Assembly: GCF_006274605.1 (NCBI RefSeq)
Contig: NZ_CP040846.1
Location: 2,115,041-2,179,040, forward strand
Direction: 5' to 3'
Origin: Thermococcus indicus
Lineage (GTDB): Archaea > Methanobacteriota_B > Thermococci > Thermococcales > Thermococcaceae
DNA: 64,000 nucleotides
This document shows positions 1 to 64,000 of this stretch, piece by piece (position 1 is the first letter of the stretch; every line of letters starts with the position of its first letter). The position numbers and the translations under genes were made by a program. The notes beneath the pieces were generated by a model. It searched no databases and was not told the DNA's origin. It saw only the letters and a program-made list of their open reading frames with translations.

Positions 1-1
1 G

Positions 2-658
2 AATCCCATAGGGAGCGTTCAATGGAAGAGAAGCGCGCTGGATTCCGCCTCCCGTGCATATCTAGAATTCAAAGCGGACTACAGTTACGTGACAACCACC
101 TCCGGCCAGTACTGGTATCTCGTTCACACAGTAACCCAGGGCAGGGCGGTGACATCTACCGTGGCCGTAAAAAGCCTGGAGACGATAATAGACGCCAACC
201 ACCCTCAGAACCCGTGGCAGCAGATAGAAGACTGGTGTCCCAAAAACGACGGAGGCCCTAAAACGGTTTATAGTTACACATTCCAGATCAACAATGCAAA
301 AGAAGGGTCAGTAAGTGCCACCGTCAGTTATGAAACCAGCGATGGATATTACATGAAATGGAAGGACCGCACCAGCGGATACGAGAGCAGGCTCGATGTC
401 ACTCACGAGTACTACAAACAACATTATCTCCGTCCCGACATAGCCTGGGGATCACAGCTGACCGTGGAACCCTCTGCGATATTCTCAGCAGATCCATCAA
501 AGGGAATGGGACGTACCTACTATTTAAGCCTAGACCACGTTGTGAAGGGAACCTTCTGGGTCAGGGGTGGAAGCGGAGCCATATACACCATGAGCACGCC
601 TCCGATAGAATTCCACGTGACAGTGTATCCCTGGAAGATTGTTGAATACGATCAATGA
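2..658 (+). CDS. Hypothetical secreted-type protein, 5' end missing
   Basis: The reading frame is open from base 2 with no stop, so the gene begins upstream of the window; the first internal start (GTG at 89) is not needed. The visible 218 residues are rich in Tyr, Thr, Ser and Val, with alternating hydrophobic residues typical of an extracellular beta-rich protein, and few Lys or Glu. No family motif is recognisable. A TGA at 656-658 ends it, facing the convergent yjbQ-like gene. Its base composition is slightly more AT-rich than its neighbours, which fits an accessory surface protein. The function is unknown. Confidence 0.6.
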   Translation, partial: NPIGSVQWKRSALDSASRAYLEFKADYSYVTTTSGQYWYLVHTVTQGRAVTSTVAVKSLETIIDANHPQNPWQQIEDWCPKNDGGPKTVYSYTFQINNAKEGSVSATVSYETSDGYYMKWKDRTSGYESRLDVTHEYYKQHYLRPDIAWGSQLTVEPSAIFSADPSKGMGRTYYLSLDHVVKGTFWVRGGSGAIYTMSTPPIEFHVTVYPWKIVEYDQ

Positions 659-684
659 TTTGTTTTTCAATTTTTGAGATGCTT

Positions 685-733
685 AGAACTCCCACGTCTC
701 AGCTTTTATAAAGGTATGAGAACCGGGAGTTCT
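685..733. repeat. 9-bp inverted repeat between convergent genes
   Basis: AGAACTCCC at 685-693 is the exact reverse complement of GGGAGTTCT at 725-733, separated by 31 bases that contain a TATA-like TTTATAAA. The right arm ends in the stop codon of the minus-strand yjbQ-like gene. It could act as a transcript-end hairpin for one or both convergent genes, or be a relic of an insertion. No longer copy is visible in this window. Confidence 0.45.
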
Positions 734-1146
734 CACTCCCCAACAACCTGCACCACAACGCGCCTTTGCCTCGGTATCACGTCGAGCTCGACGAAGAAAA
801 TCTGCTGCCAGGTTCCGCGCACGAGCCTGCCGTCAACTACCGGGAGGCACTCGCTTGCGCCGAGAAGCGTCGCCCTCAGGTGGCTGTGGGCGTTGTCATC
901 GATTCTGTCGTGGAGGTAGCCTTTGCCTTTGGGAATCAGCTCTCTCAAAGCCCGCTTGAAGTCCTCCAGAAGACCGGATTCATGCTCTATCGTGACTATC
1001 GCGCCAGTCGCCCCGGGAACGAAGACCAGAACCTGGCCGTTCTCGATTCCGGATTCCTCAACGATTCTCTCCACCTCACGGGTTATGTCGATGAGGTCAA
1101 TCTCCCCCTTCGTTTGAAACTTCAGTTCCCTCGTGAGAACCTTCAT
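733..1146 (-). CDS. YjbQ/UPF0047 family protein
   Basis: A 137-residue protein of the YjbQ (UPF0047, COG0432) family at the normal family length. Visible signatures are the ATGAIVTIEHE segment near residue 46, HDRIDDNAHSHLRA near residues 79-92, and GRLVRGTWQQIFFVELD near 106-122, including the conserved His residues and the GTWQ motif. Bacterial YjbQ is reported to have weak thiamin phosphate synthase activity; the in vivo role is not settled. It is the last gene of a thiR-vanZ-yjbQ unit, which fits a thiamin connection. Its ATG follows GGTGGTGGC and lies 50 bases inside the end of the vanZ-like gene. Confidence 0.85.
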   Translation of the reverse strand: MKVLTRELKFQTKGEIDLIDITREVERIVEESGIENGQVLVFVPGATGAIVTIEHESGLLEDFKRALRELIPKGKGYLHDRIDDNAHSHLRATLLGASECLPVVDGRLVRGTWQQIFFVELDVIPRQRRVVVQVVGE

Positions 1147-1426
1147 GCCACCACCCCGCGATGACTCCGAGGGTGAAGCCTATTAGGTTTGCGCCCATGT
1201 CGGCGAAGGAGAACGTTCTGCCGGGAACGAAGAGCTGAAGAAACTCCAGAAGGAACGGCAGGGGCAGGAGGTAGGCCCACCAGCGCCATCCAAAAAAGCC
1301 CAGAGAGGCAAATTCTACCAAATGAACCAGCTTATCCCCGTTGGCCACGGGCGACGACGGAACCCTCGGGGTCAGGTTCAGAAACAGAAGAAGGAGCACG
1401 TAGAGGAAGAGAAACCTCCGCCTCAA
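1097..1426 (-). CDS. VanZ-like membrane protein
   Basis: A 109-residue membrane protein with about three hydrophobic segments. It carries the VanZ-family pattern DKLVHLVEFASLGFF near residues 31-45 and GRTFSFADMGANLIGF near 69-84. VanZ proteins are small membrane proteins of unclear biochemical role; nothing here implies glycopeptide resistance. The start is TTG at 1426, overlapping the TGA of the upstream regulator (TTGA), so translation is probably coupled. The C-terminal tail is hydrophilic and overlaps the first 50 bases of the yjbQ-like gene. Confidence 0.75.
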   Translation of the reverse strand: MRRRFLFLYVLLLLFLNLTPRVPSSPVANGDKLVHLVEFASLGFFGWRWWAYLLPLPFLLEFLQLFVPGRTFSFADMGANLIGFTLGVIAGWWHEGSHEGTEVSNEGGD

Positions 1427-2313
1427 AGGTTCTCCACCAGCCTCTTGAGCTTCTCAACGACGTCAAAGGGCGTCTCGCCGAATATATAGACCAGCGGTTC
1501 GACTCCAAGGCCGCCCACGTCAACGACAGCGTCGTAGGCATCCTGCCTGAAGGCCTCTGCTATAACCCTCACGGCCTCCTCTTCGCTCAGTCCGCCGGTT
1601 TTAACCTTCCCGACCTTGAACCCCACCGCAGTCAGGGCGGATTCTATGTCACGGCCGTACCTGATGTTGAGAACGCTCCGTATTTCGGGTCGTATCGCGG
1701 CCAGCTTAACGAGTATACCCGCGGTAAAACCGCTCGCCCCAAACTCGGGCGGGAGGGCGAAGGCTTTACCCTTGGCGGCGGTTATCCTTCCCGGAATCGC
1801 CGCAACGTCTTCGATGCCCCGCGGGGACGGAAGGGAGTAGGCGAAGTTGCTCCTGACCTCCGGGATGAGGGCTGGGAACTTTTCATCCCTGAGGAGCTCG
1901 TTGAGGGCCATGTTCAGAACCTCGAGTACCTCGCTCCTCAGCGGCTGGACCTCAAAGAGCGACCTGCATGCTTCTTCGCTCACACCTGCGTACTCGGAAT
2001 AGAACCTGCACAGAAAACCGGTTTGAAACAGATCAAAAATGTGCTTCGCCACGAGGAGTATCGCATCCTCCCTGCTCCCCCCGAAGAGTATGAAGGAAGA
2101 CACGTCGTCGGCCATGTCCTCGAGCCTCTCGGCCACCTCTGCGGGGGGCACCTTATACTTCCCGGCCAGATATTTGCTAACCATCGCCTGGGTTATGCCG
2201 AGGTACTCGGCTATCTGGGACTGCTTCATGCCCTCACGGTAAAGTCTCTCCGCTATCTTGGCCCTCAGAAAAGGCATCAGCTCCTCGGCTATGTACACGC
2301 TGGGCGTCCTCAT
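1423..2313 (-). CDS. ThiR-type regulator: HTH plus ThiN domain
   Basis: A 296-residue protein with an N-terminal helix-turn-helix (MKQSQIAEYLGITQAMVSKY, about residues 29-48) and a C-terminal ThiN domain (about 125-290, including EFGASGFTAGILVKL). ThiN is a thiamin-phosphate synthase fold. In archaeal ThiR regulators it serves as the thiamin-phosphate sensor fused to a DNA-binding domain, which is the likely role here. The ATG at 2313 follows GGGTGGTAGC. A TATA-like CTTTAAAT lies upstream, in the intergenic region shared with pyrB. Co-transcription with a YjbQ homologue supports a link to thiamin metabolism. Distinguishing regulator from enzyme needs biochemical data. Confidence 0.8.
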   Translation of the reverse strand: MRTPSVYIAEELMPFLRAKIAERLYREGMKQSQIAEYLGITQAMVSKYLAGKYKVPPAEVAERLEDMADDVSSFILFGGSREDAILLVAKHIFDLFQTGFLCRFYSEYAGVSEEACRSLFEVQPLRSEVLEVLNMALNELLRDEKFPALIPEVRSNFAYSLPSPRGIEDVAAIPGRITAAKGKAFALPPEFGASGFTAGILVKLAAIRPEIRSVLNIRYGRDIESALTAVGFKVGKVKTGGLSEEEAVRVIAEAFRQDAYDAVVDVGGLGVEPLVYIFGETPFDVVEKLKRLVENL

Positions 2314-3359
<1,046 letters not shown>

Positions 3360-3494
3360 ATGAAGGTGAGTTTTAGCCTGTATCCCACTCAAGGGGCCTC
3401 ATGGGATACATTGGGGAGTCACGCTATTGGTGAGGCCCCAAAACTTTTCCGCCAGCGCTTTGCGGAGCAAAGGGCTGTTTCGGGGGTGCTGTGA
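3360..3494 (+). CDS. Possible 44-aa ORF in the pyrB-pyrI insert
   Basis: A 45-codon frame (ATG 3360, TGA 3492-3494) exactly fills the space between pyrB and pyrI. GGGGGTGCTTTGAATG at the pyrB end and GGGGGTGCTGTGAATG at the pyrI start are near-identical direct copies, so both the ORF and pyrI start directly after a stop codon with the same upstream context. Inside lie inverted repeats GGGGCCTCA/TGAGGCCCC (3394-3402 and 3432-3440) and CAGCGCTTTG/CAAAGGGCTG. The predicted peptide matches no family I recognise. It may be a small mobile insert that duplicated its target, or a non-coding spacer, rather than a real gene. Confidence 0.35.
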   Translation: MKVSFSLYPTQGASWDTLGSHAIGEAPKLFRQRFAEQRAVSGVL

Positions 3495-3950
3495 ATGGCC
3501 GAGCTCAAGGTTACCGCCATCAGAGAGGGAACCGTCATAGACCACATCCCGGCCGGAAAGGGGCTGAAGGTCATCGAGATACTCCGCCTCAACAGGCCGA
3601 ACGGAGGCGTTCTCCTTCTCGCCTCGAACGTCCACAGCGGAAAGCTCGGAAGGAAGGACATCGTCAAGATAGAAGGAAAATTCCTGAGCGAGGAGGAGGT
3701 CAACAAAATAGCCCTGATAGCCCCGACGGCCACGGTCAACATCGTGAGGGACTACAAAGTGGCTGAGAAGTTCAAGGTCGAGATTCCCGATGAGATAACC
3801 GGAATCCTCCGCTGCGCGAACCCCAACTGCGTCAGCAACCACGAGCACACCGTTTCAAAGTTCTATGTCGTCTCGAGGGAGCCACTCAAGGTGCGCTGCC
3901 ACTACTGCGAGAGGACGATGGAAGGGGAGGAGATACTCGGGAACCTCTAA
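3495..3950 (+). CDS. pyrI: Aspartate carbamoyltransferase, regulatory subunit
   Basis: A 151-residue regulatory chain that binds nucleotide effectors and bridges PyrB trimers. The N-terminal allosteric domain begins AELKVTAIREGTVIDHIPAG. The C-terminal zinc domain has the four ligands as CANPNC (about residues 106-111) and CHYC (about 135-138). Length and residues are normal. The ATG at 3495 directly follows the TGA of the inserted small ORF. Its upstream context copies the pyrB end, suggesting pyrI was once directly fused to pyrB in the operon. Confidence 0.97.
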   Translation: MAELKVTAIREGTVIDHIPAGKGLKVIEILRLNRPNGGVLLLASNVHSGKLGRKDIVKIEGKFLSEEEVNKIALIAPTATVNIVRDYKVAEKFKVEIPDEITGILRCANPNCVSNHEHTVSKFYVVSREPLKVRCHYCERTMEGEEILGNL

Positions 3951-3953
3951 CCA

Positions 3954-4003
3954 TTTTTTAAATCTTTCGAAAAGCTTTTTAACTCTCTCAGATAGTGTTA
4001 ACT
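3954..4003 (+). promoter_or_regulatory. Promoter of the epimerase-like lipoprotein gene
   Basis: A BRE-like CGAAAAG followed by a TATA-like CTTTTTAACT lies at about 3968-3983. A second AT-rich TTTTTTAAAT lies at 3955-3964. The expected transcription start is about 25 bases downstream, close to the ATG at 4004, so the message may be nearly leaderless. Confidence 0.5.
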
Positions 4004-5233
4004 ATGAGTTCCATGGGGAAAACAGCAACAGTAATCTTGGTAACGCTCCTTCTTATAATCTCCGGTTGCCTGGGGACGAATGGAAAAGAAACGAACCCCA
4101 CGCCTTCCAACCCGATGACCAAAACAGCCACGCCCATTCACAAACCTCCGATTGAACCACCGCCCGCAGGACCGGGGGACTACGAACTCCTCATTGAGGA
4201 GTATCCCTCCCTACGGGAGATCATAGGGAAAGCGTTCAATGCCTCCCTGGAATTCCCGGACATCCACTATCCCATCGAGGTGTTCTCCTCAATCGCAGGG
4301 AAACGACGTCTTACCCGGGCCGAGCTGGAGATACTGAACCTCACCCTCCGCGCCGACCTCTGCTACTTCTCGAAGAGCGAGCCGCCGGGTACCGATTACC
4401 ACGTCGTCTCATTCTCCAGGGAGCGGCCCCTCGAAAGCATCCCCTACGTGGAATGTCAGAACTTCACGAGCACGCTGCCCTTCGTGTACTACAGGGGGCG
4501 CGGTTTTCAGTATTACCCTGTGACGGCCTCCAACTGGGCGTACCACTACCTGAAGACGGGCCAGGTTGAAAGGGCGGAGGAGCTTCTAAAGGAAATGCTC
4601 CCCCTTATGGAGGTGGTCAATCAAAGCACCGGCGAAGCGGGCATCTTCAACGTTTATTTCGAGCCACCGGGCACCCGGGAGATCAGGCTACCCTGGGCCT
4701 CGTCGTTTTCACAGGGAATGCTCGCCGGTCTCTACGCGTGGCTACACAACGAGACCGGCAACGAGACATACCTGCGCGCGGCCCATCAGCTCTTTAACTC
4801 GTTCTACCTGTCCCCCGAGCACGGCGGTTTCATCGAGAACACGGACTACGGGATCTGGTTTCTCGAGTACCCATACCGCCCGGACTTTCTCGTCCTCAAC
4901 GGCCACATCATCACTATGAAGGGGCTGTGGCTCTACCACAGATTCACGGGTGATGAACGGGCACTGGAGCTCTTCAACGCGGGCGCGGAAAGCGTTAAAC
5001 GGGCCCTTCCAGACTGCGATAGCGGTGAGTGGAGCCTCTACTCAGTCAAAGGACCGGAGGCCAGAGAAGACTACCACCGGCTCCACATCAAGCTCCTCAT
5101 CTGGCTCTACACCCGGACGGGGGATAGAACGTTCATGGACTACGCAGAGAGATGGAACGGTTATCTTGAAGAAAGAGGGCTCAAAAAAGAAAACCTGGAG
5201 GCACTACTCCAGCAGGTGCGGAAGGCGCCTTAA
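4004..5233 (+). CDS. Lipoprotein, D-glucuronyl C5-epimerase-like
   Basis: A 409-residue exported lipoprotein. The N-terminus has a short charged stretch, a hydrophobic core and lipobox IISGC with the Cys at about residue 22, then a Pro/Thr-rich linker to about residue 55. The C-terminal half resembles the C-terminal domain of D-glucuronyl C5-epimerases (PF06662). It has WASSFSQGMLAGLYAW near 224-239, GGFIENTDYGIWFLEYPYRP near 270-289 and LVLNGHIITMKGLW near 293-306. The fold is an (alpha/alpha) barrel acting on uronic-acid polysaccharides; the substrate here is unknown. ATG 4004 is preferred over an upstream GTG at 3995; 4013 is also possible. The 3' end overlaps the convergent ECF gene by 30 bases. 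Confidence 0.7.
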   Translation: MSSMGKTATVILVTLLLIISGCLGTNGKETNPTPSNPMTKTATPIHKPPIEPPPAGPGDYELLIEEYPSLREIIGKAFNASLEFPDIHYPIEVFSSIAGKRRLTRAELEILNLTLRADLCYFSKSEPPGTDYHVVSFSRERPLESIPYVECQNFTSTLPFVYYRGRGFQYYPVTASNWAYHYLKTGQVERAEELLKEMLPLMEVVNQSTGEAGIFNVYFEPPGTREIRLPWASSFSQGMLAGLYAWLHNETGNETYLRAAHQLFNSFYLSPEHGGFIENTDYGIWFLEYPYRPDFLVLNGHIITMKGLWLYHRFTGDERALELFNAGAESVKRALPDCDSGEWSLYSVKGPEAREDYHRLHIKLLIWLYTRTGDRTFMDYAERWNGYLEERGLKKENLEALLQQVRKAP

Positions 5234-5803
5234 CACGGGTATCGTCGCGGCAAGCCCCACGAAGACGTCGATGGCACTCTGAATGGCGTTCGGAAGACCT
5301 ATGGCGACCCAGAAGGGAACGCCCGTCCAGCTCTCGACGGCCTGGATCACCTGCTCCCGCGGAAGGCCAAGCCATATCTCGAGGGCAACGTAGTAGTTGA
5401 GGGCCAGCATGAGGGGTACCCTTATCGCGATTCCTGCCAGGTAGGCAACCACCGCAAACAGAAGGAGCCTCCCTCCGTTTCCACCGCCAAGGTCAAAGCG
5501 CGTGAGTCTCCTGGCCGCTTCAAAGCCCACGATGACCGAGAGGGTAGCCAGGGACTTCATCATGGCCCCGAGCCAGCTGGCGGAGGATACCACGCTGAGA
5601 CCAGCAAAGAGCAGCAGAACCGCGGTTAATCCCCCTGTGAACCCAGTGAGAAGGTAGGCCATAACTATCGGAACCGCCACGAGGTCTATCTTCATCCCCC
5701 AAACCGTGGGCATCTCTATAGGCATGACATCGAAAAGCAGCGAGAGTCCCAGCATCATGCCGATTAGAGCTATCTCCCTCGAACTCATCCTCACCCACAT
5801 CAC
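5204..5803 (-). CDS. ECF transporter S component
   Basis: A 199-residue integral membrane protein with about six hydrophobic segments and the general pattern of substrate-binding (S) components of energy-coupling-factor vitamin importers (PF12822-like). It opens SSREIALIGMMLGLSLLFDV and has AYLLTGFTGGLTAVLLLFAG. No EcfA or EcfT gene is in the window, so it probably shares a module encoded elsewhere, and its vitamin cannot be named. ATGs occur at 5803, 5800 and 5788. The TATA position favours the upstream pair in a nearly leaderless message. The promoter is shared with the divergent gene at 5909. Confidence 0.75.
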   Translation of the reverse strand: MMWVRMSSREIALIGMMLGLSLLFDVMPIEMPTVWGMKIDLVAVPIVMAYLLTGFTGGLTAVLLLFAGLSVVSSASWLGAMMKSLATLSVIVGFEAARRLTRFDLGGGNGGRLLLFAVVAYLAGIAIRVPLMLALNYYVALEIWLGLPREQVIQAVESWTGVPFWVAIGLPNAIQSAIDVFVGLAATIPVLRRLPHLLE

Positions 5804-5804
5804 C

Positions 5805-5865
5805 GGAGGGAAGTTTGTTCCACATTTTATAAATTTTTGTTCGTATTTTGGAACAAACCTCCTCC
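5805..5865. promoter_or_regulatory. Bidirectional promoter flanked by operator-like arms
   Basis: GTTTGTTCC at 5813-5821 and GGAACAAAC at 5850-5858 are perfect inverted 9-mers. The match extends outwards as GGAGGG on the left and CTCCTCC on the right. Between them sits a near-symmetric TATA element, TTTTATAAATTTTT (5825-5838), usable on either strand. Each arm falls about where the transcription start should be in its direction, so one regulator bound to both arms could close both promoters. The regulator is unknown. Confidence 0.6.
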
Positions 5866-5908
5866 GAGAACCTTAAAAGTCCACCCCTTGAGGTAAGATG
5901 GAAGAGCC

Positions 5909-6709
5909 ATGTTCACGGTCGAAGAGATATCAAAGCTGGTCAGAGATATAAGGCGCGAGAACGGCTTTCCGGAGAGCCCGTTCAGGATAGACGAGGTTCG
6001 CTACGACGAAGAGGGAGACAAGCTCTTCATAATCGCCCACGACAGGACAGACAAGAGCGTCGTCATAGGCAACAGCTTTGTCATCGGAAAGCTCCGCGAG
6101 AGGCTTGGGGTTAAACAGCTGACCGTTTATTCAAACCTCGATCTGGAGATAAAACGGAGGAAGCTCGAGGAAGCCGGGAAACTGGTTAAGGGGACAGAAC
6201 TCGAGTTCCTCCTCCCACTAATCGAGGCGGAGAAGAGGTTTCCCCCACGAAAGTGGCCGGAAGTTAAAGGGGAGGTCAAAACGCTCGTCTTCATGAGCTT
6301 CAACGCGAAAGCCCTGCTCGGCTTTTCCGAGAGGCTGAACCTTCCCCACGAGGCGATCGGCATAAGATACGCCTTTCCGAGGTTGAAGTACGAGCCGATA
6401 GAAGCCGAACCCCGGGAGCTGTTCTTCCCGGACGAGGGGAAACTCCTCAAAATAGCAGAGGAGCGCGGGGCAAAGCTTGTCTTAGCCGATTTCCCGTTTT
6501 CACTCAAGGAAATGGGGGGAATTTACCTCCTCAACCCCTCCCGGCTGCTGCACATAGGCTTCTTCGAGCTGAAGTACCTCTTCGGCTTTGAGAGGCCCGT
6601 GGTGTACGACAAAAAAGCCTTAATCAGGTTCATCACAGAGTTAACCTACGAGGGGCTTATGGAATCGACCGACGGGGCGAATCTAATCTGGAGGATGTGG
6701 AGAAGATGA
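5909..6709 (+). CDS. Conserved hypothetical protein
   Basis: A 266-residue soluble protein with no signal peptide or membrane segment and no motif I can tie to a named family. It is rich in Glu, Lys and Arg, as usual for cytoplasmic hyperthermophile proteins. A central alternation of predicted strands (KTLVFMSFNAKALLGF near residues 127-142, AKLVLADFPF near 189-198) suggests an alpha/beta fold. The ATG at 5909 follows GAGGTAAGATGGAAGAGCC. It overlaps the next gene by ATGA (6706-6709), and it is transcribed from the operator-flanked promoter shared with the ECF component, suggesting co-regulation. Confidence 0.6.
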   Translation: MFTVEEISKLVRDIRRENGFPESPFRIDEVRYDEEGDKLFIIAHDRTDKSVVIGNSFVIGKLRERLGVKQLTVYSNLDLEIKRRKLEEAGKLVKGTELEFLLPLIEAEKRFPPRKWPEVKGEVKTLVFMSFNAKALLGFSERLNLPHEAIGIRYAFPRLKYEPIEAEPRELFFPDEGKLLKIAEERGAKLVLADFPFSLKEMGGIYLLNPSRLLHIGFFELKYLFGFERPVVYDKKALIRFITELTYEGLMESTDGANLIWRMWRR

Positions 6710-7284
6710 TAGTCGGTGTCGTTGGGAAGATTGCGGCAGGAAAGACGACGGTTGCAAAGTTCTTCGAGGATAAAGGCTTCTGCAGGGTTTCCTGCAGCGA
6801 CCCGCTGATAGACCTGCTCACCCACAACGTCTCGGACTACTCGTGGATTCCAGAGCTGCCGGAAAAGGCCGAGCCGACGCGTGAGAGACTCATAGAGTTC
6901 GGGAAGTACCTCAAGGAAAAGTATGGGGGAGACGTCCTCATAAGGCTCGCCGTGGACAAGAAGAGGCACTGCGAGAACATCGTCATAGACGGCGTCCGCT
7001 CGCGGGAGGAGATAGAGGCCATCAAACAGCTCGGTGGAAAGGTGATTTACGTCGAGGCGAGGCCCGAGCTGAGGTTCGAGCGCCTTGTGAAGAGAAAGGC
7101 AAGCAAGGACAAGGGCATAAGAAGCTTTGCGGACTTTAAGGAGATGGACGACGCCGAGGAGCGGCTGTATCACACGAGCGAACTTAAGGGACTGGCCGAT
7201 TACCTGATAGTCAATGAGGGAACTCTGGAAGAGCTGAGGGAGAAGGTCGAGGGGATAATTGAAGATGTCGCGGGGAAGGTTTAA
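6706..7284 (+). CDS. UPF0200-type P-loop kinase (dephospho-CoA kinase-like)
   Basis: A 192-residue P-loop protein that starts IVGVVGKIAAGKTT, with the Walker A motif at about residues 7-14. SCSDPLIDLL (about 29-38) and VIDGVRSREEIEAIK (about 91-105) fit the archaeal UPF0200 group related to dephospho-CoA kinase and nucleotide kinases. The true substrate is uncertain, because archaea use a different dephospho-CoA kinase. The ATG at 6706 overlaps the upstream TGA (ATGA) and follows GGAGGATG. The GTG at 6697 would only add three residues. Confidence 0.75.
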   Translation: MIVGVVGKIAAGKTTVAKFFEDKGFCRVSCSDPLIDLLTHNVSDYSWIPELPEKAEPTRERLIEFGKYLKEKYGGDVLIRLAVDKKRHCENIVIDGVRSREEIEAIKQLGGKVIYVEARPELRFERLVKRKASKDKGIRSFADFKEMDDAEERLYHTSELKGLADYLIVNEGTLEELREKVEGIIEDVAGKV

Positions 7285-7317
7285 AGGGAGTTGGAACAAT
7301 TCATACACGGTGGGAAG

Positions 7318-7542
7318 ATGGGAGAGATAGTTGTAAAGATTCCCGACGAGATTGAGAGATACCTCACCCCCGCGCTGAGGAAAAGAATAGAGCTTGAAAC
7401 AATCAAGGAGATAGAGATGAGAATCCGCAAGGCCAGCAGGTTCATCAAACTGGTCGAAAAAAGCGAACTGACCGAGGAAGAGGCGGAAAAGCTCGCCGAG
7501 GAACTCAAACGGGACCTCGCAAAGAGGTACGGGGTTATTTAG
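7318..7542 (+). CDS. Antitoxin of a VapBC-type pair
   Basis: A 74-residue, highly charged, mostly helical protein (IVVKIPDEIERYLTP, then KKEL-rich helices). It precedes a PIN-domain gene with no gap (stop at 7542, next ATG at 7543), the usual order for antitoxin then toxin. The ATG at 7318 follows GGTGGGAAG. A TTG at 7291 would add nine residues with poorer context. It resembles short archaeal antitoxins associated with PIN proteins rather than AbrB-type antitoxins. Confidence 0.7.
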   Translation: MGEIVVKIPDEIERYLTPALRKRIELETIKEIEMRIRKASRFIKLVEKSELTEEEAEKLAEELKRDLAKRYGVI

Positions 7543-7974
7543 ATGGAAATCGCGCTTGATTTCAACCTCGTTTTCTCAGCGCTCCACAGCAGGGGTAGGG
7601 TTCACTTAATTTTCGCCTGGAACTACGTTGTTAAGAGGGTTACTTTTCTCGTTCCAGAGTACTTCTGGGAGGAAATCGGGGACAAGTGGAGAAAGATTCT
7701 CCTCTCAACGAAACTGAGCGAGAGCGAACTCTCAGAGATGCTTGAAATCATCAGGAGCCAGACTCTGACGGTTCCAGAGGAAAAGATACGGCTCCACCTC
7801 CAAAGAGCAATTGAGATAAGTCCCGACCCAAAGGACGCCCCATACGTGGCGCTTGCTTTGTCCTTTAATGTTCCTCTTGCAACGGGGGACAAAAAGCTTA
7901 GGGAAGGGCTAAAAGGGAGTGAAGTCCGACTACTCACGCCCAACGACCTTGCAAAAATAGTGCTGGGTGAGTGA
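7543..7974 (+). CDS. PIN-domain toxin, VapC-like ribonuclease
   Basis: A 143-residue PIN-domain protein. The acidic active-site pattern is visible: Asp in IALDFNLVF near residue 6, Asp/Glu in the middle (VPEYFWEEIG), SPDPKDAPYVALAL near 92-105 and ATGDKKLREG near 112-121. PIN toxins cut RNA using a metal bound by these acids. It immediately follows its putative antitoxin and is itself followed, after one base, by the next gene at 7976. The RNA target is unknown. Confidence 0.8.
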   Translation: MEIALDFNLVFSALHSRGRVHLIFAWNYVVKRVTFLVPEYFWEEIGDKWRKILLSTKLSESELSEMLEIIRSQTLTVPEEKIRLHLQRAIEISPDPKDAPYVALALSFNVPLATGDKKLREGLKGSEVRLLTPNDLAKIVLGE

Positions 7975-7975
7975 G

Positions 7976-8557
7976 ATGAACCTCCTCATCATCGCGCCCT
8001 GCCTGCTGAGTCCGTTCTACGTCTACCGCGGGCCGAAGGAAAAGGAGTACGTAACTGCGAAACTTTTGAGGGAGCTGATTGGAGAGCTTGGCGAAAACTG
8101 GCAGGTTTTAGCTTATCCCTGCCCCGAGTACGAGCTGATCGGCTGGCCGAGGGCACCGGCGAGCAGGGAAGTTTACGTGAGGCTCGGAATGCGCGAGAGG
8201 GCCAAGATAATAGCAGACTTCATAGGAAGGGTCCTTACCGAGGAAAAGCCCGAGAAGGTCGTCTTCGTTGGAGTCAAAGGGTCCCCGACCTGCGGCGTCT
8301 TCCACACGAGCTCAAGCGACCCGGAGGGCTATCCTTACAGAGCTATGCAGGAGTTCTTCTACATGAGCAAGGAGGAGAGACTTAGCCGTTCGAAGGAGAT
8401 TGTAGAGGAGCAGGGCTTCAGGCTCGTGAATGCGCCGGGAATACTCTTCGAGATACTCATGGCGCGCTTCCCGGAGGGAACCTACATCGAGTTCGATAAG
8501 GATGCCATCGAGGAGAGCATCGAGGAGCTGAGGAATGCCCTATGCGGACCCTCATAG
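7976..8557 (+). CDS. DUF523/TudS-like desulfurase-family protein
   Basis: A 193-residue protein that begins NLLIIAPCLLSPFYVYRG and contains YPCPEYELIGWPRAP and VKGSPTCGVFHTSS. This arrangement (an early Cys-x-x-Ser-Pro, then CPE, then SPxCG) recalls the DUF523/2-thiouracil desulfurase family, in which three Cys hold an iron-sulfur cluster. Assignment to TudS itself is tentative because this protein is longer. The ATG at 7976 follows GGTGAGTGAG. The 3' end overlaps the flavodoxin gene by 16 bases. Confidence 0.55.
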   Translation: MNLLIIAPCLLSPFYVYRGPKEKEYVTAKLLRELIGELGENWQVLAYPCPEYELIGWPRAPASREVYVRLGMRERAKIIADFIGRVLTEEKPEKVVFVGVKGSPTCGVFHTSSSDPEGYPYRAMQEFFYMSKEERLSRSKEIVEEQGFRLVNAPGILFEILMARFPEGTYIEFDKDAIEESIEELRNALCGPS

Positions 8558-9024
8558 TCTACGTCTCGATACATCACCGGAACACGGAGAAGATAACCAA
8601 GGCCATGGCGGAGGTTCTCGGGGCAGACCTTGTCAAGCCCTGGAAAACGGAACCGAATGAGCTCCTGAAATACGACCTCATAGGCTTCGGCTCTGGAATA
8701 TACTGGTGGAGGCACCACTGGGGCCTCTTCAAGCTCGTTGAATCCCTGCCCAGAATGGACGGAAAAAAGGCGTTCATCTTCTCAACCGCAGGGATGAACA
8801 TAAGATGGTACAACCACAGGAAACTAAAGAAGGCCCTGAGGAAGAAGGGCTTCAAGGTAGTTGGGGAGTTCTCCTGCAGGGGCTGGGACACGAACGGCTG
8901 GCTTGCCAAGATAGGCGGCCTTAACAAAGGACACCCGAATGACAGAGACGTAGCCGAGGCGAGAAGGTTCGCGGAGAGGCTGAAGGCAAAAGTGTTAAAT
9001 CCTCACGCACCAAAGAGCCGTTAG
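8542..9024 (+). CDS. Flavodoxin-family protein
   Basis: A 160-residue FMN-binding flavodoxin-like protein. The phosphate-binding loop is near the N-terminus (YVSIHHRNTEKITKAMAE, residues 7-24). IGFGSGIYWWRHH (about 47-59) and FSTAGM (about 80-85) supply the isoalloxazine loops. It probably carries electrons in the cytoplasm; no dedicated partner is adjacent, although the upstream gene may be an iron-sulfur protein. The ATG at 8542 lies inside the end of the preceding gene. Confidence 0.8.
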   Translation: MRTLIVYVSIHHRNTEKITKAMAEVLGADLVKPWKTEPNELLKYDLIGFGSGIYWWRHHWGLFKLVESLPRMDGKKAFIFSTAGMNIRWYNHRKLKKALRKKGFKVVGEFSCRGWDTNGWLAKIGGLNKGHPNDRDVAEARRFAERLKAKVLNPHAPKSR

Positions 9025-9034
9025 ATGATGCGGT

Positions 9035-9601
9035 ATGATGTGGTACACGCACGTTGTCTTTGGAGTCCTCTTCTACCTGATAGCGGCCCTCTTCGGAGCC
9101 CCGATGAGCTTTCTGGACATCGGTATGGCCGCCTTCGGGGCGTTGATGCCCGACATAGACCACCCAAAATCCTACATCTCGACCAAGCTACCCGGCGGAA
9201 CCGTCATGCCCCGGTTCGTGGAGCACAGGGGGGCAACTCACACGATAGAGGCCGCTTTCCTGATAACCGCACTCGTTGGTGGCTTAGCGTACTGGATAAC
9301 CAACAGCTACTGGCCAGCAATAGCTTTCTTCATCGGCTACATCTCGCACCTCTTCGCCGACACGCTGACGGTTTCGGGCATCAAGTGGAGCCGCTTCTCA
9401 AGCTTCCACCCGAGGGGAAAGATAAGAACCGGAACCAAGGGCGAGGGGCTGGTTCTGATACTGATGACCTTCACCACGGTGATGCTCTTCGCCTACATCG
9501 TCATGCCAGAAGAAACGAGCAAGAACCTCGGCTGGGTCATGCTGGTGGCTTTAATGGCGACCTTCGCGATAATAGGAAAGAAGCTGAAGAGGTTGAAGTG
9601 A
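9035..9601 (+). CDS. DUF457/YdjM-type membrane hydrolase
   Basis: A 188-residue membrane protein of the DUF457 (YdjM, membrane-bound metal-dependent hydrolase) family. The metal-ligand motifs are present: GALMPDIDHPKS near residues 34-45, VEHRGATHTI near 61-70 and GYISHLFADTLTVSG near 98-112. Four or five hydrophobic segments place them near the membrane. The physiological substrate is unknown. Tandem ATGs at 9035 and 9038 follow a weak site, so either may be used. It converges with the phosphohexomutase gene with no gap. Confidence 0.75.
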   Translation: MMWYTHVVFGVLFYLIAALFGAPMSFLDIGMAAFGALMPDIDHPKSYISTKLPGGTVMPRFVEHRGATHTIEAAFLITALVGGLAYWITNSYWPAIAFFIGYISHLFADTLTVSGIKWSRFSSFHPRGKIRTGTKGEGLVLILMTFTTVMLFAYIVMPEETSKNLGWVMLVALMATFAIIGKKLKRLK

Positions 9602-10950
9602 TCAGGCCCTGGCTATTGCCTCCCTCACCAGCCTCTCCGCCTTCTCCATCAAAGCTCTGGCCTTCTCCCCGGTGTGGGCCTCGAGAGTTATGCGCATTAT
9701 CGGCTCGGTTCCGCTCGGGCGGAAGAGGATCCACCAGTCGGAGTTCTCAATCCTGACCCCGTCTATGTCTATGAGCCTCTCGTAGTCGAAGCTCTTCAAA
9801 GCCTCCCTCGCTATGATTTCCATCGCTTTGGCCTTCTTCTCGTTGGGGCAGGGTATCTTGGCGCGGAGCGTAACGTAGCGCGGGACTTCCTTTGCTAACT
9901 CGCTCAGCGGGCCGAGTTTGTCTATCATCTCAAGAACAAGCGCTCCAGCAAAGATGCCATCAGGCGTCAAGTTCCACTCGGGCATTATCCAGGTTCCGCT
10001 CGGCTCGCCGCCGAAGACGCCGCCATGCTTGGCCAATTCATCAGCGACGGCAACGTCCCCAACGCGCGTTCTAATGACCTCTCCGCCAAGTGGCCTGACG
10101 TAGTCGTCTAGGGCGAAACCGGCATCTACAGTGGTAACTATCCTCCCCTTCCCGAACTTCCTGAGCATGTAGCCGGCTATGAGGCTTAGCATGACCTCGT
10201 ATTCCACGAAGTTCCCCAGGTCATCAACGACGCCAATCCTGTCGGCGTCGCCATCGTGGGCTATTCCAACGTCGGCCCTCATGGCCTTCACGGTCTTTGC
10301 CAGAGCGGACAGGCTCTCCGCGTTCGGCTCGAGCTCCCTCACGAAGAAGCCGCTGGAGTGGGAGTTGAGGGAGATAACCCTGTTGCCAAGCTCACGCTGG
10401 AGGTATGGACTCAGAATCGAGCCGGCACCGTTGCCGGAGTCGAGGACGACCGTGTACGAATCCCCAAGATGAACCATTTTAAGGGCCTCGCTGATGTACT
10501 CCCCCTCGGGTCGGCCTTCCTGAGGCTCCCAATCTCGTTCCAGGGGGCCTTCCTGAAATTCCCGGATTCCAGGATGGCCTCAAGCCTGTTCTCCATATCC
10601 GGCGTGTAGGCCATTCCATTGGCCTGCCACACCTTTATGCCGTTGTACTCCGGCGGGTTGTGGCTGGCCGTTATCGTAACGCCCGCATCAGCACCGTAGA
10701 GCCTGATGGCGAAGCCGGTGAGGGGCGTGGGCGCGAGGCCGATGTCTATAACGTCTATTCCCGCCGAAAGGAGCCCGCTTATTAAAGCTCTCTTCAGCAT
10801 CTCACCGCTCGTTCTCGTGTCCATGCCGACGACGACCGTTCCCTCACCAAGGAAAGTCCCAAGGGCCCTGCCAACGTTGAGGGCAAGCTCGGGGGTGAGT
10901 CTTTCGTTGACGACCTCTCGAATCCCGCTGGTTCCGAAGTACCTTCCCAT
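9602..10950 (-). pseudogene. Phosphomannomutase/phosphoglucomutase, one-base frameshift
   Basis: Two overlapping reading frames together encode one alpha-D-phosphohexomutase. The 5' frame (starting at ATG 10950) carries YFGTSGIRE and the phosphoserine loop [13 protein letters not shown]. The 3' frame carries the metal loop [10 protein letters not shown], the sugar loop GGEPSGTW and the phosphate loop [11 protein letters not shown]. The switch lies at the C run 10501-10505 (plus strand). Restoring one base there gives a continuous 449-residue protein with the expected [12 protein letters not shown] junction. All four family motifs are intact, so this is either a very recent mutation or a base-call error. 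RBS GGTGAG precedes the ATG. The enzyme would interconvert hexose 1- and 6-phosphates. Confidence 0.85.
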
Positions 10951-11058
10951 GAATCTCACCCGTGAGAATTATGGTACGCGTTGGGAGAGGGAAAATATAA
11001 CGTTTTCTCACGCCAAAGGAAAGGGAGAATTAATGAGGGAGGGAAAGGTTCCGGGCCC

Positions 11059-11769
11059 TCAGCCGCTGAAGGCCGCTATCTCCTTCCCCTTGGGGTTCAA
11101 TACGTGGACAACCACGTCCCCGCCAAGTTTCTGAGACAGGTCGGACGCCATCTGCCTATACGCGTTTTCGGCGTCGCCTATCTCGTCCCTGCTCTCGAAG
11201 GAGCTCACAGCCTTCACGTCGTAGGGATCGCTCCCTTCGAGGATTATGTCCCACGGCCCCTCGCCGACGAGCGAGACCGCATAATCAAGCACGGCCTTCG
11301 CCTTATCCTCGCCGGCGTCAGCGTACCACACGTATATGGTGCCGGAGTTCACGTACGAGTACCTGCTCTCCGCGGAGAAGAGCTCGTCCCTCTCGTCCGT
11401 CACGAGCTTCAGGGTCGATTTAGAGCCCCCGAACACGTCCTGCGACATCTTCGAGGCCATCATCTTCACGTAGAACTTCGTGGCATCGTCTATCTGGTCC
11501 GGGCTTGTGTAAGGCGTGGTCACCTCGACGATGTAAGCATCCCCGCTCTTAGCCAAATAGACGTCCGTTTCACCGGTTATCTGAAAGGTCTCTCCAACGA
11601 AGTCAATGAGCGCCTTGGCCTGCGAGAGCGACACGTCGCCGGAGTAGTGCACAGTTACATCGTTTATGGTGAGGGTCTTCTCAGTCTTCACATTCGTGTC
11701 CGGATTTTCACAGCCAGCGGCGATGACCAGAAGGGCCACCGCTAACAGGGCAAAGACGAGTTTCTTCAT
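11059..11769 (-). CDS. Lipoprotein of surface cluster A
   Basis: A 236-residue predicted lipoprotein. A lysine-rich start and hydrophobic stretch end in the lipobox VIAAGC, with the lipidated Cys at about residue 20. The mature part is acidic and beta/alpha mixed, with repeated SLSQAKALIDF-like and QMASDLSQKLGG-like segments, and resembles no family I know. The ATG at 11769 follows GAGGTGTGAAA and is preferred over GTG 11775. It is the last gene of a four-gene minus-strand operon (14038 to 11059) whose other products are also membrane-anchored or secreted. Confidence 0.6.
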   Translation of the reverse strand: MKKLVFALLAVALLVIAAGCENPDTNVKTEKTLTINDVTVHYSGDVSLSQAKALIDFVGETFQITGETDVYLAKSGDAYIVEVTTPYTSPDQIDDATKFYVKMMASKMSQDVFGGSKSTLKLVTDERDELFSAESRYSYVNSGTIYVWYADAGEDKAKAVLDYAVSLVGEGPWDIILEGSDPYDVKAVSSFESRDEIGDAENAYRQMASDLSQKLGGDVVVHVLNPKGKEIAAFSG

Positions 11770-11778
11770 TTTCACACC

Positions 11779-12522
11779 TCACTCACTTCCAATCTCACGG
11801 ACGCTTATCGCGTTCGCGAACTCCTCGGGAGAGAGCTCTCCCGAGAGGGCCTTCAGGAGAGCGTCGCTGGAGACGGAAACGCTGACGTTCCTCTCACCGA
11901 GGTAGACTATCTCCACCCTCTCGACCCAGGGAACAGCTTCCAGTATGGCGAGGCTCATCTTAGTGTAGTCCCTCCAGAAGAAGTCCTCTCCAGCCAGATA
12001 CTCGAGGGAAACACTCGCTGTGTCGTTAGTTAGGGCTACATTGTGCACGAGGACATCGAAGAGGCCCAGGTCGTTTTCAATCATGAACTCCGGCCTTCTA
12101 ATATCCTCGAAGGTAGCATTGTCGAGGTCACCGTTTCTGACCGTCAGCGCGATTACTGGCTCGTCCCCGAAGTAGGCCTCGACCCTGATGTTCTCGGAGC
12201 CGTTTTCGCGAGCTTTCTCAGCGAGGGTGTAGAGGGCACCGGGAAGGCTCCCGTCTATAATGCTCGTCTCGAAGCGTATAACCGTCCAGTTGCCGGAGTT
12301 CATAACGGTGACGTTCCCGGCTAAATCGGTGCCGGGACTTTCCGCCCCGTTGGATGAAGGAGTTTCTGTGGCGGTGGATGTCTCACCAGCGTTGTTCGTC
12401 AGGTTTTTGGCGGTATCGATAACCCGCTCCGGGCTTAGGTCGTCTGGAATCTGGAAGCCCCCGCTGAAGTACACGTAGCCACCGATGAGGAGCAGTATCA
12501 GGAGGAGGGCCTTTCCCTTCAT
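11779..12522 (-). CDS. Membrane-anchored protein of surface cluster A
   Basis: A 247-residue protein with one N-terminal membrane segment (about residues 3-20). A Ser/Thr/Asn-rich linker follows (about 45-70) and then an extracellular domain with many NxS/T sequons, suggesting glycosylation. There is no recognisable enzymatic motif. The ATG at 12522 overlaps the stop of the upstream gene (ATGA). It occupies the same operon position and has the same architecture as the Ca-binding-repeat protein in cluster B (14728-15957). Sequence similarity between them is limited to the N-terminal anchor and acidic linker. Confidence 0.6.
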   Translation of the reverse strand: MKGKALLLILLLIGGYVYFSGGFQIPDDLSPERVIDTAKNLTNNAGETSTATETPSSNGAESPGTDLAGNVTVMNSGNWTVIRFETSIIDGSLPGALYTLAEKARENGSENIRVEAYFGDEPVIALTVRNGDLDNATFEDIRRPEFMIENDLGLFDVLVHNVALTNDTASVSLEYLAGEDFFWRDYTKMSLAILEAVPWVERVEIVYLGERNVSVSVSSDALLKALSGELSPEEFANAISVREIGSE

Positions 12523-13910
12523 ATTACCCCCTCCTCGTAGAGCTTGTTTATGTAGAACCGTATCCTTGCCTCCTGGTCTCTAAAGTCGCCCTTGGAGTTC
12601 CTGTTCATCATGTTGACCCTGTGCATCCCCGTGGTGGTGTCCCTCATCTCGTCGATGGTGTTCCTGATGATGTCGCGGTACTTCATGCCGGCCTTCTTGT
12701 AGCGGATGGCAATTTTCGCGGTGGCTTCAAACTCCCACCGGTAGTCCTGGGCCAGGGTCTTCTTTATTGCCACGCCCATAGAGTTGAGAACCACCTCGAT
12801 CGGCTTCGTCTCGATGTTCGATGGAACTGCGTTCTTGTAGGGGGACATGGCCTTTTCGCGGTTCTCTATGTCCGACATGTCGTTGTAGAACGAGGCGCTC
12901 TTCTCGTCCACGTGCAGGTCTTTGGCGGTCTTCTTCACCGCCTCGCTATCGGAGAAGACGTTGACGTCCTTGTCGGCCTTGAAGTAGTCCTTGAGGAGCC
13001 CCAGCGGTTTGGGGAGGTAGTTTGCGGCCTGGTCGATGAAGGTATCGAGGGCCTTGTTGCCGTAGTACTTGGCCTTCCAGCCGAGTGCCGAGCTTCCGCC
13101 GGAATAGTCCGGGTCTGAGTTGATTACCCTGATAACGTCTCCCCTCGGTGTTTTGACGACCACGAATCCTCCCCACTTCTCACCGAGAGCTTTGAGTCCC
13201 TCCTTGGTTTCCGCCATTCTTCTGGCAGCATCCGGAGTCAATCCGTTGGAAGAAACCTCCGGGCTTTCAGGAACGGCCACCGATGAGCTAACCGGGACCC
13301 TAACCGTAGTGTTGGGGATTCTGCTCAGGTAGAGGTTGAGCAGAACCGGGGCGAGGCCCTCGAGGTCGCAGGCGTTCGCCCCAACCAGATATTCAACCTT
13401 GGCACTCACCAAGTAGTGGTCGTTGGCGAGGACATCGTAGGTGTGGGTCACCCCCGTGAAGCCGGTTCCGTCGAGGTACCTCTTGCCACAGAAGGACTTC
13501 AGGCTGACGTAGTTCCTTCCAGACTCGAACTCAAAATGGCAGAACTCCACGCCTATTTTCTGCCCATAGTCATCTGTCATGTCGTACTCGTAGTCCGTGT
13601 AGTTCGGCAAGTCTTTGAGGAGCCCATTAAACAGCTCAACGGCCTCGTTATCGGTGTAGTAGGTCGCCCCCACCCGGATGTAGTTGGCGCTCTCAGGGCT
13701 GTGGTTGGCGCACATGAAGTCCTGGACGACGTTGACGTAGTTTGAACCCTCCCAGCCGCCCCCACCCTGGCCGAAGGTGAGTATCAGGCCGAGGGATTCG
13801 GCCTCTTCCTTCGTTATCGCGGGTAACCGATCCGGAAACTGGGAGGCAGAAACGGGCAGGGCGAGTAGGAGTGCAACTCCCAGGAAAAGAATCAGGTTCT
13901 TGAACATCAT
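12519..13910 (-). CDS. Large secreted protein of surface cluster A
   Basis: A 463-residue exported protein. It has a signal peptide (FKNLILFLGVALLLALPVSA) and a Cys-containing N-terminal domain (residues about 30-200, including SGRNYVSLKSFCGKRYLDG). The C-terminal half is basic and helical, with no membrane anchor. The ATG at 13910 overlaps the stop of the small membrane protein gene (ATGATG). No family is recognised. Its place in the operon, after a one-TM small protein and before two anchored proteins, mirrors the 814-residue protein of cluster B. Confidence 0.6.
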   Translation of the reverse strand: MMFKNLILFLGVALLLALPVSASQFPDRLPAITKEEAESLGLILTFGQGGGGWEGSNYVNVVQDFMCANHSPESANYIRVGATYYTDNEAVELFNGLLKDLPNYTDYEYDMTDDYGQKIGVEFCHFEFESGRNYVSLKSFCGKRYLDGTGFTGVTHTYDVLANDHYLVSAKVEYLVGANACDLEGLAPVLLNLYLSRIPNTTVRVPVSSSVAVPESPEVSSNGLTPDAARRMAETKEGLKALGEKWGGFVVVKTPRGDVIRVINSDPDYSGGSSALGWKAKYYGNKALDTFIDQAANYLPKPLGLLKDYFKADKDVNVFSDSEAVKKTAKDLHVDEKSASFYNDMSDIENREKAMSPYKNAVPSNIETKPIEVVLNSMGVAIKKTLAQDYRWEFEATAKIAIRYKKAGMKYRDIIRNTIDEMRDTTTGMHRVNMMNRNSKGDFRDQEARIRFYINKLYEEGVI

Positions 13911-14038
13911 ACCAGCCTCCGAAGGAGCCCCAGGAACCACCTCGCGAGCAGGAGGAAAACTATAACTGCCCCAATGAGCAGGAGAAGCCCGAGTAGCGGG
14001 CCGAGAACGTTCAGGCCCGTGAGGGGTTCCGAGGGCAT
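13907..14038 (-). CDS. Small one-TM protein, first gene of cluster A
   Basis: A 43-residue protein with a single long hydrophobic segment (LNVLGPLLGLLLLIGAVIVF) and a basic tail (RWFLGLLRRLV), so the C-terminus is likely cytoplasmic. The ATG at 14038 follows GGAAGTGATCAG. The longer frame up to 14110 runs through the conserved leader and is not favoured: the equivalent leader of cluster B is conserved as DNA but in another frame. It overlaps the next gene by ATGA. The position matches the 54-residue one-TM protein that opens cluster B. Confidence 0.55.
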   Translation of the reverse strand: MPSEPLTGLNVLGPLLGLLLLIGAVIVFLLLARWFLGLLRRLV

Positions 14039-14180
14039 CTGATCACTTCCTGGCAAAACCGTCTCGCGAAAGAGAAAAGCGGGACAGCTCTGCGTTGATC
14101 CTTTTAACAAATTACGCAGTTATGAGTAATAAGACTTTCGGAAAAGAAAATTCAAGTGAGGATTTTATAAACAAAATTTC
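14039..14180 (-). promoter_or_regulatory. Promoter and leader of cluster A, copy of cluster B leader
   Basis: On the minus strand a BRE/TATA-like CGAAAGTCTTATTAC (14126-14140) is followed by CTGCGTAA. About 40 bases on lies a block (14062-14087) containing CCCGCTTTTCTCTTTCGCGA. The same elements recur in the same order at 18589-18661, with the block matching at 25 of 26 positions. TCTCTTTCGCGAGA can form a small stem. Reading frames through the block differ between copies, so the conservation is at nucleotide level, either from common origin or from a leader function. Confidence 0.6.
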
Positions 14181-14184
14181 TTCA

Positions 14185-14285
14185 ATGGCGAAGACTTTTC
14201 GCCAAATTGACCAGCTTCCTCGCCCTTTCGAGAGAGACCTCGTTTTCCACCCTTTCCGTCCCCGCTTGAGCCACGTGCGCATCCG
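14185..14285 (-). pseudogene. Remnant of the 3' end of btpA
   Basis: The minus strand reads VENEVSLERARKLVNLAKSL, nearly identical to the C-terminus of the intact BtpA-family gene at 18691-19473 (VENEVSLERARKLVELANKL). Upstream of this, GTGGCTCAAGCGGGGACGGA matches the intact gene's DNA with a small indel that breaks the frame. No start or upstream part of btpA is present. With the copied leader beside it, this marks the edge of a duplicated segment. The following bases 14286-14338 hold nothing recognisable. Confidence 0.75.
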
Positions 14286-14338
14286 GACGAACTCGAGGTC
14301 TCACCACAAAATGACATAAAAGAAAAAAGAAAATGGCC

Positions 14339-14722
14339 TCATTTCTTCTCCAGCCGGTAGATTCCAACGCTGACCTTGTAGGAATCGACGTTTACCGGGG
14401 CCTTATAGTCCACCCTGACCTGGAAACGCTGTGTTGTACCGTAGACCAGGCTGTCGGTTTCGGATTCTGTCAGAACGTTGCCGTTCTCGTCGAGTATCGT
14501 TATCTTCTCGACTGTCCCTTCACTGCTCGCGTTTATGTAGTACTTCCCAGGTTCAAGGACGTGGCTGAGGTAAAAGACATCACCCGAAACCGTCTCGGTC
14601 TTGACCTCCACCGGAACCTTGTCGTAGGCGTGAGTGTAGTAGTACTGGACGCCGAAAACACCGGCTATTCCGATGAGTATCAGCAGGAAGAAGCCCACCA
14701 CGAGCTTTTTTAACAATCCCAT
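14339..14722 (-). CDS. Membrane-anchored small protein of surface cluster B
   Basis: A 127-residue protein with one N-terminal membrane segment (LVVGFFLLILIGIAGVFGV) and an extracellular beta-rich domain of about 100 residues, including LEPGKYYINASSEGTVEKI. The pattern recalls small beta-sandwich domains, but I cannot name a family. The ATG at 14722 follows GGAGGTGAGAAAG, a strong site, and is preferred over GTG 14731. It is the last gene of cluster B, the counterpart by position of the cluster A lipoprotein. Confidence 0.6.
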   Translation of the reverse strand: MGLLKKLVVGFFLLILIGIAGVFGVQYYYTHAYDKVPVEVKTETVSGDVFYLSHVLEPGKYYINASSEGTVEKITILDENGNVLTESETDSLVYGTTQRFQVRVDYKAPVNVDSYKVSVGIYRLEKK

Positions 14723-14727
14723 CTTTC

Positions 14728-15957
14728 TCACCTCCCAGCGTTTCTGTACTCGATTTCAACCACGTGCCCGCAGTCTCCGATTCTCTCGTGGGAAACGAGG
14801 GTAAAGGCAGTGTAGCTCCCGTCGGAGTTTCTGTTCACATAAACATGGCCGATTACCACTTCCATAGCTCCTTCCTCCGCTGGGTATCCTGAGGCTGGGA
14901 TGTCCCCAACGGTAAGCTCCTCAAGGCTCTTTGCTCCGATGTCAACGTAGTGGCCTAGTATCGCCGGATAATCCACGCACCACGGCTCCAACGCTATATC
15001 CATCTTCTCCCAGTCCTCAAGGGTCTGGAAAATTTCGCCGGTGGAGAACCTTATTCCAACGCTACCGTTGGTTGAGAGCGTTGCTTTCATCAGCCCACCG
15101 AGCTCGCCGGTAATGTTCTCTCTTTCCGTCCCGCTTTCCGTTTCGGTGAATGACTCGTAGCAGGCTTTGGCCTTCTCGTATTTCCCGTAGGCTTCCTCAA
15201 GCTTCTCCTTGAGTTCGTCGCTCGGCTCGTCGTTGTACTGGGCCTGGAGTTTGGTTACGTTGTTGTAGGCCTGAACATAGAGCCTGTAGGCATCTTCAAC
15301 GGTCTGGGGGCAGGCGGCGGTTTCGTTTTCCGGGGAAGCGAGGACCGGCCCGCCCTGGAACTCGTCGAAGACGCCGTCGAAGTCCATGTCGTGAAGGTCC
15401 GGATTTCCATCCCCGTCAACGTCCCTCTCGTCTATAACCCCGTCGGAGTTTATGTCCCACGCGTCAACCTTCCCGTCGCCGTCGGTGTCGTAAACATCTG
15501 CGATTCCATCGCCGGTCAAATCCCAGGCGTAGCTCTTTTCGCCGTTGAACGTCGTTACCCACTCATCGGTTTTGCCGTCGTAGTTCTGGTCGAGGTATTT
15601 GGTATCGTAGTTTCCATCCCCCGTCGTGTCAAGGTAGACGGCATCTATTTTTCCGTCGTCGTTCCTGTCGAGGAAGAGGACGTAGGTCGAGTTCACCCTC
15701 ACCGCTCCAAATCCCTCGCCTATGTAGACGTCTCCTTCGCTTCCGTTGCCGGCCCAGCCGGAGCCGGAGAAGCCTTTCTCCCCGGTGTTGGTTCCAGCAG
15801 AGTTTCCGTTATCGTTTCCGGGGTTTTCATTCCCCGAGTCGATGCCTTCGGCCTTCTCCCTGGCCTTCTTCGTGAGGTCGTCGATTACCCTCGGATTGCT
15901 GTGGTAGATGTAGGCAACGAGGAGAACCACCAGGAGGAGCACGATGAGCTTCTTCAT
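14728..15957 (-). CDS. Membrane-anchored protein with Ca-binding-type DxDxDG repeats
   Basis: A 409-residue protein with an N-terminal membrane segment (LIVLLLVVLLVAYIY) and an Asn/Gly-rich linker. Residues about 95-205 contain at least seven acidic loops such as DRNDDGKID, DTTGDGNYD, DQNYDGKTD, DTDGDGKVD, DINSDGVID and DVDGDGNPD. These resemble EF-hand, dockerin or thrombospondin type 3 calcium loops. A helical segment and a C-terminal domain with several Cys follow. It is probably anchored outside the cell and calcium-stabilised. The ATG at 15957 lies one base after the stop of the upstream large protein. Confidence 0.7.
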   Translation of the reverse strand: MKKLIVLLLVVLLVAYIYHSNPRVIDDLTKKAREKAEGIDSGNENPGNDNGNSAGTNTGEKGFSGSGWAGNGSEGDVYIGEGFGAVRVNSTYVLFLDRNDDGKIDAVYLDTTGDGNYDTKYLDQNYDGKTDEWVTTFNGEKSYAWDLTGDGIADVYDTDGDGKVDAWDINSDGVIDERDVDGDGNPDLHDMDFDGVFDEFQGGPVLASPENETAACPQTVEDAYRLYVQAYNNVTKLQAQYNDEPSDELKEKLEEAYGKYEKAKACYESFTETESGTERENITGELGGLMKATLSTNGSVGIRFSTGEIFQTLEDWEKMDIALEPWCVDYPAILGHYVDIGAKSLEELTVGDIPASGYPAEEGAMEVVIGHVYVNRNSDGSYTAFTLVSHERIGDCGHVVEIEYRNAGR

Positions 15958-15958
15958 C

Positions 15959-18403
15959 TCACTTCACCTCCACGAAGGTCGTCGGACCGAGCCAGCCGCC
16001 GCTCACGCGCCTGAACTTCTTTCCCGTCTCGTAGTCCTCGTATATTCCTGGCGTCTCCGTCTCGTGGAGAACGTAGCCGTTCCAGGTGAACCAGCCCCCG
16101 TTCCTCTCCTCGAGCTTCTTCCTAAGGTTCACGAGGGAAGAAACGGTAGCGTCCGCCATGTTACCGAAGTAGCCAGTCGGGTCGAGGAGCTTGCCTATTT
16201 TGGTGGCCCCATCAAGGACTATTATGGAAACCTTCGTTCTGTCGTCGAGGTTCATCTTGCTCAGTTCCCTCGCCTGGTCCATCAGCGATTTCGCGTCCTG
16301 GGCGACGAGGAATATGCCGAGGGGGGTGGTGAGCATTTTCACCTTGGCATTTCCCTTCAGCTTGACGGTATCTCCAACCTTCTCGAAGTTTGTGGCCACG
16401 AACTGAGCCCAGTCGAGTGCCCCACCGGAGCCGTACTGACCTCCCACCAGCCACTTGGGCGGGTCTATTATTCCCGTTAGAATGGCGTTTTTCAGGGCCT
16501 CCTTTGTGGATTCCTCCTCGGCGTGGCTGTATACGAAATCTTTGAGCTTTATGTCCCTCATTATAGGGTCGTACTGGTATTTCTTGGCGATATCGAGCAG
16601 TTCCGCCTGCTTCTCGGGGTCGTCCTTGAATATCGAGAGGTAAGCATTCAGCTTCTGCCTCCCGTAGACCTTCTCGTTCATGTAGGCGTTCATCCGCCTG
16701 ACCATCTCCTCAGGATTGTCCCCGTATTTCCCGTGAATCTCGTTGATGTCGTCGAGGTAAATCGAGTAAACGCTCTCCATGCTTGGGTTCAGCTCGATGG
16801 CCTTCTTCAGGTACTCAACGTGCCGCTTGTATATCCCCTCGGCCCACTCCTTCTGCTTTTCCAGAACGCACTCGTCGCAGGTGAAGACGTCAGGGTCGTC
16901 GCAGTCAATCAAACCATCCCCGTCGTTGTCTATACCATCACCGGGCTTCTCCTCGCCCCAGAAGTTCAAACTAACGCTGTCCGAGGCTATGACGTTTCCT
17001 TCAGCATCGTAGAGCTGAACCGAAATCTCACCGCTGTTTCCGGGGTTGGTGATTCTCAAGATGTCCGCTATAAAGCCCCCACCCGCATCTACCCTGTGCC
17101 TTGAACCATCCGGAGAAATCACGACGGCGTAGGAGGCGTTGCCCTTAACTTCAGCCCAGAGGGGAATGACGAAGGCATCCCCAACGGTCGGCTCCAGCCT
17201 GGCACCGTTCCTTGGGGAGGTTATCCTCACGGTCGCCTTTTCAGGTTGTTGAGTTGTCGCGTTTGCCTCCCCTGCGTTTTCAGATTTCACGAACATCCAC
17301 GAAACCTCGACTTCTTCGCCGGAATCTGTCCTAACCACGGCCCTCGCGGGGCCCTCCCTGAGTTCTCCGGGCGGAATTAGGATTTCAAGGACGACGCTCG
17401 CCATCCCGTTCCTCATCCAGCCCTCGCAAAGGTAAGCCTCAGTTGAGGTTCTCTCGGAAGTGAGCTTGGCAAAGTACTCCTCCTCAGTCAGAACCCTTGG
17501 CTTCCCGCTGTAAGGCCCTCCAGGCCCAGAGTACGAGACGGTCAAAGAATATATCCCGTTGGCGTCGAAGAGGTTGAAGGTCAGAGCCATAAGCGTCGTC
17601 CCGTTGGCATCCTCTGGAGTGAAGTATATCTCGCCGATGTAGCCCGGACTAACCGAAGCCTCACCGGACGATGACTCGTTGCTCCCGTAATTGCTTATGG
17701 CAGATATGGTTATATCACCGACCCGGAGGGGGTAGTTTTGGGATATCACCGCGTTGAAGACATCGTTGGCCATTCCTGAGAAGAAGCCCCTAAAGTCGGA
17801 GTTCATAACGGCCAGAATTTGCTCGCGGTATTTCCGGTATTCATCCTCCTTGAAGTAGTCGTAGCAGGTTGAACTCCCGTTGATATCGTAAACGCAGCTC
17901 GTCTCTATGAAGTCGTTGGGGCTTTTGGAGTAGCCACCGTAGGCGGTGAGTGTTACGGTGAAGACGGTGTAGGTCTCGGTGAAGGAGTAGGTGAACTCGT
18001 AGCCCACCAGCAGTTCCCTGGTAACAGGGGCGCCGTCAGAGCCATCGGGATAGTATGTGATGTTGGTCTTTAGCGGAGTGATTTTAAAGTCCTGGGTGAG
18101 GTTCATTGGCTTTGCATATTCGTCGAGGCGGGAGAAGTCCTCCGGCGAACCAACCTCGTACCTCTTTATGTGCACGCTCACATGATATGGGGCCATTCCG
18201 CTTTCGGAGTAGTTCCCGCTTCCGTAGAGGTGCATATAGGATACACCGCTCTCCACCTCGGCGGCATCAACCCTGCCAATTAGGACTCCCTTATCGGTTA
18301 GAATTCTCTCTATCGCGCCCCGGGGCGGTAAAACCGCCGAGGCAAGGCCAACGGTCATTAAAAGCGTGATTACAATAAGCGCAAGGGCTTTGGATTTGCT
18401 CAA
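15959..18403 (-). CDS. Large secreted protein of surface cluster B
   Basis: An 814-residue exported protein. The signal peptide is ALALIVITLLMTVGLASA. An N-terminal beta-rich region has repeated Tyr-rich strands. Around residue 500 an acidic calcium-type loop, GDGIDNDGDGLIDCDDPD, is followed by a helical region and a C-terminal domain ending GGWLGPTTFVEV. No enzyme family is recognised. The start is TTG 18403, overlapping the TGA of the small upstream gene (TTGA), with GAGGAGGGA as ribosome binding site. It and the calcium-repeat protein downstream probably belong to one surface assembly. Confidence 0.65.
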   Translation of the reverse strand: MSKSKALALIVITLLMTVGLASAVLPPRGAIERILTDKGVLIGRVDAAEVESGVSYMHLYGSGNYSESGMAPYHVSVHIKRYEVGSPEDFSRLDEYAKPMNLTQDFKITPLKTNITYYPDGSDGAPVTRELLVGYEFTYSFTETYTVFTVTLTAYGGYSKSPNDFIETSCVYDINGSSTCYDYFKEDEYRKYREQILAVMNSDFRGFFSGMANDVFNAVISQNYPLRVGDITISAISNYGSNESSSGEASVSPGYIGEIYFTPEDANGTTLMALTFNLFDANGIYSLTVSYSGPGGPYSGKPRVLTEEEYFAKLTSERTSTEAYLCEGWMRNGMASVVLEILIPPGELREGPARAVVRTDSGEEVEVSWMFVKSENAGEANATTQQPEKATVRITSPRNGARLEPTVGDAFVIPLWAEVKGNASYAVVISPDGSRHRVDAGGGFIADILRITNPGNSGEISVQLYDAEGNVIASDSVSLNFWGEEKPGDGIDNDGDGLIDCDDPDVFTCDECVLEKQKEWAEGIYKRHVEYLKKAIELNPSMESVYSIYLDDINEIHGKYGDNPEEMVRRMNAYMNEKVYGRQKLNAYLSIFKDDPEKQAELLDIAKKYQYDPIMRDIKLKDFVYSHAEEESTKEALKNAILTGIIDPPKWLVGGQYGSGGALDWAQFVATNFEKVGDTVKLKGNAKVKMLTTPLGIFLVAQDAKSLMDQARELSKMNLDDRTKVSIIVLDGATKIGKLLDPTGYFGNMADATVSSLVNLRKKLEERNGGWFTWNGYVLHETETPGIYEDYETGKKFRRVSGGWLGPTTFVEVK

Positions 18404-18564
18404 GTCTCATCCCTCCTCTTTTTTGTGACCCTCGCCGGAAGAAGGACGGGGATGAAAACGAAAGCAAAAACCAGCGCTCCCACGACCGGTCCCAACGGAT
18501 GGAACCCGGTTGGATAACCACCCGTATCCGGTTGAGAAGCCGTGGTGATGATAGTTAAACACAT
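18400..18564 (-). CDS. Small one-TM protein, first gene of cluster B
   Basis: A 54-residue protein with one membrane segment (GPVVGALVFAFVFIPVLL) followed by a basic tail (PARVTKKRRDET), topologically like the opener of cluster A. The ATG at 18564 follows GGGAAGGGACTGAG. A GTG at 18621 would extend the frame through the conserved leader and is judged unlikely. The stop overlaps the TTG of the next gene. Confidence 0.55.
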   Translation of the reverse strand: MCLTIITTASQPDTGGYPTGFHPLGPVVGALVFAFVFIPVLLPARVTKKRRDET

Positions 18565-18690
18565 CTCAGTCCCTTCCCAAGGAACCCCTCTCGCGGAAGA
18601 GAAAAGCGGGACAGGGTTCACCTTTTTACTTGTTACGCAGTCATAGGTAATAAGTCTTTCGCAAAATAAAATTCGAGATTTGAAAGATTT
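18565..18690 (-). promoter_or_regulatory. Promoter and leader of cluster B, copy of cluster A leader
   Basis: On the minus strand, CGAAAGACTTATTAC (18647-18661) serves as BRE/TATA. CTGCGTAAC follows, then the 26-base block at 18589-18614 containing CCCGCTTTTCTCTTCCGCGA, and the ATG at 18564. The order and most bases match 14062-14140. The intact btpA gene ends just upstream at 18691, exactly where the cluster A copy has a btpA remnant. Confidence 0.6.
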
Positions 18691-19473
18691 CTAAGACGAA
18701 TTTCGAAGTTTATTCGCCAGCTCGACCAGCTTCCTCGCCCTCTCGAGGGAGACCTCGTTTTCGACCTTCCCGTCCCGCTTGATCCACGTGCCCACTATGA
18801 AGCCGTCCGCGAACTTCCATAGCCCCGGCAGGTTGTCGTAAGTCGTCCCGGAGCCGACCACCACCGGCACCGGCGAGACCCTCTTCGCCAATGCGAGCCT
18901 TTCCAAATCGACTGGCTTTCCGGTCGCCTTTCCACTCACGACGATCGCATCTGCGAGGCCCCTCTCAATGGTGTCCCTTACCGCGTCCTCAAACTCGAAG
19001 AAGTGGACGGCGTGCTTGACATGGACGTCGGCGAAGACCTTGATTTTGCTCGGGAGGAGCTTTCTGAGCCTTGCCAGCTCGTGGGCGATGCCCTCTATGA
19101 GGCCCTGGTCAGTGTAGGCAACGCCACTCAGCACGTTCACCCTTATGAAGTCCGCCCTGACGGCGTAGGCTATTGAATAAGCCGCTATCCCGTCGTTGCG
19201 GAGGACGTTTATCCCCAGGGGCAGGCTCACCTCGTCGCGGATTGCCTTGGCGACGGCCGTGAATGCCGCGACAGTCGTCTTGTCCACGTACTTTGGGAAC
19301 GGGATGTCGCCGAAGTTCTCGACCATCATCGCGTCGAAGCCCGCCTTTTCAAGGGTTTTCGCGTCATTAACGGCCAGCTCGATGACGTTATCAAGGTTCC
19401 CAACGTAGAGGTAGGAACCCGGAAGGGGCTTCAGGTGAACCATGCCTATGAGGGGTTTCCGCTCGAATTCCAT
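18691..19473 (-). CDS. BtpA family TIM-barrel protein
   Basis: A 260-residue protein of the BtpA/SgcQ family. It starts with KPLIGMVHLKPLPGSY and has GFDAMMVENFGDIPF (about residues 45-59), LGINVLRND (about 86-94), FADVHVKHAVHF (about 146-157) and VVGSGTTYDNL near the C-terminus. The fold is a TIM barrel resembling nucleoside or sugar-phosphate enzymes. The founding member affects photosystem I assembly in cyanobacteria, which cannot be its job here, so the reaction is unknown. The 3' end of this gene is also present as a fragment at 14185-14285. Confidence 0.85.
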   Translation of the reverse strand: MEFERKPLIGMVHLKPLPGSYLYVGNLDNVIELAVNDAKTLEKAGFDAMMVENFGDIPFPKYVDKTTVAAFTAVAKAIRDEVSLPLGINVLRNDGIAAYSIAYAVRADFIRVNVLSGVAYTDQGLIEGIAHELARLRKLLPSKIKVFADVHVKHAVHFFEFEDAVRDTIERGLADAIVVSGKATGKPVDLERLALAKRVSPVPVVVGSGTTYDNLPGLWKFADGFIVGTWIKRDGKVENEVSLERARKLVELANKLRNSS

Positions 19474-19596
19474 AACACCACCAATCCAATGACGACCCAG
19501 CGATAGTTAAGGGTTTTGGAAATGGGGCACATTAATGGTCAAATTTATACACTGATGAAAAGCCTTATATAACCCACGGTTGAGGTAAAGAACATC
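19474..19596. promoter_or_regulatory. Divergent promoter region, btpA and transglutaminase operon
   Basis: On the plus strand the TATA-like CCTTATATAACC (19562-19573) lies about 25 bases before the ATG at 19597, giving a very short leader with GAGGTAAAG as a ribosome binding site. On the minus strand, GGGTTTTGG and AT-rich DNA precede btpA, but no clear TATA box stands out. No palindrome of note was found. Confidence 0.45.
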
Positions 19597-22500
19597 ATGG
19601 TGAGGCGGAAATACATCGCCTTTCTCACGCTGACACTGCTCTCCCTCCTCCTTGTCTCCGTCGTGCTTGGACCAGCCCTCATCGAGGCCCCGCCCGGAAC
19701 CAAGAGCATCGAGGAGATACTCTCTCCGAAGCTTCCGCCCGGGAACGAGAGCAACGAAACCGGGCCGCCGGCTGAGGCTCCGGTTTCTCCCCACTTCGTT
19801 CTCCTCGTAACTGGGGCGGCCCACACCCACTACCTCAGGCTCAACGTGTACACCGACTACATCAACGGGAGCTGGAGGACGGAAAACGCCACGGCGATTC
19901 CGAGCAACGTCATCGCCCCACCAGAAATAAACGTCCCCCATCACGCCGAAAGGGATATAATAACCGTCGTCTCGTTTCTTCCCCTCAGCGGGAACCTCTT
20001 CACCTCCCTCTACACGACCCGCGTTGACGGTGCCGGGGCCGAGGCGATTCCTGAATACAACCTCTTCAGAACACCCATGAACGTGACGACCTACTCGTTC
20101 TCCGCGGTGGGCTACACCTTCGACATGCCATACCTGGTCAACCTCACCGCTGGAAACCAGACGGAGTATCTCTCGGCCCCCAACGACACCCGGCTGACGG
20201 CCCTGGCGGAGAGCATAACGACGGGGGCACGCTCGGACTACTGGAAAGCACTCAGTATAGTCAGGTACCTGGCCGGCAACTACAGGCACGTGGAGGACGT
20301 GACTCCCCCCGAGGGGGCTGACAGGCTGACGTGGTTCCTGTTCGAATCAAAGACGGGCAGCGCATACGACTTCGCCTCCGCCCTCGTGGTTCTGGCCAGG
20401 CTGAACGGCCTTCCCGCGAGGCTCGTCGAGGGGGTTTACATCGATGCAGTCCCCCAGACCCAGGTCGTGACCGAAAAGAACAGGCACTTCTGGGCCGAGG
20501 TTTACTTCAAGAACACCGGCTGGCTGGTCTTCGACCCCCTGCACCCCACGGATCAGAACGTGTACCTGCCCTTCGAACTGGAGGCACCCGGGGTTCTGAT
20601 GCCCCTTGAGCCCGATTCCTCCGGAACGGTTACGATAAAGTTCGAGCGGGTCGCGAGCGGGACGAACTCGAGCGTCACCGTGGACGTTCCGACCCTCGGG
20701 AGGATAGCGCTCATCAGGGAGTCGGGGATATACAACCTGACGGTGGGCCCCTTTGAGGAGCCCGGCTACTATCCCCTCATGGTCAGGGCATCGGACAGGG
20801 AAGGAAACTCGCTGACCCGGATCGTCCCGGTGACTGTCCCCGGAAACGTGAGCGCCCTGCCCGACCCGGCCGTGGCGTACCTGCGCAAGAACGATGCACT
20901 TACCCTGGAGCTCACCGTGCCAGGCACAGGGGGGACGGGCCTCAGAACGGAATCCCCGCTGGTGGATTCCTGGTTCTCCATCGAGACCCCTCGGAACGAG
21001 ACCAGGGTGTACGTCAGGCTAATCTCCCCCGACGATTACCCGAACGGCTGGCACATCGAGAACCTCACCGTCACAAGGGGAGCAGACGAATACAAAATCC
21101 ACCTCCCGGTTTTCGTCGTGGAGCGAACCGAAATAAAAGCGGGGGTACAGAGAGCGGTGACCGCCGGGGGCTCGTTCGTCATAAACGGAACCGTGGAAGG
21201 CAGCACCACGGGCGAGCGGCCGCGCCTGGGAAGCGTGGCGGCGTTCATAAACGACGGGGAAAGGGACGTCCTGATAGGCTACGCAAACGCATCCAACGGG
21301 ACCTTCGCACTCCCCGTTAAAATCCCGGTGTACCTCTCCCCCGGGACGAAGCAGGTTTTCGTATACTACCTCACCCCCCTCGGATACCCCTACCTCCCCT
21401 CAGGGGCCACGTTCACGGTCGAAGTCAGGGGGCTGGCCAGATTCTCGATGCCCGGGCTGATCCTGGCCAGACCCGGCAACGTCACGGTCATAGGTAGTCT
21501 CCTCAGCGGGGCGGGGAGACCGATAGCCAATGCCAGCATCGAATACTACCTCGATGGAAGGCCCCTCGGAGAGACCACCACCCTGACGGACGGCAGGTTC
21601 TCCCTGGTTCTCCAGCTTCCCCAGATTGAGAGGCACGTGCTGACCGTGAGGTACCCCGGAAGTCCCGTTTACTCCCCGTCCGCCATGAACGTCACGGTGG
21701 CGACCGTTGAGCTGAAGGTTCCGGAGAGGATAACCGGAGAAATCGGGGAGCCCGTCAGAATCAGCGGAAAGGTCGCTGGGGTGGAAGATGCGACCCTGCA
21801 GGCCTATGTGTTCCCTGGGAAGACGTATCAGGTAAACGTGATCAACGGGAGCTTTGAACTGACGATCGAACCATTCCAGACTGTCGGGGAAAGGTCCGTG
21901 GAATTCCGCCACGGCACCAGAACCCTGGGGAGAACAGCGGTAGCGGTTCTTTCACCGGTGGAAATAGAGCTCCTGACGCCGAGGGCGGAGGGCGAAAAAA
22001 CCGCCGCGCTGAGGTTCAGGGTCGTTGATTCCGCCAACAATCCGGTAAGCGGGGTTTACCTCAACGTCAGCGTGGACGGCTTCGCGATGCGGGTAATGAC
22101 CAACGGTTCTGGAATAGCCACCCTAGAAGTCCCCGTGCCGGAGAAGGAAACCAACGCAACGGTGGTTGTTGCTTTCGACGGCTCCTCCTACTACCTGCCC
22201 GCGAGCGGGAGGTTCCACGTCGTGATATCCAGAAAACGGGGAATCCCCTGGACCTACATTGCCATAGCTCTGGTTATCGGTGCACTGATAGTCAGATACC
22301 GTCTCGTGAGAAGAAAACCGGAGAAGAGGGGAGTGGAGAAGGTTCTGAAGATTATCTTCAACAACGGTATTCCCGTATTCAGGGAGGGGGAAACGGTGGA
22401 GCTGAGCATCGAGTGCGAGGGAAAGGCGGAGCTTTACGTTGATGGAAAGCCGGCTGGGAAGGGCAGGGACTTTACCCTGGCCCTGGAAGTTGGGGAACAC

Positions 22501-22818
22501 ACCATAGAGGCCCGCTGCGGGGAGCTCATCGAACGTGCGACCGTGAGGATAGTACCCCGCTACGATGACGCGGTGATCGATTACTACGAGAGGTGCTTCC
22601 TGCCGTGGGCCAGAGGGACCGGCCTGGACGTCGAAGGGATGACCCCCAGGGAGATAGCCGCGGCGCTGACGGACATGATGTACCCATGGGAGCCCCTAGA
22701 CACCCTAACGGAGGTCTTCGAGAGGGCCAAGTACAGCACGGTCGAGGTGTCGCGGGGAGAGTTCATCAGATTTTACCGCTCGCTCCTCGAGCTGGTTGGA
22801 GGTGGTTGCATTGTTTAA
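19597..22818 (+). CDS. Transglutaminase-like membrane protein with C-terminal DUF4129
   Basis: A 1073-residue exported protein. An N-terminal signal/anchor (residues about 6-25) leads to an extracellular region with many NxT/S sequons. A transglutaminase-like core follows at about 210-320, then Ig-like beta domains to about 870, one membrane segment at about 883-902, and a cytoplasmic DUF4129-like tail. In the core the His (NRHFWAEV, about 297) and Asp (VFDPL, about 313) are present. The usual Cys position reads GSAYDFASAL, with Ala at about 256, so peptide cross-linking or protease activity is doubtful. The gene heads an operon with MoxR and DUF58 proteins, the common partners of this architecture. 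Confidence 0.85.
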   Translation: MVRRKYIAFLTLTLLSLLLVSVVLGPALIEAPPGTKSIEEILSPKLPPGNESNETGPPAEAPVSPHFVLLVTGAAHTHYLRLNVYTDYINGSWRTENATAIPSNVIAPPEINVPHHAERDIITVVSFLPLSGNLFTSLYTTRVDGAGAEAIPEYNLFRTPMNVTTYSFSAVGYTFDMPYLVNLTAGNQTEYLSAPNDTRLTALAESITTGARSDYWKALSIVRYLAGNYRHVEDVTPPEGADRLTWFLFESKTGSAYDFASALVVLARLNGLPARLVEGVYIDAVPQTQVVTEKNRHFWAEVYFKNTGWLVFDPLHPTDQNVYLPFELEAPGVLMPLEPDSSGTVTIKFERVASGTNSSVTVDVPTLGRIALIRESGIYNLTVGPFEEPGYYPLMVRASDREGNSLTRIVPVTVPGNVSALPDPAVAYLRKNDALTLELTVPGTGGTGLRTESPLVDSWFSIETPRNETRVYVRLISPDDYPNGWHIENLTVTRGADEYKIHLPVFVVERTEIKAGVQRAVTAGGSFVINGTVEGSTTGERPRLGSVAAFINDGERDVLIGYANASNGTFALPVKIPVYLSPGTKQVFVYYLTPLGYPYLPSGATFTVEVRGLARFSMPGLILARPGNVTVIGSLLSGAGRPIANASIEYYLDGRPLGETTTLTDGRFSLVLQLPQIERHVLTVRYPGSPVYSPSAMNVTVATVELKVPERITGEIGEPVRISGKVAGVEDATLQAYVFPGKTYQVNVINGSFELTIEPFQTVGERSVEFRHGTRTLGRTAVAVLSPVEIELLTPRAEGEKTAALRFRVVDSANNPVSGVYLNVSVDGFAMRVMTNGSGIATLEVPVPEKETNATVVVAFDGSSYYLPASGRFHVVISRKRGIPWTYIAIALVIGALIVRYRLVRRKPEKRGVEKVLKIIFNNGIPVFREGETVELSIECEGKAELYVDGKPAGKGRDFTLALEVGEHTIEARCGELIERATVRIVPRYDDAVIDYYERCFLPWARGTGLDVEGMTPREIAAALTDMMYPWEPLDTLTEVFERAKYSTVEVSRGEFIRFYRSLLELVGGGCIV

Positions 22819-23794
22819 GCTCAACTGGGGAAGGATAGGCATTTACTTCGGGGCGGTTGCCCTCATCTACGCCCTTTCGCCCTGGGCGGAGCCCCTCAAC
22901 GCCATCAAGGAGCCATCGGCAATTTTAGCGCTGTTTATGACCGCACGGGAGGTGGCGAAGGGGCTGGGGAGGGAGCTCCTCGCCGGGCTTCTCGTGCCGC
23001 TCGGTCTCTCGGCCGCGGCCCTTCTCATCCCGATCCCGGAGTGGCGCCTCCCGCTGGCCCTGATTTCATTCGGCACGGGGGTTGCACTCACCGCGCCGAA
23101 TCTGGAGGAGCGGGCCAGGGTCGTTAGGGGGATCGGGGTCTTTCTGGCCCTCTACGGTCTGTCCAGAACGCCCCCGCTGATGGCCTACGGAAGCGTCTTC
23201 AGCTACGCCGGGGCCGCGTTCCTGCTCGGCTACGCCGCCTCCGAACTCATCGAAAGATACCCCTGGGTGGAGGTCATCGAGAGAAACCTGCTTGGAATAG
23301 GTGCCCTCGGCGGCGTTTTGGGCCTTTACGTTTCCGTCAGAGGGAAACTCAGTGAGAGTCACCCAGAGCTGGTCTTCTACGGGGAGTGGCTGGTGCTCGT
23401 CCTGGGCGTCGTTCTGGCCGGATCGATGGTGTACTCCCACGTGGCGGGGCACGACCCGGAGCGCTACCTCCTCGAGCAGTGGCGGAGGCACGAGGCAAAA
23501 ACGCTGGAGAGGCTGGGCCCAGAGATGATGGAAGCCAGAAGGGCCGTTGAGGATTTCATCGTGCGCGGCAGAAGGGGGCCGCTGGTGGCGTTCGTAACCT
23601 ACTACGGTGCGAGGCTCTTCGGGGACAGGGAGGAGTTCGGAGCGCTCATCTCGAAGGTGGCGGACTACGAGGGAAAACCAATCTCCCCCCTCATGCCGCT
23701 CTGGATAAGGCGGCGCTATGAGAGGGCCGAGCTTGAGAGGAGAAGGAAGATCGTGGAGGAAGTTTTTGAAGGATTGAGGGATCTGATGGGGTGA
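22811..23794 (+). CDS. Polytopic membrane protein of the MoxR/DUF58 operon
   Basis: A 327-residue protein with about seven hydrophobic segments in the first 210 residues. A charged cytoplasmic C-terminal part follows (RYERAELERRRKIVEEVFEGL). No named family is evident. The TTG at 22811 follows GGAGGTGGTTGCA and overlaps the end of the transglutaminase-like gene. It ends just before the MoxR gene and is likely part of the same membrane assembly. Confidence 0.65.
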   Translation: MFKLNWGRIGIYFGAVALIYALSPWAEPLNAIKEPSAILALFMTAREVAKGLGRELLAGLLVPLGLSAAALLIPIPEWRLPLALISFGTGVALTAPNLEERARVVRGIGVFLALYGLSRTPPLMAYGSVFSYAGAAFLLGYAASELIERYPWVEVIERNLLGIGALGGVLGLYVSVRGKLSESHPELVFYGEWLVLVLGVVLAGSMVYSHVAGHDPERYLLEQWRRHEAKTLERLGPEMMEARRAVEDFIVRGRRGPLVAFVTYYGARLFGDREEFGALISKVADYEGKPISPLMPLWIRRRYERAELERRRKIVEEVFEGLRDLMG

Positions 23795-23799
23795 AAGCC

Positions 23800-24774
23800 A
23801 TGACCGAGATTGAGGAAGCCTCTAAGAAGCTTGAAGAGATTGTGGAGAGAATTTCAACCGTCTACATAGGCAACGAGGAGGTCATAAGGAAGACCCTGGC
23901 GGCGGCTCTCGTCAATGGGAACGTCCTCTTTGAGGACTACCCCGGCCTGGGAAAGACACTCCTGGCCAAAGCCTTCGGGAGGGTTCTGGGCCTGAAATAC
24001 ACCCGCGTTCAGTTCACCCCTGACCTGCTCCCCGCGGACATACTGGGAACGAAGGTATGGCGCCAGAACCTTGGAACGTTCGAGCTCATTAAAGGCCCAA
24101 TCTTCACGCACGTCCTTCTGGCGGACGAGATCAACCGCGCTCCCCCCAAGACCCAGTCCGCTCTACTTGAGGCAATGGAAGAGCGCCAGGTCACGATAGA
24201 GGGTGAGACCTTCCCCCTGGAGCGGCCGTTCTTCGTCATCGCAACACAGAACCCGATAGAGTTCGAGGGAACCTACCCCCTCCCCGAGGCCCAGCTCGAC
24301 AGGTTCCTCCTCAGGTTGCGCGTGGGCTATCCGAAGAGCCTGGAAGATGAGATGGCAATCCTTGAAGCGCGTTTGAGCTGGAGAAAGGACGACCCAACGG
24401 CGGACATGGAACCGATGATCGACAGGAAGACGTTCGTAAGAATCCAGGACCTCGTGGAGGAGAGAATTTTCACCAGCAGGGACATTGTGAGGTACATCTC
24501 GGAGCTCGTGAGGAACGCCAGGGCGGATTCCAGGGTGGAGGCCGGCCCGAGCCCCAGGGGCGGAATCGCACTGATGAAGGTGGCAAAGGCAAACGCCCTT
24601 CTGGAGGGCAGGGACTACGTTCTTCCGGACGACGTCAAGGCCTTCGCCATCGATGCCCTGGCCCACAGGGTCGTCATCAGGGCGGAGTACTCCTTTGAGG
24701 GCATCAGGGGTGAGGACGTTATAATGGAAGCCCTGGAAAAGACCCCCGTTCCCAAAGGGGCGGAAGGAAGATGA
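23800..24774 (+). CDS. MoxR family AAA+ ATPase
   Basis: A 324-residue AAA+ protein of the MoxR family. Walker A is EDYPGLGKTLLAKAF (about residues 45-59), Walker B is LLADEINRAPPKTQSALLEA (about 107-126), and sensor 1 is FVIATQNPIEFEGTYPLPEA (about 143-162). The arginine/sensor 2 region is RVEAGPSPRGG. MoxR ATPases act as chaperones that remodel or activate partner proteins, typically DUF58/VWA proteins encoded next door, as here. The ATG at 23800 is favoured over GTG 23791. Confidence 0.93.
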   Translation: MTEIEEASKKLEEIVERISTVYIGNEEVIRKTLAAALVNGNVLFEDYPGLGKTLLAKAFGRVLGLKYTRVQFTPDLLPADILGTKVWRQNLGTFELIKGPIFTHVLLADEINRAPPKTQSALLEAMEERQVTIEGETFPLERPFFVIATQNPIEFEGTYPLPEAQLDRFLLRLRVGYPKSLEDEMAILEARLSWRKDDPTADMEPMIDRKTFVRIQDLVEERIFTSRDIVRYISELVRNARADSRVEAGPSPRGGIALMKVAKANALLEGRDYVLPDDVKAFAIDALAHRVVIRAEYSFEGIRGEDVIMEALEKTPVPKGAEGR

Positions 24775-26024
24775 GAAAGAACCTGACGGGCTACCTCCTA
24801 TGGGCGCTCCTCCTGGGGACGCTTTTTCTCTCCCCCGGGATGATAGGCCTGGCCACGGTGCCCCTGTCCGTCCTGGCCCTAGGAACACTGATCGAACCGC
24901 CGAAGGGCATAACCGTGGTGAGGAGGATATCCCGGAGGGAGGTGCGGCTCGGTGAGGAGGTCGAGGTCAGGGTGCGCGTCACGGTCGAACGCGGTATGGG
25001 TATAGTGGTCGTCAGGGACCCCCTGCCCGGGAGCGTGGCGCTGACCGAGGGCAGCAGCGTCGGGGTATTCTTCAAGGGCCCCAGGCCACTGCAGGTTGAA
25101 TACACCTACAGGATAAAGCCCGTCCTCAGGGGCGTTTACAGCCTGCCCAGGAGCGAGGTGACCACGAGGAATCCCCTCGGGACCCGCTATCTCTGGGGGC
25201 TCTACGGGGAGGAGCTGAGAATAAGGGCCGTTCCCAGGGTGCTGAGAGAGGTATCTGTGATTGAAACCCGGAGAAAGGCCAGGATAAGCGTTCCGGAGAC
25301 GAGCTACTCCATAAGGGGGCCCATCTCAACGGACTTCAAGGAGATAAGGAACTACCAGACGGGGGATCCGATGAAGCTCATAAACTGGAAGGCGACCGCG
25401 AGGATGGGGGAGGTGCTCGTCAACGAGTTCGAGAGGGAAGGAAAGAAGACCGTGCTCTTCATTGTGGACGCCCGGGAGGCGATGAAGATAGGAAAGGAGA
25501 GCGAGAGCCCCTACGAACACGCCATGAACCTGGTCGCATCGATGGCCCACAGCTTCCTGAGAAAGGACTACCACGTGGGGCTCTATCTGCTGGGAGCGGG
25601 AAAGTTCATTCCACCTGCCACGGGGCCCAGACAGCTCCACGAAATCGTTAGAACCATGATGAGCTTTGAGAGGGTCCAAACTGGGGAGGAAAGGCTCGAT
25701 GACGCGGTGGAGAGGCTGAGGAGGATACTCATCCAGTACACCCCCCTTGTGGTCTACGTCTCCAACATCCTGGAGGGAACGTGGGCCGAGACGAGGAGAG
25801 GAATGCTCACCGTGAGGGCCATGGGGCGGGGCAAGACGAGGCCGATGGTGATAGACATCTCGGTCTATCCGACCCTCGACCCGGGGACAGGGACGCTGAT
25901 GGAGATGGAGAAGAGGGCGATAATGGAGGACCTGGAGAAAACCGGAGCCTACGTCATCCGCTGGCTGCCCGGCGAGGAGGAAACGGGCAGGATAGTAACC
26001 AGGCTTCTGGGGGAGATAAGATGA
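24771..26024 (+). CDS. DUF58 domain protein, VWA-like
   Basis: A 417-residue protein with two N-terminal membrane segments (about residues 5-40), a beta-rich middle and a C-terminal DUF58 domain. The DUF58 signature STDFKEIRNYQTGDPMKLIN sits at about residues 186-205 and is followed by WKATARMG. A VWA-like segment, VLFIVDAREAMK, sits at about 227-238. Such proteins are the usual clients of MoxR ATPases. The ATG overlaps the MoxR stop (ATGA). The operon context suggests a membrane complex, and nothing in the sequence shows its substrate. Confidence 0.9.
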   Translation: MRKNLTGYLLWALLLGTLFLSPGMIGLATVPLSVLALGTLIEPPKGITVVRRISRREVRLGEEVEVRVRVTVERGMGIVVVRDPLPGSVALTEGSSVGVFFKGPRPLQVEYTYRIKPVLRGVYSLPRSEVTTRNPLGTRYLWGLYGEELRIRAVPRVLREVSVIETRRKARISVPETSYSIRGPISTDFKEIRNYQTGDPMKLINWKATARMGEVLVNEFEREGKKTVLFIVDAREAMKIGKESESPYEHAMNLVASMAHSFLRKDYHVGLYLLGAGKFIPPATGPRQLHEIVRTMMSFERVQTGEERLDDAVERLRRILIQYTPLVVYVSNILEGTWAETRRGMLTVRAMGRGKTRPMVIDISVYPTLDPGTGTLMEMEKRAIMEDLEKTGAYVIRWLPGEEETGRIVTRLLGEIR

Positions 26025-26902
26025 GCCTCACCCCCGCAAAATTCGCGGTTGTTCTCCCCGCGGCGGCTCTGACCGCGCTGGCGTATTCCAGCGTCTCTGG
26101 GGTGAGCGGCTACGCACTTCCAGCAGCACTCGCGGCGATCCTGCTGGGAGTCTTTCTATCCAGCGGCTCCGCCAGCAGGGCCGTCTCCCTCTCGATGACC
26201 CTCTACGCGGTCCCATACACGATCGGGGCGTCGCAGTTCCTGCCCGTGGCATTTCCAGAAGCCTACAGGAACCTGGGGGAGGCAATACTGGCCAGCCCGT
26301 ACTTCTCATCTGTGCTCCCGATATTCGCCCTCGTCGCCCTGGGAATCACCGCGGACTACGTGGAGACCGCAGAGGAGTGGGAGGGCGTTCTGAATGAACT
26401 GGGCGGGCAGGAAGTCGGAAAGAGAACGCTGCTCTACGGCCTTCTCTTCCTGCTGGGGGCGTTCATTCTCTCCCTGGCGGTCTTCTGGGCGGGCGGCCGC
26501 CTGGGAATCTCGGCGGCTGGCCCTCTGCTGCCGTTGATTCTCATCACGGTGGGGCTGGTTGTCGCATACTCCTCCATCGAAAGCGGGGATCACAGGAGGG
26601 TGATCGTCGCGGTGGAGACCCCCCCGTTCAACGGGAGCGTGGTTATCCAGACCCCAAAAAGGACGCTGACCCTGCCGGTGAGCCGTTCCATGGGCTTCGA
26701 GTGGGAGACCGTGAGACTGGAGGCCGAAACGGGGGAGAGACCAAGGAGGGTCCTCCTCAGAACAGGAGAAAGGGAAGAAGTCCTGAGCCCCCTGATTGAA
26801 AGCGTCGATCAGGGGACTCTCTTCCTGCTCTACCGGGTGGAAAAAGAGAAGGTTAATATAGACCGCCGTCCATATTCATCCCAGGTGAGAACGTATGAGT
26901 AG
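26021..26902 (+). CDS. Membrane protein of the MoxR/DUF58 operon
   Basis: A 293-residue protein with about six to seven membrane segments up to about residue 190. A soluble beta-rich C-terminal domain follows (VIVAVETPPFNGSVVIQTPK). The ATG at 26021 overlaps the DUF58 stop (ATGA). The same frame stays open upstream to 25781, but that part is the DUF58 gene read out of frame. No family is recognised. Confidence 0.65.
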   Translation: MSLTPAKFAVVLPAAALTALAYSSVSGVSGYALPAALAAILLGVFLSSGSASRAVSLSMTLYAVPYTIGASQFLPVAFPEAYRNLGEAILASPYFSSVLPIFALVALGITADYVETAEEWEGVLNELGGQEVGKRTLLYGLLFLLGAFILSLAVFWAGGRLGISAAGPLLPLILITVGLVVAYSSIESGDHRRVIVAVETPPFNGSVVIQTPKRTLTLPVSRSMGFEWETVRLEAETGERPRRVLLRTGEREEVLSPLIESVDQGTLFLLYRVEKEKVNIDRRPYSSQVRTYE

Positions 26903-27473
26903 TAAATTACCGAAGGCCGCCGGAAAGGTTTTGGAAGCCGGGGAGAACGTGCTCTTCACCGTTAAAAAGAAAGTGAGCCTTGAAAAGCCCAAATGGCTCC
27001 TCATAACCGACAGGAGAATAATCTACCTGGACGAAAAGATCCTGGGAAGGTACGACGTGAAGGCCATACCCTATCAGAAGCTCGAGGAAGTCAGGGTTGA
27101 GCTCGGTGTGGTGTCCTCGGAGTTCCTCATTAAGGGTGAGGAGAACGTGAGGCTAAAGCTCGGCTGGATGAACAAGGAACAGGCAAGAAAGACGATAAAC
27201 GCCATAAAGGACGCTTTGAATGCCATAGCCATTGAACCCGTGAGTGTGGACATCAAGAAGGGCCTGACCCACGAGACATGGGTGCTGAAGAAGCCCAAGG
27301 AACTCGTCAGCAGGGTCGTCTCAACTGGAACCACGGTCCAGCACACACCGGCCGTGGAGAAGAAGGAAGATCCCATCGAGAAGCTCAAGAAGCTCAAGGA
27401 GCTCTACGACATGGGTGTTATAAGCGCCGAAGAGTACGAAGAAAAGAGAAAGAAGCTTCTCGAGCAGATTTAG
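26895..27473 (+). CDS. PH-like and SHOCT domain protein
   Basis: A 192-residue cytoplasmic protein. Residues about 10-105 look like a bacterial-type PH domain (WLLITDRRIIYLDEK). The C-terminal 33 residues form a SHOCT motif (DPIEKLKKLKELYDMGVISA followed by EEYEEKRKKLLEQI). SHOCT is a short oligomerisation motif found at the ends of many unrelated proteins. The ATG at 26895 lies within the end of the preceding gene. A TATA-like TTAATATA at about 26853-26860 could give it a promoter of its own. It converges with the CGTase-like gene, overlapping by 4 bases. Confidence 0.8.
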   Translation: MSSKLPKAAGKVLEAGENVLFTVKKKVSLEKPKWLLITDRRIIYLDEKILGRYDVKAIPYQKLEEVRVELGVVSSEFLIKGEENVRLKLGWMNKEQARKTINAIKDALNAIAIEPVSVDIKKGLTHETWVLKKPKELVSRVVSTGTTVQHTPAVEKKEDPIEKLKKLKELYDMGVISAEEYEEKRKKLLEQI

Positions 27474-29647
27474 CCCCTTTTCTTCCAGATTATCAGCGCC
27501 GCCCCGAGCAGGAGAAGGGAGGCGAGGAGGTAGGGGAGAGGGTTCTCTCCAATGGGCCTGTGGACTATCGTCGTTGTTGGCATCGTTGAAGAGATTTGGT
27601 TTTCTATTGGAGGTTTATCATCCAGGAGCACCGTTTTTCCAGCTTTTCCATACAGCGTAATGCCCAGAGGGCTGAGCTCTCCCCACGACGAGCCGGTGTA
27701 GAGTTCCACTGAAAAGGTGACGTTTTGGGGCAGCGGAACCACTGTGAAGTAGTAGCCCGTCGAGGATTTGAACATGGGCCTCGGCTCCTCCAGCTCCGGG
27801 AGGCTGCCCCTGATCCAGAGCGTTCCGGAGAGTGAGGCATTCACAAGGCTCGCATTGAACGCCAGCAACGCCGGAACGTCGTTCCCCGAATAGTAGCGCA
27901 GCTTTGCCGGTTCGCTGACATTTCCACCTGTCTCGACCACGACGTCGAGCCACGCTTTTTGAGTTCTCACCTCGGGAACCTCGACGAGTATCCCGGTCGA
28001 GTTCCAGGAAAGAACCCTCGCCTCAGCGCCGCCGATGATGACCCTTCCACCGCTTCCGAAGCCCGCCCCTCCAATGAGGATTCTCTGACCCGGCTTGGCC
28101 GTGTAAGGGGTTACCGAGCCGATGAGAGGTTCTTTCTGCTCTCCTTCGACGTGGAAGACGTAGATGCTGTTGTGAGGGAGTTCGAGGGATGCCTTTACAT
28201 TCGAAACGCTCATCTTGGCCCCGTAGAGGGCATCGTGGTATGTTCCGTCCGACCACTCAAGGTTGAGGGTCAGGTTGACGGGCGAGCCCTTGTTCATGAC
28301 GACCAAGAGCCTGTGGCTTCCGAAGGTTCTCTCAAAGGCCCAGACGGAGTAGTTGGCGTAAACCGTCCTGAAGTCGCCGAAAGCCAAGGCATCGTTGGCC
28401 TTTCTCAGCTCGGCTAAGATTCTGATTATATGAGCCGCCTCGGTGGTGTTGTTGAAGGCCATCATCGGCCGGTTGTAGGGGTCGCCCTTTCCGTCTTTGC
28501 TCACCAGGTAGCTCTCGTCGCCGTAGTATATCACCGGAATCCCTGGCAGGGTCATCGTCAGTGCCAGGGCCATGTGAAAGCGCTCCACGGAATCATCTCT
28601 CTTCGCCGCGTTGAGGAAGCGGACGAGGTCATGACTATCGAGGAAGTTCAGTTGCTTGTTCGGATAGACGAAGAGAGAGTAATAGTCCTCAAGCGTTCTG
28701 GAGAGTGTTTCGAGGCTTCCCACGAAGCCGAAGGTCCTCACGATGTTTTCCCTTATCGGTATGTTGAGGACCGGCGAGACGTTGGAGTAGCGGTAGAGCT
28801 CGTACAAATCGTCGCTCCTTTCCGGAGAGAGCGAGTAGTACTCCCCGTAGATGAAGAGTGGCCCTTTGGAGTAGAGGCGCAGATAAAAGGCCTCCAGCCA
28901 GCCGAGTTCCATGTGCTTGACGGCGTCGACCCTGAAGCCGCAGGCACCTGAATCGGCAAAGAGCATCGCCCCCTCGGTGAGGTACGAATCGACCCAGGGA
29001 TCGAGCTGGTTGAAGTCAGCTAAACCGAAGAGGTTGGCGTACTTGAGGGGGATTCCCGACCAGGTGAATATGTTGCCGTTGTGGTGGTAGAGGTTCTCAC
29101 GGATTCCGGTTATCGGGTTCACCGTGGCGTTCCTGGTGTCCCGGTAGTAGTCGGTTACAAACGTGCCGTTGTCGTAGAGCGCTCCAAACTCGCCGTCCGT
29201 TGCCGGGTTGGAGTGGTTGGGGACGTAGTCAACGCTCACGCACATGCCCCTCTTCTTGGCTTCCTCTACAAGCCGTCTGAAGGCTTTCCAGTCACCGAAG
29301 TGCTCCTCTATGCGCTTGTAGTCGCGCGTCCAGTAGCCGTGGTAGGGGGCAGAGCCGTGTGCCATTTTGTTTATGTTGTCGTTGAGCGGAGAGACCCATA
29401 TCATGGAGACGCCGAGGCTCGCTATGTAGTCGAGCTTTTCTGTCAGGCCTTCCAGGTCACCTCCCCAATAGAGGCGGTAGCTGGTGTGGGTCGGATCGTA
29501 GAAGGGCTCGTTGTTGCTCTGATTCCCATCGTAGAATCGGTCAACCATCACCTGGTAAACGACGCCCCGCTCGGGCACCGCGTAGGCCCCGGAGGGGGGC
29601 AGTATCATAAGCATCATCAAAATCACAGCTAAGGCTGCCCTCATCAT
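27470..29647 (-). CDS. CGTase-like GH13 amylase, membrane anchored
   Basis: A 725-residue exported GH13 enzyme. It has a signal peptide (ALAVILMMLMILPPSGAYA), then the catalytic barrel with SVDYVPNHS, GACGFRVDAVKHMELGW (nucleophile Asp), LFIYGEYYS (acid Glu) and NFLDSHDLVRF (third Asp). A beta-sandwich C domain and an IPT/TIG-like domain (SVTPYTAKPGQRILIGGAGF) follow. The order matches cyclodextrin glucanotransferases. Instead of a clear CBM20 domain it ends in a short beta region, a Thr-rich linker and a membrane segment (YLLASLLLLGAALII), so it is probably tethered to the cell. ATG 29647 or 29644 follows GGTGAT. Its promoter (ATTTTTAAGCC) lies in the end of the upstream gene. Confidence 0.88.
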   Translation of the reverse strand: MMRAALAVILMMLMILPPSGAYAVPERGVVYQVMVDRFYDGNQSNNEPFYDPTHTSYRLYWGGDLEGLTEKLDYIASLGVSMIWVSPLNDNINKMAHGSAPYHGYWTRDYKRIEEHFGDWKAFRRLVEEAKKRGMCVSVDYVPNHSNPATDGEFGALYDNGTFVTDYYRDTRNATVNPITGIRENLYHHNGNIFTWSGIPLKYANLFGLADFNQLDPWVDSYLTEGAMLFADSGACGFRVDAVKHMELGWLEAFYLRLYSKGPLFIYGEYYSLSPERSDDLYELYRYSNVSPVLNIPIRENIVRTFGFVGSLETLSRTLEDYYSLFVYPNKQLNFLDSHDLVRFLNAAKRDDSVERFHMALALTMTLPGIPVIYYGDESYLVSKDGKGDPYNRPMMAFNNTTEAAHIIRILAELRKANDALAFGDFRTVYANYSVWAFERTFGSHRLLVVMNKGSPVNLTLNLEWSDGTYHDALYGAKMSVSNVKASLELPHNSIYVFHVEGEQKEPLIGSVTPYTAKPGQRILIGGAGFGSGGRVIIGGAEARVLSWNSTGILVEVPEVRTQKAWLDVVVETGGNVSEPAKLRYYSGNDVPALLAFNASLVNASLSGTLWIRGSLPELEEPRPMFKSSTGYYFTVVPLPQNVTFSVELYTGSSWGELSPLGITLYGKAGKTVLLDDKPPIENQISSTMPTTTIVHRPIGENPLPYLLASLLLLGAALIIWKKRG

Positions 29648-29675
29648 ATCACCAAGAGTGATTAGAAAAGACGGC

Positions 29676-30335
29676 TTAAAAATCTCGTGCCCAAAGATCG
29701 ATGGATACTGCCGAACCCCGGAGGTCGGGGTTGGGAGACTTAACAACCCTGAGAACCTGCTCGGTTTCCACCAGGTCAAAGCTCATAACGGTGGTGGCCA
29801 CGTCCCTGAAAAGCGCGAGATGCGCCGGAAAAGTCGCGCCCGCTATATCGGAGTTCACAACGTAGACCGCGACCCTGTCCCTGTGACCAACGAAGGACGC
29901 AAGGTTCCGTATGAGCCTGAGAACCTCCCTCTCAGACAGGGAGAGAAACAGCTTGTGGAAACCAAGAACGGGATTAAACACAAATTTATCTCCCCTCGCC
30001 CGCGTGTATATCGACTCGTAGTAGCCGAAGTCCAGGGAATGCCTGCCGACATCAACGATACCAAAGACGTTGCCGGTCCTCGAGCTACCACCTATTTTTA
30101 TGACGGGCACCCCCTGCAGTCCCTCAACATCGAAACCCCCAACATCAAGCTTGATCAGGTATTCACCGAAGGTATCGAGAACATCATCAATTATCATCGG
30201 GATTCCTTTTTCAGCACAGAAATCCCAGAAGGACTTCAACAGAAGCTCAGGCATCACGTACGATGTGTATTCAAGAAGAACAGTCTCACCCGGAAGGAGA
30301 CCCTCAAGTATTCTCCCAACATTATCCACTACCAT
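29676..30335 (-). CDS. DUF257 family protein
   Basis: A 219-residue protein of the Thermococcales DUF257 family, which looks like a degenerate RecA/KaiC-type fold. It opens VDNVGRILEGLLPGETVLLE and contains MIIDDVLDTFGEYLIKL, a Walker B-like region, but no Walker A Lys at the expected loop, so ATP binding is doubtful. The ATG at 30335 follows GGTGATGCCCT, and TTTTTAATCC upstream can serve as TATA. The function of the family is not known. Confidence 0.8.
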   Translation of the reverse strand: MVVDNVGRILEGLLPGETVLLEYTSYVMPELLLKSFWDFCAEKGIPMIIDDVLDTFGEYLIKLDVGGFDVEGLQGVPVIKIGGSSRTGNVFGIVDVGRHSLDFGYYESIYTRARGDKFVFNPVLGFHKLFLSLSEREVLRLIRNLASFVGHRDRVAVYVVNSDIAGATFPAHLALFRDVATTVMSFDLVETEQVLRVVKSPNPDLRGSAVSIDLWARDF

Positions 30336-30386
30336 AGGGCATCACCAATAATGGAGTACAGTTCACGGATTAAAAACGTAGCGGAG

Positions 30387-31685
30387 CTACACCAGTCTGG
30401 CGGTGACTAGAATCCTCGGAGATACGAAGGAACCCCTGCGAACAGGCTCCCGCCCGACGGCGAGGATTGACCGTAGAACCTCGAAGGCGTTTCCTACAAG
30501 CATGTTGTCCCTGAATGGCCGAAGCTCCCCGTTCTTAACAACGTATCCCAGCTCAACCGTCAGGGAGAAATCGCCGCTGACGGGGTTGGCGGTGTGCTCG
30601 CCGAAGACCTTTCTAACAACAACCCCCTCGAAGTCGCGGAGGCTCTCCTTCCCCGGCTTGACCAGCAGGTTGCTCGTCCCTATGTGCGGCATGGTTCTGA
30701 AGTCCCGAACCGCGTTGCCCGTGCTCTCCATGCCCAGAAACGAAGCGTATGTGTGGTCAAGGAGGAAGGACTTCAGCACACCATCCTCAACGAGAACCGT
30801 CCTTCTGGAAGGAGTCCCCTCACCGTCGAAGGAGTAGCTCCCGGGGAGACCCTCGATGGAGGGGTCGTCGATGAGGGTAAGCCCCTCGGCGGCCGCGGGC
30901 TCACCGGGCCGCGAGAACCTGCTCCTGCCGAAGTAAACGCTGTCGCCGTAGAGGTTCTCGAGCAGAATTCCCAGGATCGCCCCGAATGCCTCGGGCTCGA
31001 GAACCAGCGTGCCGGAGTAGCCCCCGAGCTTTCCGGCGGCAGCGCTCAGCTCCGCCTCCTCGATGGCGAGAGTTATGGCCCGCTCAAGCTCCTCAAATGG
31101 CTGAAGCGAGCGGTACGACTGATAGTAGGAGCCGGTTCCCGTTCTCCCGCCGCCCTTGACCGCGTAGGCGGAAACGCTCATTCCCGTGGAGCGCTCCTCG
31201 AGGAAAACACCGTTCGAGTTCGCGACACCGTAGGTGTTGACGCCGAAAGCCAGCGAGCCGGAGAGGGTAACTCCCTCGCCCTTAAGCTCCGCCATCTTGG
31301 ACGCAAAGTCTCCCGCGAGGGCGTAGGCGTCTTCAAAGGGAATCTCGTCGATGAGCCTGTCGTAGAGCCCACCGACGGGGCGCGGCTTTCCCACGGAGGG
31401 GAACCCCGCGAAGGGCACCTCGCTTACCCTCGCGAGCTTTATCGTTCTTTTCACGAAGTTTTCAAGCGTTTCGCGGTCGTGGTTGAGACCGGTTATGTAG
31501 GAGAAGCCCAGCCTCCCGTTGTAGCCAACACGCAGGCCCATTCCCGAGTAGAACTTCCTCTGGGAGCGCTCGAGCCTCTCGCGCTCTATCTTGAAGGAGC
31601 CTCCCCTACCGACCTCCCAGTAGAGCTCCCACTCGACGTTCTCCCGCTCCAGTATCGACACCAGGGTCTCGACGGAAGAGTTCAT
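30387..31685 (-). CDS. pmbA: PmbA/TldE-type metallopeptidase subunit
   Basis: A 432-residue member of the TldD/PmbA family, the partner that lacks the zinc-binding HExxxH. Family segments include RVGYNGRLGFSYITG near residue 52, GVANSNGVFLEERS in the middle and FGEHTANPVSGDFSLTVELG near the C-terminus. With TldD it forms a heterodimeric protease that cleaves small, largely unfolded peptides in the cytoplasm. The ATG overlaps the TldD stop (ATGA), so the pair is translationally coupled. Confidence 0.9.
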   Translation of the reverse strand: MNSSVETLVSILERENVEWELYWEVGRGGSFKIERERLERSQRKFYSGMGLRVGYNGRLGFSYITGLNHDRETLENFVKRTIKLARVSEVPFAGFPSVGKPRPVGGLYDRLIDEIPFEDAYALAGDFASKMAELKGEGVTLSGSLAFGVNTYGVANSNGVFLEERSTGMSVSAYAVKGGGRTGTGSYYQSYRSLQPFEELERAITLAIEEAELSAAAGKLGGYSGTLVLEPEAFGAILGILLENLYGDSVYFGRSRFSRPGEPAAAEGLTLIDDPSIEGLPGSYSFDGEGTPSRRTVLVEDGVLKSFLLDHTYASFLGMESTGNAVRDFRTMPHIGTSNLLVKPGKESLRDFEGVVVRKVFGEHTANPVSGDFSLTVELGYVVKNGELRPFRDNMLVGNAFEVLRSILAVGREPVRRGSFVSPRILVTARLV

Positions 31686-33043
31686 CTCAATCCCCCCACG
31701 AGAGCCCTCGTTAAAAGGTGCGGCCCGCCGTCGTCCACCGGAACCACCTGTCCCTTGCCGCAGTAGCCGGGGAACTCCACCCTCAACTCCTTTCCCACGG
31801 CCCTGATGTTCCTCAGAACTTCAAGAATGCTCCCGCTCATAGCCACATCGCGCACCATATCCTTTATCTCGCCGTTCTCTATGATGTATCCCTCTGTAGC
31901 ACCGAAGGTGAAGGTTCCGCTCGCGGTATCCACCTGGCCCCCCTTGTCGCCGGCCATGTAGAGGCCGTTCTTAACTTCCTCCAGCATCTCCTCGAGGCTC
32001 CAGCTTCCAGGCTCAACGTAAGTGTTGCTCATTCTGACGAGGGGCTGGTAGTTGTAGCCCTGGGCACGGCCGTGGCCGTTCGGCTCTAGGCCGAGCAAAG
32101 CGCTCGTCTCACGGTCGTTGAGGTAGTTCACGAGCACGCCGTCCTTGATTATCTCCACGCGCTTTGCCCTGATTCCTTCGTCGTCGTAGACGTAGGAGCC
32201 GTACTTGCCGGGAAGTGTTGGGTCGTCCACAACGGTCAGCTCCTCCACCGCTATCCTCTCGCCCAGCTTCCCGGCCAAGATGCTGTCGCCGTTCTTTACG
32301 GAATCCGCCTCGACCGCGTGGCCCAGAGCCTCATGTATGAAGACGCCAGTCAGTTCGGGGTCCATTATGATCTCGAACTCTCCAGAGGGCGGCGAGCGGG
32401 CGTGGAGGAGCGAGAGGGCCTTTTCCTTCACCAGCTCGGCCCAGTGGGGGAAGTCTATGCTCTCGACCAGCTCCCAGCCGGCAGTTCCACCGAAGTACCT
32501 CCAGTAGGTCTGCATCTCCCCGTTCTCCCTCGCCGTAACCGAGAACCTCACCCTTATCCTCGGAACCACCGTCTCTATCTCGCTCCCAAGGGAGTTGAAG
32601 TAGAGCTGCTCCTTCAGGCCGTCGCCGTATGCGGCTTCCCTGCTGACTATTTTCTCCCCCCTGAGGAGGGAGTCTATCTCCTTAACAAGGGCCAGCTTGT
32701 CCTCGACATCGATGTCGGTGAAGGGCTTCCTCACCTTTATCTCCGCCCTGTCCCTCACGGGGTCACCGAGGTGTATCCTCGAATCCCCGCGGGAGAGCTT
32801 GGCTATCTTCATGGCCGTTTTTATGGCCTCCTCTGCCCGCGTCATGTCGTTGGCGCTGGAAAAGCCCCAGGCCCCGTTGAAGGCCCTCACACCTATGCCC
32901 ATCTCGGTGTTGAGGGAAAGCTCCTCCAGCTGGCCGTTCTGCATGCCGAGATGGGCTGCCGTGACACGGGTTATCCTAATTTCATAATAGGATATACCGT
33001 AACGTCCCGCCAGTTCCTCGGCCTTTCTCACCAGTTCCTCCAT
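31682..33043 (-). CDS. tldD: TldD metallopeptidase
   Basis: A 453-residue TldD with the zinc motif VFIHEALGHAVEAD (HExxxH) and the conserved Cys in FPGYCGKGQ near the C-terminus. Other family segments are FNGAWGFSSAND and VDTASGTFTFGATEGY. It is the catalytic subunit of the TldD/PmbA protease. The ATG at 33043 (MEELV) follows GGTGTGCGT. An ATG at 33061 would add six residues. The TATA-like CATATAAAGG at about 33076-33085 puts the transcript start near 33050, supporting the shorter form. Confidence 0.92.
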   Translation of the reverse strand: MEELVRKAEELAGRYGISYYEIRITRVTAAHLGMQNGQLEELSLNTEMGIGVRAFNGAWGFSSANDMTRAEEAIKTAMKIAKLSRGDSRIHLGDPVRDRAEIKVRKPFTDIDVEDKLALVKEIDSLLRGEKIVSREAAYGDGLKEQLYFNSLGSEIETVVPRIRVRFSVTARENGEMQTYWRYFGGTAGWELVESIDFPHWAELVKEKALSLLHARSPPSGEFEIIMDPELTGVFIHEALGHAVEADSVKNGDSILAGKLGERIAVEELTVVDDPTLPGKYGSYVYDDEGIRAKRVEIIKDGVLVNYLNDRETSALLGLEPNGHGRAQGYNYQPLVRMSNTYVEPGSWSLEEMLEEVKNGLYMAGDKGGQVDTASGTFTFGATEGYIIENGEIKDMVRDVAMSGSILEVLRNIRAVGKELRVEFPGYCGKGQVVPVDDGGPHLLTRALVGGLR

Positions 33044-33137
33044 ACGCACACCGATGGACATAAAAGGGAGTTCCTTTATATGGGTTGTTATAGAGATCCG
33101 GTATAGATGGAGGAACCACAGGGTTTAAGGGTTGGCT

Positions 33138-33647
33138 ATGGAGAGGCGTAACGAGATACTCGAAACGATCACGGACAAGCCGGGAATAACCTTCCGGGAG
33201 CTGGCGAGGGAGCTCGGGATAGGCATAGGCGACCTGCAGTACCATCTCCGGAAACTCGAGAAGGAGGGCCGGGTGTTCTCAAGGAAAACAGGCAAGAGGC
33301 GCTACCTGTTCCCGAAGGGCTTCGAGGAGAAGGCGCAGAGACTGCTCATAGCAATATCGACGGAGACGAGGAGAAGGATACTGCTGCTCCTCATGGAGGG
33401 GCCGAGGAACCAGAAGGAGGTGGCGAGGAGCCTTGGACTCAGCCAGCCGACGGTGAGCTACCACATGAACGAGCTGATAAAGCTCGGCGTCGTGACCGCG
33501 GAGAAGGAAAGCAGGAGCATCATATACACCCTCTCCTACGATCCCGAGCTGATAGCAAGGCTGATAAAGGAGTACCGGCCGAGCCTGTGGGAGAAGCTGG
33601 CCGACAACCTGATAGACCTGCTGACGAGCGTGGGTGATGTAGAATGA
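33138..33647 (+). CDS. Transcriptional regulator with two winged helices
   Basis: A 169-residue protein with tandem winged helix-turn-helix domains. The first (residues about 1-65) has GITFRELARELGIGIGDLQY. The second (about 75-140) has GPRNQKEVARSLGLSQPTVS, close to ArsR-type domains. There is no effector domain or Cys metal site. It overlaps the next gene (ATGATG at 33644), a small membrane protein, and such regulator plus membrane protein pairs are common in euryarchaea. The ATG at 33138 is preferred over the TTG at 33132. Confidence 0.85.
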   Translation: MERRNEILETITDKPGITFRELARELGIGIGDLQYHLRKLEKEGRVFSRKTGKRRYLFPKGFEEKAQRLLIAISTETRRRILLLLMEGPRNQKEVARSLGLSQPTVSYHMNELIKLGVVTAEKESRSIIYTLSYDPELIARLIKEYRPSLWEKLADNLIDLLTSVGDVE

Positions 33648-33898
33648 TGGAAACCCTACTCGCTATCGTGGCGCTGATCCTTGCGCTGACGCTGGCCGGA
33701 ATCTCTTTCATCGCGTACAGGAAGAGCCACCTGCGTCCGGCAATGTACCTGATGATAGCCTTCCTCCTGCTCGCAATCAAGAAGACGATAGAGACCGCCA
33801 AACTGGCGGCGTGGATAGAGCGGGACGTGGGGCTGGTGGTGGGCGCCCTGGAGGTGGTCGTTCTGGCCCTGCTGGTGCTCTCGCTCTGGAGGCGCTAG
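33644..33898 (+). CDS. Small membrane protein, DUF7521-like
   Basis: An 84-residue protein with three hydrophobic segments (METLLAIVALILALTLAGIS, AMYLMIAFLLLAI and LVVGALEVVVLALLVLSL). It is encoded directly after and overlapping a twin winged-helix regulator. This layout matches DUF7521-type membrane proteins paired with HTH regulators, though I assign the family only tentatively. It may tether or sense for the regulator. It converges with the UspA gene, overlapping by 4 bases. Confidence 0.6.
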   Translation: MMETLLAIVALILALTLAGISFIAYRKSHLRPAMYLMIAFLLLAIKKTIETAKLAAWIERDVGLVVGALEVVVLALLVLSLWRR

Positions 33899-34344
33899 CG
33901 AACCACCATGACAGGGGGGCCTATCAGACCGACTACCTCCTCGAGAAGGCTCCCTATCCTCGTTTTTCCGCTCCTGCCGTAGGCACCCATGACGACCAGA
34001 CTGTAGCCCCCGGAGTTGGCCTCTTCGAGGATCTTTTCCTTGGCGGAGCCCTCGACTATCCTGAAGGAGCAGTTCACACCCTCCTCCTGACAGAGCTCCA
34101 GGAGGTTCGTCATCAGGTGCTTGATGCTCCTCTTCATATCATTCCATATCTCCTCCTCAAACCTCTCAACCTCCGAGAGGTTCTCGCTGAACATTCCCAG
34201 GTTGAAGGCCATGGCCCTGGCTTCCCTCCTGTCCAGGACCGAGAAGAGTATGACCTTTCCCCTCTTCTTCTTGGCTATGGCGATGGCATGGAGAGCCGCC
34301 TTCTGGCTCCACTTCGAACCATCAACGAGGACCAGTATACGCAT
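33895..34344 (-). CDS. Universal stress protein family protein
   Basis: A 149-residue UspA-like protein. It starts RILVLVDGSKWSQKAALHAI and has the nucleotide-binding C-terminal pattern VVMGAYGRSGKTRIGS followed by PPVMVV. The G-x2-G-x9-G(S/T) spacing is roughly kept, suggesting ATP binding. It is the last gene of a Usp-SLC13-Usp operon and starts 5 bases after the transporter stop, so it may regulate that transporter. Confidence 0.88.
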   Translation of the reverse strand: MRILVLVDGSKWSQKAALHAIAIAKKKRGKVILFSVLDRREARAMAFNLGMFSENLSEVERFEEEIWNDMKRSIKHLMTNLLELCQEEGVNCSFRIVEGSAKEKILEEANSGGYSLVVMGAYGRSGKTRIGSLLEEVVGLIGPPVMVVR

Positions 34345-34348
34345 GACA

Positions 34349-35635
34349 TCACACCCCTATGTACCTTATCCAGAGCAGCCCCAGTCCTATGGCGACTGTG
34401 GCAAACATTATAACAAGACCAACCTTGAGGAAGTCCATAAACGTTATCCTAACGCCCTCCCTGGCCGCAATACCGATGACAACCACGTTGGCGCTCGCAC
34501 CTATTGCGGTTCCGTTGCCTCCAAGACATGCTCCGAGGGAGAGGGCCCACCAGAGCGGGTAAACGTTCATCGAACTCCCCATTGCCTTTATGAGGGGTAT
34601 CATCGCCGCCGTGAGGGGGATGTTGTCCACTATGGCGGAGGAGACCGCGGAGAACCATGTTACTATAATCAGCGCCTCACCGGTGCTCCCGATGTATCCC
34701 AGTATCCAGCGGGCGACCCCGTCGATGATGCCGGTCTCCACAAGGGCACCGACGAGTATGAAGAGGCCCATGAAGAAGAATATGGCCGTCCACTCGACCT
34801 TTTCGAGTATCTCCTCCGGGTCCATCCCGCTCCACAGGAGGAGAACGGAGGCGCCGGTGAGGGCGACGACCGCCGGCTCAATCCCAAGCCGGTCGTGGAT
34901 GAAAAAGAGCATGACCACCCCGATTATAACCGCCACGGACTTCTTGAAGAGGGAGTGATCCCTTATGGCATCCGCCTCGTCGAGCTCACCGATGGTAGAG
35001 AGTATTCTGTCCCGCTTGGCGTCGCTGATCTTCATGGCCTTCCGGTAGACCAGGTAGATTATCCCGAGGGAGGTGAACAGATCCACGAGGGCTATCGGAC
35101 CCATGTTAAGGAGGAACTCGTTGAAGCTCAGCCCGGCCGCGGAGCCTATCATTATGTTGGGGGGGTCGCCGATAAGGGTGGCGGTTCCGCCTATGTTGGA
35201 GGCAAAGACCTCCGCCAGGAGAAACGGAACAGGATTGATGTCCATGAGGCGCGTTATGTAGAGGAGCATCGGGGTCAGGAGCAGGACGGTTGTAACGTTG
35301 TCAAGAACCGAGCTTATGACGGCGGTGACGACGGAAAACAGCAGGAGAACCTTCATAGGGCTCCCCCGGGCAAACTTGGCGGTCTTTATTGCTATGAACT
35401 CGAAGAGACCGCTCTCCTTGGAGGTGTTGACGATTATCATCATACCGATGAGGAGAAGGAGCGTGTCGAGGTCGAGGTGCTCGGGAAGCGCCTCCCACGG
35501 CACTATGCCGAGGAACAGCACCACGGCCGCACCGAAGAGGGCCGCAACCGTTCTGTGAACCCTCTCGCTGATTATCATGGCGTATGTTACCAGGAACACT
35601 GCGACGGCTATCCCTGCTGCGATGGTCTGCTCCAT
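34349..35635 (-). CDS. SLC13/ArsB-NhaD superfamily ion transporter
   Basis: A 428-residue membrane protein with about eleven segments. It has the ion transporter superfamily motifs SSVLDNVTTVLLLTPM (about residues 108-123) and its repeat SSAIVDNIPLTAAMIPL (about 329-345), plus NIGGTATLIGDPPNIMIG (about 147-164). Relatives carry arsenite, sodium/proton or dicarboxylates; the substrate here is unknown. The ATG at 35635 is favoured over the upstream GTG. Two universal-stress-type proteins flank it in the same operon. Confidence 0.88.
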   Translation of the reverse strand: MEQTIAAGIAVAVFLVTYAMIISERVHRTVAALFGAAVVLFLGIVPWEALPEHLDLDTLLLLIGMMIIVNTSKESGLFEFIAIKTAKFARGSPMKVLLLFSVVTAVISSVLDNVTTVLLLTPMLLYITRLMDINPVPFLLAEVFASNIGGTATLIGDPPNIMIGSAAGLSFNEFLLNMGPIALVDLFTSLGIIYLVYRKAMKISDAKRDRILSTIGELDEADAIRDHSLFKKSVAVIIGVVMLFFIHDRLGIEPAVVALTGASVLLLWSGMDPEEILEKVEWTAIFFFMGLFILVGALVETGIIDGVARWILGYIGSTGEALIIVTWFSAVSSAIVDNIPLTAAMIPLIKAMGSSMNVYPLWWALSLGACLGGNGTAIGASANVVVIGIAAREGVRITFMDFLKVGLVIMFATVAIGLGLLWIRYIGV

Positions 35636-35648
35636 GGTCACCACCCAA

Positions 35649-36200
35649 CTAGTAGATTATAACCGGACTCTCAAGATGCTGGACTATTTTCAGAACGACG
35701 GGGCTTACGGGCGACGTTCTCGTAACCTCCGAGCCGTAGCTCCTGGACACGACGAGGAGATCGAAGTTATCGTTCTCCATGAGTCTTATAACGTCGTCAC
35801 TCTTGCTCCCGATGAACTGCCTCCGCTCTATTCTAAGGCCCAGCTCCCCTAGCCTCGGGGCTATTTTAAGAACAAGGGCCCGGGCAAATTCCATTTTGGC
35901 ACTTCTAAGCTTTTCAGCCTCTTCCTTGCCCAGGGTCTGCTCAATGAGCGCCAGAGTTCTTTTCTCCGAGATGTAAACGAGCGTCACGGACGCACCGCTG
36001 TACGCGCTCAGCGTCTCGTAAAGCTCCTCCGGTATCTCACCGGAGAACCTATCAATGGGGATCAGAATCGAACGAACCTCCGGAAGCACAAACTCCTCGG
36101 GAAGGAGCAAAAACTCCCGGTACCTCCTGGTTATCTCCTCGTACCTGTCCGCGGCGATGTTCTGAAACTTCCTCTGGATGAGCCTGCTGAATATGTCCAT
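35649..36200 (-). CDS. UspA-like protein, degenerate nucleotide site
   Basis: A 183-residue protein of the universal stress fold (SILIPIDRFSGEIPEELYET near residue 44). A helical N-terminal extension (DIFSRLIQRKFQNIAADRYE) is not seen in the downstream Usp. The C-terminus reads LLVVSRSYGSEVTRTSPVSP, where the glycine-rich ATP loop is poorly kept, so it may not bind nucleotide. The ATG at 36200 has GGTGGGGATGGGA upstream. TATA-like CTTATATATT lies about 35 bases upstream. It is the first gene of the Usp-transporter-Usp operon. Confidence 0.75.
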   Translation of the reverse strand: MDIFSRLIQRKFQNIAADRYEEITRRYREFLLLPEEFVLPEVRSILIPIDRFSGEIPEELYETLSAYSGASVTLVYISEKRTLALIEQTLGKEEAEKLRSAKMEFARALVLKIAPRLGELGLRIERRQFIGSKSDDVIRLMENDNFDLLVVSRSYGSEVTRTSPVSPVVLKIVQHLESPVIIY

Positions 36201-36263
36201 TCCCATCCCCACCTTCCGGAGGGAGAAGAGGAATATATAAGCTTTTTCTGGCTCCCGGCCCAT

Positions 36264-36381
36264 CTCGAGGGGTCGGGTCTGAATGGAAAATGGCCCCCCA
36301 ACTGGATTTCAGTCCCTGAGTTAAACGGATGAACCACAAACCCTTTATTAAAATCCGTTGAGATAAGTGCGGGGTGAGAAT
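36264..36381. promoter_or_regulatory. Promoter region of the Lon-like protease gene
   Basis: TTTATTAAAA at 36343-36352 lies about 30 bases before the ATG at 36382, with GGGGTGAGAAT as ribosome binding site. The leftward usp operon has its own TATA box at about 36232-36241, just outside this interval. The remaining bases show no repeat. Confidence 0.45.
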
Positions 36382-38318
36382 ATGAAGCGAACAGCGGCCG
36401 TGCTTCTCATAGCCCTGCTGATTCTGCCGTTCGCAGGATTTGCAGCGGCCCAGTGCCAGAGCGAGGGACACACGGTTGTTCTAAAGGCACCGGCAGTCTC
36501 GAAGACCTCCAACGGAGAGCTCGTCGGAGTGGCCACGGACTTCGTGATAACCGTCGCACCCGGAACGGGGCACGTCTACGTGGAAACCTGGCCCCTCGCG
36601 GAGGTGGACATGCAGGCCAGCGCGAGGCTTGCCGCCCAGATAGCCGGCAAGGTTCTCGGTGTGGATATGAACAAGTACGACGTCTTCATTCAGATAAAAG
36701 CCGATTCCCCAATCATCGGCGGCCCATCCGCCGGCGGAACCATGACCGTCGGAATAATCGCGGCCCTTGAGGGATGGCAGGTCAATCCAAAGGTGATGAT
36801 GACGGGTATGATAAACCCCGACGGCACCATCGGTCCGGTTGGCGGCATACTGGAAAAGGCCTCCGCCGCCCACGACGTCGGGGCCGAGGTGTTCCTGATT
36901 CCGGAGGGCCAGAGGATACAGTACGTCCAGGAAACCCAGAAGAAGGAGATAGGGGGCATAGTGGAGATAAACACCCAGACGAAGAAGGTGGACGTGGTAG
37001 ATTACGCGAAAGAGCGCTGGGGCCTGACTGTTATCGAGATAAAGGACATATACGACGCCGTTTACTATTTCACCGGCCGCAGGATACCGAGGCCCGAGGC
37101 CCCTCCTACGTCAGCGTCGATACGTCGTTCCTCAAGGACGACGCGCTCAGGGACTACGAGAACACAACCTCCTACTACCGGGCAACGCTTGAGAAGCTCA
37201 AGGACAGCGACGTCAGCTACGCCACCTACACCACGCTGATGGAGGCTCTGAACCAGGCCAGCGCCATCCTCAACCAGTCAAAGGAAGCAATAGACGACGG
37301 AATGTACTACACCGCACTCAGCAAGGACTTCCAGGCGAGGATAATCATAAGGCACGTTGACTGGTACCTGGACGTGAAGTCGCAGGATGATGTTCAGAGG
37401 CTCCTCAAGACCACAGGCAACCAGATAAACGCATCGGAAAGCACCGTCTCCGGGATAACCATAAAGGGCGTCACGATGCTCCAGGCGGTAGCTGCCGCGG
37501 AGGAGAGGGTGGAGCAGGCCAAGGGGCTGCTTGAGGAGGCGTGGAAGTACTACTACAGCGGAGACTACTGGGACGCCGTGGGCGATGCGGCATACGCCTA
37601 CGAGAGGGCCAAAACCGCAGAGCTATGGGCGGAGCTGGGCGAGAGGTTCGCGGGCGACGAGGTCATAAGCAGGGACGTTGTGAAGGCAACGGCCAGGGAC
37701 TACATAGACGAGTCCAACCTCATCGTGACCTACATAGAGTCGATGTACGGCACCGTTGGGGGCGACCTGAGTCAGAGCATCCAGCAGGCAGAGCAGTACT
37801 ACGAGGACGGCAAGTACTCGGCGGCACTGTTCACGGCGATGGAGGCAAGGGTGAGGGCGCAGGTCTTCCTCGACACGCTGGGTATAGATAACCAGAGCGT
37901 GCTTGTGGATAAGATGAAAGCGATGAAGACCGATGCCAGAACCGCCATCGGGGTGGCTCAGAGCCAGGGTGTCACGCCCGTCCTTGCGATGGCCTACTAC
38001 GAGTTCGCCGAGAGCTACGAGAAGAGCGCCGAGGAGAACGGGAGTATCGACGACATGCAGACCGCGATGATATTCTACCAGTACGCCAGGGAGACGGCCG
38101 GCCTCTTCCTCAGCGCGCCGTCCCAGCAGACCCCACTGCCCCAGGACAACTCAACCGGCGTACCGCAGATAATCATACCCACCGGCGCGTCCACTCCGAC
38201 CGATGGCTCCACCAGCACCCGGTCGGAAGGGACGCCGGAAGGACTCCCCGCCGCGGCCCTGGCGGCAGCGGCGGTGGGGGCGTTCCTGGTCGGTGCCCTC
38301 GTTGGAAGAAGGCTCTGA
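36382..38318 (+). pseudogene. Lon-like S16 protease, one-base frameshift
   Basis: Two frames make one protein of about 645 residues. The first has a signal peptide (TAAVLLIALLILPFAGFAAA) and a Lon-type proteolytic domain with catalytic Ser in IIGGPSAGGTMTVG and Lys in GGILEKASAAHDVGA. The second carries helical repeats and a C-terminal membrane segment (AALAAAAVGAFLVGALVG). The frame breaks at the C run 37100-37103. One more C restores RRIPRPEAPSYVSVDTSFL. It belongs with archaeal predicted S16-type proteases of COG1750. If real, the break would leave a secreted protease lacking its anchor; a base-call error is equally likely. Confidence 0.85.
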
Positions 38319-38341
38319 CCACCACTTCTTCTTTTAGACCG

Positions 38342-39448
38342 CTAGACCAGCGCCTTCAGGAACTCAACGTAGACGCGCTTTACCCTCTTCAGGGATTCAA
38401 CGCTCACCCACTCGTCGCTCCCGTGCCAGTTGCCACCGACCGGCCCGTAAACCAGCGTCGGCTTGTTGAGGTAAGTCCCGAAGTAGTTGAAGTCCCCAAC
38501 GCTCCGACCGTAGATTATCTCGGGCTCTCCTCCAAGGACGGTCCTGTGGGCGGACTTGAAGATGTTCACAAAGCGATCGTTCTCCCTGACGACGTAGGGG
38601 AGCATATCCGGCGTCGGTCTCTCAAACTTCGAGACCCTGATGTCCCCCTTCAGTTTTACCCTCCCCGCAAGGTTGAGGAGCTCGGAGCTAACCTTTTCCC
38701 AGTCCTCACCAATGACTACGTGCCTGTCTATTATCGCCCTGGCGTAGTCCGGGACGCTCAGGCCGTCGGCAGAGCCCTCAATACTGAGGGTGCAGTAGGA
38801 GCCCACGCCAAGCTTTCTGTGGTTCCTGAAGCGTATCTTCCAGAGGGAGCCGACGAACCTCCCCAGCTCCTCTATGGAGTTGAGCCCCTCGTGCGGCCTC
38901 GCCGCGTGGGCTTTCTTCCCGAAGACCTCCACCTGAACAACGAAGCGCCCCCTCGCACCGAGCATGAGCCTCTCGTTCGTCGGCTCCGCGACGAGGACAA
39001 CGTCAGCCCTGTCCAGCTTTCCGCTCCTTATGAGCTCCCAGGCACCCCTGGAGTAGCCCTCCTCATCGACGACCGCGGTGAAGATGATGTTGGGCCGCTC
39101 CTTCCGGGGAAGCTCTGCCATCTCAACGAACGCGGCCAGGAGCGCCGCCAGGCCCGCCTTCATATCCGCGCTTCCCAGGCCGTAGAAACGGTCGCCCTCC
39201 AGCTCACCGTGAGGATTTCTGGTCCAACCGGGGGATAGATTGACGGTGTCCATGTGACCGTTCAGAACGACGGTGTAGCTCCTTCCAGGAAGATAGGCCA
39301 CCACGTCGCTTCCAAAGCCCTCAACCGGAAGGAGCTCCACGTCAAAGCCATGCTCCTCGAGAAACGAAGCGATAAATCGGGAGATCTCCTCCTCTTTTCC
39401 AAACGGGGAGCTGATGGACACCAGTTCCTTCAGGAGGTCAAATTCCAT
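38342..39448 (-). CDS. M20 family metallopeptidase (ArgE/DapE-like)
   Basis: A 368-residue co-catalytic zinc hydrolase. Metal and catalytic residues are visible: LNGHMDTVN (about 63-71), FYGLGSADMKAG (about 88-99), AVVDEEGYSRGA (about 124-135) and VAEPTNERL (about 154-162). It probably removes N-acyl groups from amino acids or cleaves small peptides; the substrate cannot be read from the sequence. The ATG at 39448 follows GGTGATGGTTAT. The longer frame up to 39514 enters AT-rich promoter DNA and is unlikely. Confidence 0.85.
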   Translation of the reverse strand: MEFDLLKELVSISSPFGKEEEISRFIASFLEEHGFDVELLPVEGFGSDVVAYLPGRSYTVVLNGHMDTVNLSPGWTRNPHGELEGDRFYGLGSADMKAGLAALLAAFVEMAELPRKERPNIIFTAVVDEEGYSRGAWELIRSGKLDRADVVLVAEPTNERLMLGARGRFVVQVEVFGKKAHAARPHEGLNSIEELGRFVGSLWKIRFRNHRKLGVGSYCTLSIEGSADGLSVPDYARAIIDRHVVIGEDWEKVSSELLNLAGRVKLKGDIRVSKFERPTPDMLPYVVRENDRFVNIFKSAHRTVLGGEPEIIYGRSVGDFNYFGTYLNKPTLVYGPVGGNWHGSDEWVSVESLKRVKRVYVEFLKALV

Positions 39449-39487
39449 ATAACCATCACCAGATGATAAAAACGACAAAGTGCTTAA

Positions 39488-39505
39488 GTAATTTTCCCCA
39501 ATTAC
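39488..39505. promoter_or_regulatory. Palindrome upstream of the M20 peptidase gene
   Basis: GTAATT (39488-39493) and AATTAC (39500-39505) form a perfect 6-bp inverted repeat around a 6-base centre. It sits about 40 bases upstream of the ATG, beside a TATA-like CTTAAGC on the minus strand, where archaeal repressors or activators often bind. The rest of the gap to the tRNA (39506-39630) shows only short meaningless frames. Confidence 0.35.
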
Positions 39506-39630
39506 ATTGAACAAAATTTGACTAAAATCCCAGTTTTTTCAAAATGCCAAAGTATTCCACCGTGAGGTAGACAATGCGGCAGGTGAAACCAGAAACGGCA
39601 AGTATATCCAAAACAGGAAGGTTTGTTTTC

Positions 39631-39708
39631 TGGTGGACCGGGCGGGATTTGAACCCGCGGCCTCCGCCTTGCGAGGGCGGCGCTCATACCAGGCTGAGCT
39701 ACCGGCCC
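39631..39708 (-). tRNA. tRNA-Ala, anticodon CGC
   Basis: The minus strand reads GGGCCGG (acceptor), TAGCTCAGCCTGGTATGAGC (D arm), an anticodon arm CCGCC-CUCGCAA-GGCGG, and GCGGGTTCAAATCCCGC (T arm). It ends CCGGTCC and A, with CCA encoded. The anticodon is CGC (reads GCG). The acceptor stem has the G3:U70 pair that marks alanine tRNAs. There is no intron. A TATA-like CTTTTAAAC lies about 30 bases upstream on the minus strand (near 39737-39748). Confidence 0.96.
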
Positions 39709-39846
39709 ACACCCGGTATTAGGAACCGGCCCTGGGTTTAAAAGCTTTTGGTTCCCCCAGCTTCTTCCGTTTCCATATCAATGTCAAAGACCTGGAATTA
39801 CCAAAGCCCTTTTAACTCATACATGCCAACAAACCCCGGTGGTGAG

Positions 39847-41133
39847 ATGGACCCCCTAACGTTTCACAGGGACAACTTCATAGGGAACGGAAAGATAGAG
39901 GTAATACCCAAGGTTCCCATCACGGGAGAGAGCCTCAGCCTCGCGTACACGCCGGGCGTAGCGGAGGTTTCGCGAAGGGTAAAGAAAAATCCCGAGGACG
40001 CCTTTGAATACACCAACCGGGGAAATACGATAGCCGTCGTGAGCGACGGAACCCGCGTGTTAGGCCTTGGGGATACAGGGCCCCTCGGGGCACTCCCGGT
40101 CATGGAGGGGAAAGCTCTGCTCTTCAAGGCCTTCGGGGGAGTCGATGCGTTTCCCCTGGTGGTGGACGAGAAAAACCCGGACCGCCTCATCGAAGTTATA
40201 AAAGCCGTTTCACCCTCCTTTGGGGGAATCAACCTCGAGGATATCTCCTCCCCGAAATGCTTCTACATCCTTGAAAGGCTGAGGAAAGAGCTCGAAATTC
40301 CCGTCTTCCACGACGACCAGCAGGGGACTGCGAGCGTCGTCCTCGCGGCGCTCATAAATTCGCTGAAGGTGGTCGGAAAGAAGCCCGGCGAAATCACGGT
40401 CGCGCTCTTCGGGGCGGGGGCAGCGGGATTCGCCACCCTCAGACTGATCACGAAGGCCGGAATACCCCCCGGAAACGTCCGCGTCGTTGAGCTCGTGAAC
40501 GGGGAGCCGAGGATTTTAACACCGGACCTTCCGCTTGAGAGGCTCTTCCCATACCGCGGCGGGCTCCTTGAAAAGACCAACGCCGAGGGAATCGAGGGCG
40601 GCCCTGAGGAGGCGCTGAAGGGCGCCGACGTGCTCATATCCTTCACGAGGCCCGGGCCAGGGGTGATAAGGGGGGAGTGGATAGAGCTGATGGCCGACGA
40701 CGCAGTAGTGTTCCCTCTGGCCAACCCCGTTCCGGAGATACTCCCGGAGGAAGCCAAAAAGGCCGGAGCGCGGATAGTTGCCACCGGCAGGAGCGACTAT
40801 CCCAACCAGGTGAACAACCTCCTGGGCTTCCCGGCGATTTTCAGGGGGACCCTCGACGTGAGGGCCAGAACCATAACGGACGGGATGGTCATCGCCGCGG
40901 CAATGGCCATGGCGGAAACAATCGAACCCGACGAGGACGAGATAATCCCCTCGCCATTCCACCCCGACGTCCATCCAAAGGTAGCGAGGGCAGTCGCCGA
41001 GGAAGCGATGCGTGAAAACGTTGCGAGGATACGCGTGAGCGGGGAAGAAGTGGAGGAGAGGCTGAAGCGCTGGAGGGAGTTCTACGAGCGGGAGATAGTG
41101 CCCCTCAACGACCGTAGAGGGAGCTACCGTTAG
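39847..41133 (+). CDS. Malic enzyme, decarboxylating malate dehydrogenase
   Basis: A 428-residue malic enzyme that interconverts malate and pyruvate plus CO2 with NAD(P). It has SLAYTPGVAEVSRRV (about 30-44), NTIAVVSDGTRVLGLGDTGP (about 59-78), FGGINLEDISSPKCF, PVFHDDQQGTASVV (metal and catalytic residues) and the nucleotide loop VALFGAGAAGFATL. The length fits the short archaeal/bacterial class. The ATG at 39847 follows GGTGGTGAG; upstream in-frame ATGs lack a ribosome site. TATA-like CTTTTAACTC lies at 39809-39818. Its end overlaps the convergent fumarase beta gene by 29 bases. Confidence 0.95.
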   Translation: MDPLTFHRDNFIGNGKIEVIPKVPITGESLSLAYTPGVAEVSRRVKKNPEDAFEYTNRGNTIAVVSDGTRVLGLGDTGPLGALPVMEGKALLFKAFGGVDAFPLVVDEKNPDRLIEVIKAVSPSFGGINLEDISSPKCFYILERLRKELEIPVFHDDQQGTASVVLAALINSLKVVGKKPGEITVALFGAGAAGFATLRLITKAGIPPGNVRVVELVNGEPRILTPDLPLERLFPYRGGLLEKTNAEGIEGGPEEALKGADVLISFTRPGPGVIRGEWIELMADDAVVFPLANPVPEILPEEAKKAGARIVATGRSDYPNQVNNLLGFPAIFRGTLDVRARTITDGMVIAAAMAMAETIEPDEDEIIPSPFHPDVHPKVARAVAEEAMRENVARIRVSGEEVEERLKRWREFYEREIVPLNDRRGSYR

Positions 41134-41623
41134 CGTCTATCGCCACCAGCAGCGGGAAGTCCTCAACCTCAAGAACCCACGCCGCCTCCGGAATCCCCAG
41201 TTCCTCCAGCCAGAGGACGTCAACGACGCGCTTTACGCTCTTCGCCGCCAGGGAGCCCGCTCCACCTGTGAAGGCGAAGTAAACGGCGCGGCCTTTGAAG
41301 GGCCCCGGGTTCATGCCCCCCTTTCCGATTATCCCACGGACGCCGAGGGAGAGGATTTCCTCCAGGTAGCGGTTCATCCTAGCGCTCGTCGTCGGCCCGG
41401 CGGAGACTATCTCATACCCATTGGAAGTTTTCCTCACCACCGGCCCGCAGTGGTAGATAACGGCCCCGTTGAGGTCGAAGGGAAGCTCTCCCCTCTCTGC
41501 CAGTTCGAGGATTTTCCTGTGGGCCGAGTCCCTCGCCGTGTAGATCACCCCGGAGAGGTGAACAACGTCGCCGGCCCTGAGGTTCAGGACGTCATCCTCG
41601 CTCAGAGGGGTTTTCAGCCTCAT
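41105..41623 (-). CDS. Fumarate hydratase class I, beta subunit
   Basis: A 172-residue C-terminal (beta) part of the iron-sulfur class I fumarase. It has GDVVHLSGVIYTARDSAHR (about 18-36), YHCGPVVRK, SAGPTTSARMNRYLEEIL (about 74-91), GIIGKGGMNPG and FTGGAGSLAAK. It pairs with the alpha subunit encoded at 47950 to hydrate fumarate to malate. The two genes are normally neighbours in related archaea but here lie 6.3 kb apart. The ATG at 41623 has a TATA-like CCTTTAAGG upstream. Confidence 0.93.
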   Translation of the reverse strand: MRLKTPLSEDDVLNLRAGDVVHLSGVIYTARDSAHRKILELAERGELPFDLNGAVIYHCGPVVRKTSNGYEIVSAGPTTSARMNRYLEEILSLGVRGIIGKGGMNPGPFKGRAVYFAFTGGAGSLAAKSVKRVVDVLWLEELGIPEAAWVLEVEDFPLLVAIDANGSSLYGR

Positions 41624-41657
41624 AATAGGCCATAGAGGGAAGTCCTTAAAGGCGTTT

Positions 41658-41684
41658 TGGGTTTGGCAGAATTGGTCAAACCCA
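41658..41684. promoter_or_regulatory. 8-bp inverted repeat at the fumarase beta promoter
   Basis: TGGGTTTG (41658-41665) and CAAACCCA (41677-41684) are perfect inverted copies with an 11-base spacer. The element lies just upstream of the TATA box for the minus-strand fumarase beta gene and about 45 bases before the divergent gene at 41727. Either or both genes could be controlled from it. The cognate regulator is unknown. Confidence 0.45.
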
Positions 41685-41726
41685 GGTCATAAGTAGGAAT
41701 CCGCCGATGTTTCGTATGGTGATTCC

Positions 41727-43331
41727 ATGAACGTTAAGGTTGTTGCTTCCGCTGTGCTGGCCCTCCTTCTCGTGGTCTCGATAGCCGGCTACACCGGGGC
41801 CTTTGGAAAGGGCGGCGAGGGGAAGCTTGAGTACAGGGTTTACACGAAGGAAAGGATAATGGCCGGTGCCTACAAGGTCTACGGCAACCCGAAGCTCGAC
41901 TTCTGGGCGGCCAAGACCGTCCTGACCAACGGCGGGGAGGGAACGATAAAGAACATCAGGATAAGGTATTCCATCGACAACTACGCCCCGGAAACCGAGA
42001 AGAGCTATCCCCTCCTCCTACCGGGCGAAACCATCGTGGACCTCTACTATCCCATAGTCTCAAGTGAGGTCACCAAGCTTTCGGCCTCAACGCCATCGAA
42101 CGTAAGGATAACCATAACCTACGAGGTGAACGGCGAAACCAGGGAGGAAAGCGTCACAAAACCCCTGAGTATCCTCGGCGTCAACGACTTCGTCTTCTCC
42201 TCCCTCAACCCCGAAGAGAGCACGGGGAGCTTCTACGACACCTTCAGCAACGCCCCCCTCTTGGCGGCATGGGTTACCCCGAGCGACCCGGTCGTCAGGG
42301 AGTTCGCCGACATGGGAAACAAGCTGGCAGGGGGTGCCGGGGCGAGTCTGAGCGACGAGGAGGCCATGAAAAGCCTCAGCGGCATGTGGGAGCTGGCGGT
42401 GAGGAACGGCTTCTCCTACAAGACGGAGGGCGAAGGCTACTGGACCGGAAAGTTCTCCGAGCACATAATGTTCCCGCGCGACGTGATAAGGGACAAGAGC
42501 GGAACCTGCGTTGACCTGGCGCTGTGGTTCGCCTCCCTGGCGATGTCCCAGGGGCTTAAGGCCTACATAGTCCTCATGCCCGGCCACGCCTTTCCGCTGA
42601 TAGAACTGCCCAGCGGGGCAGTGATACCCGTCGAGGCAACCGCGATAAATCAGGGGGTCTCATTCCAGGAGGCGGTGCAGATCGGCATGGAGAAGAGCTG
42701 GAAGATGGCGATGGACGGCCCACACGACATCATAGACGTCGCGGAGGAGCATTCCACGGGAATAGTCCCGCCGGAGCTGCCGCCCCTCCAGGCGGATATC
42801 CTCTCAAAGTGGGGGATAAGCCTGAACGCGGGTGGAAACGGGCTCAACAACGGAAACGCCGGTGGAAACGGAGGAAACCCCGAGGGTGAAAACGGTGGAG
42901 AAGCCGGAGGAACCGGGGGGTGGAAAACATACCGCGGCACCTACTTCTCATTCGCCTACCCCGCCGACTGGGACGCGCCCGAGGACTACGGCGGTTACGT
43001 TTACCTGCTGAGCCCCGATGGGGAATTCGAGTTCATCGTTCTATACTCCCAGGGGGCGAGCGTTGGAGACATGGTTCAGGCCTTTGAGGGAAGCCTGGCA
43101 GACGCAGGGGTCGAGATAACCGACCGCCAGGAGGGGGAGGCCAGCGTGATGGGTCAGAACGTGTACGCAGTAGCTTATGGCCTCGGCACTGACTATGGAA
43201 AGTACTCAGCCGCCGCCAGGTACTTCACGGCAGGCGGAGTTGGCTTCGCCGTTATCTACGACTTCCCGGCTGGGAACAGCGAATACAACCAGCTGGGCGA
43301 GCATATTGTGGAAACGTTCAAGTTGGGGTGA
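41727..43331 (+). CDS. Transglutaminase-like exported protein with PsbP-type C-terminus
   Basis: A 534-residue protein with an N-terminal membrane/signal segment (VVASAVLALLLVVSIAGYTG) and a beta-rich domain. A transglutaminase-like core has all three expected residues: Cys in SGTCVDLALWFASLA (about 261), His in MPGHAFPLI (about 287) and an acid in AVIPVEATA (about 304). A Gly/Asn-rich linker (about 370-395) then leads to a C-terminal domain reminiscent of PsbP/Mog1 folds (YFSFAYPADWDAPEDYGG). Unlike the protein at 19597, this one keeps the Cys. The ATG follows GGTGATTCC. Its stop overlaps the GTG of the next frame. Confidence 0.75.
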   Translation: MNVKVVASAVLALLLVVSIAGYTGAFGKGGEGKLEYRVYTKERIMAGAYKVYGNPKLDFWAAKTVLTNGGEGTIKNIRIRYSIDNYAPETEKSYPLLLPGETIVDLYYPIVSSEVTKLSASTPSNVRITITYEVNGETREESVTKPLSILGVNDFVFSSLNPEESTGSFYDTFSNAPLLAAWVTPSDPVVREFADMGNKLAGGAGASLSDEEAMKSLSGMWELAVRNGFSYKTEGEGYWTGKFSEHIMFPRDVIRDKSGTCVDLALWFASLAMSQGLKAYIVLMPGHAFPLIELPSGAVIPVEATAINQGVSFQEAVQIGMEKSWKMAMDGPHDIIDVAEEHSTGIVPPELPPLQADILSKWGISLNAGGNGLNNGNAGGNGGNPEGENGGEAGGTGGWKTYRGTYFSFAYPADWDAPEDYGGYVYLLSPDGEFEFIVLYSQGASVGDMVQAFEGSLADAGVEITDRQEGEASVMGQNVYAVAYGLGTDYGKYSAAARYFTAGGVGFAVIYDFPAGNSEYNQLGEHIVETFKLG

Positions 43332-43336
43332 TGCAG

Positions 43337-43960
43337 ATGAAGAGAACCCTGACCCTGCTGATACTGCTCCTCCTGACGGTGCCCTTGGCCGCGGGGGAGG
43401 TCAAGATAGTGGAGTACAAGATAGACGGAACCATGAAGGTTACGCTAGACGGCGTGGGGAACGCTCAGGTGGAGGAGGCATGGCACCTCACCCCGAACCT
43501 CTACCTCCAGATGAAGGGGGCGTATCCCACAACGTACATGCTGAAGCGCGAGTTCGAGAACAGACGGAGCGACACCGAGTACAGGGACATGAAGATCGAG
43601 TGGGACGACTCCAACAACGAGATCAGGGCAACCTATACCATGCTCGGGGCGGCTATCAACAGGGGCGACCACTGGGAGCTGGACCTGGGGGAGGGCGACA
43701 TGACCCTCTCAAGCCAGAACGGGAACACCGTGGTTTTAACCCTGGTTCAGCCGATTTCCGGGGGAGAGGGAAGGCTCATCGAGACGGCAACGATAGTCCT
43801 CCCCGAGAGGGCGGAGAACGTGAGGGTGGATGACGGGATACTCCGCTACGAGCTTCCAGAGGAGGGAAACGGAAGAAACCCCGCCTTCCTGGGTCTAGCG
43901 ATCATCTCGCTCGCCGGCCTGGTTCTCCTTAACGTGCCCCTAAAGAGGGGAAAGGAATGA
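43337..43960 (+). CDS. Secreted, membrane-anchored hypothetical protein
   Basis: A 207-residue exported protein. The signal peptide is TLTLLILLLLTVPLAAG, followed by a beta-rich domain (VEEAWHLTPNLYLQMKGAYP) and a C-terminal membrane segment (FLGLAIISLAGLVLLNV) with a basic tail. The N-terminal part suggests a domain that reads or binds extracellular ligands; no family is recognised. The ATG at 43337 is 6 bases after the upstream gene's stop. It overlaps the next small ORF by ATGA, so the three genes form one operon. Confidence 0.65.
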   Translation: MKRTLTLLILLLLTVPLAAGEVKIVEYKIDGTMKVTLDGVGNAQVEEAWHLTPNLYLQMKGAYPTTYMLKREFENRRSDTEYRDMKIEWDDSNNEIRATYTMLGAAINRGDHWELDLGEGDMTLSSQNGNTVVLTLVQPISGGEGRLIETATIVLPERAENVRVDDGILRYELPEEGNGRNPAFLGLAIISLAGLVLLNVPLKRGKE

Positions 43961-44100
43961 TAAGGGAGATAAAGAGGGAGATGGTCGATTACATAACCCG
44001 GGAAACCGGAGTGGACAGGGAGGTCGTCGTCAAGGTTCTCCGGGCGGAGGAGGAGTACCTGCTGACGGAGATTAGGGATGCCCTAGGGCGGGTCAAGTGA
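43957..44100 (+). CDS. 47-aa small protein, helical
   Basis: A 48-codon frame from ATG 43957, overlapping the upstream stop (ATGA), to TGA 44098-44100. The peptide (MIREIKREMVDYITRETGVD, then a Lys/Glu/Leu-rich helix ending RDALGRVK) is charged and likely all-helical, with no membrane segment. Translational coupling and codon usage like the neighbours support a real gene. It ends right at the left edge of the TnpB element, so it could also have been truncated by that insertion. Confidence 0.55.
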   Translation: MIREIKREMVDYITRETGVDREVVVKVLRAEEEYLLTEIRDALGRVK

Positions 44101-44109
44101 CTTTTCTCT

Positions 44110-45570
44110 TCTCCAAGCCCCGCCCTTTAGGACGGGGTACAGTATTCTGAAAATCAGCCTTCAAGCAGGAAAGCAACCTTTTTTAAAGCCCAAAAACCGT
44201 ACCATACTTTGGAATGAAGCGGGCAGTAACGGTAAAACTCCAGCCCTCAAAGGAGCAGGAGAAAACCCTCTTCGAGTTAGCCCACGCCACAGCAATAATC
44301 TGGAACAGGCTCAACTACGAGCGATTAAAACAGTTCAAAGAATTCGGCAAAATGGACTTCTCAACAACTGAAAAAGAGGCCTATCACGAGTTCAAAAACT
44401 GGATTGGCGGCTCAACAGTTCAACAATTAGCTCGAAAGAATGCAGAAGCGTGGCGAAGTTTCTTCTCACTCAACAAAAAGAAAAAGAAGAGAGAACTTCC
44501 CGAGTGGTTCAAACCAAAACCACCAAAATTCGTCAAAGAAGAGAATGGGTGGAAGCTCTTCATAATTCCCCTCAGGAACGACCAGTATCGGATTGATGGG
44601 AACGTTATTGAATTGAGGAGGCTCGGCAAATTTGGAAAACTCGAAGTTCAGTTTAAGGGGAGAATACACCTGAAGGGCAAGCAAGGGCGGTTGGAAGTAA
44701 CCTACGACCCGGTAAAGCGGAAGTGGTATGCTCACATCAGCTTTACGATCGAGGAGAAACTTGAGGGTGGAGAATGGGTTAAGCTTCCGAGAACTCCCAA
44801 GGGGAGCCTTTCAGCAGGAATTGACTTGGGGATTAACAACTTGATGGCCGTTTACGTTGAGAATGGGGAAAGCTTTCTGGTCAATGGAAGGCCACTCAAG
44901 AGCATTGATTTTTACTGGTGGAAGAAGATTGCTGAGTACCAGTCGAAACTCAACAAGTCCGGCTGTAAAAAGAGTAGAAAACTCAAAAGAATGCACGAGA
45001 AGGCGAAACTTCAGGCGAAGCACTACATCAATACTGTCGTTAGACAGACTGTTAAGAAACTCTATGAACTTGGAGTTTCCAAAATCGTCGTGGGTTATCC
45101 GAAAGGCATTGCAAGAAACTCCGACAAGGGTAAAAAGCAAAACTTCATCCTCTCTCATGTCTGGCGGTTTAATTACGTAATTAAACGTCTCAAGGAAGTT
45201 GCTGAGGAGTATGGTATTATTGTTGAGGTGGTTGATGAGGCTTTCACTTCGCAAGTTTGCCCTCTCTGTGGCCAACGCCATGAGAATGCTCGTTTTGTTA
45301 GGGGTTTGTTTAAGTGCCACAGGGAGGGTGTTGTTATGAATGCTGACCTTGTTGGGGCGTTTAATATTTTAAAGAAGGCGGTAAAAACCATAACCCCAAA
45401 TCTGAGCGGTCTTTATGCTCAGGGGAGGGGTAACGGGGGGAAGACCCTCCCCGAGGGGCTGAAAGCCATCTTCACTGGCTTTGGTGAAGCCCCTCAAACC
45501 TCCCCGCCAATGGCGAGGGGTTAAACCATTGGAACCCTCGCCCTTCAGGGCGGGGAGGAGGTCAGCCTCC
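44110..45570 (+). mobile_element. IS200/IS605-type element with tnpB only
   Basis: A TnpB gene is bracketed by GC-rich hairpins typical of this superfamily. At the left, CCCCGCCC and GGACGGGG (44118-44137) pair with one mismatch. At the right, CCTCGCCC and GGGCGGGG (45536-45555) pair, followed by a second hairpin GGAGG/CCTCC (45557-45570). No TnpA gene is present, so movement would need TnpA in trans. The exact ends and target site cannot be fixed without an empty site. Elements of this type do not duplicate their target. Confidence 0.7.
44214..45524 (+). CDS. tnpB: TnpB, RNA-guided nuclease family
   Basis: A 436-residue TnpB. The RuvC-like core has the first Asp in AGIDLGINNL (about 204) and the last Asp in MNADLVGAFNI (about 378). 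At the middle motif the usual Glu of the EDL pattern is replaced by SKIVVGYPKGIAR. The zinc ribbon has CPLCG (349-352) and FKCHREG (368), so the expected fourth Cys reads Glu (371). Family TnpB proteins cut DNA guided by an RNA from the element's right end; whether this variant cuts is open. TATA-like CTTTTTTAAAG lies about 25 bases before the ATG. Confidence 0.9.
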   Translation: MKRAVTVKLQPSKEQEKTLFELAHATAIIWNRLNYERLKQFKEFGKMDFSTTEKEAYHEFKNWIGGSTVQQLARKNAEAWRSFFSLNKKKKKRELPEWFKPKPPKFVKEENGWKLFIIPLRNDQYRIDGNVIELRRLGKFGKLEVQFKGRIHLKGKQGRLEVTYDPVKRKWYAHISFTIEEKLEGGEWVKLPRTPKGSLSAGIDLGINNLMAVYVENGESFLVNGRPLKSIDFYWWKKIAEYQSKLNKSGCKKSRKLKRMHEKAKLQAKHYINTVVRQTVKKLYELGVSKIVVGYPKGIARNSDKGKKQNFILSHVWRFNYVIKRLKEVAEEYGIIVEVVDEAFTSQVCPLCGQRHENARFVRGLFKCHREGVVMNADLVGAFNILKKAVKTITPNLSGLYAQGRGNGGKTLPEGLKAIFTGFGEAPQTSPPMARG

Positions 45571-45580
45571 CATTTTTCCG
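45525..45580 (+). ncRNA. Putative omega RNA 3' region of the TnpB element
   Basis: In TnpB elements the guide RNA is formed from the 3' end of tnpB and the right end. Here the region has the stacked GC hairpins expected of such RNA (45536-45555 and 45557-45570), plus CCCCGCC/GGCGAGGGG in the tail of tnpB at about 45503-45520. The guide would be the genomic bases just outside the element, beginning near CATTTTTCCGG at 45571. Boundaries are approximate. Confidence 0.4.
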
Positions 45581-45659
45581 GCAACTATAAAAACTTTGAG
45601 CGCGTAGTGAGAGCTTGAAAACCGGTCGCGATATAAACGCCGGTTCTGGAGAGGGTTGT

Positions 45660-47966
45660 GTGAACCGTCCAGATGATGTAGCCCTGCTGAAATCGATTCT
45701 CAGTGAGACCAACCTTCAGATAATCTCACTCCTCAGAACGGACTCTCTGAACACACGGGAGATAGCCCGTCTTCTCCAGAAGGACGAGACGCAGATCTCC
45801 AGGGGATTGAGGAACCTTGAGCGGATGGGCATCGTTGAGGGAAGGTGGGTTCGGCTGGGGGGCAAAAACGTCAAGCTCTACTCCCTCAAGTGCGACGAGT
45901 TCAGCGTCCGCTTCACAGCTGGGGGAATCGAGGTGGCGATGGGCGATACCGTCTACCGCCGTCCCCAGCGGCTTCTGGCATCCAGCGTGCCGGAGGTGAA
46001 GAACTTCGTTGGAAGGGAGGAGGAGCTGAAACTCCTCAAAGGAAACGCACCTGTTGTGGCCGTGTTCGGGATAGCAGGGATAGGGAAATCCAGCCTCGTG
46101 GCGAGGGCCTTTGAGGACGCCTTCTGGTACTCGATGGACGGGAGCGAGAGCCTTGAGTACGTGGCGTGGCAGATGGCACTCTACCTGAACATGAAAGGGT
46201 TCCCGGAGCTGACCGAATACCTGCGCGCCGGCGGAAGGGAGTCCGAATCCATAAGGGAACTGGTTCTCGAAGGAATGGAGGAGACCCGCTCCATAGTAGT
46301 CTTCGACGACCTTCACAAGTGCACCGATGAGGATGTTGAGTCGTTTCTGCGGTTCCTATCATCAAGGGTTGAGAGGGGAAAGCTGATCCTCATCTCAAGG
46401 GAAAAGCCCAGGGTGGACTATGAGAGGGTTCTTTTCATACACCTCAGGGGGCTGAAAATTGAGGAATCCCACAGGCTCCTGAGCCTCAGGATTCCGGGGA
46501 TAACCCTGAAGGAGTCGGTCAGGATGCACCACCTCACCCTGGGCCACCCCCTGCTCCTCGTCCTTGCCGCGGAGGCTCCGGGAACGGCGGGAGACGAAGA
46601 CTCACTCTTCGAATACCTGCTGGGGGAGATATACGACACGCTGGACGAGAGGGAAAGGCTCGTACTTCAGGTCCTGGCGCTCTTCGACGAGCCCGTAGAG
46701 CTATCCGCCCTCAGGAGGATGACGTACAGAAACGCATTCCTGGTTCTGTACTCCCTCCTGAACAAGAGTCTGGTGGAAAGAAAGGGCGAGAGCTATCAGG
46801 TCCACGACCTCCTCAGGGCATTTATCCGACGGGTCAGCGAGGTTGACGAGGAGCGCTATTACAGAGAGTACGTCTCGTACCTCCTGGAGAAAAACACGGC
46901 CAGGGAGTTCCTCACGGCATTCACATATGCCGCCAGGTTGGGGGACGAGAGGCTGATAGCCGAGATAACCGAGCTGAGGGTAAGGAGGCTCTGGAGGGTT
47001 GCGCTGGACTTCCCAACGGCGTACATGAGACTCCTCAGGGGGGTAGGCAGCAGCCCGTACGCAAAGAAGGAGATGGCACGGCTCTACTTCAACAGGGGGT
47101 TCTTTGAGAGGGCCCTGAACCTGTGGAGTGAGGCATTAGGGGGTGTTGAGGGGGACTTCCACAGGTTCGACGCCCTCATGATGCTCGTCGACGTCCACTG
47201 CGAGATGGGAGATATCGAGTCAGCGGAAAGGATTTTCAGCGAGCTTGAGGGGATTTTCAGGAGGCAGGGGCAAGACCCCTACATCCGGCTCGGTTACTAC
47301 ATCGAGCTCACAAAGATAAGGACGTTCAGGAGGGAGCGCGAGAAGGCCATCGAAAGCGCCTTCAAGGAGCTTGAGGCTGTAAGGAACTACCCGGAGCCGT
47401 ATCCCGAACTCGAAGCCCTCATCCTCTACCACATAGGCTACCTCTACGTCGAGCTCGGCGAGCTTCAGCGGGCGCTGACATACTACCGGGAGGGCCTTGA
47501 GACGGCCAACGCATACAGCCTGCCCTTCATGCTGAACCTGGGATACCTGCAGATGGGGATAGTTCACTATTACCTCAGGAATTTCGACGAGGCCGCCGGC
47601 AACGCCAAGAAAGCCGCGGAGTACTTCCTGGGAGTTAGAAACTACCGCAGGGCGCTGGATGCGCTCTTCAGGCTGACGGTGTCCCTCATGGGGCTGGGGG
47701 CGTATGAAGAGGCCGAAAAATGGGCCGAGAAAATGACCGAGATAACCCACAGCACGAACTACCCGCTGGGATGGACGGCCTACGTGCTCATCGGAATCCT
47801 GAGGGCGCTCAGGGGAGAGGGCGGCAGGGAATACCTTGAAACGGGCCTGGAGAAAATCAAGAACAACCAATACCTGTACAGGGGACTAATTGAAGAGCTG
47901 GCCGTTCTCTTCGACGAGGAGGACGTAGATTCCTGGCTTTCCAGCGGCTCTAGTTCCAAACCCTGA
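45660..47966 (+). CDS. STAND NTPase with winged helix and TPR-like repeats
   Basis: A 768-residue protein. An N-terminal winged helix (residues about 6-70, SLNTREIARLLQKDETQISR) leads to a linker and VGREEELKLL. A P-loop NTPase follows with Walker A FGIAGIGKSSLVARAF (about 136-151), Walker B SIVVFDDLHKC and sensor LILISREKP. After a winged NTPase-associated helix region comes a long run of TPR-like helices (about 460-740). This is the layout of STAND signal switches, from MalT-type regulators to antiviral sensors. The GTG at 45660 follows GAGAGGGTT. A TTG at 45615 would give a leaderless form 15 residues longer from TATA CTATAAAAAC. Confidence 0.8.
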   Translation: MNRPDDVALLKSILSETNLQIISLLRTDSLNTREIARLLQKDETQISRGLRNLERMGIVEGRWVRLGGKNVKLYSLKCDEFSVRFTAGGIEVAMGDTVYRRPQRLLASSVPEVKNFVGREEELKLLKGNAPVVAVFGIAGIGKSSLVARAFEDAFWYSMDGSESLEYVAWQMALYLNMKGFPELTEYLRAGGRESESIRELVLEGMEETRSIVVFDDLHKCTDEDVESFLRFLSSRVERGKLILISREKPRVDYERVLFIHLRGLKIEESHRLLSLRIPGITLKESVRMHHLTLGHPLLLVLAAEAPGTAGDEDSLFEYLLGEIYDTLDERERLVLQVLALFDEPVELSALRRMTYRNAFLVLYSLLNKSLVERKGESYQVHDLLRAFIRRVSEVDEERYYREYVSYLLEKNTAREFLTAFTYAARLGDERLIAEITELRVRRLWRVALDFPTAYMRLLRGVGSSPYAKKEMARLYFNRGFFERALNLWSEALGGVEGDFHRFDALMMLVDVHCEMGDIESAERIFSELEGIFRRQGQDPYIRLGYYIELTKIRTFRREREKAIESAFKELEAVRNYPEPYPELEALILYHIGYLYVELGELQRALTYYREGLETANAYSLPFMLNLGYLQMGIVHYYLRNFDEAAGNAKKAAEYFLGVRNYRRALDALFRLTVSLMGLGAYEEAEKWAEKMTEITHSTNYPLGWTAYVLIGILRALRGEGGREYLETGLEKIKNNQYLYRGLIEELAVLFDEEDVDSWLSSGSSSKP

Positions 47967-48801
47967 CATCACCGTCCGGCTTTATCTCGATGAAAGCCCT
48001 CCTGTTGGCCCAGCACTGGACGACCAGCCCCACCGGAAAGCTCGCCGGATGCCTGTGGGCGACCTCTATCTTGACGTCCAAGGCGGTGGTCTTCCCGCCC
48101 ATACCCATCGGACCGATCCCTGTGCTGTTCACTTCCGTCAGAAGTTCCTCCTCGATTTTCGCTATCCTCCCATCCGGGTTCCTCTCGCCCACCTTCCTCA
48201 GCAGGGCCTTTTTGGCCAGGAGCAGGGCGTAATCTGCACCCCCACCAACCCCTATGCCCAGGATGACCGGCGGGCACGGCTTTCCGCCGCAGGCCCTAAC
48301 GTGCTCGACGACGAAGCGCTTTACCCCTTCCCAGCCCCCGGCGGGGGTCAGCATTGCTAAAGCAGAGCAGTTCTCGCTTCCGCCGCCCTTCGGAAGAACC
48401 GCTATCCTTATTCTATCCCCCGGAACGGGCTCCCAGTGGATTATGGGAATCCCTTCCCCGGTGTTGTCACCGGAGTTCCTCCCCGTGAGAACATCGACGG
48501 CGTTCGGCCTGAGGGGGATTTCCTCAGTTGCCCTCCTCGTCGCCTCGATGAGCAGATCTCTGAGTTTTCCGAGAAAGGGACTCCCAACGCCGGCCTCGAC
48601 GAAGAAGGTAACCGTGCCCGTGTCCTGACAGACGGGAACCCTGTCGGCGAAGCCGAGGTCTATTGCCTTAATTATGTTCCCGAGGTTGAAGCGCGCTGTC
48701 TCGTCCTCCTCCCCGGCGTAGGCCTTCCTGATGGCGGAGAAGGTGTCCTCGGGGATCTTGGTGACGGCAAGTCTTATCGCCTCAACGATGGCCTCAATCA
48801 A
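47950..48801 (-). CDS. Fumarate hydratase class I, alpha subunit
   Basis: A 283-residue alpha part of the iron-sulfur class I fumarase. It has the cluster Cys residues in VPVCQDTGTVTFFVE (about 57), SENCSALAML (about 143) and HVRACGGKPCPP (about 170). NAVDVLTGRNSGDNTGEGIP and GIGVGGGADYALLLAKKAL are also family segments. The partner beta subunit is at 41105. The start is TTG 48801 with GGTGGAT upstream; a nearby ATG at 48808 is out of frame. The 3' end overlaps the convergent STAND gene by 17 bases. Confidence 0.93.
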   Translation of the reverse strand: MIEAIVEAIRLAVTKIPEDTFSAIRKAYAGEEDETARFNLGNIIKAIDLGFADRVPVCQDTGTVTFFVEAGVGSPFLGKLRDLLIEATRRATEEIPLRPNAVDVLTGRNSGDNTGEGIPIIHWEPVPGDRIRIAVLPKGGGSENCSALAMLTPAGGWEGVKRFVVEHVRACGGKPCPPVILGIGVGGGADYALLLAKKALLRKVGERNPDGRIAKIEEELLTEVNSTGIGPMGMGGKTTALDVKIEVAHRHPASFPVGLVVQCWANRRAFIEIKPDGDVRVWN

Positions 48802-48832
48802 TTGGCATCCACCTGTTGAAGATTGTGATTGT

Positions 48833-48850
48833 AGTTAAAAAGTTTTAACT
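48833..48850. promoter_or_regulatory. 18-bp palindrome over the fumarase alpha TATA box
   Basis: AGTTAAAA (48833-48840), AG, TTTTAACT (48843-48850) is a perfect palindrome with 8-bp arms. On the minus strand it covers the BRE/TATA region (CTTTTTAACT) of the fumarase alpha gene, about 30-40 bases before its start. AT-rich promoters can be palindromic by chance, so its role as an operator is only suggested. Confidence 0.45.
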
Positions 48851-48880
48851 TGAACATTGCACAAAATCCCGGAAGGTTTA

Positions 48881-48962
48881 CCACCATATTGGCAAACTTT
48901 GGCATTAAACTGTCCCACCATACCGGTACATATTTCGGCAGAACTGCACCACCGTACCGGCA
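48881..48962. repeat. Three 14-bp direct repeats at 34-bp spacing
   Basis: CCACCATATTGGCA (48881), CCACCATACCGGTA (48915) and CCACCGTACCGGCA (48949) recur exactly every 34 bases upstream of the fumarase alpha promoter. They match at 11 to 12 of 14 positions pairwise. The core TACCGGTA is itself palindromic. Between them the sequence is only partly similar. There are too few copies, with too short a repeat, for a CRISPR array. Regulator sites are the more likely reading. Confidence 0.5.
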
Positions 48963-48994
48963 ACATTCAAACCACAGAAGAGAAAGAAAGGGCA

Positions 48995-49912
48995 TCAGCC
49001 CTTCAGAACCTCGACTATCTGCTCCGCAACCTGGACGCCAGCGCGCATCTGGGCCTCGACGGTCGAGGCGCCGATGTGCGGGGTGAGGACGACGTTGTCG
49101 AGCTTGGTGAGCGGGTGGTCGGCCGGGAGCGGCTCCTCCTCGAAGACGTCCAGGCCGGCCCCGGCAATCCAGCCCTCCTGGAGGGCCTTGACGAGGGCGT
49201 TTGTGTCCACGACGGCACCGCGAGCGGCGTTGATGAGTATTGCCGTCGGCTTCATGAGCTTAAGGCGCTCCTCGTTTATGAGGTGGTAGGTTGCATCGAT
49301 GAGCGGGACGTGGAGGGTAACCACGTCACTCTCCCGGAGGAGAGTCTCAAGGTCGACGAACTTCCCACCGACTTCCTTCGCGCGCTCTTCGTTCGGGTAC
49401 GGGTCGTAGAGGAGAACGTTCATGCCGAGGGCCTTGGCTATCTTGGCTATGCTGTAGCCTATCCTTCCGAAGCCGACGACTCCAAGGGTCTTGCCCTCAA
49501 GCTCGATTCCCATGGCCTGCTTCTTGGCCCAGGTTCCCTCGCGCATCTTCCTGTCGGCGAAGGCGATCTTTCTGGCCACGTTGAACATAAGCGCAACGGC
49601 GAGCTCGGCGACGCTTCTGCTTGAAGCGCCTGGGCTGTTCACGACCTTTATCCCGCGCTCCTTGGCGGCCTCAAGGTCGATGTTGTCCAGACCGACGCCG
49701 GCCCTTCCGATGACCTTGAGCTTCGGAGCAGCTTCGATGACCTTTCTCGTCACCTTCGGCTTGCTCCTGACTATTATAGCCTCAACGTCCCCGACGAGCT
49801 CCAGAAGGCGGGTCTCATCGGGATACTCCTCGTAAACAATTTCAAAACCGGCGTTCTTCAAAACGTCGATTGCCTTCTCGTGCAGCGGTGCCGCAACCAA
49901 AACCTTCACCAT
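48995..49912 (-). CDS. serA: D-3-phosphoglycerate dehydrogenase-type enzyme
   Basis: A 305-residue D-isomer-specific 2-hydroxyacid dehydrogenase. The NAD loop is GKTLGVVGFGRIGYSIAK (about 142-159). Catalytic residues sit in INAARGAVVDTNAL (Arg), GLDVFEEEPLP (Glu) and VVLTPHIGASTVEAQ (His). The substrate loop has VIGRAGVGLDNID. It lacks the C-terminal ACT domain of long SerA forms, as usual in Thermococcales. It probably oxidises 3-phosphoglycerate for serine synthesis, though related glyoxylate or hydroxypyruvate reductases cannot be excluded. ATG 49912 follows GAGGTGATGGAA; ATG 49918 is possible. Confidence 0.85.
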   Translation of the reverse strand: MVKVLVAAPLHEKAIDVLKNAGFEIVYEEYPDETRLLELVGDVEAIIVRSKPKVTRKVIEAAPKLKVIGRAGVGLDNIDLEAAKERGIKVVNSPGASSRSVAELAVALMFNVARKIAFADRKMREGTWAKKQAMGIELEGKTLGVVGFGRIGYSIAKIAKALGMNVLLYDPYPNEERAKEVGGKFVDLETLLRESDVVTLHVPLIDATYHLINEERLKLMKPTAILINAARGAVVDTNALVKALQEGWIAGAGLDVFEEEPLPADHPLTKLDNVVLTPHIGASTVEAQMRAGVQVAEQIVEVLKG

Positions 49913-49922
49913 TTCCATCACC

Positions 49923-50570
49923 TCATCCCCTTCTCTTTATAGCCATGAGCATGACCTGATCGGATGCATCCTCCGCCCTGTCGGCTATGTCACCTATCTT
50001 CGTTAGTATCTGGTTCCAGACGAGCTTTGCGTAGGTAGTGACTGTCTCGCTCTCAAAAACCTTGCCCTTGACGTCGTACTCGACCTCGTCGGCTATCTCC
50101 TCGGCATCCTCCACTGCCTTGGCCAGCTCTATCGCCCTGTCAACGTCCGAGTTCATAGCATTTACCGCCTGAACGAGAACCCGGTAGGTCTCAACGGCGG
50201 ACTCCACGAGCCTCAGGATCTCCGCCCTCAGCTCCTTCGGAACCTTCGGCTTGGCCAGTACGAGGGTGTGGGCCGCGCTCTCCGCGGCATCGGCGACCTG
50301 GTCAATGAGCTCGCTCAGCCTCACGTAGTCCCCCCTGTTGGCGGGCAGAAAGGCACCCTCGTAGAGCATCGTCTCTATGCCCCTTCTGAGCGTGTCGGCC
50401 TTGCTCTCCAGCTGGTCAACCTCCCTCTCAAAGGCCCTGGCCCTCTCAAAGTCACCGTCGAGGTAAGCATCAACCAGCTCCCTGAAGGCAACAAGAGACT
50501 CGCTGACGACCTCAAGGTGCTCGTCTATGGCTTCAAAAACGTCGCTCTCCTTGCCTCCGAATATGGGCAT
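49923..50570 (-). CDS. DUF47 PhoU-like protein
   Basis: A 215-residue all-helical protein of the DUF47 (PhoU-like, TIGR00153) family. It starts PIFGGKESDVFEAIDEHLEV and has LESKADTLRRGIETMLYEG near 63-81 and the family E/DxxxD-type metal motifs (ELIDQVADAAESAAHTL). Relatives accompany Pit phosphate permeases and probably modulate them. The only Pit gene in this window is about 8 kb away at 58467 and on the same strand. ATG 50570 follows GGAGGGGTCGAAG. Confidence 0.88.
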   Translation of the reverse strand: MPIFGGKESDVFEAIDEHLEVVSESLVAFRELVDAYLDGDFERARAFEREVDQLESKADTLRRGIETMLYEGAFLPANRGDYVRLSELIDQVADAAESAAHTLVLAKPKVPKELRAEILRLVESAVETYRVLVQAVNAMNSDVDRAIELAKAVEDAEEIADEVEYDVKGKVFESETVTTYAKLVWNQILTKIGDIADRAEDASDQVMLMAIKRRG

Positions 50571-50586
50571 CTTCGACCCCTCCAGT

Positions 50587-51501
50587 CTATACTTCACCGC
50601 CCGGTTTATTTAGATTTTCCTTGGCCTTTATCAGGGCCCACAAAAGCTCGTTTCTGGGCGCCTCCAGACCCACGGACTGGGCGTACTCCACTATCTTTCC
50701 ATGGATGTAGTCCACCTCGGTCCTCTTACCGCGCCGTATATCCTGGAGCGTTGAGTTGTAGTTCTCCCGTGTCCGCTCTATCGTATCCCATAGCAACTCG
50801 AGGGGATGTATTTCGAATTCTATACCAAGCTGCTGGGCCACGAGGCAGCCCTCGCGCGCAAGGTCCACCGACACCACCTCGAGGTACGGGTCGTCCTTCA
50901 GCGCACCGTTCTTCACTCCCAGAACCGTCCCAAGGCCGTTGATGACAGAATTCACTATAGCTTTCGCCCACTTCCAGCCGATAACGTGCTCCGTAACGGA
51001 CGTTTCAAGGCCCGCAGCCCTGAAGACTTCGGCCACCCTTTCCACGAAGGGATCGGCCCCCGTCGGGTACCTCCCAATAACCGTGAGTCCGCGCCCGGTC
51101 CAGCGCACGTGGCCCCACTCAACGAGCATGGCACCGTTCGTGGTCACCCCGCCGATGACCTTTTCCGTCACCTTGAGGGCCAGCTCCTCGTTGCCGAGGC
51201 CGTTCTGCACGCTGAGTATCCACGTATCCGGCCCTATGCATCCCCTGGCGCACTCCAGGGCCGCCTTTGTGGAGTAAGCCTTCGTGGCCAGAATCAGCAG
51301 GTCCGGCGGCTCATCGGGGGCGGTAAGGCTGGCCCGGGGATGAACCGTGAAGTCCTCAAAGCCCGAAACGTGCAGCCCGTTCTCGTTTATAGCCCTCACC
51401 TGCTCCTCCCGCCCGATGAGCGTTACGTCGTTGCCGGCCCTCGCGAGCAAAGCCCCGAAGAGGGAACCTATACTCCCCGCACCGAGTACGTAAACCTTCA
51501 T
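50587..51501 (-). CDS. panE: 2-dehydropantoate 2-reductase
   Basis: A 304-residue NAD(P)H-dependent reductase of the ketopantoate reductase family, which supplies pantoate for coenzyme A. The Rossmann motif [20 protein letters not shown] is at the N-terminus. [10 protein letters not shown] (about 96-105), the catalytic Lys in [20 protein letters not shown] (about 173-192) and [14 protein letters not shown] near the C-terminus follow family order. The length is normal. It starts 45 bases from the divergent SpoU-type gene. Confidence 0.9.
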
Positions 51502-51546
51502 CCCACCACCGCAAGCGTTTAAAGCCCCATCCTTAAAGCCTTACCG

Positions 51547-52272
51547 ATGATTTCGATAGTTCTCGTTGAGCCGGAGGGACCGGCGAACATAGGGATGGTA
51601 GCTAGAACCATGAAGAACTTCGGGTTCTCAAGGTTAGTCCTCGTCAATCCGAACATCACCGAGGAGAGCTACAGCTACGCGGTTCACGCCGCGGATGTCC
51701 TTGAAGACGCGCTGGTGTTGGGGAGCTTTGATGAGGCGCTTGAACTCTTCGACCTCGCCGTAGGTACTACTGGAAAGCCCGGAAAAAGCTACATCCCGGA
51801 GAGGGCACCCCTGATGCCCTGGGAGCTGGCCCAAACCCTGAGGGGCTACTCGGGGAGGATCGGCCTGTTCTTCGGCAGGGAGAGCATCGGCCTGAAAAAC
51901 GAGGAGCTGGAGAGACTTGACTTCACCGTAACGATTCCAACCAGCGAGGCGTATCCAGTCATGAACCTCTCACAGGCGGTGGCGGTTATCCTCTACGAGC
52001 TATCGAAGGGGAGGCCTGGCCCAAGGGCCCACTCCCTTGAGCTAGCCACTAGAAGGGAGAAAGAAGAGCTGGTGAAGGCCTGGGGAAACCTGTTAGGGGT
52101 TCTCAACTATCCCAAGGACGCCGAGAGGAGGGAGGTCTTCGTGAGAGTGTTCAGACGCTTCGTCGGGAGGGCAGTCCTCTACGGAAGGGAGGTTCACACT
52201 CTCATCGGGCCGATCAGGAAGGCGGCCCTTAAACTGGAGGAATGCTGGGATGCTGAGCGTCGAGAGGTTTGA
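51547..52272 (+). CDS. SPOUT RNA methyltransferase, TrmJ-like
   Basis: A 241-residue member of the SpoU/TrmJ group of RNA 2'-O-methyltransferases. Motif 1 is VLVEPEGPANIGMVARTMKN (residues 5-24). The knotted SAM site has GLFFGRESIGLKNEEL (about 115-130) and PVMNLSQAVAVILYEL (about 157-172). TrmJ homologues methylate tRNA position 32 in archaea, which is the likely target. TATA-like sequence is present just upstream, and the leader is short. It overlaps the alkyltransferase gene by 23 bases. Confidence 0.88.
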   Translation: MISIVLVEPEGPANIGMVARTMKNFGFSRLVLVNPNITEESYSYAVHAADVLEDALVLGSFDEALELFDLAVGTTGKPGKSYIPERAPLMPWELAQTLRGYSGRIGLFFGRESIGLKNEELERLDFTVTIPTSEAYPVMNLSQAVAVILYELSKGRPGPRAHSLELATRREKEELVKAWGNLLGVLNYPKDAERREVFVRVFRRFVGRAVLYGREVHTLIGPIRKAALKLEECWDAERREV

Positions 52273-52786
52273 CATAGCCGGTAGGACGGTGTGGATAGGA
52301 GTAATCCACGCCGAAAAAATCCAGGGGATAACCTTTTCCCTGGAAAGGGAGCAGTTCGAGAGGAACCTCGACCGCCTCACGGGCTTTCTAAGGAAACGGG
52401 GCGTGGACGTCGGTACCGAACGCGGAAGGTCGGACTACCCCTCCCTCGTCAGGGACGTCATCGTGGGCAATGTGAGCAACGCCGAAATCCTACCGGAGCT
52501 CTCCTTTGAGGGCGTGACACCCTTCGAGAGGCGCGTTTACGAGTGGCTCACGAAAAACGTTAAAAGAGGGAGTGTTATAACGTATGGTGGCCTTGCCGGG
52601 GCCATTGGCACGTCACCGCGGGCCATAGGAGGGGCGATGAGGAGGAACCCATACCCCATCGTTGTTCCCTGTCATCGCGTCGTTGCCCACGATGGCATCG
52701 GCTACTACACTCCACGACTGGACGAAAAGGTCTTCCTGCTCGAAATCGAGGGGGTGGAAGGATGGACAAGCTCAAAGCGTACCTGA
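52250..52786 (+). CDS. ogt: O6-alkylguanine-DNA alkyltransferase
   Basis: A 178-residue DNA repair protein that transfers an alkyl group from O6-alkylguanine to its own Cys. The active site is IVVPCHRVVAHDGIGYY (Cys about 141). The helix-turn-helix and arginine finger region ITYGGLAGAIGTSPRAIGGA precedes it. The N-terminal domain is short and divergent, as in other Thermococcales proteins. The ATG lies inside the end of the methyltransferase gene, and the 3' end overlaps the TPR protein gene by 25 bases, so all three are likely co-transcribed. Confidence 0.93.
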   Translation: MLSVERFDIAGRTVWIGVIHAEKIQGITFSLEREQFERNLDRLTGFLRKRGVDVGTERGRSDYPSLVRDVIVGNVSNAEILPELSFEGVTPFERRVYEWLTKNVKRGSVITYGGLAGAIGTSPRAIGGAMRRNPYPIVVPCHRVVAHDGIGYYTPRLDEKVFLLEIEGVEGWTSSKRT

Positions 52787-53796
52787 TCGGTTTCCTGATA
52801 GCAATCCTGGCAATAGCCGCTGGAATAGTCTGGTACGGCGGCTGGAAGCTGCTGCTCCAGGTGATACTCACCCTCGGCTTCCTCGGCGTCACCCTGATGC
52901 TGCTCTTCTTCACCGGACTGACGCTCTACGCGGAGAGCTGGAAGTACGGGGCGATACTCGCGATATTCACCGCTATAAGCGGCTACGGCCTGTATCTGAG
53001 CGCCACCTGGCGGAACCTCAACGTCGTCGCCGGAATAATCGTCTTCTTCGTAGCGATCGTCGCCTTTGGAATCTGGTACATCAGCGAGCCCGACCTCGGC
53101 CTCGCGGACCGCTTCCGTTCGGCCGAGAAGCTGGAGAGGGCGGGCAAGTACAAGGCCGCGGCGAGGAAGTACGAGAAGGCCGGAAACTACCTGAAGGCAG
53201 CGGAGATGTACGAGAAGCTCGGCTGGATGGAGAGCGCCGCCTGGGCCTACGAGAAGGCCGAGAAGTACGAGAAGGCCGCCGAGATCTACGAGGCCCTCTA
53301 CGACAAGGAAAAGGACACCTACTACCTCAAGGAGGCCCACGAGTACTGGAAGAAGGCCGGGAACATGGAGAGGGCAGCGAAGGCCCTCGAGCGCTACGCC
53401 GAGGAGGAGCCCTGGTTCTGGGAAGACGTGGCAAAGCTCTACGAGGAGCTGGGCAACGAGGAGAAGGCCAGGGAGGCATGGGAAAAGGCCCTTGAGTACT
53501 ACCAGAAGGAGGCCCAGGAGGAGGGCGTCTTTTACGAGGACGTCGGTAACATCGCCAGGAGGCTCGGGAAGGAGGAGCTCGCCAGGGAAGCCTACGAGAA
53601 GTTCCTCGAGTACTGCCTGAAGGAGGCGGAGCAGGACCCCATGTGGTGGAAGCACGTGGCCGAGGCCTACGACTATCTCGGCGAGAAGGAGAAGGCGGAA
53701 GAGGCAAGAAAGAAGTACGAGGAGTACAGGGCAAAGATAATGAGGGCCAACGAGGAGACCTCGAACTTCCCTGAGGAGAAGGAGAGCCAGAGCTAA
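52762..53796 (+). CDS. Membrane protein with cytoplasmic TPR-like repeats
   Basis: A 344-residue protein. Residues about 5-115 contain four hydrophobic segments. The rest is a Lys/Glu/Ala/Tyr-rich helical array with repeated patterns such as AARKYEKAGNYLKAAEMYEK and AAWAYEKAEKYEKAAEIYEA, typical of TPR-type helices. It probably scaffolds a membrane-linked protein complex; partners are unknown. The gene converges with the PIN-domain gene, overlapping by 4 bases. Confidence 0.75.
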   Translation: MDKLKAYLIGFLIAILAIAAGIVWYGGWKLLLQVILTLGFLGVTLMLLFFTGLTLYAESWKYGAILAIFTAISGYGLYLSATWRNLNVVAGIIVFFVAIVAFGIWYISEPDLGLADRFRSAEKLERAGKYKAAARKYEKAGNYLKAAEMYEKLGWMESAAWAYEKAEKYEKAAEIYEALYDKEKDTYYLKEAHEYWKKAGNMERAAKALERYAEEEPWFWEDVAKLYEELGNEEKAREAWEKALEYYQKEAQEEGVFYEDVGNIARRLGKEELAREAYEKFLEYCLKEAEQDPMWWKHVAEAYDYLGEKEKAEEARKKYEEYRAKIMRANEETSNFPEEKESQS

Positions 53797-54167
53797 AAGA
53801 CCCTTTCTATTTCCTCAATTCTGTCGAAGTCCCTGTCGTTTGAGAGGATAACCCTTATCCCGTGGTTTTTCATCGTGGCGTAGTGAACCGCATCGTCAAA
53901 GTCAAGCTTCTCAACCCGTTCAGCTTCCACGAGAATTTCAGGTGTCAGCGGAACGACTCGAATCCCCAGTTCAGGAAGTATTTCCATGAGGTTGAACCTT
54001 CTTTTCTTGTTCAGCCTTCTGAGGAGCACGTAAAGCTGCCAGATGGTCAGCGATGAGGTTATCATTGACCCGTAGTGTCTTTCCAGCAGTTCCGTGGCTC
54101 TGTCGGCGAACTCCGGGTTGTCGGTGAGATGGTAGTAGATCACGCTAACGTCAACGTAAACCCTCAC
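53793..54167 (-). CDS. PIN-domain toxin, VapC-like
   Basis: A 124-residue PIN-domain protein. It has Asp in VYVDVSVIYYHL (about 5), an acidic centre, EKLDFDDAVHYATMKNHGI (about 90-108) and ILSNDRDFDRI (about 111-121), the usual four-acid ribonuclease site. It overlaps the upstream AbrB-type antitoxin gene (ATGA). It is a different family pair from the one at 7318-7974, whose antitoxin is not AbrB-like. Confidence 0.85.
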   Translation of the reverse strand: MRVYVDVSVIYYHLTDNPEFADRATELLERHYGSMITSSLTIWQLYVLLRRLNKKRRFNLMEILPELGIRVVPLTPEILVEAERVEKLDFDDAVHYATMKNHGIRVILSNDRDFDRIEEIERVF

Positions 54168-54406
54168 AGCTCTCCCCTCAGGAGCTTTTGGGTTTCCTTC
54201 TTCACGATTTCGTCGATTTCTTCACCGGTGAGGTTCTCCCCCCGGAAAATTCCCCTGTATTTCATCAGCTTCTCCCTGACGGGGATCAGGATTATCCTGC
54301 CGTCCTTCTCCTCGACGTAGAACTCCCTGGAGCGGAGGTTTTTCCTGATGCTGGCGGGGAGGTAAACCCTTCCGTTGTCATCGAGCCTCACAACTTCCAC
54401 TGCCAT
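54164..54406 (-). CDS. AbrB/SpoVT-type antitoxin
   Basis: An 80-residue protein with an N-terminal swapped-hairpin AbrB domain (VVRLDDNGRVYLPASIRKNL, about 5-24, then FYVEEKDGRIILIPV). A C-terminal helical tail (NLTGEEIDEIVKKETQKLL) probably wraps the PIN toxin. Such antitoxins also bind their own promoter. It precedes the toxin gene with a four-base overlap. AT-rich DNA with TATTTATTTT-like sequence lies upstream. Confidence 0.82.
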   Translation of the reverse strand: MAVEVVRLDDNGRVYLPASIRKNLRSREFYVEEKDGRIILIPVREKLMKYRGIFRGENLTGEEIDEIVKKETQKLLRGEL

Positions 54407-54456
54407 GGTAAAGATTGGGTTTTTGGAAAATAAATAGTTTTTGGCAAACGCAATTC

Positions 54457-54639
54457 TTAATACAGCTCGCCCGCTTTCTTCAGCTCCTCAAGCTCCTCCT
54501 CAATTTCCTTCTCCTTTTTCTCCGCGTACTTTCCCATCCAGTCGAAGAAAAACCAGACCGCCAGAAGGAGCAGGGCTATGGCAAAGAAGCCAAATACTAC
54601 CTGGAAGTCCGTGGGAACAGTGCGAGGGATGTACGGCAT
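54457..54639 (-). CDS. Small one-TM protein with coiled-coil tail
   Basis: A 60-residue protein with one membrane segment (FQVVFGFFAIALLLLAVWFF) and a charged helical tail rich in Glu and Lys that could form a coiled coil. The ATG at 54639 follows GGTGGGAGC. The frame continues upstream to 54864 but only as antisense of the NAC gene. It is divergent from NAC, sharing about 90 bases of promoter. The function is unknown. Confidence 0.6.
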   Translation of the reverse strand: MPYIPRTVPTDFQVVFGFFAIALLLLAVWFFFDWMGKYAEKKEKEIEEELEELKKAGELY

Positions 54640-54727
54640 GCTCCCACCAGAAGAGACTTCGCGGGACACCTGAAAAACTTTGCCAACCTTTTTAAAATCC
54701 GAGGGGAACTCTCCCCAGGTGGTAGCG

Positions 54728-55063
54728 ATGATGGGGATGAACCCGCGGCAAATGAAGAAGCTCATGCGCCAGATGGGCATCAAGATGGAGGAGCTCGAGG
54801 GGGTTGAGGAAGTCATAATCAGGATGGAGAACAAGGAGATAGTCCTCAAGGAGCCGGTCATCACGATAATAACCGCGCAGGGCGAGAAGAGCTATCAGAT
54901 CGTCCCGGGGAGTGAGGAGGTCAGGGCCATAGTAAGGGTCTCGGAGGAGGACGTCCAGCTCGTCATGGAGCAGACCGGCGTCGATTACGAGACGGCAAAA
55001 AAGGCCCTCGAGGAGGCAAACGGCGACCTCGCGGAGGCGATACTGAAGCTGACGGAGGAATGA
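54728..55063 (+). CDS. nac: Nascent polypeptide-associated complex protein
   Basis: A 111-residue archaeal NAC. The N-terminal part is [20 protein letters not shown]. The NAC beta-barrel covers about 30-70 ([20 protein letters not shown]). A C-terminal UBA domain (about 75-111) has [20 protein letters not shown]. It binds ribosomes as a homodimer and contacts emerging chains. The ATG at 54728 (or 54731) follows GGTGGTAGCG. TATA-like CTTTTTAAAATCC lies about 35 bases upstream. Confidence 0.95.
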
Positions 55064-55096
55064 GCCAGAACAAAGAGGAAAACAAAACGTCGGGGT

Positions 55097-55456
55097 TCAC
55101 TCCCCTCCCTTCTCATTCTGGAAGGTCTCTATGGCCTTCATGAGAGGTATGAGGTGCATCAATGCCGGACCTCCGGCCATGAGAACCGCAACGAGGCCCG
55201 CCTCGATAAGCTCCTCGGGCTTTGCACCGGCGGCGAGGGCCTTCTGGGTGTGGAGATAGATGCACCACTCGCAGCCCGCGGATATGCCGAGGGCCAAAGC
55301 GATTAGCTCCTTCTCGCGCGTCGTAAGGGCCTTGTTGTCGAGGGTCTCCCTGAGGAATCTCGAGAAGGCGGAAATCTCCTTGGGGTGCTGCTTGCCCAGC
55401 CTGTCGAGGAGCTCCTCTATCTCCTCAAGTTTGACGTTAACATCGTCGTAATCCAT
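55097..55456 (-). CDS. Carboxymuconolactone decarboxylase/AhpD-like protein
   Basis: A 119-residue helical protein of the CMD/AhpD family. The redox motif is SAGCEWCIYLHTQKALAAG (CxxC with following His, about residues 60-78). Archaeal members of this size are usually thought to be peroxidase-type or disulfide proteins rather than lactone decarboxylases. The ATG at 55456 follows GGTGATCCCT. It converges with NAC over a 33-base gap. Confidence 0.85.
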   Translation of the reverse strand: MDYDDVNVKLEEIEELLDRLGKQHPKEISAFSRFLRETLDNKALTTREKELIALALGISAGCEWCIYLHTQKALAAGAKPEELIEAGLVAVLMAGGPALMHLIPLMKAIETFQNEKGGE

Positions 55457-55521
55457 AGGGATCACCGTATAGAGCTAAAAAAGAACCGCCTTAAAGCATT
55501 TCCAAAACGAAAGGTTCAGAA

Positions 55522-57051
55522 CTAGGTGTGAACCACAACGCCGCGCTGACGGAGATGCAGGATGTCATCGATGACGTCTATGAGGGAAGCGATTATCTCG
55601 TCGTACTTCCCGCCATCCAGACCGTACACTGTTTTAAGTCGATCTTTAAGCTCGAAAAGCAACTCCTCATCCAAGTCCATGAGCCGCTGGGCCTCCCTGG
55701 CGAGGAACCTGAGCACCACTCCCCTTGCATCGTCCCGCTCGAGGAGCTGGAAAATAACCCCCAGTGTCGACCTAATGAACGCCTCATCCTGAACCTTGTC
55801 GGTGATTCTGGAGAGGAGTTCCAGCGCACCCTCTATATCCCGCGGATGGGTCGATTTAAGGAGCACGTTAAGGAGGGACGCGAAAAACTTCTGGGTTCCC
55901 GGGTAAAGCGTGTAGATATCCGCCAGAACCTCCGCCGCGGTTTCCCTGGCCCACGGGTTTTTGCTCTTCAGAAACTCCCCCAGGACAGGCAGTATACTGT
56001 AGGCATCGGAGGGGGTCAGGTACTGGGTGAGTCTGGAGACTATCCACAGGGCGTCCATTCTTCTTGTGTAGTCCTCGTCCTCCAGCATCCCGAGAACCCT
56101 GCCCATAACCTCAGGATCCATCTTGGCGAGCTCAGCCACGATCTCCGGTTTTCCGGCGTCGAGGAGCCGGTCGATGTCCTTCGCGCTGTACTGGCTGACG
56201 GTCATGCTCTTCATGATGTCCCCCGTGTCCTTCATAACCTCACCAACGCCCGCGGACTTCTCAAGCTTTTCGAGAACCTGGGCCGCGCGGATACCGAGTT
56301 TAACATCTCCCCTGAGCCGTTTGATACCATTTATTGCCTTCAGCTTATTTCTCATGCTGAGCCTATCGGAGCGGGACAGCAGTCTATCTATGGACATAAC
56401 CGCCCTCTCGACAACGTATGGGTCAGGATGAGAAAGAAGATCCGCCATCTTGTCGAATACCTCGTTTAGAACCTTGGTGTCCTCGGTCTTGCTGGCCATC
56501 TCGGTCAGGGCAGTTATCGCGGCACCCTGGACTTCACGCTTTTTGCTTGAGCCTATGAGGGAGAACAGCCAGCCTATCAAACGATAGGCCAGCTTCACAA
56601 ACTTTGCACCCACCTTACCCAGTCCCTCTGAGGCGTATTCGCTGAGTATCGGGATGCCCGATTTAAGGACATCCATAAGCGCATCCGTTATTCTACCGTA
56701 CTCCTCCTCGGTAAGCTGACCCCGCTCAAGAAGGGCGTTCAGGACCTCCAGCGCCTTGAGGGCAACCCTCTCATCATCATCCTTGGTCCGGGAGATTATA
56801 TAATCCAACGCAGCGGAAAGTCGGCTCTGGGAGAGCCCATCCTCCCGCACCATGTCAAGAAGAACCTGAAGGGCGTTGGCCCTCACATGGGGGTTATCGT
56901 CCGACAGCAGCTCCAGAAGAACCTGAAAAGCGCTGTCGTACTCGGACGCAAGTTCACGAACCTCCCGCAGGTGCCAGGCCAGGAGGTCTTTACGCATGCC
57001 CGCCTTGTTAACCACAAGCTCCCCTCCCCCCAAAACCATCAGCTTCACCAT
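55522..57051 (-). CDS. HEAT-repeat protein
   Basis: A 509-residue soluble protein made almost wholly of helical pairs of HEAT/ARM type, for example LLELLSDDNPHVRANALQVL near the N-terminus, DLLSHPDPYVVERAVMSIDR and GEFLKSKNPWARETAAEVLA. There is no catalytic motif or membrane segment. Such solenoids usually serve as protein-binding scaffolds; the partner is unknown. The ATG at 57051 is near TATA CCTTAAATC, giving a nearly leaderless message. Confidence 0.8.
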   Translation of the reverse strand: MVKLMVLGGGELVVNKAGMRKDLLAWHLREVRELASEYDSAFQVLLELLSDDNPHVRANALQVLLDMVREDGLSQSRLSAALDYIISRTKDDDERVALKALEVLNALLERGQLTEEEYGRITDALMDVLKSGIPILSEYASEGLGKVGAKFVKLAYRLIGWLFSLIGSSKKREVQGAAITALTEMASKTEDTKVLNEVFDKMADLLSHPDPYVVERAVMSIDRLLSRSDRLSMRNKLKAINGIKRLRGDVKLGIRAAQVLEKLEKSAGVGEVMKDTGDIMKSMTVSQYSAKDIDRLLDAGKPEIVAELAKMDPEVMGRVLGMLEDEDYTRRMDALWIVSRLTQYLTPSDAYSILPVLGEFLKSKNPWARETAAEVLADIYTLYPGTQKFFASLLNVLLKSTHPRDIEGALELLSRITDKVQDEAFIRSTLGVIFQLLERDDARGVVLRFLAREAQRLMDLDEELLFELKDRLKTVYGLDGGKYDEIIASLIDVIDDILHLRQRGVVVHT

Positions 57052-57200
57052 GGAATAATAGGTTACACTCCGATTTAAGGGTTCCCTCAACGTCAGCTAC
57101 TCAAATCGAACCTGTTGTGAGGAAAAAGTGTCGCAATCAAACATCAAACAAAGATTGAAGGCACAAAAACTATTAACCCCCAACGAAAAGTGGGGACAGA

Positions 57201-58511
57201 ATGAAGGCCATAGGTGTGATAAGAAAATCCCGGCGGGACAGGGTAAACAGGGAGGAGTTCGAGGAGCTGCTGAGGAGTGCCGGCTATGAGGTAGTGGCGA
57301 TACTCGAGCAGAACAGGGAGGAGCACCCGAAGTACAACATCGGAAAGGGGAAGCTGGAGGAGCTCAGGGAGCTGGTTCGAGAGCTGGAACCGGACAAGGT
57401 TGTGTTCGCCAACAAACTCAGCCCGAGCCAGGCCTACAACCTCTGGAAGGAGCTCCGCGTTGAGGTCATCGACCGCTGGCAGCTCGTTCTCGAAATCTTC
57501 GAGAAACGCGCCCACTCGAAGGAGGCCAAGCTCCAGGTGGAGCTGGCGAGCCTCCAGTACGAGGTTCCGCTCGTGAGGGAGGCCATCAGAAGGATAAAGC
57601 TTGGCGACAGGGCGGGTTTCAAGGGAATGGGTGAGTACCAGACGCAACAATACCTCAAGCACATCCGGTACCGCATGGGGAAGATAAGAAGGGAGCTGGA
57701 GAAGGTCAAAGCCGATAGAGAGGTGAAGCGGAAGCGCCGCGAGGAGGTCGGCTTTATACTCATCGCCCTCGCCGGCTACACCAACGCCGGGAAATCGACC
57801 CTACTCAACGCCCTCGCGGGGGAGGAGATAGAGGCGAGGAACCAGATGTTCACCACCCTGGACACGACGACGAGGCGCTTCAAGCTCTCAGGAAAGAGGG
57901 TTCTCGTTACTGATACCGTTGGCTTCATCGACGGCCTGCCGCCGTTCATAGTCGAGGCCTTCCACTCGACGCTCGAGGAGATAGTGAAGGCTGACATAAT
58001 CCTGCTCGTCCTGGATGCGAGCGAGCCCTGGGGGGAGATAAGGAGGAAATTCATGGCGTCCCTGGGCGTTCTGAGGGAACTGAAAACCCTGGACAGACCG
58101 ATGGTGGTTGCACTCAACAAGATGGACCTGACCGGCAGGGAAGACGTCCGCGACAAGGCCGAGAGGGTGCGAGAGATAGCGGAGGAGAGAGGTATAAACC
58201 TCCTCCGCGTGGTGTCGATCTCAGCGAAGCTGGGGGAGCTTGAGGAGCTTTACGGTGCGCTCGAGGATGCCGTGCTGACCCTGCCAAAGTACGGGGCCTT
58301 TGAGATAAGGGTGGGCGAGCCGGAGAAGGTGCCGCAGGTCATGGCCCTGATAAACGCCATCGGCGAGGTTCTAAACGTGGAATACGGCGAGGAGACCAGG
58401 ATAGAGGCCTACATACAGACGGGAATGATAAAGGAGCTGACGAGGCTCGGCGTGGGGATAAGGCGGTTAAACCAGTCCCACAAGGGAGAAGGCCTTGAAG
58501 ATGGCCAGTGA
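57201..58511 (+). CDS. hflX: HflX-type GTPase
   Basis: A 436-residue ribosome-associated GTPase. The HflX N-terminal domain includes NIGKGKLEELRELV and an ASLQYEVPLVREAIRRI coiled region. The G domain has G1 GYTNAGKSTLLNAL (about 191-204), G2 TTLDTTTR, G3 DTVGFIDGLPPFIVEAFHST (about 236-255), G4 NKMD (about 305) and a G5-like SAK. It splits or rescues ribosomes in other organisms. Its end overlaps the convergent phosphate permease gene by 45 bases. Confidence 0.95.
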   Translation: MKAIGVIRKSRRDRVNREEFEELLRSAGYEVVAILEQNREEHPKYNIGKGKLEELRELVRELEPDKVVFANKLSPSQAYNLWKELRVEVIDRWQLVLEIFEKRAHSKEAKLQVELASLQYEVPLVREAIRRIKLGDRAGFKGMGEYQTQQYLKHIRYRMGKIRRELEKVKADREVKRKRREEVGFILIALAGYTNAGKSTLLNALAGEEIEARNQMFTTLDTTTRRFKLSGKRVLVTDTVGFIDGLPPFIVEAFHSTLEEIVKADIILLVLDASEPWGEIRRKFMASLGVLRELKTLDRPMVVALNKMDLTGREDVRDKAERVREIAEERGINLLRVVSISAKLGELEELYGALEDAVLTLPKYGAFEIRVGEPEKVPQVMALINAIGEVLNVEYGEETRIEAYIQTGMIKELTRLGVGIRRLNQSHKGEGLEDGQ

Positions 58512-59428
58512 TATCGCTATGGCCGTAAGCGGCGTCGCCACCCATCCAAAGACTATATCCCTGATGACCGATTTCTCAACACCCTGACCCACCAGCAACC
58601 CAACACTCACCACGCCCCCGACTATGGACTGGCTCGAGCTCACCGGGAGGCCGAAGAAGTTGGCGAGGCTGACGGCGATGGCGGAGCCAAACTGGGCGGC
58701 GAAGGCCGAGATCGGGCCGAGGGCAGTTATCTTCTTTCCAACGGTGTGCATCACCGCGTAGCTGAAGGTGAGGGCACCGAGGGAGAGCGCTATCGCCCCA
58801 AAGATTCCCGCCACCTTCGGCTCCATGAAGCCCGCGCCGACGAGGGGCCCGGAGGCGTTGGCCACCTCATTGGTTCCGAAGTTGAAGGCCATGTAGGAGC
58901 CGCCGAGTATCGCCAGGGCCTTGTAGAGGGACTCGATGGTCGAGACGCTCCCGATCCTCGACACCACCAGGGAGTAGAACCGGTACAGAACTATCGCAAG
59001 CAGACCCGAGAGCACCGGCGAGACGACCCAGGCGGCGGCGATTTTGGTGAGGGTGTACCAGTTCACGGGGGCGTGGGTGGCTAGGCCGACTCCGATGACG
59101 CCCCCGACTATGGCCTGGTCGTGGAGACCGGGAGCCCCCTGACCGTTGCTATCGTGACCCAGACCCCCGCCGCGAGGAGGGCTATGACGGCCATCTCCAT
59201 CGTGAGGTAGCCTTCGGGCACTATACCCTTCCCGACGGTCTTCATGACCTTGTATCCCCTGAGGTAGGCCCCCATGAGAACGAATATTGCTATCGTGAGC
59301 GTGGCCTGGCGGAAGCTCAGTATTCCAGCCCCAACCGCGGTGCCCATGGCGTTGGCCGAATCGTTTGAGCCTATGTTCCACGCAATGTAAAACGCCACCG
59401 CAACAGCCGCCACCGCCAGGCCATCCAT
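58467..59428 (-). pseudogene. Pit-type phosphate permease, one-base frameshift
   Basis: Two frames encode one 320-residue Pit permease. The first frame has NIGSNDSANAMGTAVGAGIL and ends with RGLPVSTT. The second starts at QAIVGGVIGVGL and contains the repeat motifs FGTNEVANASGPLVGAG and GLPVSSSQSIVGGVVSVGL. The break is at the G pair 59117-59118 (plus strand); one more base restores STTQAIVGG. Both halves of the inverted-repeat transporter are otherwise intact. The ATG at 59428 sits close behind TATA-like TATATAG elements. It would import inorganic phosphate, likely with the DUF47 protein at 49923. Confidence 0.85.
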
Positions 59429-59651
59429 TTTAACCACCACTATATAGACTATATACCTGCGTGGGGTTTGCGGACTTAAAAATTTAGCGGGCGAACTTTT
59501 TTCGGGAAACGATGACCGCTTTTTACCATTGACGACTGACAACGTTCACGCCTACCCAAAGACACCTGCCGAAGGGAGCTTAAGCCAATACCGAAACTTA
59601 AATAAATGCATTGGATGAATAAACTTTGACAAATTTAAGGAGGCAGAGAAG
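59429..59651. promoter_or_regulatory. Divergent promoter region, pit and the por/vor operon
   Basis: For porG, BRE-like CCGAAA and TATA-like CTTAAATAA lie at 59591-59605, and a strong ribosome site AAGGAGGC at 59637-59644, before the ATG at 59652. For the minus-strand pit gene, two overlapping TATATAG elements lie at about 59441-59459. About 100 bases in between carry neither a clear repeat nor a gene. Confidence 0.55.
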
Positions 59652-60209
59652 ATGATCGAGATTCGTTTTCACGGTAGAGGTGGACAGGGTGCCGTTACCG
59701 CTGCCAACATACTAGCCTCAGCTGCTTTCCTTGAGGGCAAGTACGTCCAGGCGTTCCCGTTCTTCGGTGTTGAGAGGCGTGGAGCGCCGGTTACGGCTTT
59801 CACCAGGATCGACGAGAAGCCGATAAGGATAAAGACCCAGATCTACGAGCCGGACATCGTCGTCGTCCTCGACCCGAGCCTTCTCGACACGGTAGATGTT
59901 ACCGCCGGTCTCAAGGACGGCGGAATAGTCATCGTCAACACCGAGAAGAGTAAGGAGGAGGTTCTTGAGAAGCTCAAGAAGAAGCCGGCCAAGCTGGCAC
60001 TCGTTGACGCAACCACCATAGCCCTCGACGTTCTCGGACTGCCGATCACCAACACCGCCATCCTCGGTGCGGTCTCCAAGGCCACCGGTGTCGTCAGCCT
60101 CGAGCACGTCCAGAAGGCCATCCAGGACGTCTTCTCCGGTGCCCTCGGGGAGAAGAACGCCAAGGCCGCAGAGGAAGCCTTCAACAAGACCGTCATTTAC
60201 GAGCTCTGA
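59652..60209 (+). CDS. porG: Pyruvate/2-ketoisovalerate ferredoxin oxidoreductase, gamma subunit
   Basis: A 185-residue gamma subunit. It starts [20 protein letters not shown] and has [17 protein letters not shown] (about 37-53) and [20 protein letters not shown] (about 117-136). In Pyrococcus the same gamma chain is shared by POR and VOR, and the gene order here (gamma, VOR delta-alpha-beta, POR delta-alpha) matches that arrangement. The enzymes oxidise 2-oxoacids to acyl-CoA and reduce ferredoxin in the cytoplasm. Confidence 0.95.
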
Positions 60210-60251
60210 TCTTCTTTCCTTACCCTTAATCCAAGCAAGGTGGTGATAAGG

Positions 60252-60569
60252 TTGAACACGCTGTTCGGTGAAAAGAAAGAAGGGGCCACCAAAATCGTCC
60301 TCAAGAGCGTGGACGAGTACCCCGAGGCCCCGGTGAGTCTGGGAACAACCCTCAGCAACTTCACGGGTGACTGGAGGACATTCATCCCGGTCATTGACGA
60401 CGACAAGTGCGTCAAGTGCTACATCTGCTGGAAGTTCTGCCCGGAGCCGGCCATATTCATCCGTGAGGACGGCTACGTGGGAGTTGATTACGACTACTGT
60501 AAGGGCTGCGGCATCTGTGCGAACGAGTGCCCGACCAAAGCGATAACCATGGAGAAAGAGGAGAAGTGA
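60252..60569 (+). CDS. vorD: 2-ketoisovalerate ferredoxin oxidoreductase, delta subunit
   Basis: A 105-residue ferredoxin-like subunit with two 4Fe-4S motifs, CVKCYICWKFCPEP (about 54-67) and CKGCGICANECP (about 84-95). It starts NTLFGEKKEGATKIVLKSVD. The TTG at 60252 follows GGTGATAAGG and gives the size of Pyrococcus VorD. A GTG at 60240 would overlap the ribosome site. It passes electrons from the thiamin pyrophosphate site to ferredoxin. Confidence 0.93.
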   Translation: MNTLFGEKKEGATKIVLKSVDEYPEAPVSLGTTLSNFTGDWRTFIPVIDDDKCVKCYICWKFCPEPAIFIREDGYVGVDYDYCKGCGICANECPTKAITMEKEEK

Positions 60570-60579
60570 GGTGTTGGTT

Positions 60580-61767
60580 ATGGAGTACAAACCCATTAGG
60601 AAGGTCGTGAGCGGTAACTACGCGGCCGCTTACGCCGTTAAGCACGCGCGCGTTGAGGTCGTCGCGGCTTACCCGATCACCCCTCAGACCAGCATCATCG
60701 AGAAGATAGCCGAGTTCATAGCCAACGACGAGATTGAGAACATCCAGTACGTCCCCGTCGAGAGCGAGCACTCCGCCATGGCGGCCAGCATAGGCGCCTC
60801 AGCAACCGGCGCCAGAGCATTTACCGCCACTTCAGCCCAGGGTCTCGCCCTCATGCACGAGATGCTCCACTGGGCCGCCGGTGCGAGGCTCCCGATAGTC
60901 ATGGTCGACGTCAACCGCGCCATGGCCCCGCCGTGGAGCGTCTGGGACGACCAGACCGACAGCCTCTCCCAGAGGGACACCGGCTGGATGCAGTTCTACG
61001 CCGAGAACAACCAGGAAGTTTACGACGGTGTGCTGATGGCCTTTAAGATAGCCGAGACCGTTAACCTCCCCGCGATGGTCATCGAGAGCGCCTTCATACT
61101 GAGCCACACCTACGACGTCGTCGAGATGATACCGCAGGAGCTCGTTGACGAGTTCCTCCCGCCGAGGAAGCCGCTCTACACCCTCACCGACTTCGACAAC
61201 CCAATATCCGTGGGTGCCCTCGGAACCCCGAACGACTACTACGAGTTCCGCTACAAGCTCGCCAAGGCCATGGAAGAGGCCAAGAAGGTCATCCACGAGG
61301 TCGGCAAGGAGTTCGGCGAGCGCTTTGGAAGGGACTACAGCCAGATGATCGAGCTCTACAAGACCGACGACGCTGACTTCGTCTTCATGGGCATGGGCTC
61401 GCTCATGGGAACCGTCAAGCAGGCGGTCGATGTTCTCCGCGAGGAGGGCTACAAGGTCGGCGCGGCCAAGGTGCGCTGGTTCAGGCCGTTCCCGAGCGAG
61501 GAGCTCTACGAGCTCGCCAAGGACGTCCAGGCCATAGCGGTCCTTGACAGGAACTTCTCCTTCGGACAGGAGGGAATACTCTTCAACGAGGCCAAGGGAG
61601 CGCTCTACAACACCGACGCAAAGCCGCTCATGAAGAACTACATCGTCGGCCTTGGAGGAAGGGACTTCACGGTGAACGACGTCAGGAAGATCGCCGAGAA
61701 CATGAAGGCAATCATCGATAAGGGAGAGCTTGATGTAGAGGTGGACTGGTACCACCTTAAGAGGTGA
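60580..61767 (+). CDS. vorA: 2-ketoisovalerate ferredoxin oxidoreductase, alpha subunit
   Basis: A 395-residue alpha subunit. It has the pyrimidine-binding N-terminal part (AAYPITPQTSIIEKIAEFI, about 28-46, and VESEHSAMAASIGASATGAR), RLPIVMVDVNRAMAPPWSVW and a C-terminal transketolase-type domain (VRWFRPFPSEELYELAKDVQ, SFGQEGILFNEAKGALYN). VOR prefers branched-chain 2-oxoacids from Val, Leu and Ile. Assignment to VOR rather than POR rests on gene order and similarity to Pyrococcus VorA. ATG 60580 is preferred over GTG 60571. Confidence 0.93.
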   Translation: MEYKPIRKVVSGNYAAAYAVKHARVEVVAAYPITPQTSIIEKIAEFIANDEIENIQYVPVESEHSAMAASIGASATGARAFTATSAQGLALMHEMLHWAAGARLPIVMVDVNRAMAPPWSVWDDQTDSLSQRDTGWMQFYAENNQEVYDGVLMAFKIAETVNLPAMVIESAFILSHTYDVVEMIPQELVDEFLPPRKPLYTLTDFDNPISVGALGTPNDYYEFRYKLAKAMEEAKKVIHEVGKEFGERFGRDYSQMIELYKTDDADFVFMGMGSLMGTVKQAVDVLREEGYKVGAAKVRWFRPFPSEELYELAKDVQAIAVLDRNFSFGQEGILFNEAKGALYNTDAKPLMKNYIVGLGGRDFTVNDVRKIAENMKAIIDKGELDVEVDWYHLKR

Positions 61768-61772
61768 GAAAG

Positions 61773-62708
61773 ATGGAGATTCCCGAGAACGTTAAGAAGA
61801 GGTTGAGCATTCCAGCTGATGAGCACTTTTACGCGGGCCACACCGCCTGCCAGGGATGTGGCGCTTCCCTGGGTCTTCGCTACGTGCTCAAGACCTACGG
61901 CAAGAAGACCATCTTCACAATCCCCGCGTGCTGTTCGACCATCATAGCCGGTGCGTGGCCGTACTCAACCCTCGACGCCCCGCTCTTCCACACGGCCTTT
62001 GAGACCACCGGTGCCGTCATGAGCGGTATCGAGGCGGCCCTCAAGGTCAAGGGGTACAAGGTCAAGGGCGAGGACGGTGTCATGGTCGTCGGCTGGGCCG
62101 GCGACGGCGGTACCGCGGACATAGGTCTGCAGGCCCTCAGCGGATTCCTTGAGAGGGGCCACGACGCGCTCTACATCATGTACGACAACGAGGCCTACAT
62201 GAACACCGGAATCCAGAGGTCCGGCTCGACCCCGTACGGTGCCTGGACCACCAACACCCCGGGCGGAAAGAAGCACTTCCTTGAGAAGAGGCACAAGAAG
62301 AAGGTCATCGACATAGTCATAGCCCACGAGATACCCTACGCCGCCACCGCAAGCGTCGCCTATCCAGAGGACTTCATAAGGAAGCTCAAGAAGGCCAGGG
62401 ACACCCCGGGACCGAGCTTCATCCAGCTCTTCGCCCCGTGCCCGACCGGCTGGCGCTCACCGACCGACAAGAGCATCGAGCTTGCCCGCTTAGCCGTCCA
62501 GACGGCCTACTTCCCGCTCTTTGAGTACGAGAACGGCAGGTACAAGATCAACATGCCCTCACCGAAGAAGGAGCCGAAGCCCATCGAGGAGTTCCTCAAG
62601 TACCAGGGCAGGTTCAAGTACATGACCAAGGAGGACATAGAGGTCCTCCAGCAGTGGGTCAACCACGAGTGGGAGAAGCTCAAGAAGCTCGCCGAGATCT
62701 TCGGCTGA
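61773..62708 (+). CDS. vorB: 2-ketoisovalerate ferredoxin oxidoreductase, beta subunit
   Basis: A 311-residue subunit that binds thiamin pyrophosphate. The TPP motif is VVGWAGDGGTADIGLQALSG (GDG, about 89-108), with YMNTGIQRSGSTPYGAWTTN following. Cluster Cys residues sit in HTACQGCGASLGLR (about 21-34) and PACCSTIIAGAW, with another Cys in FAPCPTGWRSP. The ATG at 61773 follows GAGGTGAGAAAG. It ends 61 bases before the POR delta gene. Confidence 0.94.
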   Translation: MEIPENVKKRLSIPADEHFYAGHTACQGCGASLGLRYVLKTYGKKTIFTIPACCSTIIAGAWPYSTLDAPLFHTAFETTGAVMSGIEAALKVKGYKVKGEDGVMVVGWAGDGGTADIGLQALSGFLERGHDALYIMYDNEAYMNTGIQRSGSTPYGAWTTNTPGGKKHFLEKRHKKKVIDIVIAHEIPYAATASVAYPEDFIRKLKKARDTPGPSFIQLFAPCPTGWRSPTDKSIELARLAVQTAYFPLFEYENGRYKINMPSPKKEPKPIEEFLKYQGRFKYMTKEDIEVLQQWVNHEWEKLKKLAEIFG

Positions 62709-62769
62709 GCTTTCCATCTTTACCCCAAGGTTTAAGTTTCCATCTGATAAGTCACCCGAGGTGATAAGC

Positions 62770-63087
62770 ATGGCCGAGAGTCCGTTTAAGGCCGACATTG
62801 AGAGGGTTCAGAAGGAGTATAGCGAAAAGATGACCCCCGGAGCGATAGCCACCATCCCGGGGAGCAGCGTGGTAAACAAGACCGGTTCCTGGCGTGTTTT
62901 CATGCCCGAGTTCAACCGGGACAAGTGCGTCCGCTGCTACCTCTGCTACATCTACTGCCCGGAGCCGGCCATCTACCTCGACGAGGAGAACTACCCCGTC
63001 TTTGACTACGACTACTGTAAGGGCTGTGGAGTTTGCGCGAACGAGTGCCCGACCGACGCTATCATAATGGTTAGGGAGACCAAGTGA
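62770..63087 (+). CDS. porD: Pyruvate ferredoxin oxidoreductase, delta subunit
   Basis: A 105-residue paralogue of vorD with two 4Fe-4S motifs, CVRCYLCYIYCPEP and CKGCGVCANECP, and the start AESPFKADIERVQKEYSEKM. ATG 62770 gives the same length as Pyrococcus PorD; a GTG at 62761 lies in the GAGGTGATAAGC ribosome site. TATA-like GTTTAAGTTTC at about 62730 suggests an internal promoter for the POR genes. Confidence 0.94.
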   Translation: MAESPFKADIERVQKEYSEKMTPGAIATIPGSSVVNKTGSWRVFMPEFNRDKCVRCYLCYIYCPEPAIYLDEENYPVFDYDYCKGCGVCANECPTDAIIMVRETK

Positions 63088-63098
63088 GGTGGTGAAAG

Positions 63099-64000
63099 AT
63101 GCCGATTAGGAAGGTTATGAAGGCCAACGAGGCTGCCGCCTGGGCGGCCAAGCTCGCCAAGCCGAAGGTCATAGCGGCGTTCCCGATTACCCCGTCAACG
63201 CTCGTTCCGGAGAAGATCAGTGAGTTCGTTGCCGATGGAGAGCTCGACGCTGAGTTCATCAAGGTCGAGAGCGAGCACTCGGCGATTTCAGCCTGCGTCG
63301 GTGCCTCTGCGGCCGGTGTTAGAACCTTCACCGCGACCGCTTCCCAGGGTCTGGCACTCATGCACGAGATACTCTTCATCGCCGCCGGCATGAGGCTTCC
63401 GATAGTCATCGCCGTTGGAAACCGCGCGCTGAGCGCTCCGATCAACATCTGGAACGACTGGCAGGACACCATCAGCGAGCGCGATACCGGCTGGCTCCAG
63501 TTCTACGCCGAGAACAACCAGGAAGCTTTGGACCTCATACTCATCGCCTACAAGGTCGCCGAGAACGAGAAGGTCCTTCTCCCGGCGATGGTTGGATTCG
63601 ACGCCTTCATCCTGACCCACACCGTTGAGCCGGTCGAGATACCCGATCAGGAGCTCGTTGACGAGTTCCTCGGCGAGTACGAGCCGAAGTACGCCTACCT
63701 CGACCCGAGCAGGCCGATAACTCAGGGTACCCTCGCCTTCCCGGCCCACTACATGGAGGCCAGGTACACCGTCTGGGAGGCCAACGAGAACGCCAGAAAG
63801 GTCATAGACGAGGCATTCGCGGAGTTCGAAAAGCGCTTTGGTAGAAAGTACCAGAAGATCGAGGAGTACCGCACGGATGACGCCGAGATAATCTTCGTCA
63901 CCATGGGCTCACTCGCCGGAACCGTCAAGGAGTACGTTGACCACCTCCGCGAGCAGGGCATCAAGGTCGGTGCGGCCAAGATGACCGTTTACAGACCGTT
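63099..64000 (+). CDS. porA: Pyruvate ferredoxin oxidoreductase, alpha subunit (3' end outside window)
   Basis: The first 300 residues of PorA are present; the gene runs off the window. Visible segments are [19 protein letters not shown] (about 28-46), [20 protein letters not shown] (about 57-76), [20 protein letters not shown] (about 105-124) and the start of the transketolase-type C-terminal domain. It converts pyruvate to acetyl-CoA with the beta subunit expected just downstream. ATG 63099 follows GAGGTGGTGAAAG. Confidence 0.95.

Follow-up and report, generated by a model that had tools for sequence, protein, structure and literature searches.

Two predicted surface-protein operons of different types lie in tandem behind btpA in the window (the whole stretch of 64,000 nucleotides analyzed, at 2.115 to 2.179 Mb of the 2.23-Mb genome of Thermococcus indicus), each preceded by a copy of the same leader. 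The explanation proposed here, which we regard as probable, is that the interval between btpA and a glmM-like gene is an exchange site, that a foreign operon was recombined in via btpA, and that the two operons share a controlling leader hairpin. In Thermococcus, the site would hold a surface operon of two main types (F8/F9 and F20/F22), both beginning with the same leader, namely an archaeal promoter followed by an RNA hairpin of ~45 nt at or near the mRNA 5' end. Homologous recombination in btpA would have brought in a donor segment, from within btpA to P130, that comprised the 3' part of the donor btpA and the foreign F20/F22/F5 operon together with the leader belonging to it. This would have produced an intact hybrid btpA and shifted the resident F8/F9 operon downstream behind its original leader, which in turn follows a scar of ~33 codons from the end of the former btpA. 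The btpA end and the leader could act as homologous seams for operon swaps between strains in which expression control is kept, and the hairpin would most likely control the translation or stability of the operon mRNA via its nearly invariant pyrimidine loop.

Gene organization of the region

The genes are on the minus strand and, read from 19.5 to 11.0 kb, are ordered btpA, a small membrane ORF, S814, P409, P130, a btpA fragment, the second leader, a small ORF, S473, P247, and P238. The intact btpA (18691-19473) was assigned by PF03437 (E = 1e-107). It is followed by the BRE/TATA-like promoter of the upstream operon (18648-18662; GCGAAAG-A-CTTATTA, conserved in 46 leaders), the upstream hairpin (18576-18623), and the first gene of this operon, a membrane ORF of 54 aa (18400-18564) assigned as an ORF with similarity to its downstream counterpart. 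S814 (family F20; 15959-18403) is a predicted secreted surface protein with a conserved C-terminal region of 435 aa and a variable N terminus. P409 (F22; 14728-15957), the constant partner of F20, is predicted to be membrane anchored and has Asp/Asn-rich repeats, and P130 (F5; 14339-14731) is a small membrane protein of the same operon. The scar (14182-14285) is a frameshifted remnant of the resident btpA that covers about its last 33 codons and is 85% identical to the intact gene and 87% identical to the btpA of the relative G072. Then come the BRE/TATA-like promoter of the downstream operon (14127-14141; CCGAAAG-T-CTTATTA, from the aligned leaders), the downstream hairpin (14049-14096), and a membrane ORF of 43 aa as the first gene (13907-14038; 78 to 89% identical in G038, G072, and G015). 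S473 (F8; 12519-13910) is a predicted secreted surface protein and the presumed resident allele, P247 (F9; 11779-12522) is its constant, membrane-anchored partner, and P238 (F15; 11059-11775) is lipoprotein-like, with the lipobox LVIAAGC in its translation and 92% identity in G072.

Both small first ORFs encode tiny membrane proteins with a TGxxxLGPxxG motif; in other genera the operons open with longer versions of ~150 aa with a signal peptide. P409 contains a run of DxDGxxD-type repeats that resemble calcium-binding repeats and gave no Pfam match. A frameshift at a G-run near 10500 divides the glmM-like PGM/PMM gene (9602-10959) into parts of 182 and 291 aa; nearly all relatives have an intact gene (452 aa), and the split is either a sequencing error or a recent pseudogene. 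Positions 19597-22818 encode a divergent surface protein of 1073 aa, transglutaminase-like with Ig repeats and a DUF4129 end, found directly upstream of btpA in many relatives.

The operon proteins yielded no usable match in Pfam, NCBIfam, or PADLOC, and no toxin or defense domain. Their hydrophobic N termini, the lipobox, and the Asp/Asn-rich repeats suggest an envelope complex. Structure models of S814 and S473 were built from only 4 and 2 alignment rows and, at mean pLDDT values of 57 and 47, were too weak for the naming of folds. As leads only, Foldseek matched a stretch of the S473 N terminus to PsbP/LpqN-like structures from its weak model and S814, from the model of mean pLDDT 57, to Ig/FnIII-like structures, including RbmA.

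The repeat of the btpA tail and leader

A first-pass annotation of this DNA had described a repeat at 14062-14285 and 18589-18795 and proposed a self dot plot of 11 to 19.5 kb. Self-comparison of 11.0 to 19.6 kb gave a single strong off-diagonal match in that place (14057-14282 against 18584-18795), with 76% identity over 230 nt including gaps (E = 2.6e-38); the next-best match had an E value of 0.018. The repeated pieces are colinear and comprise a 26-base block with one mismatch (14062-14087 and 18589-18614), the heptamer TTACGCA (14112-14118 and 18633-18639), and the 3' end of btpA (14184-14281 and 18699-18794). The annotation was likewise right in recognizing an intact btpA at 18691 and a fragment near 14185-14285. 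It had raised the prospect that this similarity was confined to a few codon-biased residues; the match is a colinear nucleotide match of ~95 nt with indels. The TATA element had been misplaced, as TTTTATAA near 14166 falls opposite gaps, the conserved promoter element being the minus-strand CGAAAG-n-CTTATTA at the promoter positions given above. The idea that conservation singles out the leader holds across species only: inside this genome, the btpA remnant tail is ~85% identical to intact btpA, the same level of similarity as that of the leader.

Ancestry of the two copies

Sequence comparison indicates that the downstream copy (btpA scar, leader, S473, and P247) is orthologous to G072. Between the downstream leader (14043-14181) and that of G072, identity is 93.5%, and the two are sisters in the leader tree (support, 99/92), with the upstream leader placed elsewhere. 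The F8 protein of G072, 92% identical to S473 (dN/dS, 0.13), sits directly behind the G072 btpA. The dS values to G072 for S473 (0.28), P247 (0.31), and the first 160 codons of btpA (0.27) represent one level, and P130 of the upstream operon gave 0.64; with dN/dS values of 0.11 to 0.31, the coding genes look constrained.

The upstream copy, by the same kind of comparison, is foreign to the G072-like lineage. The C-terminal region of S814 is sister to that of G016 (100/100) with 83% identity, against ~60% for other F20 proteins, and the btpA of G016 (76% identical) is among the most divergent of the genus. The window btpA itself switches ancestry. Mismatch to G072 is ~3 to 12% per 60-nt window before nt 480 and ~20% in most windows after it, and the break was placed at nt 284 by max-chi2 (permutation p = 0.0005). 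The first ~480 nt were assigned to the resident, G072-like ancestry and the 3' part to another. From the orthology of the downstream copy, the foreignness of the upstream copy, and this switch, we infer that a second allele recombined in through btpA. G052 has a comparable scar, in which the same hairpin comes after a btpA pseudogene. Counting against this reading, ancestry breaks in btpA were also seen in other comparisons (G012 and G050), and the F20 gene of G016 (contig 347) is without a hairpin before it, the hairpins of G016 being on another contig. No donor genome with the whole inserted segment was found among the genomes compared, and the insert is presumably mosaic itself, since the N terminus of S814 is not G016-like.

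The first-pass annotation had taken the repeat for a segmental duplication within the genome, after which the downstream proteins diverged. S473 and S814, however, share no significant similarity and belong to two separate families, each with orthologues in other genomes. Had the btpA tail, leader, and operon truly been duplicated in tandem, in this lineage or an ancestor, one operon must then have been replaced or have diverged fast, and relatives such as G072 must have lost one copy. Such a duplication would explain a colinear repeat within one genome, and forcing the two window leaders together cost 23.6 log-likelihood units, at which the AU test was only marginal (p = 0.054). The leaders are nevertheless not sisters, and divergence from G072 is at one level for S473, P247, and the downstream leader but not for the upstream operon. 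Tandem duplication is therefore considered unlikely on the leader tree, dS, and family membership, which also disfavor the version with rapid divergence, and the repeat is probably not a segmental duplication.

Exchange of operon types in relatives

The btpA neighborhoods of 56 genomes were taken, and their genes were clustered into families. The interval between btpA and the PGM/PMM gene holds nothing, a small operon (F5 and F15), or one of two operon types, F8 (S473) with F9 (P247) or F20 (S814) with F22 (P409), with F5, F15, and F14 commonly next. A single surface operon behind btpA is the norm across ~60 Thermococcus genomes, and both types in tandem were found only in the window genome and in G047. 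The window genome has one leader per operon; in G047, only one was found, and it is degenerate. Variation in the large proteins is N terminal, the C-terminal regions being conserved and keeping their partner gene (F8 with F9 and F20 with F22). Modules are also swapped within the proteins, as G054 combines an F8-type N terminus with an F20 C terminus, and the N terminus of the G039 F8 protein is 59% identical to that of the G047 F20 protein.

When the F8/F20 label was mapped on the leader tree, 10 changes were counted, compared to 9.5 for shuffled labels, and well-supported branches require at least 5 of them. In the pairs G054/G058, G071/G011, and G053/G044, closely related leaders precede different operons. 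Operon type is thus random on the leader phylogeny, which matches the prediction for a cassette system. Variable operons beneath a conserved leader are also what the first-pass annotation had named beforehand as support for cassettes, and its suggestion that the proteins were replaced by recombination agrees with operon types switching at random beneath the leaders. We put forward, as a tentative extension, that these are surface-identity cassettes across the Thermococcaceae, in which one undescribed class of RNA leader may mark and control interchangeable operons and the btpA end and leader may form a docking seam at which alleles are acquired, stacked, or replaced, the window genome holding two alleles at once.

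Further insertions occur at the same seam; in G059 (locus L057), for example, ORFs of 357 and 178 aa on the reverse strand separate btpA from the leader. A second hairpin copy precedes a different large protein in G099, G102, and G016 (L103 7627-10536, L104 5903-8816, and L112 3534-5239, respectively). This protein has ~946 to 949 aa, is truncated in G016, and possibly represents a third operon type. No plasmid relatives were found.

Sequence and structure of the leader hairpin

The 26-base block, searched with up to 3 mismatches, was found in 43 of 61 genomes, nearly always at one place, and the reversed pattern used as a control gave zero matches in the 61 genomes. The block was accordingly rejected as a plain promoter motif before many unrelated genes, which the first-pass annotation had offered as the alternative. 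It was also rejected as coding sequence of the small ORF, its two copies being in different frames relative to their ATG. Common to the aligned leaders is TCGAATTTT-CCGAAAG-n-CTTATTAC-TGCGTAA, a BRE/TATA-like promoter; the block comes next and forms the top of a predicted 5'-UTR hairpin of ~45 nt including flanks. This hairpin has the form GCAAAACC-U-GUC-C-CGC-[UUUUCUYUUYY]-GCG-A-GAU-GGUUUUGC, with a nearly invariant apical stem and a likewise nearly invariant loop of pyrimidines.

The structure is supported by the following data from 42 distinct leaders. Pairing is possible in 89.3% of cells, compared to 37 to 49% when the partners are slid, and two-sided changes numbered 48 against 25 expected, a value reached in 0 of 500 shuffles. 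The covariation score was 0.27 against 0.16 (0 of 500 shuffles), and pair 8-40, for example, is A-U in 15 leaders and C-G in 15. Nearly the same helix was returned by RNAalifold unaided. The folding energy of the downstream hairpin is -20 kcal/mol (z = -3.1); that of the upstream hairpin is unexceptional (z = -0.6). Rfam gave no match up to E = 5 in 13.8 to 19.0 kb. The leader was deemed a candidate for a new structured RNA, and the earlier suspicion that it is under selection is upheld by its covarying hairpin, which is essentially confined to sites in front of this operon family.

The block could instead be solely a promoter or DNA operator, conserved as a transcription factor site, and its position just behind the BRE/TATA-like element would suit this. 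The two-sided compensatory changes and the G-U states on the sense strand fit RNA, however, and would not be expected of a DNA operator, and the deduced start site lies upstream of the block, so that this alternative is improbable. The G-U states are frequent and agree with the operon's sense strand. In T. kodakarensis, the TATA box lies ~23 bp before the start site (PMC4247193), and by this distance most leaders would have their hairpin at the extreme 5' terminus of the transcript.

Distribution of the hairpin and linkage to the operon

A covariance model built from the aligned leaders was run on Thermococcales genomes of six genera; it matched the upstream window copy with E = 2.9e-15 and the downstream copy with E = 2.1e-12. 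Strong full-length matches were obtained in five genera, all Thermococcaceae, out of six sampled in the order. The genus g9, with neither the F8 nor the F20 family, had no significant match, and other families of the class gave only one marginal match (E = 0.007) among 21 genomes. All genomes with F8 or F20 C-terminal regions have a model match, partial in two (G086 and G089). Among Thermococcus genomes, the hairpin was present in 49/49 with operon genes near btpA and absent in 7/7 without them (Fisher p = 4e-9); in G016, the hairpins and the F20 gene are on separate contigs. Pairing reaches 92% in 12 hairpins that were not used to train the model and are too alike for a covariation test. Weak matches in G005 (1154744), G073 (C14 58444), and G021 (C65), with E values of 5e-4 to 7e-3, are probably due to chance. 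In G005 (L115 4745; E = 5e-4) and G073 (L114 4445; E = 0.003), the weak match is a differently shaped hairpin before a lipoprotein gene, again probably a chance match but possibly a distant relative of the leader.

The Thermococcus hairpin is usually ~75 nt behind the btpA stop codon, as would be expected if it belonged to btpA as a 3' end or terminator and not to the operon. It is nevertheless missing behind btpA in all seven genomes with no following operon, and it precedes the same gene families with no btpA upstream in G104 (1.757 Mb), G105 (contig 9), G090, and G052 (contig 207). The terminator reading was rejected on these loci unless they are misassembled, and can hardly be correct. Hairpin-headed operons also lie upstream of btpA in G099, G102, and G105 (contig 2), and the hairpins at the other-genus and G052 sites are each behind a TATA-like element.

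Possible action of the hairpin

Two modes of action were weighed for a leader that would be transcribed with the operon and would alter its expression. In the first, a 5'-terminal stem-loop would protect the operon mRNA from 5' decay or bind a protein that sets its stability, which we consider possible. The deduced start is within a few nucleotides of the stem in most leaders by the distance rule (PMC4247193), and the loop and apical stem are nearly invariant. For protection alone, however, a loop this close to invariant would be unnecessary, and in G104 the stem begins further from the deduced start. In the second, somewhat doubtful on its own, the pyrimidine loop would pair with the downstream ribosome-binding site and block translation until heat, a protein, or a trans-acting RNA releases it. 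The duplexes in 46 leaders were stronger than those with shuffled downstream sequence (mean z = -0.93, by a lenient control in which shuffling breaks purine runs) and reached -10.8 kcal/mol in the upstream copy. Against this, any purine-rich ribosome-binding site would fit, and a fitting site is missing in some leaders. Set against each other, the protective or protein-binding role and the pairing of loop and ribosome-binding site are deemed equally possible.

Comparison with known systems

Few structured 5'-UTR regulators have experimental support in archaea, and the hairpin, with its strong covariation, is a small and sharply defined candidate. It tags an exchangeable surface operon and could therefore be used to find alleles and to test surface variation by cassette exchange. 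The genus Thermococcus includes genetically tractable species. Two surface gene sets side by side with a shared leader make an unexplained surface-variation system testable. Among the papers searched, there was no description of this exchangeable surface operon and no paper with both BtpA and Thermococcus.

The leader resembles archaeal 5'-UTR regulatory RNAs in its conserved predicted structure within the long 5'-UTRs of Thermococcus mRNAs (PMC4247193). The general mark of a cis-acting 5'-UTR RNA, a conserved structure with compensatory changes before the same genes, was found. Fluoride and preQ1 riboswitches have been noted in T. kodakarensis, and as of 2014 there was no direct in vivo support for archaeal attenuators or riboswitches (PMC4247193). 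Unlike these two riboswitches, the leader has no Rfam match, belongs to one operon family, and is a single small hairpin with no known ligand. The operons share with polymorphic toxin systems modular secreted proteins, module exchange, and a module-specific neighbor gene. Polymorphic toxins, in contrast, have diverse C-terminal toxins with an immunity protein as the neighbor; here there are two conserved C-terminal families, and the partner is secreted or anchored and not a recognized immunity protein.

The closest parallel considered is VARTIG, the hypervariable Ig-domain surface modules of Thermococcales, with five Ig-like domains in the large protein, as described in the available text of Makarova et al. 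(2021; PMC8416519). In that text, VARTIG resembles the operons between btpA and glmM in having secreted proteins restricted to Thermococcales in a variable locus, a large first protein followed by small membrane proteins, and in-place exchange between species with shuffling of modules. VARTIG adjoins an RNase III-like gene (arCOG05836), whereas the flanks here are btpA, PGM/PMM, and the transglutaminase-like surface protein (the scan for RNase III covered part of the island genes). VARTIG varies at the C-terminal Ig domain; here the N terminus varies and the C-terminal types keep a fixed partner. The large VARTIG protein ends in D[ND]NxxxG[GD], a motif found in 0 of 40 F8/F20 proteins, and the RNA leader seen here is not mentioned for VARTIG in the same text. 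On this comparison, the operon is classed as VARTIG-like in behavior and not as a member of VARTIG.
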